A stretch of 40,046 nt of DNA from Algibacter pacificus (GTDB lineage: Bacteria > Bacteroidota > Bacteroidia > Flavobacteriales > Flavobacteriaceae). The stretch lies in the NCBI RefSeq assembly GCF_008033385.1, contig NZ_VOGY01000017.1:1-40046 (forward strand), written 5' to 3'. The notes under the pieces were generated by a model, which searched no databases, had not been told where the DNA came from, and worked only from the letters and a program-made list of their open reading frames with translations. Shown piece after piece: positions 1 to 40,046 of this stretch. Every line of letters begins with the position of its first letter. Position 1 is the first letter of the stretch. A program made the translations under genes and the position numbers.

Positions 1-880
1 AAGTAACATTGGGAAGAAAATCAAACATAGTAAAAGTAAAACTCCCAAATTCCGACACCGTCGGAAACGTCAAAATTCAGAAATAATGAGCGAAGGAATG
101 AAGATGCGAAGCGAAGCTTCAAGCACGTAATTCCGAAAGCGAATGGTGCGTTAGCAATTTCATAATTTTGACCTGATTTTTTGGTTCGTTTTGCATCAAG
201 GCAAAATGAACAGAAAAAATAAAATGAGTCGCAGTAAGCAGTCACAGTAAAACAGCGCTTACTCAAATGAATAAAAAAAGAAATAGAAAAATAAAAAAGT
301 ATCATTGGGAAGAAAATCAAACATAGCAAAAGTGAAACGCCCAAATTCCGACACCGTCGGAAACGTCAAAATTCAGAAATAATGAGCGAAGGAATGAAGA
401 TGCGAAGCTTTAAGCACGCAATTCCGAAAGCGAATGGTGCGTTAGCAATTTCATAATTTTGACATGATTTTTTGGTTCGTTTTGCATCAAGGCAAAATGA
501 ACAGAAAGCAAAAAATAAAATGAGTCGCAGTAAGCAGTCACAGTAAAACAGCGCTTACTCAAATGAATAAAAAAAGAAATAGAAAAATAAAAAAGTATCA
601 TTGGGAAGAAAATCAAACATAGTAAAAGTGAAACGCCCAAATTCCGACACCGTCGGAAACGTCAAAATTCAGAAATAATGAGCGAAGGAATGAAGATGCG
701 AAGCGAAGCTTCAAGCACGAAATTCCGAAAGCGAATGGTGCGTTAGCAATTTCATAATTTTGACCTGATTTTTTGGTTCGTTTTGCATCAAGGCAAAATG
801 AACAGAAAACAAAAAAATAAAATGAGTCGCAGTATTCAGTCACAGTGAACAGTGTTTACTCAAATGAATAAAAAAAGAAA
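1..880. repeat. three tandem ~296-bp non-coding repeats
   Basis: Three head-to-tail copies start near 1, 297 and 593, with a constant 296-bp step; the third loses similarity near 880, and the first may extend past the left edge. Each copy holds a short perfect hairpin (TTCCGAC/GTCGGAA, loop ACC; 50-66, 346-362 and 642-658). Each also has a longer one with 11-bp arms around GTTCGTTTTGC (184-211 in copy 1, loop ATCAAG) and a weaker AGTAAGC/GCTTACT pair. Copies differ by small indels, for example copy 2 has a shortened GAAGC-rich stretch near 400. Open frames on the - strand recur at the same place in every copy, end at repeat-specific stops and resemble no protein, so the stretch is taken as non-coding. 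It accounts for the 900 bases without a gene before trpD. Confidence 0.93.
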
Positions 881-918
881 CCAACAACAACTCTCACTTT
901 TGTGGAAAAATAACAGAA

Positions 919-1911
919 ATGAAAAACATTTTAAACAGATTAATTAATCACGACACCCTTTCTACCGAAGAAGCAAAACAAGTAATCGTAAACATATCCA
1001 ACGATATGTATAACCCAAGTCAAATTACCTGTTTCTTATCGGTTTTTATGATGCGCAGCATTACCATCGATGAGCTAAAAGGTTTTAGAGACGCGCTTTT
1101 GGAACTGTGTTTACCAGTAAACCTTAGCGATTTTAATGCAGTTGATATTGTAGGCACAGGCGGCGATGGCAAACACACCTTCAACATCTCTACCCTATCG
1201 GCTTTTATTACGGCAGGCGCAAGCGTTCATGTTTCTAAACATGGGAATTATGGGGTATCATCAACATCTGGGTCATCCAATGTTATGGAACATTTAGGTG
1301 TTAAATTTTCTAATAATGAAGATTTTTTAAAACGCAGTTTAGATCAAGCAGGAATATGCATATTACACGCACCTTTATTTCATCCAGCCATGAAAAACGT
1401 CGCACCCATACGTAGAGAACTAGGTGCTAAAACATTTTTCAATATGTTAGGTCCTTTGGTTAATCCGTCGTTTCCTAAAAATCATGTTTTAGGTGTTTTC
1501 AATTTAGAAGTTTTAAGACTTTATAGTTTCTTATTTCAAAACACAGATAATAATTATAATATTGTTTACGCATTAGATGGTTACGATGAAATTTCACTAA
1601 CAGGAAAAGCAAAAATCATTTCAAACCATACCGAAAAGCTTTTTTCACCAGAAGATTTAGGCGTTTCAAAAATTTCACAAGATGCCATTTTTGGTGGTGA
1701 TAGTGTAAAAGAAGCGGCAAATATATTTGTTAATATTATTAGCGGCAAAGGAACAGAAGCACAAAATAATGTGGTTTGTGCCAATGCAGGATTAGCCATT
1801 GCCACTTCAAAACAAATTTCGCATCAAGAAGGTTTTGAACTAGCAAAAGAATCTTTGTTTTCAGGAAAAGCAAAAACGAGTTTAGATAAATTAATTGAAC
1901 TGAGTAAATAA
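919..1911 (+). CDS. trpD: anthranilate phosphoribosyltransferase
   Basis: Transfers phosphoribose from PRPP to anthranilate, the second committed step of tryptophan synthesis, in the cytoplasm. The 330-residue length is normal for the family. The PRPP/Mg-binding loop GTGGDGKHTFNIST is at about residues 79-92, followed by KHGN (107-110) and SGSS (117-120). It is the first trp gene in the window. Anthranilate synthase genes, which usually precede trpD in this family, are not visible and would lie left of the 296-bp repeats. The 125-bp spacer to trpC is unusually long for a trp operon and holds remnants of those repeats. The identification is firm. Confidence 0.97.
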   Translation: MKNILNRLINHDTLSTEEAKQVIVNISNDMYNPSQITCFLSVFMMRSITIDELKGFRDALLELCLPVNLSDFNAVDIVGTGGDGKHTFNISTLSAFITAGASVHVSKHGNYGVSSTSGSSNVMEHLGVKFSNNEDFLKRSLDQAGICILHAPLFHPAMKNVAPIRRELGAKTFFNMLGPLVNPSFPKNHVLGVFNLEVLRLYSFLFQNTDNNYNIVYALDGYDEISLTGKAKIISNHTEKLFSPEDLGVSKISQDAIFGGDSVKEAANIFVNIISGKGTEAQNNVVCANAGLAIATSKQISHQEGFELAKESLFSGKAKTSLDKLIELSK

Positions 1912-2036
1912 ATTGAGTTAACAGTCACAGTTTTCAGACTTACTCGAATACATAAAAATTAAGTTTAGAATAAAGCAGATCACAGTTAAAGTAGAAAACC
2001 TATTCAAACTAAACGCTGCCAACTCAATACTAGAAA

Positions 2037-2822
2037 ATGAACATTTTAGACAAAATAACATTAGATAAACGAAAAGAAGTTGCACTTCGCAAAAGTTTAA
2101 TCCCTGTTTCACAATTAGAACAATCCGTTTTATTTGAAAGACAAACCGTGTCATTAGCTAATAATTTACGCAACAGCACGTCTGGAATTATAGCCGAACA
2201 TAAACGCCGATCACCATCAAAATCTGTAATTAACAACGGATTAAACGTTCAAGACGTAGCAAAAGGCTATCAAGATGCTGGTGTTTGTGGCATGTCTGTT
2301 TTAACCGATGGAAAATATTTTGGAGGTTCACTAGACGATTTATTAACAGCAAGAGCCAGTTGTAATTTGCCTTTGCTAAGAAAGGAATTCATTATCGATG
2401 AATACCAAATTCTAGAAGCTAAAGCCTATGGCGCCGATGTTATTCTACTTATCGCCGCTATTCTCTCTAAAAACGAAATAAAACAATTCTCGGAATTTGC
2501 CAAAAGCCTAAATCTAGATGTGCTTTTAGAAGTGCATAACGAACAAGAATTGCATAAATCTATTATGCCAAGTTTAGATATGCTTGGTGTAAATAACAGG
2601 AATTTAAAAACTTTCGAAGTGAGTTTAGAAACCAGTAAATTATTAAGCACACAGATACCAAACGATTTTGTAAAAGTATCAGAAAGTGGTATTAGTAGCG
2701 TTGAAGCTATTAAAGAACTTCAGCCTTATGGATACAAAGGCTTTTTAATAGGTGAAAATTTTATGAAAACTGATAATCCTGGGGCCAGCGCTACCGAGTT
2801 TATAAACCAATTGAATAAGTAA
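2037..2822 (+). CDS. trpC: indole-3-glycerol-phosphate synthase
   Basis: Closes the indole ring by converting CdRP to indole-3-glycerol phosphate. The protein is a stand-alone 261-residue TIM barrel, not fused to TrpF. The catalytic-lysine segment AEHKRRSPSK lies near residues 53-62, the second conserved lysine segment LLRKEFIIDEYQI near 113-125, and the phosphate-binding end ESGI and LIGENFM near the C-terminus. All fit the family. It lies between trpD and trpF on the same strand. Confidence 0.97.
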   Translation: MNILDKITLDKRKEVALRKSLIPVSQLEQSVLFERQTVSLANNLRNSTSGIIAEHKRRSPSKSVINNGLNVQDVAKGYQDAGVCGMSVLTDGKYFGGSLDDLLTARASCNLPLLRKEFIIDEYQILEAKAYGADVILLIAAILSKNEIKQFSEFAKSLNLDVLLEVHNEQELHKSIMPSLDMLGVNNRNLKTFEVSLETSKLLSTQIPNDFVKVSESGISSVEAIKELQPYGYKGFLIGENFMKTDNPGASATEFINQLNK

Positions 2823-2864
2823 AATAGCACTGAATTTATTTCAAAATAACACAAATTGAATACC

Positions 2865-3512
2865 ATGAAACTGAAAATTTGCGGCATGAAATATCAAGAT
2901 AACATGACTGAAATAGCGGCTTTACAGCCCGACTATTTAGGGTTTATTTTCTACGATAAATCGGCTAGAAATTTTGATACATCCATTCCCGAAATATCAA
3001 ATTCTATAAAAAAGACTGGTGTTTTTGTTAATGAAAACTTACAAGTTGTTATTGAAAAAATAAAAACATTCGATTTACAAGCGGTACAACTTCATGGTGA
3101 AGAAACTCCAGAATTCTGTATCGACTTAAAAAACAGTTATGCTGAATTTAATTCTAAACCTCTTGAAATCATTAAAGTATTCTCCATTAAAAACGAATTC
3201 AATTTCGAAGTTTTAAAACCTTACGAATCTGTTTGCGATTACTTTTTATTCGATACCAAAGGCAAACACCCTGGCGGAAACGGTTATACTTTCGATTGGA
3301 ATGTACTAAACGCATACCCATCGACTAAACCCTTCTTTTTAAGTGGTGGCATTGGTTTCGATGAAGTTGAAGCGGTTAAAGAATTTCAAAAAAGTACCGC
3401 ATCAAAATACTGTTACGCTTTAGATGTAAACAGTAAGTTTGAAATAGAACCCGGATTAAAAGATATTGAATTATTAAAAACATTTAAACAAAGTTTGTCA
3501 TTCCGCAGTTAA
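2865..3512 (+). CDS. trpF: phosphoribosylanthranilate isomerase
   Basis: Performs the Amadori rearrangement of phosphoribosylanthranilate to CdRP. Motifs are KICGMK at the N-terminus (catalytic Cys), QLHGEE in the middle, and DTKGKHPGGNG and SGGIG in the phosphate-binding half. The ATG at 2865 is chosen because it gives the family's usual LKICGM start; a TTG nine bases upstream adds nothing conserved. The last residues, SFRS, and the stop codon are encoded inside an extragenic hairpin (3500-3520), so the natural C-terminus appears to have been rewritten by insertion of that element. Function is not expected to suffer because the tail lies beyond the barrel. Confidence 0.96.
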   Translation: MKLKICGMKYQDNMTEIAALQPDYLGFIFYDKSARNFDTSIPEISNSIKKTGVFVNENLQVVIEKIKTFDLQAVQLHGEETPEFCIDLKNSYAEFNSKPLEIIKVFSIKNEFNFEVLKPYESVCDYFLFDTKGKHPGGNGYTFDWNVLNAYPSTKPFFLSGGIGFDEVEAVKEFQKSTASKYCYALDVNSKFEIEPGLKDIELLKTFKQSLSFRS

Positions 3513-3570
3513 TGTGGAATTCATTATAAATTAAACCAAAAAATAAGATTCCCTCCTTGGAGGGAATGAC
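3497..3570. repeat. inverted pair of extragenic hairpins (REPIN-like) between trpF and trpB
   Basis: The left hairpin has 8-bp arms (3500-3507 and 3513-3520, one G-T pair, loop GTTAA). The right hairpin has perfect 9-bp arms (3548-3556 and 3559-3567). The unit begins GTCATTCC and ends GGAATGAC, so the two hairpins are inverted relative to each other. The right one belongs to the same family as the two hairpins around the GIY-YIG gene: read on the - strand it has the TCATT...AATCT frame, a CCAAGG centre and a GGAGGGAAT arm. The left hairpin supplies the trpF stop codon, and the right one ends ten bases before the trpB start. Confidence 0.8.
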
Positions 3571-3580
3571 AAAAGAAAAC

Positions 3581-4765
3581 ATGATGAATTATAACGTAAA
3601 CGAAAAAGGCTACTACGGTGAATTTGGTGGCGCTTTCATCCCCGAAATGCTTTACCCCAATGTGGAAGAATTACGCCAAAATTATTTAAAAGTTATGGCC
3701 GAGCCCGATTTTAAAAAGGAGTTCGATCAACTTTTAAAAGATTATGTTGGGCGTCCCTCTCCGTTGTATTTTGCAAAACGCCTTTCGGAAAAATACAATA
3801 CTAAAATTTATTTAAAGCGTGAAGATTTAAACCATACGGGTGCGCATAAAATAAACAATACTATTGGTCAAATTTTAATGGCTAAACGCTTAGGAAAAAC
3901 TAGAATTATTGCCGAAACTGGAGCCGGACAACACGGTGTTGCTACCGCTACCGTTTGTGCTTTAATGGGGTTGGAGTGTATTGTTTATATGGGTGAAATT
4001 GATATTGCCAGACAAGCACCAAACGTAGCAAGAATGAAAATGTTAGGCGCAACCGTTGTACCAGCTCTTTCTGGAAGTAGAACTTTAAAAGATGCTACAA
4101 ACGAAGCCATTCGTGATTGGATTAACAATCCTGTAAACACACATTACATTATAGGTTCGGCTATTGGGCCACATCCATATCCGGATATGGTTACTCGATT
4201 TCAATCGGTAATTTCTGAAGAAATAAAATGGCAATTAAAAGAACAAATTGGGAGAGAAAATCCCGATTATGTTGTGGCTTGTATTGGTGGTGGCAGTAAT
4301 GCTGCTGGAACATATTACCATTATTTACACGAACCTGATGTAAAAATCATTGCTGTGGAAGCTGCTGGTTTAGGCGTAGATTCTGGTGAAAGTGCCGCGA
4401 CTTCGGTTTTAGGTCACGAAGGTGTTATTCACGGGTGTAAAACCTTGTTAATGCAAACTAAAGACGGACAAATAACAGAACCCTACTCTATTTCGGCTGG
4501 ATTGGATTACCCGGGTGTTGGCCCAATGCATGCGCATTTATGCAAAACGGGACGCGCAGAATTTATGTCGATTACCGATGACCAAGCTATGAATGCGGGA
4601 TTAGATTTATGTAAACTAGAAGGTATTATTCCTGCAATTGAAAGCTCGCATGCTTTAGCTATTTTTGAAGAAAGAACGTTTAAACCCGACGATGTGGTTG
4701 TGGTGAGTCTTTCTGGTCGTGGCGATAAGGATTTACAGAATTATATTGAATATTTTAAAATATAA
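3581..4765 (+). CDS. trpB: tryptophan synthase beta chain
   Basis: PLP enzyme that condenses indole with serine to give tryptophan; works as an alpha2-beta2 complex with TrpA. The PLP-binding lysine lies in HTGAHKINN (Lys about 90), followed by GAGQHG (about 114-119) and the phosphate-binding GGGSNA (about 236-241). The C-terminal SGRGDKD loop is present. Two ATGs in a row (3581, 3584) are the sensible starts. An in-frame TTG at 3557 would put the hairpin sequence into the protein and is rejected. About 394 residues, normal length. It is separated from trpA by the inserted nuclease gene. Confidence 0.97.
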
Positions 4766-4777
4766 AGTTTCATTTTT

Positions 4778-4801
4778 TCATTTCCGCGAAGGCGGAAATC
4801 T
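4778..4801. repeat. extragenic hairpin on the 5' side of the GIY-YIG gene
   Basis: Perfect 8-bp arms ATTTCCGC (4780-4787) and GCGGAAAT (4792-4799) around a GAAG loop, flanked by TC and CT. It lies 12 bases after the trpB stop and ends 11 bases before the nuclease ATG. It is inverted relative to the hairpin at 5099-5122 and shares its TCATT...AATCT frame and its loop, while the arm bases differ compensatorily. Confidence 0.85.
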
Positions 4802-4812
4802 AAAAACAAAAC

Positions 4813-5097
4813 ATGGAAGTACATTACGTTTACATATTAACAAATAAAAACCATACTGTTTTATATGTTGGGCGCACAAAACAATTAAAAGTTCGGCTAA
4901 ATCAACATAAAAACAATAGTTCAAAATCCTTTACAGGAAAATATATTGTTGATAAATTGGTTTACTTTGAAACAACAAAATATGTAAACAATTCAATAAA
5001 AAAAGAACGACAAATTAAGAAATGGAATAGAGCTTGGAAAATCAATTTAATAAATAGTTTAAACCCAGATTGGAAAGACCTTTCCGAATACATTTAA
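4813..5097 (+). CDS. GIY-YIG domain nuclease inside the trp operon
   Basis: A 94-residue single-domain GIY-YIG protein of the small UvrC N-terminal/YhbQ-like type. The GIY counterpart is YVYIL (residues 5-9) and the YIG counterpart is YVG (18-20). The conserved Arg and His are in VRLNQH (Arg28, His32), and the metal-binding Glu is in KKERQIKKW (Glu65). All catalytic positions are therefore intact. It has no second DNA-binding domain. The gene splits trpB from trpA, which are normally adjacent, and sits in a compact module (4778-5122) closed on both sides by inverted copies of one hairpin family. It is probably transcribed with the operon. The substrate is unknown; DNA cleavage or nicking at the hairpins is an inference only. 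A UvrC repair role is unlikely because the rest of UvrC is missing. Confidence 0.88.
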   Translation: MEVHYVYILTNKNHTVLYVGRTKQLKVRLNQHKNNSSKSFTGKYIVDKLVYFETTKYVNNSIKKERQIKKWNRAWKINLINSLNPDWKDLSEYI

Positions 5098-5098
5098 A

Positions 5099-5122
5099 AG
5101 ATTCCCTCCTTCGAGGGAATGA
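5099..5122. repeat. extragenic hairpin on the 3' side of the GIY-YIG gene
   Basis: Perfect 8-bp arms ATTCCCTC (5101-5108) and GAGGGAAT (5113-5120) around CTTC, starting two bases after the nuclease stop codon. On the - strand it has the same TCATT...AATCT frame and GAAG loop as the hairpin at 4778-4801, so the two face each other as inverted repeats. An A-run, not a T-run, follows on the + strand, so it is not a typical terminator for the operon. Confidence 0.85.
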
Positions 5123-5141
5123 AAAAAAAATAGTCTTAAAA

Positions 5142-5906
5142 ATGAATCGAATAAATAAAAAATTACAAGAAGATAAAAAACTATTGTCGATATACTTTAC
5201 AGCAGGTTACCCGAGTTTAACCGATACCGTATCCATCATTGAAGATTTAGAAAAAAATGGTGTGGACATGATAGAGATTGGACTTCCGTTTAGTGATCCT
5301 TTGGCCGATGGACCTACTATTCAGGCGAGTTCTACAAAAGCGCTAAAAAACGGGATGACCACCGAAGTGCTTTTTGATCAATTAAAAGATATTAGAAAAA
5401 CAGTGTCTATTCCGTTAATAATTATGGGTTATTTTAACCCCATGTTGCAATATGGTGTAGAGGCATTTTGTAAAAAATGTCAGGAAATAGGTATCGATGG
5501 ATTGATAATTCCAGATTTACCTGTGGATGTTTATAAAGAAGACTATCAAGCCATTTTTGAAAAATACGGCCTAATAAACGTGTTTTTAATTACACCACAA
5601 ACATCGGTAGAGCGCATTAACTTTATAGATTCTGTATCGAATGGGTTTATTTATATGGTGAGTAGCGCCAGTGTTACCGGAAGTAGTTCTGGTTTTGGGG
5701 ACGTGCAAACAAGCTATTTTAAACGTATTGCCAATATGAATTTGAAAAACCCGCAGGTTATTGGATTTGGAATTTCGGATCATGAAACGTTTACGCAAGC
5801 CACGGAGTATGCAAAAGGAGCCATTATTGGTAGTGCTTTTATAAAACATATTACAGAAAACGGTGCTAGTAAAACAGAGGATTTTGTGAAATCAATCTTA
5901 AATTAA
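5142..5906 (+). CDS. trpA: tryptophan synthase alpha chain
   Basis: Cleaves indole-3-glycerol phosphate to indole and glyceraldehyde 3-phosphate and passes indole to TrpB. The catalytic Glu is in VDMIEIGLPFSDP (Glu45) and the catalytic Asp in DPLADGPTIQ (Asp56), matching Glu49/Asp60 of the enteric enzyme. IDGLIIPDLP and the phosphate-binding GFGIS follow. The ATG at 5142 gives the 254-residue family length. An upstream TTG frame from 5070 would run through the nuclease 3' end and the hairpin and is rejected. Confidence 0.97.
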   Translation: MNRINKKLQEDKKLLSIYFTAGYPSLTDTVSIIEDLEKNGVDMIEIGLPFSDPLADGPTIQASSTKALKNGMTTEVLFDQLKDIRKTVSIPLIIMGYFNPMLQYGVEAFCKKCQEIGIDGLIIPDLPVDVYKEDYQAIFEKYGLINVFLITPQTSVERINFIDSVSNGFIYMVSSASVTGSSSGFGDVQTSYFKRIANMNLKNPQVIGFGISDHETFTQATEYAKGAIIGSAFIKHITENGASKTEDFVKSILN

Positions 5907-5907
5907 T

Positions 5908-6132
5908 GTGAAGTCTATTAACGATTGGAAACTTATTTTGTTCCTTTGCTTAACGCTAGGTTTAGCGCCTTTTTTTCCCGAACCTCATATTTGGGGTAAA
6001 CTTAAATGGATTATTGGTGGAGCAAAAAGCATGGAGTTTATGGATTGGTTTGATGTTGTTTTACATGGATTCTCTTTTGTACTTTTAACACGAATTGTTC
6101 TGATAAAAATATTTCAAATCGGTAAAACATAA
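5908..6132 (+). CDS. small two-helix membrane protein, conserved hypothetical
   Basis: A 74-residue protein starting with GTG one base after the trpA stop. Helix 1 is about residues 8-24 (LILFLCLTLGLAPFF), followed by a PEPHIWGKLKWIIGGAK loop, and helix 2 is about 48-66. The tight spacing suggests co-transcription with trpA. Similar small proteins with a PEPHIWGK loop occur in Bacteroidota and sometimes carry transporter-like names, but nothing here supports a transport activity. Function unknown. Confidence 0.7.
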   Translation: MKSINDWKLILFLCLTLGLAPFFPEPHIWGKLKWIIGGAKSMEFMDWFDVVLHGFSFVLLTRIVLIKIFQIGKT

Positions 6133-6214
6133 TTAAACTATTAATATGATATAAAATAGTGATTATAACATAAGTGAATTCATTAAATCTATTCTTGCCT
6201 AAAAATAAGAGAAC

Positions 6215-7492
6215 ATGACTAAAACAGAAAAAGTTGTCATTATTGGTGCCGGTTTTGCCGGATTACGACTTGCTCAAGACTTAATAAACCACCCAAATTA
6301 CGAAGTCTATTTAATTGATAAACAAAATTATCATCAGTTTCAACCCTTAATGTATCAGGTGGCGACGGCAAGGCTCGAACCAGCGAGTATTTCGTTTCCG
6401 TTGCGGAAAGTGTTTCAAAAGGCAAAAAATGTTCGAATTCGAATTACCGAAGTTTCAGAAATTAATTTTGACGATCAATTTGTAGAGACACCTATCGGAA
6501 ATTTTGACTACCAGCATTTAGTGATTGCTATTGGCTGTACCACAAATTATTTTGGCAACAAGAATTTGCAAGATTTTGCCTACCCCATGAAAACGATTCC
6601 TGAAGCCATTCAATTAAGGAATAGAATTCTGCAAACTTTTGAAAACGCACTAAACACCACAGATACCGACAAATTACAAACCCTATTAAATTTTGTTATT
6701 GTTGGTGGTGGTCCTACAGGTGTGGAATTAGCAGGTGCTTTAGCAGAAATGAAAACCCATATTTTACCCAAAGATTACCCAGACAAAGATTTTTCTAGAC
6801 TCACGATATATTTATTAGAAGGCAGCCCACATACCTTGAGCCCCATGAGCAAAGGTTCGCAAAAAATGTCTCAAAAATATTTAGAAGAATTAGGCGTTTC
6901 GGTAATTACAAACACCTTTGTTAAAGATTACGACGGCACAGTTGTTACCCTAAATACTGGAAAAACAATAAACTCTAAAAACGTTATTTGGGCAGCAGGA
7001 GTTACCGGAAATGTTATTAAAGGTTTCCCTGAAAGCTGCATCACCCGAGGAAATAGACTTATTGTAAATCGTCAAAATGAAGTCATAGGTTTAAAACAGG
7101 TGTATGCTTTAGGCGATATTTCATATATGGAAACGCCAAAACATCCAAAAGGACATGCTCAAGTAGCGAGTGTCGCTTTGCAACAAGCTTCTCTTTTAGC
7201 AGAAAATTTAACGCGAATGGTTAAGAACAAACCTTTAAAAGATTACGAATATACCGACAAAGGCTCCATGGCAACGATTGGAAAACGTAAAGCTGTTGTC
7301 GATTTACCTAAATTCAGTTTTCAAGGAAAATTAGCTTGGTTTACTTGGATGTTTATCCACTTAATGCTCATTTTAAGTATAAAAAATAAACTTCTTATTT
7401 TTATGAATTGGATGATAAGCTATTTTAATAATGATAGTACACTGCGCATAATAATGAAACCCGTTTCAACCAAAGTTAAAACCAACAAATAA
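6215..7492 (+). CDS. ndh: type II NADH:quinone oxidoreductase (NDH-2)
   Basis: A 425-residue FAD/NAD(P)-binding oxidoreductase that passes electrons from NADH to the membrane quinone without pumping protons. It has two Rossmann folds: the FAD-binding VVIIGAGFAGLRLAQ at about residues 7-21 and the NADH-binding VIVGGGPTGVELAG at about 162-175. HQFQPLMYQVATA near residue 40 and the FAD-contacting ALGD segment are typical of NDH-2. The amphipathic/hydrophobic C-terminus (FTWMFIHLMLIL, then MNWM) fits peripheral membrane attachment. The stop codon overlaps the next start by one base. Other members of the family could be annotated simply as FAD-dependent oxidoreductases. Confidence 0.9.
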   Translation: MTKTEKVVIIGAGFAGLRLAQDLINHPNYEVYLIDKQNYHQFQPLMYQVATARLEPASISFPLRKVFQKAKNVRIRITEVSEINFDDQFVETPIGNFDYQHLVIAIGCTTNYFGNKNLQDFAYPMKTIPEAIQLRNRILQTFENALNTTDTDKLQTLLNFVIVGGGPTGVELAGALAEMKTHILPKDYPDKDFSRLTIYLLEGSPHTLSPMSKGSQKMSQKYLEELGVSVITNTFVKDYDGTVVTLNTGKTINSKNVIWAAGVTGNVIKGFPESCITRGNRLIVNRQNEVIGLKQVYALGDISYMETPKHPKGHAQVASVALQQASLLAENLTRMVKNKPLKDYEYTDKGSMATIGKRKAVVDLPKFSFQGKLAWFTWMFIHLMLILSIKNKLLIFMNWMISYFNNDSTLRIIMKPVSTKVKTNK

Positions 7493-7950
7493 TGCCTTTT
7501 CATATAGTTTTAATAGAACCCGAAATCCCAAACAACACCGGAAATATTGGCCGTTTGGCACTTGGATCGGGTTCACACTTACATCTTGTAAAACCTTTTG
7601 GTTTCGAAATTAGCGATGCGCGATTAAAGCGTGCTGGGCTGGATTATTGGAAGCATCTATCGATAACTTATTACGAAAATATCGATGAATTTTTCGAAAT
7701 AAATAAAGATAAAAAAATGGCTTTTCTTTCCAGTCATGGCGAAAAAAATCATTGGGACATTCCTTTTGAAGATGATTTATTTTTAATCTTCGGAAAAGAA
7801 TCGGTTGGTTTACCTAAATCTATCATTGAAAACCATAAAGAACAGCTTTATAAAATCCCACTTTACAGTGAGCATGTACGAAGTTTAAACTTAGCCAATG
7901 CGGTTAGCATTGTTACTTATGAAGGGCTAAGTCAATTACATTTTAAATAA
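7492..7950 (+). CDS. trmL: tRNA (cytidine/uridine-2'-O)-methyltransferase TrmL
   Basis: SPOUT-class methyltransferase of 152 residues that modifies the wobble base of certain leucine tRNAs. It opens with IVLIEPEIPNNTGNIGRLA, the family's first motif. LIFGKESVGLP (about 101-111) and the C-terminal SLNLANAVSIV form the trefoil-knot SAM site. Start and stop of the ndh-trmL pair share one base, so translation may be coupled. Confidence 0.94.
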   Translation: MPFHIVLIEPEIPNNTGNIGRLALGSGSHLHLVKPFGFEISDARLKRAGLDYWKHLSITYYENIDEFFEINKDKKMAFLSSHGEKNHWDIPFEDDLFLIFGKESVGLPKSIIENHKEQLYKIPLYSEHVRSLNLANAVSIVTYEGLSQLHFK

Positions 7951-8059
7951 CAATATAAATATTTATTTAAAACCTAATTTTAAATACTATAGAGCACTTT
8001 ACAAACGTTGAAAGTAAAATTTAGTAACCGCATAACACACTAATTCACATAGTTTTAAT

Positions 8060-8067
8060 TACATTTG
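8060..8067 (+). promoter_or_regulatory. candidate -7 box (TACATTTG) before the EF-hand gene
   Basis: Matches the Bacteroidota -7 consensus TAnnTTTG in the 206-bp spacer after trmL. No clear TTG -33 element is seen at the expected distance, so this is weak. It would give an untranslated leader of roughly 80 bases. Confidence 0.35.
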
Positions 8068-8156
8068 AAATTGCAAAAAAAATATTTTATTTTCAACTAA
8101 ACCATTTTGAAAAAAATCGGTCTAAATTTCAAATTAACCTTTAAAAATTAAATAAA

Positions 8157-8462
8157 ATGACATCAAATAAATTAAAATTTGGCTTAGTAGCAGTCGCGTT
8201 ATGCGCAGTTTCTTTTACAAACGCACAAGAAAAGAAAAAACCAACACCAGAAAAAATGTTTGCTTCTTATGATACCAATGAAGATAAACTTATTTCTTTA
8301 GATGAATTTAAAGCTAAAAAGCGTAAAAAAGAAGTTGAGGCTGCCATGTTAGAAAAACGTTTTGCTAAAATGGACGCAGATGGTAATGGCGCTGTAACAT
8401 TCGACGAATTTAAAGCCGGAATGGAAAAAGGAAAAAAAGTAAAAACAGATTCCACTAACTAA
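8157..8462 (+). CDS. secreted EF-hand calcium-binding protein
   Basis: A 101-residue protein with an N-terminal signal peptide (hydrophobic LKFGLVAVALCAVSF, likely cut after TNAQ near residue 24). Two EF-hand loops follow: DTNEDKLISLDEF (about 40-52) and DADGNGAVTFDEF (about 73-85), both with acidic residues at the calcium positions and Glu at position 12. Lysine-rich linkers surround them. It is a single-gene unit ended by a strong hairpin terminator. The partner is unknown; a periplasmic or surface calcium-dependent role is inferred. Confidence 0.9.
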   Translation: MTSNKLKFGLVAVALCAVSFTNAQEKKKPTPEKMFASYDTNEDKLISLDEFKAKKRKKEVEAAMLEKRFAKMDADGNGAVTFDEFKAGMEKGKKVKTDSTN

Positions 8463-8486
8463 TATTAGCCTTTTTTACAATAATTT

Positions 8487-8516
8487 AAGACAGCCTAATA
8501 AGCTGTCTTTTTTTTT
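8487..8516 (+). terminator. intrinsic terminator of the EF-hand gene
   Basis: AAGACAGC (8487-8494) pairs perfectly with GCTGTCTT (8502-8509) around a 7-base loop and is followed by an unbroken T-run to 8516. It lies 25 bases after the stop codon. Confidence 0.93.
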
Positions 8517-8594
8517 ATAATTTAATTATAACACCCTACATTTTTATTACTAATAAATAATCGTATTTTTACAGCTCATAAAACCAAATTATTA

Positions 8595-9359
8595 ATGGGT
8601 AAAATCATTGCAGTTGCTAACCAGAAAGGGGGCGTTGGAAAAACGACCACCTCGGTAAATCTAGCGGCATCTTTAGGCGTATTAGAAAAAAAAGTCTTAC
8701 TTATAGACGCTGATCCACAAGCAAATGCCAGTTCTGGCATTGGTATAGATATAGACACTGTAGAAATTGGAACCTACCAGCTTTTGGAACATTCCAACAC
8801 AGCAAAAGAGGCTATCATTAAGACCGAAACACCAAATCTCGACATTATTCCTGCACATATTGACTTAGTTGCTATTGAAATAGAACTTGTTGATAAGGAA
8901 GAACGCGAATATATGCTTAAAAAATCGCTACAACACATTAAAGACGATTACGATTATATTTTGATTGATTGTGCGCCGTCTTTAGGTTTATTAACGCTAA
9001 ATGCACTTACTGCAGCCAACTCGGTAATTATCCCTATCCAATGTGAATATTTTGCCCTTGAAGGTTTAGGAAAACTATTAAACACCATAAAAAGTGTTCA
9101 AAAAATACACAATACCGAGCTAGATATTGAAGGCCTATTATTAACCATGTACGATTCGCGTTTACGCCTGTCAAACCAAGTGGTTGAAGAAGTTCAAAAA
9201 CATTTTAATGATATGGTTTTTAAAAGTATCATTCAGCGCAATGTACGTTTAAGCGAAGCGCCTAGTTATGGCGAAAGTATTATCAATTATGATGCAAGTA
9301 GCAAAGGCGCAGCCAATTACCTAAGTTTAGCAAGAGAAATAATTACTAAAAACGCTTAA
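8595..9359 (+). CDS. parA: chromosome-partitioning ATPase ParA/Soj
   Basis: A 254-residue Walker-type ATPase that positions chromosome origins together with ParB. The deviant Walker A KGGVGKTT with its signature lysine is at residues 11-18, the Walker A' IDADPQ near 40-45, and the Walker B region ILIDCAPSLG near 121-130. The short N-terminus without a helix-turn-helix extension is typical of chromosomal Soj-type ParA. parB starts two bases after its stop. Confidence 0.97.
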   Translation: MGKIIAVANQKGGVGKTTTSVNLAASLGVLEKKVLLIDADPQANASSGIGIDIDTVEIGTYQLLEHSNTAKEAIIKTETPNLDIIPAHIDLVAIEIELVDKEEREYMLKKSLQHIKDDYDYILIDCAPSLGLLTLNALTAANSVIIPIQCEYFALEGLGKLLNTIKSVQKIHNTELDIEGLLLTMYDSRLRLSNQVVEEVQKHFNDMVFKSIIQRNVRLSEAPSYGESIINYDASSKGAANYLSLAREIITKNA

Positions 9360-9360
9360 T

Positions 9361-10275
9361 ATGGCTAAAGCAACAAGGAAACAAGCTCTGGGAAGAGGGT
9401 TATCGGCTCTTTTAAATGACCCAAGCAACGATATAAAATCGGCCGAAGATAAAAATGCAGATAAAGTTATTGGAAATATTGTCGATTTAGATATCGATTA
9501 TATTGAAGTTAACCCTTTTCAACCTAGAACCAATTTTAGTGAAGAAAGTTTACGAGAATTAGCCTCTTCTATAAAAGAATTAGGTATTATTCAACCCATA
9601 ACGGTTAGAAAATTAGGCTTAAATAAATACCAATTGGTTTCTGGTGAACGTCGTTATAGAGCTTCAAAACTTTTAGGTTTAGAAACTATTACGGCTTACG
9701 TGAGAATTGCAAACGACCAAGAATCGCTAGAAATGGCTTTGGTTGAAAACATTCAACGCCAAGATTTAGATCCTATTGAAATTGCACTTTCATACCAACG
9801 TTTAATAGATGAAATAAATTTAACGCAAGAACAAATGAGCGAACGTGTTGGAAAAAAACGTTCTACCATTGCTAACTATTTGCGCTTACTAAAATTAGAT
9901 CCCATTATTCAAACAGGCATGCGAGATGGCTTTCTTTCAATGGGGCATGGGCGTGCTTTAATTACCGTAGAAGACCAATCCATTCAATTAGATATTTACG
10001 AAAAAATACTATCCAATAAATTATCGGTTAGAGATACAGAGGTTTTAGTTCGTAACTATAATAACGGTGAGACAGCATCTGCTCCGGCTAAAAAAGAAGC
10101 CAATACAGGATTACCTAATTTTGTTAAAACCGGTATTAACTCATTTTCGGAATACTTTGGACATAAAATAGACGTTAAAGTTTCTAAAAACGGAAAAGGA
10201 AAAATTACTATCCCCTTTCATTCCGAAGAAGATTTTAATCGTATAAAAAAATTAGTTGAAGGTGATTCAAAATAA
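9361..10275 (+). CDS. parB: ParB/Spo0J partition protein
   Basis: CTP-dependent DNA clamp that loads at parS and stimulates ParA. It opens with the ParA-stimulating peptide RKQALGRGLSALL. The ParB/Srx domain follows with NPFQPRTNF (about 51-59), the CTPase-motif region SGERRYRAS (about 98-106) and VENIQRQDL. A helix-turn-helix region (MSERVGKKRSTIANYLRLL, about 159-177) and a C-terminal dimerisation segment complete it. 304 residues, normal. No parS palindrome was recognised nearby. Confidence 0.96.
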   Translation: MAKATRKQALGRGLSALLNDPSNDIKSAEDKNADKVIGNIVDLDIDYIEVNPFQPRTNFSEESLRELASSIKELGIIQPITVRKLGLNKYQLVSGERRYRASKLLGLETITAYVRIANDQESLEMALVENIQRQDLDPIEIALSYQRLIDEINLTQEQMSERVGKKRSTIANYLRLLKLDPIIQTGMRDGFLSMGHGRALITVEDQSIQLDIYEKILSNKLSVRDTEVLVRNYNNGETASAPAKKEANTGLPNFVKTGINSFSEYFGHKIDVKVSKNGKGKITIPFHSEEDFNRIKKLVEGDSK

Positions 10276-10921
10276 AAATCTATTAATAACGCTATGTACT
10301 TTTTTATGTTGCTTTTCTTTATGTGCTCAAGATAAAGCCCAAAATAAAAAGGTGCAAAAGGAAGAACAAGTGGTTTCTAAAAACAAAGAAAACGTACTTC
10401 CTAAAGACGTTGTTGTTGATTCTCTTTTTCAAATACAAGAAGCTTACGATGCTTTAAGGCCCGCAAAAGCTGCATTTTACTCTGCCATTTTACCAGGGTT
10501 AGGACAAGCTTACAACAAAAAATACTGGAAAATTCCTATTGTATACGCCGCCTTAGGAACAGGTGTTTATTTTTATGTAAACAACAATAACCAATATAAC
10601 AGGTATCGTGATGCCTATAAAAGTAGATTAGCAGGTTTTGAAACCGACGAGTTTTATTATAGTGCTACCGGCGAAAAACTAGACGAGCCTAGAGTAACCA
10701 CAGACCGGCTAGAAACCGCACAACAATTTTACAAAAAAAACAAAGAAATTTCGCTTTTAGTTATTATTGGCATGTATGCTTTAAATATTATTGAAGCCAA
10801 TGTAGATGCACATTTACTGCAATATAATGTAGATGAAAATTTAACTTTGGCTCCACACTATAATTTCAATCAAGTTAATGCTAATAATGACGTTGGATTA
10901 ACTCTAAATTTTAAATTTTAA
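10262..10921 (+). CDS. DUF5683 family membrane/secreted protein
   Basis: About 219 residues, starting inside the end of parB. GTG at 10262 gives a clean signal peptide (NLLITLCTFLCCFSLCAQ); a TTG six bases earlier is also possible. After a charged linker, PAKAAFYSAILPGLGQAYNKKYWK is the DUF5683 hallmark, followed by hydrophobic segments (IPIVYAALGTGVYFYV; LLVIIGMYALNII) and a C-terminal ALxLNFKF-like strand. The family commonly lies between parB and dapB in flavobacteria. No biochemical function is known to me. Confidence 0.82.
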   Translation: MIQNKNLLITLCTFLCCFSLCAQDKAQNKKVQKEEQVVSKNKENVLPKDVVVDSLFQIQEAYDALRPAKAAFYSAILPGLGQAYNKKYWKIPIVYAALGTGVYFYVNNNNQYNRYRDAYKSRLAGFETDEFYYSATGEKLDEPRVTTDRLETAQQFYKKNKEISLLVIIGMYALNIIEANVDAHLLQYNVDENLTLAPHYNFNQVNANNDVGLTLNFKF

Positions 10922-10922
10922 T

Positions 10923-11627
10923 ATGAATATTGCTTTACTCGGATACGGGAGAATGGGTCAAACCATAGAACAAATAGCCATTAAACGTGGCCATAATATT
11001 GTTTTAAAGGTTGATAAAGATGATAAGGATTATGATATTACTAAAGCCGATGTTGCCATAGATTTCAGTATTCCAAATGTCGCTTTTAATAATATTTCAA
11101 ACTGTTTAAACAACAATGTTCCGGTAATTTCAGGCACAACAGGATGGTTGGATAATTATGATAATGCCGTTGCTTTATGCGAAGAAAAAAAAGGCGCTTT
11201 TATTTACGCGTCTAACTACAGCTTAGGGGTAAATATCTTTTTTGAACTTAATAAAACCTTAGCTAAAATGATGCGTGCCTTGGAACAATACAACGTTTCT
11301 ATGGAGGAAATTCATCATACTAAAAAATTAGATGCGCCTAGTGGTACGGCTATTTCTTTAGCCGAAGATATTATTTCTAATAGCGATAAATATAACGGCT
11401 GGAAACTTGATGAAAAACAGGAAGCCAACATCCCCATTACAGCAAAACGTATTGCAGATGTGCCGGGTACACACAGCGTAACTTACGAAAGTGAAGTGGA
11501 CACTATTAACATTGAACACATAGCACATAATCGTCAAGGTTTTGCGCTAGGTGCCGTAATTGCCGCAGAATGGATTATTGGTAAAACAGGAGTGTTCAGC
11601 ATGAATGATGTGTTAAACATTGGTTAA
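10923..11627 (+). CDS. dapB: 4-hydroxy-tetrahydrodipicolinate reductase
   Basis: Reduces the cyclic intermediate of the diaminopimelate/lysine pathway, feeding peptidoglycan and lysine synthesis. The nucleotide-binding GYGRMGQ is at residues 7-13. The catalytic segment EEIHHTKKLDAPSGTA (about 134-149) contains the His-His and Lys of the active site. At 234 residues it belongs to the shorter Bacteroidota form. It follows the DUF5683 gene by one base. Confidence 0.97.
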   Translation: MNIALLGYGRMGQTIEQIAIKRGHNIVLKVDKDDKDYDITKADVAIDFSIPNVAFNNISNCLNNNVPVISGTTGWLDNYDNAVALCEEKKGAFIYASNYSLGVNIFFELNKTLAKMMRALEQYNVSMEEIHHTKKLDAPSGTAISLAEDIISNSDKYNGWKLDEKQEANIPITAKRIADVPGTHSVTYESEVDTINIEHIAHNRQGFALGAVIAAEWIIGKTGVFSMNDVLNIG

Positions 11628-11694
11628 AAAACAAAAATTATGTAACGCTAAATCTTGATTAGCTACTTACATCATTAAATAAAATATTAAGATT

Positions 11695-13275
11695 ATGACG
11701 TTAATGCAGTGGTTTATATTTATTCTAATAATTCAAGTTATACACGGATTAGGAACTTGGAAATTATATATTAAAGCCGGTCGTCAAGCATGGGAAGCTT
11801 TTATTCCCGTGTATAACGCCGTGGTTTTAATGAAAATAATTAACCGTCCTGTTTGGTGGGTTATCCTTCTTTTTCTACCTATTGTAAACATGATTATGTT
11901 TCCTGTAGTATGGGTAGAAACCGCTAGAAGTTTCGAAAAAAACACTACTTTAGATACTGTTTTAGCCGTTGTAACCTTAGGCTTTTATAACTATTATTTA
12001 AATTATGTTGCCAATGTTAATTATATAAAAGACCGTAGTTTACATCCTACATCCGCTACGGGCGATTGGGTAAGTTCTATTCTATTTGCCATTGTTGCGG
12101 CAACTATTGTGCATACGTATTTTATCCAACCCTTTACCATTCCGTCATCATCTTTAGAAAAATCTTTATTAGTTGGCGATTTTCTTTTTGTAAGTAAATT
12201 TCATTACGGAGCCAGAGTACCAATGACCACTATTGGAGCGCCAATGGTACACGACACTATTCCGGGTTTAAAAAAGAAATCCTATCTATTTAACGATCAT
12301 TTTGAAGAACGTAAAACCTCTTTAATTAATAAACTACAACTTCCCTACTTACGTTTTCCTGGTTTTGAAAACATAGAACGTAATGATATTGTTGTTTTCA
12401 ACCAACCGGCAGATACTTTGCTGGATATGAACGATTTTACACCAGACAGAAACTACTACAAACCTATAGACAAGAAAACCAACCTTGTAAAACGTTGCGT
12501 TGGTGTTGCAGGTGATAGCTTAGAAGTTCGCGATGGTTTTGTTTATATTAATGGAAAGAAAAACGAATTGCCAGATCGTGCGCATTTACAATTTAGCTAT
12601 TTGGTTCAACCAAAAACCAATCAATTTAATCGGGCATACTTAAAGGAACGCTACGATATAACTGATGGATTTGGTATCATAAACAATAACAATACCTATT
12701 ATTTTTCTGCGATTTCCGATGAGGCTTTAGCACAATTTAAAAACCACCCAAATGTAGCCAGCATAACACCTAATAAAGCAAAAAAAGGTGTACGCGATCC
12801 AGAGATTTTTCCGCAAAGCCCCAATTATAATTGGAATGTGGATTTCTTTGGCCCTTTATATATTCCGGAAGCTGGAAAAACAATCGATATTAACCTTGAG
12901 GTTTTACCGCTTTACAAACGTGTTATTAGCGAATACGAAGGCAACGATATAAAAGTAAAAGGCAACCAAATTTTAATAAATGGTGAAGTGGCAACCACCT
13001 ATACTTTCAAACAAAATTATTATTGGATGATGGGTGATAACCGCCACAACTCTATTGATGCCAGACGTTGGGGGTTTGTTCCTTTCGACCACGTAGTGGG
13101 TAAACCAGTGTTTATTTGGATGAGTTGGGATGGATCTAGCCCACGTTGGGAACGTTTCTTTACAACCGTTAGTGGAACCGGAAAACCGATTTCTTTTTTA
13201 ATTCCATTTTTAATTTTGCTAGCTGGATATTTTGGATTTTCTACTTGGAAAAAAAGAAAAGCCGATAATGCCTAA
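11695..13275 (+). CDS. lepB: signal peptidase I, long Bacteroidota form
   Basis: Removes signal peptides from exported proteins at the inner membrane. The enzyme is large (526 residues). The N-terminal ~115 residues hold several hydrophobic segments separate from the peptidase. The S26 catalytic core begins after a further helix (about 124-145): the nucleophile is in IPSSSLEKSLLVGD (Ser153), the general-base Lys in LVKRCVGVAGDS (Lys266), and GDNRHNSIDARRWGFVP near 443-459 closes the fold. Two large insertions lie between these motifs. A C-terminal helix (about 502-519) suggests an extra anchor. The gene ends the dapB-lepB stretch and is followed within 16 bases by the AAA+ gene. Confidence 0.95.
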   Translation: MTLMQWFIFILIIQVIHGLGTWKLYIKAGRQAWEAFIPVYNAVVLMKIINRPVWWVILLFLPIVNMIMFPVVWVETARSFEKNTTLDTVLAVVTLGFYNYYLNYVANVNYIKDRSLHPTSATGDWVSSILFAIVAATIVHTYFIQPFTIPSSSLEKSLLVGDFLFVSKFHYGARVPMTTIGAPMVHDTIPGLKKKSYLFNDHFEERKTSLINKLQLPYLRFPGFENIERNDIVVFNQPADTLLDMNDFTPDRNYYKPIDKKTNLVKRCVGVAGDSLEVRDGFVYINGKKNELPDRAHLQFSYLVQPKTNQFNRAYLKERYDITDGFGIINNNNTYYFSAISDEALAQFKNHPNVASITPNKAKKGVRDPEIFPQSPNYNWNVDFFGPLYIPEAGKTIDINLEVLPLYKRVISEYEGNDIKVKGNQILINGEVATTYTFKQNYYWMMGDNRHNSIDARRWGFVPFDHVVGKPVFIWMSWDGSSPRWERFFTTVSGTGKPISFLIPFLILLAGYFGFSTWKKRKADNA

Positions 13276-13291
13276 TTTCTAACATATATTT

Positions 13292-14599
13292 ATGGATAAC
13301 AAACTATTAGATAGTCTGCTTAAAGCTTTAGAATTTTCACCCGAAAATATAGAATTGCGTTTTCAAATTGCAAAACTATATTCCGATGTTTTAAATTATA
13401 AAGAAGCTGAAAAACATCTACTATTTATATTGGATAAACAGCCAACAGATGAGCATAAATTTCTATTAGCCGAATGTTATTTTAAACAAAAAAAACACAA
13501 CTTAACCGAAGTTATTCTCGAAGAGTTAATTGAAAACAACGAAGCCATTCCTTATTTAGAACTTCAATGTTTTTGCCATATTGATCAGCAACAAAATGAA
13601 GAGGCATTAGCGACCTATCAACGCATTCTTGAAATTGACAATACCTTTAGAAATAACGAATTCGAAAATTTGTTTAGAGTTCCTCTTGAAGATTTCGACG
13701 ACGATGATTTTTTCGATGAAGATGCCATTTCATTCTTAAAAAAACCCGACATTAATTTCAATGATGTTGGTGGTATGGATCAAGTAAAAGAGGAAATTGA
13801 TTTAAAAATAATCAAGCCGCTTTTACATAAAGATTTATACAAAGCATACGGTAAAAAAATTGGTGGCGGCATTTTACTTTACGGTCCTCCAGGCTGCGGA
13901 AAAACACATATTGCACGTGCTACAGCTGGCCAAATTAACGCCAATTTTATCAATATTGGTATTAATGATATTTTGGATATGTGGATGGGAAGTTCGGAAA
14001 AAAACTTACACGAAATATTCGAAACCGCTAGAGCCAACACCCCCTGTGTTATTTTTATTGATGAAATTGATGCCTTAGGCGCGAATAGAAATGATGTTAA
14101 TAAAACAGCAGGTAGAACGGTAATTAATCAGTTTTTATCAGAACTTGATGGTGTAGATTCCGACAACGAAGGTATTTTAGTTTTAGGAGCCACCAATGCA
14201 CCTTGGTATATAGACCCTGCCTTTAGACGCCCAGGCCGTTTTGATCGAATTATTTTTGTGGCGCCGCCAGACGAAGTTGCCAGAGAAGCTATTTTTAACA
14301 TAGAACTAAAAGATAAACCAACCGAAAATATTAAAATAAAGGATTTAGCTAAAAAAAGTAAAGAATACTCGGGCGCCGATATTAAGGCTAGTATCGATAT
14401 TGCTATCGAGCAAAAATTATTAGATTCCTTTAAAGATGGTATTCCAAAACCATTAACTACAAAAGATATTTTAAAAGCTTTTGGCAAAATGAAAGCCTCT
14501 ACTCGGGAATGGTTTAACTCTGCTAAAAACTATGCACTATACTCTAACGATTCAGGATTGTATGATGATATTTTGGTCTATTTAAAAATTAAAAAATAA
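13292..14599 (+). CDS. AAA+ ATPase with N-terminal TPR region
   Basis: A 435-residue protein with an unusual layout. Residues 1-125 are helical TPR-like repeats, 132-146 form an acidic linker (DFDDDDFFDEDA), and a single classical AAA domain of the Cdc48/FtsH clade follows. Walker A GPPGCGKT is at 198-205, a pore-loop WMG near 231-233, Walker B VIFIDEID at 253-260, sensor 1 GATN at 299-302, and the arginine-finger region RRPGR at 312-316. The lid helix segment SGADI is present. There is no protease domain. The stop codon overlaps the start of the next gene, another TPR protein with membrane helices, so the two probably work together. A segregase or remodelling role at the membrane is inferred; the substrate is unknown. 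Confidence 0.85.
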   Translation: MDNKLLDSLLKALEFSPENIELRFQIAKLYSDVLNYKEAEKHLLFILDKQPTDEHKFLLAECYFKQKKHNLTEVILEELIENNEAIPYLELQCFCHIDQQQNEEALATYQRILEIDNTFRNNEFENLFRVPLEDFDDDDFFDEDAISFLKKPDINFNDVGGMDQVKEEIDLKIIKPLLHKDLYKAYGKKIGGGILLYGPPGCGKTHIARATAGQINANFINIGINDILDMWMGSSEKNLHEIFETARANTPCVIFIDEIDALGANRNDVNKTAGRTVINQFLSELDGVDSDNEGILVLGATNAPWYIDPAFRRPGRFDRIIFVAPPDEVAREAIFNIELKDKPTENIKIKDLAKKSKEYSGADIKASIDIAIEQKLLDSFKDGIPKPLTTKDILKAFGKMKASTREWFNSAKNYALYSNDSGLYDDILVYLKIKK

Positions 14600-15828
14600 T
14601 GGATAGCCCTAATCTAGAACGCGGCATTCAACTTTTTGAAATTGGCCGATATCAAGATGCTATCCCCTATTTTCAAACCGCACTAGCTGAAGATATTGAT
14701 AATAGCAATGCCAAATATTTTTTAGCTCAAGCTTTTTTTCTGAATAACGATTTAGACAAAGCTTTAACTCTAGCCTTAGAACTTCGGGCCGAAATGCCTA
14801 ACTGGCCTAGCTTATACTTTTTATTATCTCAAATATATTTACACCAAGATAACATAAAAGAAGCTGAAGAACATATTGATAAATCAATAGAATTAAACCC
14901 CGAAAGCGAAAATGCCTTTGGACAAAAAGCATACATTCAAATCCATAAAAAAAAGTTTGAAGCGGCTTTAAATTTCGCTAATGAAGGTTTACGCATTAAC
15001 CCAAAAAGTAATTTCTGTTTAAATGCCCGTACCATGGCGTTAACCAAATTAAACAGAAAAGAAGAAGCGAAAGTAACTATTGAAAACTTACTAGAAGATG
15101 ATCCAGAAGACGCACACTCGCATGCTAACGTGGGCTGGAGTTACCTGGAACATAACGACACAAAAAAAGCATTAACCCACTTTAAAGAAGCGCTATCGCT
15201 TAATCCTAATTTGGACTATGCGCGATCGGGAATGCTTACGGCTATTAAATCTAAAAACAAAGTTTACAATCTCTATTTGCGTTATTCCTTTTGGATGAAT
15301 AAACAATCGGGTAAAAACCAATGGGTCTTTATTATTGGTATTTATTTGGTTTATAAACTTTCTGTTACACTTATATCCGTATCGGGTTATACCTTTTTAT
15401 TAATCCCAATAATTATCATTTATCTTTTGTTTGCTTTAGGCAGCTGGATTATGGAACCTCTATCCAATATGCTACTTATTTTAGATAAATACGGAAAGTA
15501 TTTACTCAACGAAAAAGAAAAACAAAGCGGTCAAATCTTTTTTGGTTTACTCGTTGGATCATTACTCATGTTTCTTTGTAATATCCTAACAAAAAATGAG
15601 TACTTCATCATGCTAAGTTTAACCTGTTTAGCAGCTATTTTGCCGTTAACACGTGGGATTTTAGCAGATACCAAAAAATCTAAAATAATTAACTTAGCCT
15701 ACGGAGGCATCATGCTGCTATCAGCTATTACCATGTCGTTAATTGGTACTCCTATCTCAACTATTGGTATTACTGTTGGTATTATGTTTGTTGCATACAC
15801 CTGGTTAAGTAACTTTTTTACTAAATAA
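14599..15828 (+). CDS. TPR protein with C-terminal membrane domain
   Basis: A 409-residue protein whose first ~220 residues are tandem TPRs; recurring signatures include AKYFLAQAFF, AYIQIHKKKFEAAL and AHSHANVGWSYLE. The C-terminal ~170 residues contain about six hydrophobic helices (roughly 240-260, 262-285, 310-328, 333-355, 365-385 and 387-405). No signal peptide is present, so the TPR part should face the cytoplasm. It overlaps the AAA+ gene by one base, and its own last base is the first base of the WbqC-like gene. It probably anchors or recruits the AAA+ protein; this is inferred from context only. Confidence 0.82.
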   Translation: MDSPNLERGIQLFEIGRYQDAIPYFQTALAEDIDNSNAKYFLAQAFFLNNDLDKALTLALELRAEMPNWPSLYFLLSQIYLHQDNIKEAEEHIDKSIELNPESENAFGQKAYIQIHKKKFEAALNFANEGLRINPKSNFCLNARTMALTKLNRKEEAKVTIENLLEDDPEDAHSHANVGWSYLEHNDTKKALTHFKEALSLNPNLDYARSGMLTAIKSKNKVYNLYLRYSFWMNKQSGKNQWVFIIGIYLVYKLSVTLISVSGYTFLLIPIIIIYLLFALGSWIMEPLSNMLLILDKYGKYLLNEKEKQSGQIFFGLLVGSLLMFLCNILTKNEYFIMLSLTCLAAILPLTRGILADTKKSKIINLAYGGIMLLSAITMSLIGTPISTIGITVGIMFVAYTWLSNFFTK

Positions 15829-16451
15829 TGAACATTTTAATTCACCCTACATATTTCCCTAGTATAGCGCATTTTGTAGCCATTGCCAATGCCGATAATT
15901 TGGTTTTTGAAATGGATGATAACTTTTTAAAACAAACCTATAGAAATCGTGCTTACATTTACGGAGCCAATGGAAAACTAACGCTAAATATCCCCGTGAT
16001 ACACTCTCAAAAAAACAGACAAAAGTATCGCGATGTGAAGATTTTTAATACTGAAAATTGGCAGAGCTTACATTGGAAGTCTTTACTTTCAGCCTATAGA
16101 ACCTCGCCATTTTTTGAATATTATGAAGATGAACTTCAACCTTTATTTGAAATGAAAGCGGATTTTATTTTAGATTTTAACTTGAAGTGTTTCGAAATAG
16201 TTTCCGAGTGTTTACAGCTCGATATTAACACAAGCAAAACAGAAACATACCAAAAGGCTCCGGAAGGCACAGAAGATTTTAGATTTTTAGTAAACGCCAA
16301 AAAAGAGCTACCTCAAAACTTTGAAGAATACACCCAAGTGTTTGGCAATAAACATGGCTATATTCCTAATTTAAGCATTTTAGATTTATTGTTTAATGAA
16401 GGTCCGAATGCGTTAAATTATTTAGAATCTCAAACTATTTCCACAAAATAA
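15828..16451 (+). CDS. WbqC family protein
   Basis: A 207-residue protein opening with ILIHPTYFPSIAHFVAIANAD, the WbqC-like start (HPxYFP). QTYRNRAYIYGANGKLTLNIPV and WKSLLSAYRTSPFFEYYEDEL are further family signatures. WbqC-like proteins occur in polysaccharide and O-antigen contexts, but no other sugar gene is present here, so the role is open. One-base overlaps with both neighbours suggest translational coupling. Confidence 0.85.
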   Translation: MNILIHPTYFPSIAHFVAIANADNLVFEMDDNFLKQTYRNRAYIYGANGKLTLNIPVIHSQKNRQKYRDVKIFNTENWQSLHWKSLLSAYRTSPFFEYYEDELQPLFEMKADFILDFNLKCFEIVSECLQLDINTSKTETYQKAPEGTEDFRFLVNAKKELPQNFEEYTQVFGNKHGYIPNLSILDLLFNEGPNALNYLESQTISTK

Positions 16452-16759
16452 TGCTACAATCTATTGCACATTATGGCTGTCATTTTCTGCTTCCGTTAGC
16501 GGTTGCACTTATTTGGTTTAACCCCAAATGGAAAATAGCGTATTTAATAATGGCTGCGGGCATATTAATAGATTTGGATCATCTATTAGCAACCCCAATT
16601 TTCGACCCCAATAGATGCAGTATAAACTTCCATCCGTTGCATACTTATTATGCGATGGTTGTGTATATTCTTTTTCTGTGTTTTAAGAAAACCCGATTGA
16701 TTGGTTTAGGCTTGGTAATACATATTATAGCCGATGTTGTCGATTGCTCTTTTATGTAG
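16451..16759 (+). CDS. DUF6122 family small membrane protein
   Basis: A 102-residue protein with three to four hydrophobic helices. Conserved polar residues sit within the membrane segments: HYGCHFLLP near the start, IDLDHLLA (about 41-48), FHPLHTYYA (about 59-67) and HIIADVVDC at the C-terminus. The spaced His/Asp pattern resembles YdjM-like membrane proteins with possible metal sites. It is last in the + strand run and faces the - strand endonuclease gene. Confidence 0.8.
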   Translation: MLQSIAHYGCHFLLPLAVALIWFNPKWKIAYLIMAAGILIDLDHLLATPIFDPNRCSINFHPLHTYYAMVVYILFLCFKKTRLIGLGLVIHIIADVVDCSFM

Positions 16760-16810
16760 ATTTATATTGTAAAAAAAAGTATTATAGATCACATAAACAA
16801 CAAAACAGAT

Positions 16811-17833
16811 CTACTCTAAACTTAGCGTAGCACTTATAGGATAATGATCGGAAAAGTGCTCATTATAGCTTTTAAAGCCATTAACAGAGAAAGCCTCGTC
16901 GGCTAAAATAAAATCGATACGAATGGGTAAAAACTGAAAATCGTGCGTGCGTCCAAATCCATTTCCAGCTTCTTTAAAACTATCGTTTAAATCGCCTTTT
17001 ATCTTTCGGTAAACATAAGAAAAGGCTGTGTTATTAAAATCGCCACAAACTATCATTTTATATGGACATTTCTTTTTATGTTCCAAGAACAATTCTGCTT
17101 GATTCTGTTGTCTTTTAAATGCTGAACCAACACGCTCTAAAAGGCGCTCGGAATCCTCTTTTCTTAAGCTCTCTATCTTGGTATCAATTCTTAAAGATTC
17201 TAGATGAATATTATAAATTCTGATAGTATCTTTTTCTTTTACAACATCCACAAATATGGCATTGTTGGCTGTTTTTGGAAACTCGACAGAGCCCGTATTT
17301 ATTATAGGGAACTTTGAGAAAATAGCTTGCCCGTGTTTAAATTTTTGTCCTGATAATTTTTCGAATTTATATTTAAAGTACGATAAATCAATATTTTCAT
17401 TGGGCTGATATTCCTGAATACTCAAAACATCTGGAGCTTCTCCTTTTATAAACGCCTCCAAATCTTTTTCAACTTCATTGCCCGGTATCCATTTATAAAG
17501 ATTAAATAGTCTCACATTATAATTCATAACTTTGAAATTCTGCTCGGATGCTACATTTTTAGATGCCGCAAATTTATATAAGGAACCAAAGCTGATATAA
17601 GCAATTATTAAAACAATCAATGAGGTTAAAAACTGCTTTTTTCGCCGAATTAACCAGTATATACAAAACAAAGCATTGATAAGAATTAGAAAAGATACCC
17701 CCAAATTTATAACCGATAGAAACGAAAACGTTTTGGGTGGCAAATAAGGAAAAACCATGGAAAGCAATAATAGCATCGCCACAATACTGTTGGCAATATA
17801 TATTATTTTATTAATGAAACTTAAGTTTTTCAT
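16811..17833 (-). CDS. membrane-anchored endonuclease/exonuclease/phosphatase-fold protein
   Basis: A 340-residue protein. The first ~90 residues hold three hydrophobic helices. The remainder is an EEP (exonuclease III/DNase I-like) domain, probably periplasmic: MNYNVRLFN (about 103-111), the metal-binding Glu in LSIQEYQ, YNIHLESLR, CGDFNNTAFS with the catalytic Asp/Asn, and SDHYPI with the catalytic His near the end. Substrates in this fold include DNA, RNA, lipids and phosphoinositides, and sequence alone does not choose among them. It is preceded by the structured element at 17891-18001. Confidence 0.9.
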   Translation of the reverse strand: MKNLSFINKIIYIANSIVAMLLLLSMVFPYLPPKTFSFLSVINLGVSFLILINALFCIYWLIRRKKQFLTSLIVLIIAYISFGSLYKFAASKNVASEQNFKVMNYNVRLFNLYKWIPGNEVEKDLEAFIKGEAPDVLSIQEYQPNENIDLSYFKYKFEKLSGQKFKHGQAIFSKFPIINTGSVEFPKTANNAIFVDVVKEKDTIRIYNIHLESLRIDTKIESLRKEDSERLLERVGSAFKRQQNQAELFLEHKKKCPYKMIVCGDFNNTAFSYVYRKIKGDLNDSFKEAGNGFGRTHDFQFLPIRIDFILADEAFSVNGFKSYNEHFSDHYPISATLSLE

Positions 17834-17890
17834 TTTGCTTTTTTTGACTTACTAAATAAGTCATTTTTAAAATGGTTAACGATTGCCTTC

Positions 17891-18001
17891 ACGGATGGGT
17901 TTGCGTTAGGGATTGAACGGCTTGTTTGAAATCCTTTTTGTTTTTTTTCAAAAACAAAAAGATTGAGTAGTGAAAGCCCGACCCTTTTTGGGTAACGCCC
18001 A
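17891..18001. repeat. structured extragenic element of a type common in flavobacteria
   Basis: Read on the + strand it contains GCGTTAGGGATTGAACGGC, then a long hairpin, then GTGAAAGCCCGACCC, and ends GGGTAACGCCC. Nested pairs are visible: GCGTTA (17903-17908) with TAACGC (17993-17998), GGCTT (17919-17923) with AAGCC (17974-17978), and an apical stem in which AAAAACAAAAAGAT (17950-17963) pairs with the T-rich strand at 17931-17948 with one bulged C. The conserved ends with a variable apical hairpin match an extragenic sequence I recall from many flavobacterial genomes; whether it equals a named RNA family (Flavo-1 is one possibility) cannot be settled here. Both flanking genes are on the - strand. 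Confidence 0.62.
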
Positions 18002-18022
18002 AATTATTATTAAGCGAGCACA

Positions 18023-18868
18023 TTATTTACCAGATCGGAAAAGTAATTCCTTTTCTTCGGCTGTTAAACTATCGTAGCCGCTTTTGCTTATTTTATCTAA
18101 AATCACGTCGATTTTTTTCTGATTATTAAATTGGTTAAAATCAGATTTTGCATAACCGCCAACTTTACTTTTGTTTTTGTGTACCGTTTTTAATGGTCCT
18201 TTTTTAGAAGATTTAAACATATTAGCAACAGCATCTGCAACGCGCTCGAATCCACTACCTATATCGGTCCCTTTAGTCAATTGTTTTGCATAAACATAAC
18301 CTAAAATAGCCCCGCCTATGTGTGCTAAATTTCCACCGGCATTACCGCCAAACAGTCCCACAACATCTAAAACAACTATGGCAACACCAATATGCCAAAG
18401 CTTAATATTAAAGGTAAAAACGCGTACATCTTGGTTTGGCATATAAGCGCAAAGAAAAATTAACAAGGCACGAACTGCCGCCGAAGCGCCTACTAAACTT
18501 GAATTTCCTCCAAAAAAACCAGGTAACAAAGCGTAACCCAATAGAAACATGGCGCCACCAGAAATGGCGCCCAAAAAATAAATATTCAATGCTGTTTTTG
18601 GACTAAATAAATTTAAAAACATACGCGCAATAACGTAAAGCCATAGCATATTGAAAAGCAAGTGAATAAAATCGTAATGCACAAAAGCATAAGTCACTAT
18701 GGTCCATGGATTAACTAAAGCGGTAAAAAAATCGCTTGGTAATTCGAACCAGCGTATTCCGGTTTTAAAAATTAACCCCACTAAAAAAACAACAACGTTT
18801 ACAGCTATTATTTTTTCTAAAATATTAAGTTGAGATAACTTGTATTTGATGTCTGTAGTTAAACTCAT
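18023..18868 (-). CDS. rhomboid family intramembrane serine protease (second copy)
   Basis: About 281 residues. It starts at an ATG that overlaps the stop of the upstream rhomboid gene by one base (TAATG); a TTG nine bases upstream is rejected. Six or so helices; HLLFNMLWLY carries the conserved His/Asn, the catalytic Ser is in LVGASAAVRA, and the catalytic His is in LAHIGGAILG. A soluble ~80-residue C-terminal tail ends in KIDVILDKISKSGYDSL, a helical motif often attached to Bacteroidota rhomboids. Substrates are unknown. Confidence 0.92.
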   Translation of the reverse strand: MSLTTDIKYKLSQLNILEKIIAVNVVVFLVGLIFKTGIRWFELPSDFFTALVNPWTIVTYAFVHYDFIHLLFNMLWLYVIARMFLNLFSPKTALNIYFLGAISGGAMFLLGYALLPGFFGGNSSLVGASAAVRALLIFLCAYMPNQDVRVFTFNIKLWHIGVAIVVLDVVGLFGGNAGGNLAHIGGAILGYVYAKQLTKGTDIGSGFERVADAVANMFKSSKKGPLKTVHKNKSKVGGYAKSDFNQFNNQKKIDVILDKISKSGYDSLTAEEKELLFRSGK

Positions 18869-19635
18869 TAGTTCCAACGGTTATTATTAAACTGATTTTT
18901 TTTCCAATAATACATCATTAAAAATCCGGTTATTGCTCCACCAACGTGAGCCATATAGGCTGTATTACTTGGACTGAAAAAGGACTGACCTGTAACACCC
19001 GAAATTAAATCTAAAATAATAATTCCTGGTATAAAATACTTTGCTTTTATAGGAATTGGTAAAAAAATCATCATTAATTCGGCATTAGGATTCATCATCG
19101 CAAAAGCCGCCATAACGCCCATAATACAACCCGAAGCCCCAACCATACTGGCATTAAAGGCTGGATAAATATCTTTTAGCAAGGTTATTTGCGACTGAGT
19201 AACATTTGCTATAGTCTGGTTATTGGTTAGCATTTGCTTGATATCTTCTGCCGAAAGCCCAGAGCTAAGTAGTTCGTTATAACTTGGCAGGTACTGGAAA
19301 TAGTAAAATCCTATTTGTAATAACACAGCCCCTAATCCAGCCGAAATATAAATAAACAAAAACCGTTTTGAGCCCAAGGTTTGCTCTACAGGGGTACCAA
19401 ACATCCACAAGGCAAACATATTAAAAAGTAAATGTGTAATGCTTAAATTCTGTAAATCGCCACCACCATGCATAAACATGTGCGTGATTAATTGCCAAGG
19501 TTTGAATAACTCGTTCTGCGGAAAATACATAGCGAACCACTGATAAAAACTACCGTGCCCGATAAACAATGTTCCAATAAACATAATCACGTTTATAATG
19601 ATTAAGTGCTTAACGGTTTCTGAAATTCGCATCAT
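18868..19635 (-). CDS. rhomboid family intramembrane serine protease (first copy)
   Basis: A 255-residue membrane protein. It shows HLLFNMFALWMFG (conserved His/Asn), the catalytic Ser in MVGASGCIMG and the catalytic His in AHVGGAITGF. An ~40-residue loop (about 115-160) lies before the catalytic helix. It begins three bases after mutL ends and is translationally linked to the second rhomboid gene; the mutL-rhomboid-rhomboid order is an operon by spacing. The two rhomboids are clearly diverged, not a recent duplication. Confidence 0.93.
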   Translation of the reverse strand: MMRISETVKHLIIINVIMFIGTLFIGHGSFYQWFAMYFPQNELFKPWQLITHMFMHGGGDLQNLSITHLLFNMFALWMFGTPVEQTLGSKRFLFIYISAGLGAVLLQIGFYYFQYLPSYNELLSSGLSAEDIKQMLTNNQTIANVTQSQITLLKDIYPAFNASMVGASGCIMGVMAAFAMMNPNAELMMIFLPIPIKAKYFIPGIIILDLISGVTGQSFFSPSNTAYMAHVGGAITGFLMMYYWKKNQFNNNRWN

Positions 19636-19638
19636 AAT

Positions 19639-21492
19639 TTATATAAATTTTTTATCTAATTCATCAACACTCATGGTTACAAATGTTGTTCTATTAGCGG
19701 GTGAAACATTAGGCTCTTTACAAGCAAACAGCTTATTTACTAAATGCTCCTGTTCATCTTTTTGTAAAGATTGTCCTGTTTTTATAGCCAAACTTTTTGC
19801 CATAGATTTTGCTAGTAAATCGGTTGCCGAAAAATTACTATCTGGCACTTCATTTTCTACATCGCTTATAAGTTGTTCTAAAATAATAGACACTTCACTT
19901 TCTGGAACGCCTACAGGAACCCCGATAATCTCTACAGACTCTTCTTCAACGTTTGAAAACACAAAACCGGTATGTTCTAAATCTTCTTTCAACTGATTGA
20001 TAACCGTTATTTCCTGATTAGAAAAATGTAAATCTAAGGGAAATAGCAATTGCTGACTTAGCGCGCCCTTTACGGTTAAATGTCGAAGATAATCTTCATA
20101 CAATATGCGTTGATGGGCGCGATGCTGATCGATAACCAACATCCCCGATTTTATGGTACTTACAATATATTTATTGTGCAATTGATAAGTGGTGTGGGTT
20201 TGCTCCACATCTTTATCGAACATGGAAACTGTAGCTTCTTCACTTTCAAAATGCACTTCACTAAAATCCTGCTGTGTTTTTGTGCCTTTAGATTCTAAAC
20301 CAACATATAAGCTTTCCCAACTTTCGGCAGGTTCTTTTTTATAAGAAACACTAGTGCTTTGTTTTACAGGTTCGTCCTCTTGAAAAGGATTAAAACTTCT
20401 ATCCACTTCTATACTTGGGGCGCTTGTTTTAACAGTTTCCTTTTTAAACTCGTAAGGCGTATCTAGTGTGGCATCCCGATCGAAATCTAAAACAGGCGCA
20501 ATATTAAACTGCCCTAAGCTATGTTTAACTGCCGAACGTAAAATGGCATAAAGCGTATGCTCATCATCGAACTTAATTTCAGTTTTTGTAGGGTGGATAT
20601 TTATATCAATAGTTTGTGGATCTACCGTTAGGTTTAAAAAATAACTAGCATGCGTGCCACTTTTAAGTAAGCCATCGTAAGCCGAAGCTATAGCATGGTT
20701 TAAATAAGCACTTTTTATAAACCTATCGTTTACAAAAAAGTACTGTTCCCCTCTTGTTTTTTTAGCAAATTCGGGTTTTCCAACAAATCCAGATATTTTA
20801 AGCACTTCGGTTTCTTCTTCAACCGGTACTAATTTTTCATTCGTTTTTGTTCCGAAGATATTTACAATACGCTGGCGGTAATTACTAATAGGCAAATTAA
20901 AAGCTTCGCTCCCGTTGTTATACATAGCAAAACTAATTGTAGGATGTGCCAATGCCACACGGTGAAACTCATCGATAATATGGCGTAACTCCACATTATC
21001 CGATTTTAAAAAATTTCGTCGAGCCGGAATATTAAAAAACAAGTTTTTAACCGAAACCGATGTGCCTTGCGGTGTTACCACCACATCTTGATCGGTCACT
21101 TTACTCCCTTCGATAATAATGCTATTTCCAACATCATCATTCGGTTGTTTTGTTTTTAACTCGACATGTGCAATGGCTGCAATACTTGCTAAAGCCTCGC
21201 CACGAAAGCCTTTGGTGTGTAGTTGAAATAAATCTTCAGCACTTCTAATTTTAGAGGTTGCATGACGCTCGAAACTTAACCGCGCATCCGTAGTACTCAT
21301 CCCTTTACCGTTATCGATAACTTGAACCAGTGTTTTTCCTGCGTCTTTTATAATGAGTTTTATAGAGTCCGAGCCTGCGTCAATTGCATTTTCAAGCAAT
21401 TCTTTGACTACAGATGCTGGACGTTGAACAACTTCTCCAGCAGCAATTTGGTTTGCGACATGGTCGGGTAAAAGCTGTATAATGTCTGCCAT
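19639..21492 (-). CDS. mutL: DNA mismatch repair protein MutL
   Basis: A 617-residue mismatch-repair coordinator. The N-terminal GHKL ATPase has IAAGEVVQRP (about 17-26), ELLENAIDAGS (31-41), DNGKGM (60-65) and TKGFRGEAL (93-101). The C-terminal dimerisation domain follows a poorly conserved linker at about 330-430. The position of the endonuclease motif DQHA(X)2E(X)4E reads DQHRAHQRILYE (455-466): the Ala is Arg and the first Glu is Gln, and the usual C-terminal CPHGRP-like motif is not visible. Nicking activity is therefore uncertain. It is followed immediately by the rhomboid genes. Confidence 0.97.
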   Translation of the reverse strand: MADIIQLLPDHVANQIAAGEVVQRPASVVKELLENAIDAGSDSIKLIIKDAGKTLVQVIDNGKGMSTTDARLSFERHATSKIRSAEDLFQLHTKGFRGEALASIAAIAHVELKTKQPNDDVGNSIIIEGSKVTDQDVVVTPQGTSVSVKNLFFNIPARRNFLKSDNVELRHIIDEFHRVALAHPTISFAMYNNGSEAFNLPISNYRQRIVNIFGTKTNEKLVPVEEETEVLKISGFVGKPEFAKKTRGEQYFFVNDRFIKSAYLNHAIASAYDGLLKSGTHASYFLNLTVDPQTIDINIHPTKTEIKFDDEHTLYAILRSAVKHSLGQFNIAPVLDFDRDATLDTPYEFKKETVKTSAPSIEVDRSFNPFQEDEPVKQSTSVSYKKEPAESWESLYVGLESKGTKTQQDFSEVHFESEEATVSMFDKDVEQTHTTYQLHNKYIVSTIKSGMLVIDQHRAHQRILYEDYLRHLTVKGALSQQLLFPLDLHFSNQEITVINQLKEDLEHTGFVFSNVEEESVEIIGVPVGVPESEVSIILEQLISDVENEVPDSNFSATDLLAKSMAKSLAIKTGQSLQKDEQEHLVNKLFACKEPNVSPANRTTFVTMSVDELDKKFI

Positions 21493-21496
21493 ATAA

Positions 21497-21784
21497 TTAT
21501 TTAGAAAAGAATATAGATAAATCGAAATCGATAATGAATAAAAACACCAACACTAAAATGCCAACAATAATTAAAATACGTCTATTAGCTTCGTGATCTC
21601 TATTGTGTTTTAATTCGTTTAAAGCGTTATTTAGCTTAGTTTTAAAGTTTTTATTAGGACCGACAGTTGTTCTATATTCGTCGAATTTATGTTTAATTTC
21701 ATAAGGATTTCCTTGCCCTTTATCATCAAAATAACGCGGTGTATAACTGAATTTTTTATTTTTTTTAGCCTTTAAAATCCCCAT
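21497..21784 (-). CDS. small C-terminal-anchored membrane protein, hypothetical
   Basis: 95 residues: a basic N-terminus (KAKKNKKFSYTPRYFDDKG), a charged helical middle and a single C-terminal helix (RRILIIVGILVLVFLFIIDF, about 67-86). No signal peptide is visible, so the bulk should be cytoplasmic. It resembles the upstream 77-residue protein in layout and in the [NH]K[KT]F[SN]Y motif near the start. It ends four bases before mutL. Nearness to ribH may lead to riboflavin-related names, but no lumazine or riboflavin synthase motif is present. Function unknown. Confidence 0.78.
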   Translation of the reverse strand: MGILKAKKNKKFSYTPRYFDDKGQGNPYEIKHKFDEYRTTVGPNKNFKTKLNNALNELKHNRDHEANRRILIIVGILVLVFLFIIDFDLSIFFSK

Positions 21785-21814
21785 GATTTCTATGTGTTTT
21801 TTAAGTGAATGGTA

Positions 21815-22048
21815 TTACATGTATTTTTTCTCTAGTAAATACATACAGATCAATAATAATACCAAAAATAAAATTAAGGTTTTTACGGACATCGTGCCAC
21901 GTACTTTACGTTTAACCTCTCGATTCTCTTTCCATTTAGAAATAAAATCGTTAGTATTTAGATCTTTATTTAAACTGGAGTCTGCTTTTTCCTTATCGGA
22001 AAAACGAGACTGATAATTAAAGGTTTTATGCTTACGCTGTTTAAACAA
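21815..22048 (-). CDS. small C-terminal-anchored membrane protein, hypothetical
   Basis: 77 residues beginning at a TTG (no ATG is available before residue 53). The start is supported by a TACTTTTG box about 20 bases upstream. It has an N-terminal KQRKHKTFNYQSRFSDKEK stretch and a C-terminal helix (VKTLILFLVLLLICMYLL, about 55-72). Layout and the HKTFNY/NKKFSY motif suggest distant paralogy with the next gene. It appears to be the first gene of the mutL-rhomboid operon. Function unknown. Confidence 0.68.
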   Translation of the reverse strand: MFKQRKHKTFNYQSRFSDKEKADSSLNKDLNTNDFISKWKENREVKRKVRGTMSVKTLILFLVLLLICMYLLEKKYM

Positions 22049-22068
22049 AATATAATCGTGTTATCTTT

Positions 22069-22076
22069 CAAAAGTA
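22069..22076 (-). promoter_or_regulatory. candidate -7 box (TACTTTTG) for the mutL operon
   Basis: Exact TAnnTTTG match on the - strand about 20 bases upstream of the TTG start at 22048. No convincing -33 TTG is seen. It supports the non-ATG start and separate transcription from ribH, whose own terminator lies between. Confidence 0.45.
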
Positions 22077-22167
22077 CTTAAAAATAGGGAGAAACTTAAG
22101 TTTGAAATGCTAAAAATATGTAAAATTTAGACCTCAGAAAAACAGGAAATACTCTCCGTTAAAATAT

Positions 22168-22206
22168 CAAATTCCAAAGGTTATAATAAAACACCTTTGG
22201 AATTTG
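22168..22206 (-). terminator. hairpin terminator after ribH
   Basis: CAAATTCCAAAGG (22168-22180) pairs perfectly with CCTTTGGAATTTG (22194-22206) over 13 bp with a 13-base loop. On the - strand it begins 22 bases after the ribH stop and is followed by a broken T-rich stretch (ATATTTTAA), so it is a reasonable but not textbook terminator. Confidence 0.72.
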
Positions 22207-22227
22207 TTCTAAAATTTATAAAATATC

Positions 22228-22713
22228 TTAACTATTTCTGCGTAATTCTGCCATTTTAATAGCGGCAATAGCTGCTTCTGTACCTTTATTACCGTGTATT
22301 CCTCCGGAACGATCTATAGATTGCTGCATATTATTATCGGTAAGCACACAGAAAATAACAGGCGTTTCTCTCTGTACGTTTAAATCTTTAATGCCTTGCG
22401 TTACACCTTCGCAAACAAAGTCGAAATGTTTAGTTTCACCTTGTATAACACAGCCAATGGCTATAACAGCACTCACCATTTGTTCCTGCATTTTTTTACT
22501 TCCGTAAATTAACTCGAAACTTCCTGGCACATTCCAGCGCACAATATTATCTGGTAGCACACCATTTTCTATTAAGGCATCATAAGCACCTTGAAACAAA
22601 CCTTCCGTAATGGTATCATTCCATTCTGAAACAACAATCCCAAATCGAAAGTCTTTCGCATTTGGGATTGTTGTTTTATCGTAATCCGATAAATTTTTAT
22701 TAACTGTTGCCAT
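22228..22713 (-). CDS. ribH: 6,7-dimethyl-8-ribityllumazine synthase
   Basis: Penultimate enzyme of riboflavin synthesis, condensing the pyrimidinedione with dihydroxybutanone phosphate; assembles as pentamers or capsids. FGIVVSEWND (about 23-32) begins the fold, with VPGSFELIYG (about 60-69), the active-site region GCVIQGETKHFDFVCEGVTQGI (about 88-109; catalytic His in KHFDF), and GNKGTEAA near the end. 161 residues, normal. Codons 13-28 are written as a near-perfect 46-bp palindrome (22630-22675), although the encoded residues look ordinary for the family. The gene starts 14 bases after the TPR gene. Confidence 0.96.
   Translation of the reverse strand: MATVNKNLSDYDKTTIPNAKDFRFGIVVSEWNDTITEGLFQGAYDALIENGVLPDNIVRWNVPGSFELIYGSKKMQEQMVSAVIAIGCVIQGETKHFDFVCEGVTQGIKDLNVQRETPVIFCVLTDNNMQQSIDRSGGIHGNKGTEAAIAAIKMAELRRNS
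22630..22675. repeat. 46-bp near-perfect palindrome within ribH coding sequence
   Basis: Outer 16-bp arms AACAACAATCCCAAAT (22630-22645) and their exact complement (22660-22675) enclose inner 6-bp arms CGAAAG (22646-22651) and CTTTCG (22653-22658). Only the centre base 22652 and one bulged C at 22659 are unpaired. As mRNA this would form a 22-bp stem directly after the start region of ribH. Confidence 0.95.
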
Positions 22714-22727
22714 ATATGTTAAAGCTA

Positions 22728-23498
22728 TTATTTGTTAGCCAACACCTGTGCTTTTCCTATAAACACATCTATAGTTGATGCCTCGGTAGCGTTTGAATAA
22801 TTTTCTTTAATTTGATTAAAATAAGATAACGCTTTATCGGCTTTTCCTAAATCTAAAGCAATAGCTCCAGCTTTATATAGATACATTGGTGTTGTATATT
22901 CATTATCTCTCATATTTGCTGCTTTTTCGTAATACTCCAAAGCATCTTCTTTTTGGTTTAACTGCACAAAAGCATCTCCAATATTTCCTTTTGCTAAAGG
23001 CGCTAAAACCTCATCATCACTTTTAAAATCGCTTAAATGCTCAACCGCATTTTTGTAATCTTTCAATCTTAAGTATGCTGTTCCGGCATAATAACTTGCT
23101 AGGTTTGCAGCTTCTGTTCCGCTGTATTCTTTAATAATATCTAGCATTCCAAATTTACCTTCTCCTCCATTTAAGGCTAAGTTGTAAAGCGAATCTTTTG
23201 CCACGCCATTTACGGCTTGATCAAAATATTTTTGCGCTTGGAACATATCGTTCATCGCTTTTTCCTGCTTAGGGCTAGCTACAAATTCTTTAAACGCCAA
23301 AGACCCCAAAACAACTAAAGCCACAACACCAATAATAATAAAAATATATTTTTGGTTCTTTGCTACAAAATCCTCTGTTTTAGAAGCAGATTCATCAAGG
23401 GTGTTAAAAACTTCGGCTGTTGTTGATTCTTCTTCAATATCGTGTTCCTTTTCAACTTTTGTTTTTGGTTTATAACCTCTTTTATTATATGTTGCCAT
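22728..23498 (-). CDS. membrane-anchored TPR protein
   Basis: 256 residues: a charged cytoplasmic N-terminus of ~48 residues, one helix (YIFIIIGVVALVVLGSLAF, about 50-68), then TPR-like repeats (DIIKEYSGTEAANLASYYAGTAY; APLAKGNIGDAFVQL; PMYLYKAGAIALDLG), probably on the outer face of the inner membrane. This layout resembles YfgM, which assists the Sec translocon and periplasmic chaperones; that is a comparison, not proof. It is first in a two-gene unit with ribH. Confidence 0.85.
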   Translation of the reverse strand: MATYNKRGYKPKTKVEKEHDIEEESTTAEVFNTLDESASKTEDFVAKNQKYIFIIIGVVALVVLGSLAFKEFVASPKQEKAMNDMFQAQKYFDQAVNGVAKDSLYNLALNGGEGKFGMLDIIKEYSGTEAANLASYYAGTAYLRLKDYKNAVEHLSDFKSDDEVLAPLAKGNIGDAFVQLNQKEDALEYYEKAANMRDNEYTTPMYLYKAGAIALDLGKADKALSYFNQIKENYSNATEASTIDVFIGKAQVLANK

Positions 23499-23521
23499 GT
23501 TCTAGTTCTATTAATGTGGCG

Positions 23522-23529
23522 CAAAAATA
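23522..23529 (-). promoter_or_regulatory. candidate -7 box (TATTTTTG) for the TPR-ribH unit
   Basis: Exact TAnnTTTG match on the - strand, 24 bases upstream of the ATG at 23498, in the divergent region shared with recF. No clear -33 TTG. Confidence 0.5.
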
Positions 23530-23632
23530 TAATTTTCTTCAGAACTAAAAGGGTATTTATTTGATATTTTTCAATAATTTGCACTTCTTTTTAGGACTTT
23601 ACCCTCTTTACCCGCTTTAAGTTGCTATTTAT

Positions 23633-24712
23633 ATGATTTTAAAATCACTTTCATTACTCAATTATAAAAATTTTGACAGCAAAACATTTGCTTTCAACGA
23701 GAAAATTAACTGCATTGTTGGAAATAATGGCATTGGAAAAACCAATGTGCTCGATGCTATTTATCATTTATCCTATGGAAAAAGCTATTTTAACCCAGTA
23801 GCCACTCAAAACATAAAGCACGACGAAGATTTTTTTGTGGTGAACGGCGACTATGAAAAAGACCAAAAACCCGAAAAAGTAATTGTTAGTTTAAAACGCG
23901 GCCAGAAAAAAATTATAAAACGTAATGGAAAAGCGTATGATAAATTTAGCGAACATATTGGTTTTTTACCCTTAGTTATTATTTCGCCAGCCGATAGAGA
24001 TTTAATTATTGAAGGTAGCACCACACGTAGAAAATTTATTGACAGCGTAATTTCGCAAAGCGACAACAGTTATTTAAATGCCTTAATTAATTATAATAAA
24101 ATTTTAACGCAGCGTAATGCATTACTTAAATATTTTGCACTAAACCATACCTTTAACAAGGACACTTTGGATGTTTACAATGGTCAATTAACAAGCTTCG
24201 GTAGTGTGATTTTTGAGAAACGAGATGCTTTTTTACAGGAATTTATCCCTATTTTTAAATCGCGATACGAAGCCATTAGTAATGCTAACGAAGCGGTTGA
24301 TCTAAACTATCAAAGTGATTTATCAGAAAACGATTTAAACACTCTTTTAAATCAAGTTATTAATAAAGACAAAGCGCTACAATATACCAGTGTTGGCATA
24401 CATAAAGACGATTTAAATTTTAATATTTCTGGGCATCCCATCAAAAAATTTGGAAGTCAAGGTCAGCAAAAATCATTTTTAATTGCTTTAAAATTGGCAC
24501 AATTCGATTTTATAAAAGCACAAAGCGGCGTAAACCCTATTTTATTATTAGACGATATTTTTGATAAACTCGATGAACAACGCGTAGCTCAAATTATTAA
24601 ATTGGTGGACGATGAAAATTTTGGACAATTATTTATAAGTGATACACATGCGGAACGAACAGAAAATGCCGTAAAACAAGTGCATCAATCTTATGAAATT
24701 TTCAAACTATAA
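23633..24712 (+). CDS. recF: DNA replication and repair protein RecF
   Basis: SMC-like ATPase that loads RecA at gaps with RecO and RecR. It opens with [10 protein letters not shown] and Walker [10 protein letters not shown] (about 29-37). The ABC signature appears as [18 protein letters not shown] (about 278-295), and Walker B as [16 protein letters not shown] (about 302-317). 359 residues, normal. It is transcribed divergently from the TPR-ribH unit and followed closely by the 2H-like gene and a DUF721 gene. Confidence 0.97.
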
Positions 24713-24717
24713 CTCCA

Positions 24718-25398
24718 ATGGATTTAGAATCTCATTACAATACTTTATATGAATCGTCTATTGAAAAAATAAAAGCCGATGCTTATCAAATTGATGAATT
24801 AATCCAGAATGCAACCGATAGACGTTTTGGAATTACCCTTTTAATTCGCCCTTCCACGGCAGTGAAAAATGAAATTCAGAAGTTTTTGAAACACCTTAAT
24901 ACTATTGAACCTCATCAATACTATTACAAAAACTCCGATATTCATATCACTGTCATGTCTATTATATCTTGTTACGATGGATTCGATTTGGATAACATTG
25001 ATATTTCAAAATATGTTGAAATTATAAAAAAAAGTATCATAACTCATCCTAAGATAGACATTGAATTTAAAGGCTTAACAGCTTCCCCGTCTTGTATTAT
25101 GGTGCAAGGTTTTATGAATAATGATGTTTTGAATGCTATTCGCGATAAGTTAAGAATGCGTTTTAAAAACACAACTTTAGAACAAAGTCTTGATAAACGC
25201 TACGCTATACAAACCGCACATGCAACGGTTGTAAGGTTTAGCGAGCATTTTAAAAATAAAACTGAATTTTTAACAGCGATTGAATCTTATAAAAACCATA
25301 ATTTTGGTACCTTTAAAGTAACTAATCTAGAATTAGTCTATAACGATTGGTATCAAAAAGAAGAACATGTAAAAACCCTGTTCAATTTTAATATATAA
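24718..25398 (+). CDS. 2H phosphoesterase-like (2'-5' RNA ligase superfamily) protein
   Basis: A 226-residue protein with the two H-x-T/S-h motifs that define the 2H superfamily: HITVMS (about 79-84) and HATVVR (about 163-168), spaced as expected for a two-lobed fold. Family members hydrolyse 2'-5' or cyclic phosphodiester bonds in RNA or nucleotides. Some flavobacterial homologues may be called mutarotase, but the twin His motifs point to 2H. It starts five bases after recF. The substrate cannot be read from sequence. Confidence 0.78.
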   Translation: MDLESHYNTLYESSIEKIKADAYQIDELIQNATDRRFGITLLIRPSTAVKNEIQKFLKHLNTIEPHQYYYKNSDIHITVMSIISCYDGFDLDNIDISKYVEIIKKSIITHPKIDIEFKGLTASPSCIMVQGFMNNDVLNAIRDKLRMRFKNTTLEQSLDKRYAIQTAHATVVRFSEHFKNKTEFLTAIESYKNHNFGTFKVTNLELVYNDWYQKEEHVKTLFNFNI

Positions 25399-25413
25399 GA
25401 ATAAATTAACCTT

Positions 25414-25710
25414 ATGGCAAAACGTATAAATGATAATATGAGCATCTCGGATGCATTAAAAGAATTTGTAGAAGTTAACAAATTAGAAAAAGGCTTAGAT
25501 AAAGTTAATGTTGCCGATGCATGGGCTAAACTTATGGGAAACGGTGTAAACAACTACACCAGTTCGGTTTCGCTAGAACGCCAGACCCTTTATATTGAAC
25601 TAACTTCCAGTGTACTTCGAGAAGAATTAAGTTACGGCAAACAAAAAATAATTGACATGCTAAATGAGGATCTAGGCAAGGAAATTATTAAAAAACTGGT
25701 TTTAAGATAA
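25414..25710 (+). CDS. DUF721/DciA-like protein
   Basis: A 98-residue protein with the DUF721 pattern: an N-terminal helix with SISDALKEFVEVNKL, then VADAWAKLMGNGVNNYTSSVSLERQTLYIELTSS as the KH-like core, and SYGKQKIIDMLNEDLG. DciA proteins recruit or load the replicative helicase DnaB in bacteria without DnaC. The recF neighbourhood is a common DUF721 location and supports a replication role. This short form lacks any long extension. Confidence 0.85.
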   Translation: MAKRINDNMSISDALKEFVEVNKLEKGLDKVNVADAWAKLMGNGVNNYTSSVSLERQTLYIELTSSVLREELSYGKQKIIDMLNEDLGKEIIKKLVLR

Positions 25711-25747
25711 TTAGATAAAAAAAATATCTTGAAAATAATTACGATAT

Positions 25748-25780
25748 TTTGCTCATCTATTGTTTTTTACGTTATCTTTG
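25748..25780 (+). promoter_or_regulatory. promoter of the first cold-shock gene
   Basis: TTTG at 25748-25751 as the -33 element and TATCTTTG at 25773-25780 as an exact Bacteroidota -7 box, 21 bases apart. Transcription would begin about 20-25 bases before the ATG at 25810, leaving no room for a long cspA-type leader. Confidence 0.62.
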
Positions 25781-25809
25781 ACACTTAATTATTTATAATA
25801 CAAATTAAA

Positions 25810-26001
25810 ATGAGTAAAGGTACCGTAAAATTCTTCAACGATTCTAAAGGATTTGGATTTATCACAGAAGAAGACAACAACAAAGAACATTTCGTACACA
25901 TTTCAGGACTTATCGATGAAATTCGTGAAGGTGATGCAGTTGAATTCGATCTACAAGAAGGTAGAAAAGGATTAAACGCCGTAAACGTAAAAGTAATCTA
26001 A
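25810..26001 (+). CDS. cold-shock domain protein (copy 1)
   Basis: A 63-residue single cold-shock domain that binds single-stranded RNA/DNA. RNP1 is KGFGFI (residues 13-18) and the RNP2 equivalent is HFVHIS (about 27-32). The family start MSKGTVKFFND is present. It is a single-gene unit with its own promoter and terminator. It is almost identical to the gene 150 bases downstream, differing mainly at the loop after RNP1 (EEDNNKEH against EEGSNKEH) and near EGDAVEF. Confidence 0.95.
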   Translation: MSKGTVKFFNDSKGFGFITEEDNNKEHFVHISGLIDEIREGDAVEFDLQEGRKGLNAVNVKVI

Positions 26002-26028
26002 GATATATACTTTAACAATTACAACTTT

Positions 26029-26063
26029 AAAAGTCTGTCAATTTATTTTGACAGACTTTTTTT
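26029..26063 (+). terminator. intrinsic terminator after cold-shock gene 1
   Basis: AAAAGTCTGTCA (26029-26040) pairs perfectly with TGACAGACTTTT (26049-26060), 8-base loop, T-run to 26063. Confidence 0.93.
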
Positions 26064-26149
26064 ATTTACTATTTTTATATTATACTTGATAACCAATCAA
26101 ATGTTATGCTTGTATATAACACCTAATAATAATTTAATATTTTAAAAAC

Positions 26150-26341
26150 ATGAGTAAAGGAACAGTAAAATTCTTCAACGATTCTAAAGGATTCGGATTT
26201 ATTATAGAAGAAGGTTCAAACAAAGAACATTTTGTTCACATTTCTGGATTAATCGATGAAATTCGCGAAGGCGATTTAGTAGAATTCGATTTACAGGAAG
26301 GTAGAAAAGGATTAAACGCAGTAAACGTAAAAGTAGTTTAG
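26150..26341 (+). CDS. cold-shock domain protein (copy 2)
   Basis: A 63-residue tandem duplicate of the preceding gene, with the same RNP1 KGFGFI and HFVHIS motifs. Most differences are synonymous third-position changes; the few protein changes lie around residues 19-25, 42 and 63. Its spacer has only imperfect -7-like boxes (TATACTTG at 26081, TATGCTTG at 26105), so its regulation may differ from copy 1. Confidence 0.95.
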   Translation: MSKGTVKFFNDSKGFGFIIEEGSNKEHFVHISGLIDEIREGDLVEFDLQEGRKGLNAVNVKVV

Positions 26342-26375
26342 TATATATTATATTTAATAAACTTTTTTAGAAAAC

Positions 26376-26406
26376 AAAAATCCCACAACTAAGTTGTGGG
26401 ATTTTT
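26376..26406. terminator. bidirectional terminator between cold-shock gene 2 and ndk
   Basis: AAAAATCCCACAACT (26376-26390) and AGTTGTGGGATTTTT (26392-26406) are perfect 15-bp complements about a single base. T-runs on both strands fit termination of the two convergent genes. Confidence 0.93.
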
Positions 26407-26429
26407 ATATTTAAAGCATGCTATTTTTA

Positions 26430-26849
26430 TTAAAATTGCTCTCTTCCTGCGAAGTGAAATGCCCCCTCAATAGCCGCATTTTCATCACTATCACTACCGT
26501 GTACTGCATTTTCACCTAAAGATGTTGCATACATTTTACGAATAGTACCTTCTGCTGCATCAGCAGGATTTGTAGCTCCAATTAAAGTTCTAAAATCGTT
26601 TACTGCATTTTCTTTCTCTAAAATTGCAGCAACTATTGGACCTCTAGTCATAAACTCAACTAATTCCCCAAAAAATGGACGCTCATTATGTATAGCATAA
26701 AATGCTTCGGCGTCTGCTTTTGTCATTTGTGTTAATTTCATAGCTACAATTTTAAACCCTGAAGCTGAAATTTTTTCTAATATTGCACCAATGTGTCCGT
26801 TTTCAACCGCATCAGGCTTAAGCATTGTAAATGTTCTATTCGTTGCCAT
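26430..26849 (-). CDS. ndk: nucleoside diphosphate kinase
   Basis: Balances nucleoside triphosphate pools by phosphotransfer through a histidine. It begins [14 protein letters not shown], the usual first strand. The family's NxxHGSDS active-site signature reads [13 protein letters not shown] near the C-terminus, with the phosphorylated His. 139 residues. The ATG at 26849 is preferred; an upstream TTG would add eight lysine-rich residues and would overlap the promoter box at 26871. Confidence 0.96.
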
Positions 26850-26870
26850 TTTTATTTTTTTAAATTTCTG

Positions 26871-26878
26871 CAAAAATA
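26871..26878 (-). promoter_or_regulatory. candidate -7 box (TATTTTTG) for ndk
   Basis: Exact TAnnTTTG match on the - strand, 22 bases upstream of the ATG at 26849, within the 51-base spacer after the PhoD-like gene. It supports the shorter ndk start. Confidence 0.5.
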
Positions 26879-26900
26879 CTGTTTTATATTTGTTTACACC

Positions 26901-27938
26901 TTAATAGGTTTGCAAAAGTTTTTGTTGCAACACATTATTTACGCCTCGCATTTCCATTAATACTGTTTTTGTTTGAAAATTAAACCTTAAAACGCCAAAA
27001 CTTATTTTAGGAATCACATGTAATACACGGTATTTATTAGGCTCGGAAGTAAAACTACTGTAAACATGGGTTAATCCGCTGGATGTAAAATCTATTAAAG
27101 AAAAAGGAACGCCTTCAATTTCAGTTTTTGAAAACTCCGAAATATGTCGATCACCCGAAAGTATCATAACTCCTTTTGCTTTAGAATCTTTTATCAATCC
27201 TTTTAATTTATCCACTTCGTGCGGAAAATTACCCCAAGTTTCAAAACCATGTTCGGCAGATAAAACTTGAATACTACTTACAATAATATTAAAATCGGCA
27301 TTGGAAGATTTTAACTCATTTTCTAACCAAGACCATTGAGTTTCTCCCAAAATAGTACCTTCTCCATAGGTATTGGGTTCAAATCTTTTTTTAGAATCTT
27401 TAGCCTTCGTTAATGCCGTTCGAAAATAACGCGTATCTAAAACAATCACTTTTACGGTGCCTTTAGGCGAACTAACTATTTGAGAACTATACACGCCTGC
27501 TCTATCTCGCCTTGGATCATTTTTAGGTACATCGAAAAAATCTAAAAACAATTGCTGACTCCCTTTTTTGGCATGAAATTCTTCACCACCATCGTTTAAA
27601 CCATAATCATGATCGTCCCAAGTGCCTGTAATTTCAGTACTTTCTTTTAATAACTGATAATCCTTATTTGCTAATAATTCATCATAATCTGCTTTAAGCT
27701 TATCCATATTATCCGTATCGGAATACACATTATCTCCTCCCCAAATCCATAAATCGGGTTTATGTTTTACAACTTCAACCCAAAGCTTATTTTCTAACTT
27801 CTGCTTATTGCAAGATCCAAAAGCAATTGTGGCATCATAAGGTGTTTCGGTTTTCTTTTCAACTTCAACCTTAGAAGTTTTACAAGACGCCAAACAAAAC
27901 ATCATTATTAAAACACTTAATATTAATCTACTTATCAT
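26901..27938 (-). CDS. PhoD-like alkaline phosphatase lipoprotein
   Basis: A 345-residue metallophosphoesterase of the PhoD type with a lipoprotein signal (hydrophobic stretch, then LASC, Cys19), so it is lipid-anchored outside the inner membrane. Metal-ligand motifs in order: FGSCN (about 41-45), GGDNVYSD (about 67-74), TWDDHDYG (about 107-114) and LSGDRHISEF (about 254-263). Phosphodiesterase or phosphomonoesterase activity is expected; a role in phosphate scavenging is possible but no Pho-box context is visible. Confidence 0.9.
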   Translation of the reverse strand: MISRLILSVLIMMFCLASCKTSKVEVEKKTETPYDATIAFGSCNKQKLENKLWVEVVKHKPDLWIWGGDNVYSDTDNMDKLKADYDELLANKDYQLLKESTEITGTWDDHDYGLNDGGEEFHAKKGSQQLFLDFFDVPKNDPRRDRAGVYSSQIVSSPKGTVKVIVLDTRYFRTALTKAKDSKKRFEPNTYGEGTILGETQWSWLENELKSSNADFNIIVSSIQVLSAEHGFETWGNFPHEVDKLKGLIKDSKAKGVMILSGDRHISEFSKTEIEGVPFSLIDFTSSGLTHVYSSFTSEPNKYRVLHVIPKISFGVLRFNFQTKTVLMEMRGVNNVLQQKLLQTY

Positions 27939-28017
27939 ATCGTTCTCCGTTAATTTTTCTATAAAAGTACAAGATTCTATTTTAAGCCTATATTATAAAA
28001 TTGTATCTTCGTTTCCT

Positions 28018-29037
28018 ATGAAAAAAGAAGATATTACCAACATAAAACAGCTATTATCTAGTCCTAAAAAAATAGTTATTGTCCCGCATAAAAACCCAGA
28101 TGGCGATGCTATTGGATCCACTTTAGCCCTATATCATTATCTGAAAAAAGGAAACCATAACGCTAAGGTTATTACACCGAATGACTATCCTACTTTTTTA
28201 AAATGGATTCCTGGAAACGACAGCATTTCAATTTACGATTACCAAACAAAATCATGTAATATTGATATAGAATCTGCCGATATTATTTTCACTTTAGATT
28301 TTAATGCTTTCCACAGAACAGGAAACATGGAAAAGCCACTTTCTGAAAGTAAGGCTCTAAAAATAATGATTGATCATCATCAAGCACCGGATAATTATGC
28401 CACTTACATGTATAGTGACGTTGGTATGAGTTCCACTTGCGAAATGGTTTATAATTTTATAGACATGCTTGGCGATACCGATTTAATTGATGCCGATATT
28501 GCAACTTGCATTTATGTTGGAATTATGACCGACACCGGATCGTTTAGGTTTCGTTCTACCACAAATAAAACCCATGAAATTACAGCAAAACTGATTGAAA
28601 AAGGCGCTGATAATTCTCAAATACATAACAATATTTACGATACTAATAGTTATGAACGCTTGCAATTATTAGGCTGTGCACTAAGTAACTTAAAAGTGAT
28701 TTCAGAATCGAGAACGGCTTATATTTCGCTTTCGCAGGAAGAACTTAACCGTTTTAATTATAAAAAAGGCGATACCGAAGGCGTTGTAAACTATGCGTTA
28801 TCACTAGATAATATTGTACTTGCAGCCATTTTTATTGAAGATAAACAGGAAGGTATTATTAAAATCTCCTTACGATCTAAAGGAAATTTTTCAGTAAACG
28901 AAATGTCTCGCGCGCACTTTAACGGCGGAGGACACACCAATGCCGCTGGAGGAAGAAGCGACTTATCTTTAACTGAAACTATCGAGAAGTTTATTGACAT
29001 ATTACCAAGTTATAATGATGCACTAAACAATGAATAA
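28018..29037 (+). CDS. nrnA: DHH/DHHA1 phosphoesterase, NrnA-like (oligoribonuclease/pAp phosphatase)
   Basis: A 339-residue DHH-family enzyme predicted to degrade short oligoribonucleotides (including pGpG) and dephosphorylate pAp. Motifs: PHKNPDGDAIGS (about 22-33), LDFN near 101, IDHHQAPDN (about 121-129), MTDTGSFRF (about 167-175), and the DHHA1 end GGGHTNAAGG (about 304-313). It is divergent from the PhoD-like gene and overlaps gldI by eight bases, suggesting coupled translation. Confidence 0.92.
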   Translation: MKKEDITNIKQLLSSPKKIVIVPHKNPDGDAIGSTLALYHYLKKGNHNAKVITPNDYPTFLKWIPGNDSISIYDYQTKSCNIDIESADIIFTLDFNAFHRTGNMEKPLSESKALKIMIDHHQAPDNYATYMYSDVGMSSTCEMVYNFIDMLGDTDLIDADIATCIYVGIMTDTGSFRFRSTTNKTHEITAKLIEKGADNSQIHNNIYDTNSYERLQLLGCALSNLKVISESRTAYISLSQEELNRFNYKKGDTEGVVNYALSLDNIVLAAIFIEDKQEGIIKISLRSKGNFSVNEMSRAHFNGGGHTNAAGGRSDLSLTETIEKFIDILPSYNDALNNE

Positions 29038-29575
29038 ACTAATAATTACAAGTCTACTTGCTTTACTTCTGTTTCACTGTAAAAATCCAGAAGCAAGACG
29101 TCCCATTTCTACAAAATCGGGATCGTACATCGATGCCTCTGTTGCACTTAACAAAAAACGCTTCGCTAAAGAAAAAGTAATTATTGAAAAAATAATAGAC
29201 AGCGATAGTATTCCATACCTAGCATCCGATACCGGTTTTTGGTACAAATACATAAAAAAAGTAGAAAACGATAGCTTAAAAACACCAAATTTTGGTGATA
29301 TCATTAATTACGATTACAATGTAAAAACCTTAAATGGTAACGAAATTTATTCTAAAGCAGACCTAAAAACACAACATTATGTTATGGATAAACAGGAGCT
29401 TTTTACAGGATTACGTCATGGTTTAAAACTCATGAAACCCGGAGAAACGGTGACCTTTATTTTCCCCTCCGATCGCGCTTATGGTTATTATGGCGATGAG
29501 AATAAAATTGGTCCCAACACGCCTTTAATTTGCGAAGTTACGGTAAATTCTATTACCCAAAACCAAAACAACTAA
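29030..29575 (+). CDS. gldI: gliding-motility-associated peptidyl-prolyl isomerase lipoprotein GldI
   Basis: A 181-residue FKBP-type lipoprotein. The signal ends in a lipobox-like LLFHC (Cys17), followed directly by NPEARRPIS, which I associate with GldI. The FKBP domain occupies the C-terminal half (FGDIINYDY, GLKLMKPGETVTFIFPSDRAYGY, PLICEVTV). GldI is one of the Gld lipoproteins required for gliding in Flavobacterium johnsoniae, probably as an extracytoplasmic folding factor. The next gene encodes a second, two-domain isomerase, two bases downstream. Confidence 0.88.
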   Translation: MNKLIITSLLALLLFHCKNPEARRPISTKSGSYIDASVALNKKRFAKEKVIIEKIIDSDSIPYLASDTGFWYKYIKKVENDSLKTPNFGDIINYDYNVKTLNGNEIYSKADLKTQHYVMDKQELFTGLRHGLKLMKPGETVTFIFPSDRAYGYYGDENKIGPNTPLICEVTVNSITQNQNN

Positions 29576-29576
29576 C

Positions 29577-30704
29577 ATGCATATATTTAACAATATTTTA
29601 AAAACTATTCTGTTTACATTGGTAATAAATCTAACCTCTTGTAAAGCACAATATCCAGATTTAGAAGATGGTATGTATGCGGAATTCATAACGACCAAAG
29701 GAGTTATGGTTGCAAAATTAACCTACGATAAAACCCCCGTAACCGTTGCAAATTTTGTTTCTCTAGCTGAAGGAGAAAATCCAATGGCCGATGAAAAATT
29801 CAAAAAAAAGAAATTCTACAACGGTCTTATTTTTCATCGTGTTATCGATGGATTTATGATTCAAGGTGGCGATCCAACAGGAACAGGTTCTGGCAATGCT
29901 GGCTACAAATTTATGGATGAGTTTTCTCCAGATTTAAAACATGATAAACCCGGTATTCTATCTATGGCAAATTCGGGTCCAAATACCAATGGCACACAGT
30001 TTTTTATTACCGAAGTCCCCAAACCAAATTTAGACAATAGACACTCCGTTTTTGGTGAATTAGTCATTGGTTTAGACATTCAAGATAGCATTTCTAACGT
30101 AAAAACCGATGAAAATGACAGACCCATTGAGGATGTTATTATTGAAGAATTAAATATTATACGAAAAGGAAAAACTGCGAAAAAATTCGATGCACCAACC
30201 ATTTTTATGGATTCCTTAGCTGCGGCCGAACGAAGAGAAAAAGAAAACGCAGAAAAGGCAGCCGCTATTTTAAAAGCAACCCAAGAAAAATTTAAAAATT
30301 TAAAAGAAAAAGCAATCACCCTACATTCGGGATTAAAATACATTGTTACAGAAAAAGGTCATGGTGAAAAAATACCCGAAACCGCTGAAGTCCTAACCCA
30401 TTACACCTTGTATTTTGAAGATGGGAAAATTTTGGACACCAGTAAACTAGAAACCGCCGAAACCTTTGGTATTGTTAATGAAAACCGAAAAGCGCAAAAT
30501 GGCTACCAACCTATAACTGCGGAAATTGGTCCAGATGCCAGAATGATTCCTGGATTTAAAGAAGGTTTACAACAACTAAGCGTTGGAGATAAAGCCACTT
30601 TATTTATCCCCTACCATCTGGCTTATGGAGAATCTGGAACCAGAGGTATCCCCGGAAAATCGAATATTATTTTTGAAGTTGAAATTTTAGAACTTCTTGA
30701 TTAA
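29577..30704 (+). CDS. dual-family immunophilin: cyclophilin fused to FKBP, lipoprotein
   Basis: A 375-residue protein with a lipobox-like LTSC (Cys22). It has a cyclophilin domain at about residues 30-200 (FYNGLIFHRVIDGFMIQGGDP with the catalytic Arg; SMANSGPNTNGTQFFIT; HSVFGE). A lysine/alanine-rich coiled-coil linker follows at about 205-245, then an FKBP domain at about 250-375 (LTHYTLYFEDGKILDTS; MIPGFKEGL; IPYHLAYGESG; IIFEVEILEL). Both isomerase domains look complete. The order cyclophilin-then-FKBP matches a class described in flavobacteria. Located after gldI, it should help fold exported proteins. Confidence 0.92.
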   Translation: MHIFNNILKTILFTLVINLTSCKAQYPDLEDGMYAEFITTKGVMVAKLTYDKTPVTVANFVSLAEGENPMADEKFKKKKFYNGLIFHRVIDGFMIQGGDPTGTGSGNAGYKFMDEFSPDLKHDKPGILSMANSGPNTNGTQFFITEVPKPNLDNRHSVFGELVIGLDIQDSISNVKTDENDRPIEDVIIEELNIIRKGKTAKKFDAPTIFMDSLAAAERREKENAEKAAAILKATQEKFKNLKEKAITLHSGLKYIVTEKGHGEKIPETAEVLTHYTLYFEDGKILDTSKLETAETFGIVNENRKAQNGYQPITAEIGPDARMIPGFKEGLQQLSVGDKATLFIPYHLAYGESGTRGIPGKSNIIFEVEILELLD

Positions 30705-30804
30705 AAAAACACTAAGCCTAAACCGCTCAGATTTCTTTTTTTTAAATAAAACTTAACACTAAAACAGTCTAAAACCCGTAATTTCGCACTGAAAAACAAA
30801 ACCT

Positions 30805-31731
30805 ATGCAACTACTAAAATTTGATTGGAATCCCGTAACAGGAATCGACATTATTGGGAATTTTAAAATTCATTTTTACAGCCTTATGTGGGTTACTGCC
30901 TTTGTTATAGGTTGGTACATAATGAAACGCATTTTTACAAAAGAAAAAGTATCTTTAGAATATTTAGATCCTTTATTTATCTATACGGTACTTTCAACGA
31001 TGATTGGTGCGCGTTTAGGACACGTAATATTTTATCAATCGGAATTAATATCTCAAGATTTTTTCAGCATTTTCTTGCCTTTCAAATTTAAAGGAGGTTT
31101 TGAGTTTACTGGATTTCAAGGATTAGCAAGTCATGGTGCTGCTATCGGAATCATAATTGGGATGTATTTATACCGACGAAAATACAACTACAAATCTATT
31201 TTATGGATCTTAGATCGCATTGTAATTCCTGTAGCTTCGGGAGCTATTTTTATCAGAATTGGAAACTTTATAAACTCTGAAATTATAGGAAAAATAACCG
31301 ATTCAAGTTTAGGAGTTCGTTTTATTCAAGATCAGTATTACAAAAATGAAATCATGCAACGCACAGGTATTAACGATGTGAAGCAAGCCTACCAAGCCGT
31401 AACGAATAACCCTAAATTTCACAGCTTATTAGAAGCCGTTCCTTATAGACACCCTGCACAATTATACGAATCCTTTTGCTATATTTTTGTATTCTTAATT
31501 CTATTATATTTCTATGTGAAAACAGAAAAAAGAAACCAAACCGGCTTTTTATTTGGTCTGTTTTTAGTATTGCTTTGGACCGTTAGATTCTTTGTAGAAT
31601 TTGTAAAAGAAGCCCAAGTTGATGATCGTGCCACATGGGCCTTAAACACAGGGCAATGGTTAAGTATTCCCTTTGTACTTTTAGGACTTTATTTCATGTT
31701 TGTTTACAAACCTAAAAATGTCGTAAAATAA
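30805..31731 (+). CDS. lgt: phosphatidylglycerol-prolipoprotein diacylglyceryl transferase
   Basis: Adds diacylglycerol to lipobox cysteines, the first step of lipoprotein maturation. A 308-residue polytopic membrane protein. Family motifs: YSLMWVTAFVIGWY, MIGARLGHVIFY, ASHGAAIGIIIGM (conserved His), the signature region RIGNFINSEIIG (about 152-163) and YRHPAQLYES. It lies among four lipoprotein genes (phoD-like, gldI, immunophilin, DUF192), which are its likely clients. The next gene starts one base after its stop. Confidence 0.96.
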   Translation: MQLLKFDWNPVTGIDIIGNFKIHFYSLMWVTAFVIGWYIMKRIFTKEKVSLEYLDPLFIYTVLSTMIGARLGHVIFYQSELISQDFFSIFLPFKFKGGFEFTGFQGLASHGAAIGIIIGMYLYRRKYNYKSILWILDRIVIPVASGAIFIRIGNFINSEIIGKITDSSLGVRFIQDQYYKNEIMQRTGINDVKQAYQAVTNNPKFHSLLEAVPYRHPAQLYESFCYIFVFLILLYFYVKTEKRNQTGFLFGLFLVLLWTVRFFVEFVKEAQVDDRATWALNTGQWLSIPFVLLGLYFMFVYKPKNVVK

Positions 31732-31732
31732 G

Positions 31733-32209
31733 ATGAACTTAAAACAATTCGGTTTCATTTTAACTCTAAGTATTGGGGTTTTATCGCTTTATCATTGTAA
31801 AGACGATAAAAAAACCATCACCCAAACCGAAGTTCATTTCACAAAAGAAGGCGAATTAACGATTACAAAAGCAGATGACTCTAAAGTCCTTTTAGATATT
31901 GAAATTGCAGATACCGATTATGATATTCAAACGGGTTTAATGTATCGAAATTCTATGAAAACAAATCAAGGCATGTTATTTGTTTTTGAAGATGTTACCG
32001 AACGTTATTTCTATATGAAAAACACAAGAATCCCGTTAGACCTTATATACATTAAAGAAAACAAAACCATTGCAAGTTTTCAGAAAAACGCGAAACCTTT
32101 TGAAGAAACATCGCTTCCTTCAAATGCTCCCGTAAAATATGTTTTAGAAGTCAATGCGGGCTTGGTAGACAATTGGGAGCTATCTGTTGGTGATACAATT
32201 AACTTCTAA
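31733..32209 (+). CDS. DUF192 family lipoprotein
   Basis: 158 residues with a signal ending LSLYHC (Cys22), so lipid-anchored. The DUF192 core follows: TGLMYRNSMKTNQGMLFVFED (about 63-83), FYMKNTRIPLDLIYI and YVLEVNAG, ending with GDTINF. Function of the family is not established. Its position directly after lgt suggests the same transcript. Confidence 0.88.
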   Translation: MNLKQFGFILTLSIGVLSLYHCKDDKKTITQTEVHFTKEGELTITKADDSKVLLDIEIADTDYDIQTGLMYRNSMKTNQGMLFVFEDVTERYFYMKNTRIPLDLIYIKENKTIASFQKNAKPFEETSLPSNAPVKYVLEVNAGLVDNWELSVGDTINF

Positions 32210-32242
32210 GGCCTTACACATAAAACCAAAATTACATCATAA

Positions 32243-32277
32243 AAAAAAGCATAAGATTTTAAACCTTATGCTTTTTT
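32243..32277. terminator. bidirectional terminator between the DUF192 and NUDIX genes
   Basis: AAAAAAGCATAAG (32243-32255) pairs perfectly with CTTATGCTTTTTT (32265-32277), 9-base loop, with A/T runs placed for termination of both convergent genes. Confidence 0.9.
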
Positions 32278-32298
32278 ATGTTTTATAGTAATATCAAT

Positions 32299-32880
32299 TT
32301 AAAATAACAGCTTAATATTAGCATAAGAATTCTCTAAGGCCTTTGCTGTTTTCTTTTTACCCAACCATTTTACCTTGGTAATCCCTTCTTTTTTCTGAGG
32401 TTCAAGTTTTCCGGTAAAACTCGTTTTCATTTCAAACCAATAGGTTATTTTTATTTTATAACGGCCATTTCTTTTAAAAATATGATAGGTAGTTTCTAGC
32501 GGTTTTACAATTTCTAAACCTTCAACCTTTGTTTCTTCTTCAACTTCCCGAATAGCTGTTTCTTCTATTGTTTCATTACCTTCGGCCTTTCCTTTAGGCA
32601 GGTCCCATTTATTATTTCTAAAAATAAATAATATTTTTCCCTCATCATTATATACTTTTCCACCACCAGCAATTACATTTGGAAACTTCTCTAAAAACTT
32701 AGACAACAGTTTACTTTCATTTTTATGCGTAAGCCTTACTTCTTGTAAGTTAGTCCTATTAAGCTTACGAATAGCATGATATATACCAACACGTTTAAGT
32801 TTATATGTTTTATAGCCTTCACCTTTTTCCGTGTTAGTTGTTAATATTATCGGCTTATTATTTACAAAAACCTTATACAT
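32299..32880 (-). CDS. NUDIX hydrolase
   Basis: A 193-residue protein. The first ~75 residues form an unassigned domain (starting YKVFVNNKPIILTT). The NUDIX domain follows with the Nudix box GKAEGNETIEETAIREVEEE (about 98-117), where the REVEEE metal-binding helix is intact, preceded by FRNNKWDLPK. The substrate class is not readable; the extra N-terminal domain recurs in Bacteroidota homologues of this arrangement. Convergent with the DUF192 gene and divergent from pyrE. Confidence 0.9.
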   Translation of the reverse strand: MYKVFVNNKPIILTTNTEKGEGYKTYKLKRVGIYHAIRKLNRTNLQEVRLTHKNESKLLSKFLEKFPNVIAGGGKVYNDEGKILFIFRNNKWDLPKGKAEGNETIEETAIREVEEETKVEGLEIVKPLETTYHIFKRNGRYKIKITYWFEMKTSFTGKLEPQKKEGITKVKWLGKKKTAKALENSYANIKLLF

Positions 32881-33005
32881 AGTTATAATGGATTAAATGA
32901 TATGGTAAAAATATCATTTTTAGTTACAATCTACTTTTTTTTTAATTTTTTTTTTATTCCTTTTACAACTTAAATTAAAAGCAAATTTATTTGTAATTTT
33001 ACACC

Positions 33006-33650
33006 ATGATATTCAACAAAGACACCGCTAAAAAAACAGCCGAAGTTTTACTGCAAGTACATGCTATAAAACTAAGTCCTAACGACCCTTTTACCTGGGC
33101 TTCTGGATGGAAATCACCAATTTATTGTGACAATCGTATTATCCTTTCCTATCCTCCAATACGCAATTACGTACGCGAAACTATGGCAAAACATATTGAA
33201 AACCAATATGGAAAACCAGATGCTATAGCCGGAGTAGCCACAGGCGCCATTGGTATAGGAATGCTAGTTGCCGAATATTTAGGGCTACCTTTTATTTATG
33301 TGCGCCCAGATGCTAAAGGTCACGGCCGTAAAAACCAAATTGAAGGCCATATAGAAGCCGGACAAACAGTTGTTGTTGTAGAAGACTTAATAAGTACAGG
33401 AAAAAGCAGTTTAAATGCAGTAAAAGCTTTAAAGGGCGCCAATGTAAACGTAAAAGGCATGGTGGCTATTTTTACTTATGGTTTTGATGTGGCTACCGAA
33501 AACTTTAAAACCGAAGGCATTGCTTTAAACACCTTAAGCAATTATGAAAACTTATTAGAACAAGCCTTAGAAACCAACTATATTTCTGAAAAAGAATTAA
33601 AAACGCTATCCGAATGGAATTCCAACCCTAGTACATGGAGCCCTATTTAA
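33006..33650 (+). CDS. pyrE: orotate phosphoribosyltransferase
   Basis: Joins orotate to PRPP to make OMP in pyrimidine synthesis. 214 residues. WASGWKSPIYCDNR (about 26-39) is the orotate-binding start. The catalytic loop is RPDAKGHGRKNQIEG (about 98-112), and the PRPP-binding signature is VVVVEDLISTGKS (about 120-132). It is followed by an SRPBCC gene on the same strand. Confidence 0.97.
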   Translation: MIFNKDTAKKTAEVLLQVHAIKLSPNDPFTWASGWKSPIYCDNRIILSYPPIRNYVRETMAKHIENQYGKPDAIAGVATGAIGIGMLVAEYLGLPFIYVRPDAKGHGRKNQIEGHIEAGQTVVVVEDLISTGKSSLNAVKALKGANVNVKGMVAIFTYGFDVATENFKTEGIALNTLSNYENLLEQALETNYISEKELKTLSEWNSNPSTWSPI

Positions 33651-33721
33651 CTCTCCCGACGTTTGCAATAAAACACCTATAAAGCCCATTTTAAAACTTA
33701 ACAAAAATATAGATTAATATA

Positions 33722-34117
33722 ATGAATTTACAATCTCCAATAGTTAACGTTGGTAAATCTCCTCAAGAGGTTTTTAATTTTTTAGATGATATTAAAAACT
33801 TTGAAACTTTAATGCCAGAAAGCATTACCAAATTTGAAGTTTTAGATAAGGATAAATTCTTATTTGCTCTAAAAGGCATGCCAGAAATTATTTTAAAAAA
33901 GAAAGAACTTATCCCACCAAATAAAATTATTTTTGGCGCTGATGGTGGAAAAATCGATTTTTCTTTAATTGCTAATATTATTGAAACTACCACAGGAAAT
34001 AGTGATGTGAAATTAGACTTTTCTGGAGATTTTAACCCCATGATGGCCATGATGATTAAAGGCCCTATTAAAAAATTTATTGAAACACTCGCCACTAATA
34101 TGCAAAAAGCTGTTTAG
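33722..34117 (+). CDS. SRPBCC (START-like) family protein
   Basis: A 131-residue protein with the START/Bet v 1-like pattern: VNVGKSPQEVFNFLDDIKNFETLMPE at the start, a central beta-sheet stretch, and a C-terminal amphipathic helix (IKKFIETLATNMQKA). Such folds bind hydrophobic ligands or act in ubiquinone/lipid handling; no specific ligand can be named. Its stop overlaps the end of birA on the other strand by four bases. Confidence 0.8.
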   Translation: MNLQSPIVNVGKSPQEVFNFLDDIKNFETLMPESITKFEVLDKDKFLFALKGMPEIILKKKELIPPNKIIFGADGGKIDFSLIANIIETTTGNSDVKLDFSGDFNPMMAMMIKGPIKKFIETLATNMQKAV

Positions 34118-34845
34118 TATAATAATGAAATTTCTTTTAAATCGAATGTTTTTATAATATCATCTTCTATTAAGACTTCTAGTTTCCCGTCAGAGGAAAT
34201 ACCTTTTATAAAACCAGAAAACATCAAACCTTCTGCATCTTTAAATGTTGAAGGTTTATTTTTTCTAAATAAATTAGTTTCATACTCTTGCTTTAAAAGC
34301 TCCAAATTACCCACTTCTAAAATCCTAAAGTAATATTTCATATTTAAAATTAAAGTCACCAATATTTCGTCTAAAACAAAAACCTTACCCGATATTAATT
34401 TTAAAGATGACGCCTTAGGCAAGTTTCCAAAATCTGTTTGATTTACATTTAAGCCAACACCAATAATTGAAGCTTGTAACTGACTTTGCTTTATGACATT
34501 TTCAATTAAAATGCCACAAACTTTTTTATTTGCTGACAAAATGTCGTTAGGCCATTTAATACTTAAGTTAGGAATACCCAGAACCTTTAACGTTTTAAAT
34601 GTTGACAAAGCCACAACTACACTAATATAAAAACGCTGTTCCATACCTAAAGACGAAACATCTTTAAACACACTAAAAGTAAGGTTTTTGGCTGTTCCAG
34701 ACTCCCAAATTGTCCCCATTTGTCCACGCCCTTTAGTTTGTTTTTTTGCTGAAACAACGGTAAAATCATCCAAATCTGCCCTAGTAAATAATTCTCGTAA
34801 ATAACTATTTGTAGAATGGGTGGCATTAAGTTTGATTATTCGCAT
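34114..34845 (-). CDS. birA: biotin--[acetyl-CoA-carboxylase] ligase
   Basis: Attaches biotin to carboxylase carrier proteins. A 243-residue protein: STNSYLRELF near the start, the biotin/AMP loop TKGRGQMGTIWES (about 37-49), IKWPNDIL (about 98-105) and KVCGILIENV (about 109-118), then a small C-terminal SH3-like domain. There is no N-terminal helix-turn-helix, so it is a monofunctional ligase and not a repressor. Convergent with the SRPBCC gene and divergent from rsfS. Confidence 0.95.
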   Translation of the reverse strand: MRIIKLNATHSTNSYLRELFTRADLDDFTVVSAKKQTKGRGQMGTIWESGTAKNLTFSVFKDVSSLGMEQRFYISVVVALSTFKTLKVLGIPNLSIKWPNDILSANKKVCGILIENVIKQSQLQASIIGVGLNVNQTDFGNLPKASSLKLISGKVFVLDEILVTLILNMKYYFRILEVGNLELLKQEYETNLFRKNKPSTFKDAEGLMFSGFIKGISSDGKLEVLIEDDIIKTFDLKEISLLY

Positions 34846-34912
34846 AGTGAAGTTATTGCAGTACTATAAAATCTTATGATTATTTTAAACCATAAAGAAC
34901 GAAAAAAAATAA

Positions 34913-34920
34913 TAACTTTG
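34913..34920 (+). promoter_or_regulatory. candidate -7 box (TAACTTTG) for rsfS-ftsH
   Basis: Exact TAnnTTTG match 19 bases upstream of the rsfS ATG, in the 94-base spacer shared with divergent birA. No clear -33 TTG; an A-rich tract precedes it. Confidence 0.5.
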
Positions 34921-34939
34921 CACAAATTAAATAAAATTA

Positions 34940-35311
34940 ATGGCGAAACAAAATATAAGCTCAGACCAATTAATATCTGTAATACTCAGTGGAATTGAAG
35001 ACGTTAAAGGAAAAGAAATAAATATTCTAGATTTACGAGAAATTGAAAATACGGTTTGTGACTACTTTATAGTTTGCGAAGGAACTTCAAATACGCAAGT
35101 AAATGCTATAGTAAACGCTATCCAGAAAAAAGTAAGCAAAGAACTTAAAGATAATCCATGGCACACAGAAGGCTTAGATAATGCCGAATGGGTACTTGTA
35201 GATTATGTAAATGTTGTGGTACATGTTTTTCAAAAACACATTAGAGAATACTACGACATTGAAAGTCTTTGGGGCGATGCAAAAATTACAGCTATAGAAA
35301 CGAGTTACTAA
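34940..35311 (+). CDS. rsfS: ribosomal silencing factor RsfS
   Basis: A 123-residue factor that binds ribosomal protein L14 and blocks subunit joining during starvation. Family features: INILDLREIENTVCDYFIVCEGTSNTQVNAI and the C-terminal WVLVDYVNVVVHVFQKHIREYYDIESLWGDA. It is followed nine bases later by ftsH. Confidence 0.95.
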   Translation: MAKQNISSDQLISVILSGIEDVKGKEINILDLREIENTVCDYFIVCEGTSNTQVNAIVNAIQKKVSKELKDNPWHTEGLDNAEWVLVDYVNVVVHVFQKHIREYYDIESLWGDAKITAIETSY

Positions 35312-35320
35312 AAAAAAGAC

Positions 35321-37270
35321 ATGGCAAACAATAAAAAGAAAACAAAAGAAAACAAGCCGAAGTTTAGTCCTTATTGGATTTACGGCATAATAATAGCCCT
35401 TTTTTTAGGGTTTCAAATATTTAGCGGAGCCAATTATCAAGATGGTAATATAACCACACCTTCCGATTTTTTTAAATACTTAAAAGATGGTGATGTTGCA
35501 CGTGTTGATATTGTAAAAAACACACAAGTTGCAAAAGTATATTTAACAAAAGAAGCTGAAGACAAGGAAATCCATAAAAATTCTAAACCAGAAACTTTTA
35601 TTCCTTCGGCAACTAAATTACCGAATTATAAATTTGAATTTGGTGATTTACAAAATTTTGAAGATGAACTAAACGCAACTACGGCTACATTAGCAACAAA
35701 ACCTATTGTAAAGTTTAATACCGAAAGGAACGATTGGACTAATTTATTAATGGGCATTTTGCCTTTTATATTACTTATTGGTGTTTGGGTATTTATTATG
35801 CGTAGAATGTCTGGTGGTGCCGGTGGCGGAGCAGGCGGGCAAATTTTTAATATCGGAAAATCTAAAGCCAAGCTTTTCGACCAAAATACCGAAGTAAAAA
35901 CAACGTTTAAAGATGTTGCAGGTTTAGAAGGTGCTAAAGAAGAAGTACAAGAAATTGTAGACTTCCTTAAATTTCCTGAAAAATATACAACCCTTGGTGG
36001 GAAAATACCAAAAGGAGCTTTACTAGTAGGTCCTCCGGGCACAGGTAAAACCTTATTAGCAAAAGCTGTTGCAGGCGAAGCTAAAGTGCCTTTTTTCTCA
36101 TTATCTGGTTCAGATTTCGTTGAAATGTTCGTAGGTGTTGGAGCCTCTCGTGTTCGTGACCTATTTAAACAAGCTAAAGAAAAATCGCCTTCTATTATTT
36201 TTATAGATGAAATTGATGCCATTGGTCGTGCCAGAGGTAAAAATGCCATGTCTGGAAGTAATGATGAACGTGAAAACACACTAAATCAGTTATTAACTGA
36301 GATGGATGGTTTTGGTACAAACACGAACGTTATTGTAATTGCTGCAACCAACCGTGCCGATATTTTAGACAAAGCTTTAATGCGTGCCGGACGGTTTGAT
36401 AGACAGATTTTTGTAGATTTACCAGATGTTCGTGAACGTAAAGAAATTTTTGAAGTACACTTACGTCCGCTAAAAAAAGAAGTCCAATTAGATTTAGATT
36501 TCCTATCAAAACAAACTCCAGGATTTTCTGGAGCAGATATTGCTAATGTTTGTAACGAAGCTGCTTTAATTGCTGCTCGAAATGGCAAAAAAGCAGTTGA
36601 CAAACAAGACTTTTTAGATGCTGTTGATAGAATTATTGGAGGTCTAGAAAAGAAAAACAAAATAATAACACCTAGTGAAAAACGCGCTGTTGCATTCCAC
36701 GAGGCTGGCCATGCCACCGTAAGTTGGATGCTAGAACATGCAGCACCGCTAGTAAAAGTAACTATTGTACCACGTGGTCGCTCTCTTGGCGCTGCTTGGT
36801 ATTTACCAGAAGAACGTTTAATTGTTCGTCCAGAACAAATGCTAGATGAAATGTGTGCTGCACTTGGTGGTCGTGCTGCCGAAAAGGTAATCTTTAATCA
36901 AATTTCTACAGGCGCTTTGAGCGATTTAGAAAAAGTAACTAAACAAGCTAGAGCCATGGTTACTATTTATGGTTTAAGTGATAAAATAGGAAACTTAACC
37001 TATTACGATTCTGGACAAAGTGAATATGGTTTTACAAAACCTTATAGCGAAGAAACAGCAGAATTAATAGATAAAGAAATTTCAGCTATTATAGAAAAAC
37101 AATATCAACGTGCTATCGAGTTATTAGAAAACAACAAAGATAAGCTTACCGAATTAGCTGAAGTACTTCTAGAAAAAGAGGTTATCTTCAAAGATAATCT
37201 AGAAAAAATATTTGGTGAACGTGCTTTTATCAAAGAAGAACCTATAACTAGGCCTGACATTATTTCCTAA
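35321..37270 (+). CDS. ftsH: ATP-dependent zinc metalloprotease FtsH
   Basis: Inner-membrane AAA+ protease for damaged and short-lived proteins. 649 residues. Helices lie at about 17-35 ([15 protein letters not shown]) and 143-163 ([17 protein letters not shown]), with a periplasmic domain between and a Gly-rich linker after. In the AAA domain, Walker A GPPGTGKT is at 237-244, the pore loop [10 protein letters not shown] follows, Walker B is [11 protein letters not shown], and the SRH contains RAGRFDRQ. The zinc site HEAGH is at 460-464, with the third ligand in the SDLEKVT region. It is complete, and a strong hairpin terminator follows. Confidence 0.98.
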
Positions 37271-37289
37271 AAAACTGTTAAGCTTTAGC

Positions 37290-37330
37290 AAAAATCTTAA
37301 ATTAATCGTATGGTTAATTTAAGATTTTTT
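37290..37330 (+). terminator. intrinsic terminator after ftsH
   Basis: AAAAATCTTAAATTAA (37290-37305) pairs perfectly with TTAATTTAAGATTTTT (37314-37329) around an 8-base loop, with T-run to 37330. The downstream LUD-cdsA-psd genes should therefore have their own promoter. Confidence 0.9.
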
Positions 37331-37376
37331 ATATTTGATAAATCCCTAAAAAAAACAGTAAATCGCATTAAGCTAA

Positions 37377-37985
37377 ATGAGTCTTTTTAGAAAACTTTTT
37401 GGTTTTAAAACTGATAAACCAGTTGAAGAACTAAACCCTGTAGTCCGTGGTAAATATATGCCCGAAGTAAAGGTACCAATAGATGAAAAGTTTACCGTAA
37501 ACTTTAAGGCTAATGGTGGAAAGTTTCTTTATTGTGAAAATTTAACAGAAGTATATCAAAACTTTCAACATATTATCGATGAGAATTCTTGGAATTCCGA
37601 AAATGTATTACTTCTCGATGAAAACTTAAAAGATAAATTTAAAAATTCCAATTTAAAATCTACCAAAGTATTAAGTGAAGCCACGTATTTTTTAACCACT
37701 TGCGAAAACCTAATCGCTAACGATGGATCGTTACTTTTTTCTTCAAATCAAATATTTGAAAAAAAATTACCCGAATTTCCCATAAATGTTATCGTTTTTG
37801 GAACCACAAGTCAAATTACAGAAAATATCAGTGAAGGCCTACGCGGTATTAAATCCAAAAGCAGCGGCAGAATCCCAACAAATATAACAGCAATTAAGCA
37901 CTTTAAATCTCAAGACGACAAAGATTTCTTAAGTTACGGCAGCAGCACAAAAAACCTGTACCTATTGCTTTTAGAAGACTTATAA
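37377..37985 (+). CDS. LUD-domain (LutC/YkgG-like) protein
   Basis: A 202-residue protein. SEATYFLTTCENLIANDGSLLFSSNQ (about 101-126) and the later VIVFGTTSQITENISEGLRGI match the LUD fold, in which a central nucleotide/phosphate-binding-like core is conserved. LUD proteins are often tied to lactate use, but the lutA and lutB partners are absent here, so that role is doubtful. Its regular place between ftsH and cdsA in this family suggests a conserved housekeeping function that I cannot name. Confidence 0.75.
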   Translation: MSLFRKLFGFKTDKPVEELNPVVRGKYMPEVKVPIDEKFTVNFKANGGKFLYCENLTEVYQNFQHIIDENSWNSENVLLLDENLKDKFKNSNLKSTKVLSEATYFLTTCENLIANDGSLLFSSNQIFEKKLPEFPINVIVFGTTSQITENISEGLRGIKSKSSGRIPTNITAIKHFKSQDDKDFLSYGSSTKNLYLLLLEDL

Positions 37986-38077
37986 ATTTAAATTGTCTAT
38001 GACAAAAACCTGGACAGCACAAATAACAGTGTTTGTAGGCATTACATGTGTCTTTAAAAAACCCTATTAAAAAACAC

Positions 38078-38899
38078 ATGAAAGAAACTCTAACCCGATC
38101 CTTTTCAGGCTTGTTATATATTGTTATCCTAATTGGGTGTTTATGGTTTAAGCAATCTATAGCAGTACTATTTTTTATTTTCGGGCTTATTAGCATGAAC
38201 GAATTCTTAAAATTGATACAGCTAAAAAGTAAAATTCCTTATTTTATTTTTATCTTACTCTATGGATCTATTGCTTATTTTAAACACTTTAACATTAAAC
38301 ATGTTGCTGTAGAAGCATTTATTAAAATTTTTACAATACTCACTGTATTTGTATTATTGTTTTTAATAAGAGATTTATTTTCAAAAAAAACCATTCCGCT
38401 TTTTAGTTCCAAGCGGTATTTACTTACTACATTTTATATCACTAGTGGGTTTTCATTTTTATTTTTAATTGCGCATTACTTTGAAAATTACAATCCTAAT
38501 ATTTTATTAGGCGCTTTTATTTTAATTTGGGTGAACGATACTTTTGCTTATTTAGTTGGTAAAACCTTTGGAAAACAAAAGCTTTTCGAAAAAGTTTCAC
38601 CTAAAAAAACGGTTGAAGGTTTTTTAGGAGGTTTATTTTTTGCATGTATAGGAAGTTTTTTTATTTCAAGTTGCACCAGCACTTTAACTTCTACACATTG
38701 GCTAATATTAAGCATAATTGTTAGTGTAACAGGAACATTAGGCGATTTAATAGAGTCAAAATTTAAGCGCCAAGCCCAAGTAAAAGATAGTGGCACCATA
38801 ATGCCTGGTCATGGAGGGCTGTTAGATCGGTTAGATAGTATTATATTTGCAGCACCTTTTATATATTTGTTTTTAAGATTTTTACACTATGTTCCATAA
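38078..38899 (+). CDS. cdsA: phosphatidate cytidylyltransferase
   Basis: Makes CDP-diacylglycerol, the branch point of phospholipid synthesis. About 273 residues with seven to eight helices. The C-terminal signature is SKFKRQAQVKDSGT followed by MPGHGGLLDRLDS (about 238-264), which carries the Asp/Lys/Arg pattern of the family. The ATG at 38078 (MKETLTRSFSG) is preferred over an in-frame GTG thirty bases upstream. It overlaps psd by 11 bases. Confidence 0.95.
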   Translation: MKETLTRSFSGLLYIVILIGCLWFKQSIAVLFFIFGLISMNEFLKLIQLKSKIPYFIFILLYGSIAYFKHFNIKHVAVEAFIKIFTILTVFVLLFLIRDLFSKKTIPLFSSKRYLLTTFYITSGFSFLFLIAHYFENYNPNILLGAFILIWVNDTFAYLVGKTFGKQKLFEKVSPKKTVEGFLGGLFFACIGSFFISSCTSTLTSTHWLILSIIVSVTGTLGDLIESKFKRQAQVKDSGTIMPGHGGLLDRLDSIIFAAPFIYLFLRFLHYVP

Positions 38900-39545
38900 A
38901 GAAGGAAATAAAATTATAGTTATCACGCTGATTATAGCCGTAGCTATGTCTCTAGTATTTGATCATTTCATAATGATACCATGGCTAAAAATGCTGCTAT
39001 TAATAAGCGTTTTTGCTTTTTTAATTATAGTGCTTCAGTTCTTTAGAAACCCTAAGCGCCACACTCTAATCGATTCTAAAACTGTTGTTTCACCTGTAGA
39101 TGGCAAAGTTGTAGTTATTGAAGAAGTTTTTGAAAAAGAATTTTTTAAAGATAAACGATTACAAGTGAGCGTATTTATGTCTCCTATAAATGTACACGTA
39201 ACGCGTTACCCTATAGCAGGCCGTGTTATTTTTAGTAAATATCATCCAGGAAAATATTTGGTAGCTTGGCATCCTAAAGCCAGCGAGGAAAACGAAAGAA
39301 CCACCGTTGTAGTAGAAAATGAAACTTACGGAAAGGTACTCTACCGCCAAATTGCAGGAGCTTTAGCAAAGCGCATTGTAAATTATGCCACAGTGGACGA
39401 CCAAGCCGAACAAGGTGCCGATTCTGGTTTTATAAAATTTGGTTCAAGGGTTGATTTATTCTTACCTTTGGACACTAAAATTAAAGTAGAACTTAATCAA
39501 AAAGTTCGAGGAGGCGAAAGCATTATTGCAGAAGTTAATGACTAA
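38889..39545 (+). CDS. psd: phosphatidylserine decarboxylase, short (type II) form
   Basis: Converts phosphatidylserine to phosphatidylethanolamine. A 218-residue proenzyme. Two N-terminal helices (about 8-22 and 28-45) come first, then VSPVDGKVVVIEE (about 65-77), FMSPINVHVTRYP (about 95-107) and the self-cleavage region IKFGSRVD near 184-191, where the Gly-Ser bond would give the pyruvoyl group. Overlaps with cdsA and the acyl-CoA-binding gene point to coupled translation of a lipid-synthesis unit. Confidence 0.95.
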   Translation: MFHKEGNKIIVITLIIAVAMSLVFDHFIMIPWLKMLLLISVFAFLIIVLQFFRNPKRHTLIDSKTVVSPVDGKVVVIEEVFEKEFFKDKRLQVSVFMSPINVHVTRYPIAGRVIFSKYHPGKYLVAWHPKASEENERTTVVVENETYGKVLYRQIAGALAKRIVNYATVDDQAEQGADSGFIKFGSRVDLFLPLDTKIKVELNQKVRGGESIIAEVND

Positions 39546-39804
39546 TAAAGATTTAGAAATAAAATTTCAAGAGGCCGTAAATCGAGTAAACGCACATACG
39601 GAACCATTTCCTGCCGATACTTTATTAAAATTATACGCGTATTACAAAAAGGCAACTAATGATTATAGTCGACCAAATAGTAAAAAGCCAATAATCAATG
39701 CGTTTAAAACAAATGCATTGTTCCAAGTAAAAAGAATTAGCAAGGAAGAAGCTATGGAAACGTATATTGAACTTGTAGATAATTACTTTTTATACCGCGA
39801 ATAA
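39538..39804 (+). CDS. acyl-CoA-binding protein
   Basis: An 88-residue four-helix protein of the ACBP family, binding long-chain acyl-CoA in the cytoplasm. DLEIKFQEAVNRVN, then LLKLYAYYKKATNDYSRP (the conserved Tyr/Lys ligand region), then INAFKTNALFQVKRISKEEAMETYIELVDN in place of the usual AKWDAWxxLKGxSxEEAxxxYI. The ATG at 39538 overlaps the psd stop by eight bases; an upstream TTG is not needed. Confidence 0.85.
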   Translation: MTNKDLEIKFQEAVNRVNAHTEPFPADTLLKLYAYYKKATNDYSRPNSKKPIINAFKTNALFQVKRISKEEAMETYIELVDNYFLYRE

Positions 39805-39891
39805 GCATAATTTTTCCATAAACATTGGGTAAGCTGAATACTAATAAATTCAGACAAGAAAACAACAGACTTTTCAGAAAAAAATAGAAAT

Positions 39892-40046
39892 TTATTTTTT
39901 TACAAATTTCCTGATAACTTTTCCTTTTATAGCATCCAAAACCTCCAATATATATACGCCATTAGAAATATTTGGCAACTGAATCGTATTGGTTTCAACA
40001 GTTTTTAAACTTAAAACAGCTTGCCCTGTTAAACTATAAATTTTTA
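39892..40046 (-). CDS. 3' end of a T9SS cargo protein (type A sorting domain)
   Basis: Only the last ~51 residues are in the window; the frame is open to the right edge. IYSLTGQAVLSLK, TIQLPNISNGVYILEV and GKVIRKFVKK, with a stop directly after, are the hallmark of the type A C-terminal sorting domain that routes proteins through the type IX secretion system to the cell surface. The cargo domain lies outside the window. Confidence 0.9.
   Translation of the reverse strand, partial: KIYSLTGQAVLSLKTVETNTIQLPNISNGVYILEVLDAIKGKVIRKFVKK

Follow-up and report, generated by a model that had tools for sequence, protein, structure and literature searches.

A small GIY-YIG nuclease gene in the trp operon of a Flavobacteriaceae-like genome has an 8-bp hairpin at each border, the two hairpins facing each other, and this gene-between-hairpins unit is a broad pattern of which the trp locus is one case. 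We consider it probable (about 0.75) that the GIY-YIG protein is the putative dedicated hairpin-reading enzyme of the CGTC-REPs, which it would cleave, as RAYT is that of the GTAG-REPs. The support in hand consists of the position of the gene between facing hairpins, the co-variation of hairpin and nuclease, the dispersal of gene-less hairpins, and the occurrence of the unit at unrelated sites where it is absent or reduced in relatives. The window below means the whole stretch of DNA analysed, 40,046 nt in length.

Layout of the trp Locus

The genes and hairpins of the locus are as follows.

2865..3512, + strand: trpF, host gene (open reading frame list; named from operon position and sequence, without a family search)
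3496..3520, + strand: left hairpin of a gene-less facing pair (REPIN-like) in the trpF-trpB spacer, TGTC-ATTCCGCAGTTAATGTGGAAT (sequence)
3546..3571, - strand: right hairpin of the trpF-trpB pair, ATTCCCTCCTTGGAGGGAAT-GACA at 3548-3571, the tag GACA equalling TGTC (sequence)
3581..4765, + strand: trpB, host gene (open reading frame list; served as tblastn query)
4776..4801, + strand: upstream hairpin of the GIY-YIG module, TCATTTCCGCGAAGGCGGAAATCT at 4778-4801 (sequence; position kept in 10/10 trpBA-type loci)
4813..5097, + strand: GIY-YIG nuclease gene, 94 aa (Pfam PF01541, E 4.4e-15; AlphaFold; fold search)
5099..5124, - strand: downstream hairpin of the module, AGATTCCCTCCTTCGAGGGAATGA at 5099-5122, tag GAAA (equalling TTTC), facing the upstream hairpin (sequence; position kept in 10/10 trpBA-type loci)
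5142..5906, + strand: trpA, host gene (NCBIfam TIGR00262 match, 5163-5897)

The hairpins TCATTTCCGCGAAGGCGGAAATCT and AGATTCCCTCCTTCGAGGGAATGA each form 8 perfect pairs around a 4-base loop. The upstream one, with a degenerate tag TTTC, an 8-bp stem, the loop GAAG and the tail CT, lies 11 bases 5' of the ATG, and the downstream one lies 1 base past the stop codon. The original prediction had described a small GIY-YIG gene between two inverted hairpins in the trpB-trpA interval, and its coordinates, hairpins and both spacings were confirmed. It had also placed a third hairpin in the trpF-trpB spacer; a family member is indeed present there, but as a facing pair (3496-3520 and 3548-3571). The TGTC tags of this pair point outward over 3496-3571, and the left hairpin ATTCCGCAGTTAATGTGGAAT contains one G.T pair. 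The left hairpin also overlaps the trpF stop codon (3510-3512) and encodes the final trpF codons and the stop. A search of the window with Rfam matched no family, and an RNA element was rejected as a candidate on that result. At the window start (1-900), a 28-base stretch at 49, 345 and 641 forms a tandem repeat with a period of about 296 bases.

The pattern ATTYCC-N8-GGRAATC gave 15 matches in the same genome, while the reversed-pattern controls gave 0 and 1. Six copies elsewhere in the genome are identical to the upstream hairpin of the GIY-YIG gene over the pattern's 21 bases. These results indicated that the window hairpin recurs in its own genome above chance. Five GIY-YIG matches were found in this genome, namely the window gene, a second small gene (L001) and three within longer reading frames, and none of the latter three has an adjoining hairpin. 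The second small gene (L001/L174, C3:284860-288087) is embedded in an array of repeats, GTCACTTCGAAG...GAGATTTCTCCTAGCGTCGAAATGACA, which are a longer, imperfect relative of the same hairpin frame.

Hairpin Bracketing in Flavobacteriaceae and Beyond

The family was surveyed in 149 genomes, nearly one per genus, of which 117 had a GIY-YIG match at E 1e-3 or better. Fourteen of the weakest matches (E 1.2e-12 and above) were left out; of the 136 distinct genes recovered, 124 remained once those with a low score or short flanks (12) had been dropped. Strict hairpins (7 perfect pairs) within 100 nt were present on both sides of 45/124 genes compared with 5/215 control ORFs. With a wider definition (strict, or the GTC frame with one mismatch, within 150 nt; control ORFs more than 600 nt away), both sides were occupied in 89/124 genes compared with 11/222 control ORFs, and at least one side in 120/124. 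The nearest upstream hairpin within 100 nt carried a forward tag in 31 cases and a reverse tag in 1, and the nearest downstream hairpin a reverse tag in 31 and a forward tag in 6; no GTC tag was present on 28 of the nearest upstream hairpins and 24 of the nearest downstream ones, and a single hairpin on either side had both directions. The median distances from hairpin to gene (upstream and downstream) were 26.5 and 16 nt in flavobacteria and 28.5 and 15 nt elsewhere.

In 29/124 genes, both 100-nt flanks lacked a strict hairpin; on inspection by eye, almost all of them have longer imperfect hairpins in the frame GTCATT...AATCTC, L053 being one exception. The strict search therefore understates the association, because it misses these imperfect long hairpins. 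A search for the GTC frame found both sides occupied in 27/124 genes with 6 perfect pairs and in 65/124 with one mismatch (shuffled 0.2); it missed every trpBA-type locus because the tag there is TTTC. At L054 (G067) and L087 (G135), at least three GIY-YIG genes cluster within 7 kb, and G135 holds two identical copies.

A scan of named genomes in other phyla covered 80 of 580 candidates, 72 of which had 150 nt of flank on both sides. At these 72 loci, strict hairpins occurred upstream of 58, downstream of 60 and on both sides of 48 (controls on both sides, 6/136). Canonical GTC-tagged hairpins (GTCA and a stem of at least 7) lay on both sides of 38/72 loci compared with 0/109 control ORFs, and within 250 nt they lay upstream of 50/72 and downstream of 53/72. 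The nearest upstream tag was forward in 39 cases and reverse in 9, and the nearest downstream tag reverse in 41 and forward in 14. By record title, the cases with hairpins on both sides came from Pseudomonadota, 'Deltaproteobacteria', Bacteroidetes, Planctomycetes, Omnitrophus, Berkelbacteria and Moraniibacteriota. Hairpin bracketing, which the original prediction suggested looking for in other members of the clade, is therefore usual (89/124 flavobacterial genes; 48/72 strict in other phyla).

Among 18 plasmid loci fetched of 35 records, tagged hairpins lay on both sides of 12, two of them with a CCTC tag, on one side of 2 and on neither side of 4. On a Planktothrix agardhii plasmid (L176), the GIY-YIG gene has an MmeI-type restriction gene on one side and the DISARM gene drmA on the other, with no tagged hairpins. 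In Sphingomonas paeninsulae (L188), rnc and era are separated by a GIY-YIG reading frame that likewise has no tagged hairpins. Carriage by phage was rejected, with one weak match (E 8e-4) among 50,697 phage records.

Relation to CGTC-REPs and RAYT

In the part of Di Nocera et al. (2013; PMC3733652) consulted, a dedicated transposase is described as apparently missing for the CGTC-REPs, and the authors' guess is that the enzyme is extinct or has been replaced. As far as that part goes, the CGTC-REPs and the flanking hairpins have in common a GTC tag, an 8-9 bp stem beginning with AT, a 4-5 base loop, a short tail and facing (head-to-head) dimers, and the host genera given there (Sinorhizobium, Azospirillum, Neisseria, Novosphingobium) overlap the genera of our plasmid loci. 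In contrast to the CGTC-REPs as reported there, with no dedicated enzyme, a GIY-YIG gene lies between the repeats here.

The tag of the class is carried by GIY-YIG-flanking hairpins in general, and as TGTC by the trpF-trpB pair. The hairpins of the window gene differ, with TTTC on both rather than CGTC, TGTC or CCTC, and a CT tail; in the stem they agree with the class (8 bp, ATTTCC/ATTCCC, loop of 4, facing). Their tail is CT[CAT], and relatives show CCA, CCAG and CT types. Judged by these sequence features, the hairpins of GIY-YIG genes outside the window's lineage are CGTC-REPs. The association originally proposed for this lineage is present in it and extends far beyond it, matching the published class. 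The recurrence of the unit across many bacterial groups suggests the GIY-YIG enzyme as the missing partner of this class of hairpin repeats.

RAYT/TnpA-REP genes are single genes between facing GTAG-REPs, with a clade-specific REP type, dispersed gene-less pairs (REPINs) and mostly old resident copies. As far as the partial accounts consulted go, the GIY-YIG units share each of these features. Unlike RAYT, their enzyme is a hydrolytic GIY-YIG nuclease rather than a Y1 HUH protein, and their tag is GTC rather than GTAG; lacking both the Y1 domain and the GTAG tag, the GIY-YIG unit would be similar to RAYT-REP in working and not a member. The original suggestion, that a GIY-YIG nuclease replaces the Y1 enzyme in a module resembling REP/RAYT, is supported, with cleavage and transposition as its predicted activities. 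A full-text literature search, whose scope took in few subscription papers and no bioRxiv preprints, returned no paper tying GIY-YIG genes to REPs; in the parts of the sources seen, a GIY-YIG gene appears in PMC9465073 in a table only and the term 'GIY' is absent from PMC12306157.

Association of Hairpin Type and Repeat Number with the Nuclease

The upstream hairpin of a gene resembled its downstream hairpin with a similarity of 0.523 (69 genes), compared with a permuted mean of 0.255 and a highest value of 0.333 in 5000 permutations. Between genomes, protein similarity and hairpin similarity gave a Mantel r of 0.639 (99 genes; highest of 500 permutations, 0.089). Some genomes, e.g., G036, G113, and G052, hold several nucleases with their own hairpin type apiece. 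When the hairpins were shuffled within genomes only (22 genomes, 62 genes), 0 of 1000 shuffles reached the observed value, the statistic being how well a gene's hairpins match those of its closest protein relative from a different genome. These results indicated that hairpin type co-varies with nuclease type, even inside one genome.

Repeat number and nuclease presence also go together, as had been predicted. With kinship ignored, the searched REP pattern was present in 45/73 family genomes with a close gene compared with 15/76 without, and at least five REPs were present in 22/73 compared with 2/76. In a class sample around Kaistia, again ignoring kinship, the corresponding values were 37/57 compared with 19/136 and 25/57 compared with 7/136; without the centre genome, 36/56 had the pattern and 24 had at least five REPs. 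All 20 selected named gene-bearing genomes have REP copies (1 to 311), with 0 for the reversed-pattern control in each. The window-type hairpin is dispersed in 8/10 genomes with a trpBA-type gene (mean 4.4, own-gene copies subtracted in these ten) compared with 23/139 others (mean 0.31), kinship being ignored. REP-rich genomes without a close nuclease were G073 (31 copies) and G106 (15) in the family and seven in the class sample (G198 with 78, G344 with 25, five others with 7-12). Gene-bearing genomes without the searched pattern numbered 28/73 in the family and 20/57 in the class, the pattern covering some hairpin types only. These results indicated that nuclease-bearing genomes are richer in such repeats, though not without exception.

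Age and Selection at trpBA

The search of 149 family genomes gave a trpBA-type orthologue in 10, one of which is truncated. The orthologues have protein identities of 81-89% and a pN/pS of 0.06-0.20, with synonymous sites near saturation, and the enzyme at trpBA is under purifying selection. All 8 pairs are intact in 19/20 trpBA-type hairpins, the stem pairs having been picked via the hairpin search, which favours intact hairpins; the three variable pairs change as compensated pairs. The two downstream changes co-occur and may reflect an exchange of one hairpin type for another. Recently dispersed near-identical gene copies within a genome were not found, pairs above 86% DNA identity being from the same locus only, so current movement is not seen. 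These results indicated that the copy at trpBA is an old one, passed on together with its operon and not recently mobile. The locus had been described as 'mobile or self-maintaining', and the second term suits trpBA better, because the orthologue is present in 10/149 genomes with near-saturated synonymous change.

Properties of the Enzyme

The window protein matched the Pfam families GIY-YIG, T5orf172 and GIY_YIG_2 only, and a Y1 HUH transposase domain was absent. In an alignment of 35 sequences, Y7, Y18, G20, R28 and E65 were invariant and H32 and N84 nearly so, which we take to be the catalytic residues of GIY-YIG nucleases. With its GIY/YIG motifs and conserved Arg, Glu and Asn, the protein belongs by sequence to the GIY-YIG superfamily. 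The AlphaFold model was confident (pLDDT 93.8, pTM 0.85). Its best match in a Foldseek search against the PDB was the UPF0213 entry 1zg2 (rank 1, E 8e-4, TM 0.61), a single-domain protein of the UPF0213/YhbQ type and of similar length; Slx1 entries followed (E 0.026 at best, probability 1.00), and then UvrC N-terminal domains. A sequence search of the PDB gave UPF0213 EF2693 at E 0.6 only. According to the PDB titles, Slx1 cuts branched DNA. As a point of difference, Slx1 requires Slx4 and carries a further domain.

These folds could point to a resident repair nuclease which removes or resolves REP cruciforms and is selected to stay near them, the REPs spreading by other means. The strong purifying selection at trpBA, the existence of REP-rich genomes without the gene, and the annotation of E. 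coli YhbQ as a 'DNA damage response nuclease' would fit such a role. However, it leaves unexplained the tight facing pairs round the gene, the own hairpin type of each paralogue within a genome, and the occurrence at unrelated loci. Moreover, E. coli yhbQ and the three other GIY-YIG genes of the window's genome, unlike the window gene, have no adjoining hairpin. We regard this explanation as unlikely, and prefer an enzyme dedicated to its own flanking hairpins.

Filled, Hairpin-Only and Empty Sites

For the trpB-trpA comparison, 40 regions were chosen from 143 trpA matches over the cut-off, a non-random set weighted to genomes with GIY-YIG genes or REPs. Near-touching trpB and trpA, assumed normal in the original prediction, are common in relatives, with a spacer of 2-11 nt in 12/39 further genomes of this chosen set; several of these spacers contain no hairpin. 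Seven genomes (G124, G105, G087, G126, G045, G077 and G089) have, by eye, a facing hairpin pair without a gene, some stems being imperfect. Presence of the gene in all relatives, under which the original prediction was to fall, is not seen: G056 has two decayed window-type hairpins without the gene, and in G119, of the window's own genus, the gene is absent and half of the downstream hairpin remains. Other nuclease types, 40-44% identical, occupy the site in G052, G037 and G139; that of G139 is decayed, and in G037 no trpB was found within 900 nt. Match coordinates place a GIY-YIG gene ahead of trpA in no fewer than 13/143 genomes.

A different repeat of about 100 nt, starting with GCGTTAGGGATTG and ending with GTAACGC (in some cases as the reverse complement), was observed in the trpB-trpA spacer of seven fetched genomes (L096 in G119, L117, L126, L134, L120, L130 and L107). 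Part of a similar repeat lies near one dispersed hairpin in the window's genome (L274).

Empty sites were found not only at trpB-trpA but also at sufB-sufC and fnrL. In Azospirillum lipoferum, a GIY-YIG gene lies between sufB and sufC, while three congeners with 95-97% flank identity have spacers of 87-129 nt with neither the gene nor a tagged REP. The Sphingobium fnrL spacer is filled in TomMM7A, holds a single REP palindrome in TomTYG64, and has neither in TomTYG72. In this between-species comparison, filled, hairpin-only and empty states exist at trpB-trpA and fnrL, and filled and empty states at sufB-sufC. In G014, a full gene is accompanied by two internal-deletion copies of 51 codons in tandem, each of them bounded by REPs, which may picture how gene-less pairs arise.

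A nuclease gene or its carrier might instead insert into existing REPs or REP pairs without being responsible for them. Insertion sequences targeting REPs are described in the part of PMC1525189 seen, the REP pair on each side of some genes, e.g., at Azospirillum sufB-sufC, could represent insertion between two pairs, and TomTYG64 has a single palindrome where relatives hold the gene. Against this, the trpBA-type genes are flanked by hairpins of their own type although several relatives' short spacers are hairpin-free, the distances between hairpin and gene are short (medians of 26.5/16 and 28.5/15 nt), and the internal-deletion copies keep both hairpins. We find insertion into landing sites quite improbable.

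The GIY-YIG fold is that of homing endonucleases, and empty alleles exist, as expected of an element that cleaves unfilled alleles and is copied into them during repair. However, the sites (trpB-trpA, sufB-sufC, fnrL-response regulator, rnc-era, hflX-mazG) have no evident common sequence, and homing was therefore rejected as the main reading. Unlike homing endonucleases, with which it has the catalytic fold in common, the enzyme is a bare domain with no separate DNA-binding part, no intron and no common target site, and a homing origin appears very improbable. That the hairpins are ordinary transcription terminators or serve to stabilise the mRNA of a small operon gene is hardly credible and was rejected on the control-ORF counts. 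The hairpins do have stable stems in untranslated operon spacers, but two-sided flanking is rare for other genes (11/222; 0/109), the tags, facing orientation and protein-hairpin co-variation would be unexpected, and the window gave no Rfam match.

Proposed Mechanism and Implications

We propose that the unit is a REP-like hairpin pair carrying its own nuclease gene, and that the 94-aa protein would be the dedicated enzyme of its flanking hairpins. As a minimal Slx1/UPF0213-like structure-selective nuclease, it may recognise the hairpin and its unpaired GTC tag, either as an extruded cruciform or on the single-stranded lagging strand, and nick at the hairpin base. With two facing hairpins, the segment between them could be cut out or copied. 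GIY-YIG enzymes hydrolyse DNA without a covalent intermediate, and pasting elsewhere is for this reason assigned to host repair or replication. The mechanism of movement, taken by itself, is tentative, and we put it somewhat below even odds. The trpBA unit would now be an old resident in which selection keeps both the enzyme and the hairpins.

REPs are among the commonest repeats of bacterial genomes. For one of their two large super-families, the published description came with no enzyme, and the GIY-YIG protein is a candidate partner for it. At about 95 residues the candidate should be easily expressed, and matched hairpin substrates are available from hundreds of loci, which makes a direct test possible. 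If the proposal is true, two unrelated nuclease folds have independently partnered with tagged REP hairpins, and many genes annotated as 'GIY-YIG nuclease family protein' or 'excinuclease ABC subunit C' would gain a specific role. The CGTC-REPs, which occur in several phyla, may even constitute a second and independent system of REP transposition. Its enzyme would be a bare GIY-YIG nuclease, a structure-selective hydrolase reading the hairpin together with its GTC tag and moving facing pairs by way of host repair, and enzyme clade and hairpin type would co-evolve; we hold this to be possible but short of an even bet, and if true it would represent a new kind of bacterial mobile-element enzyme.
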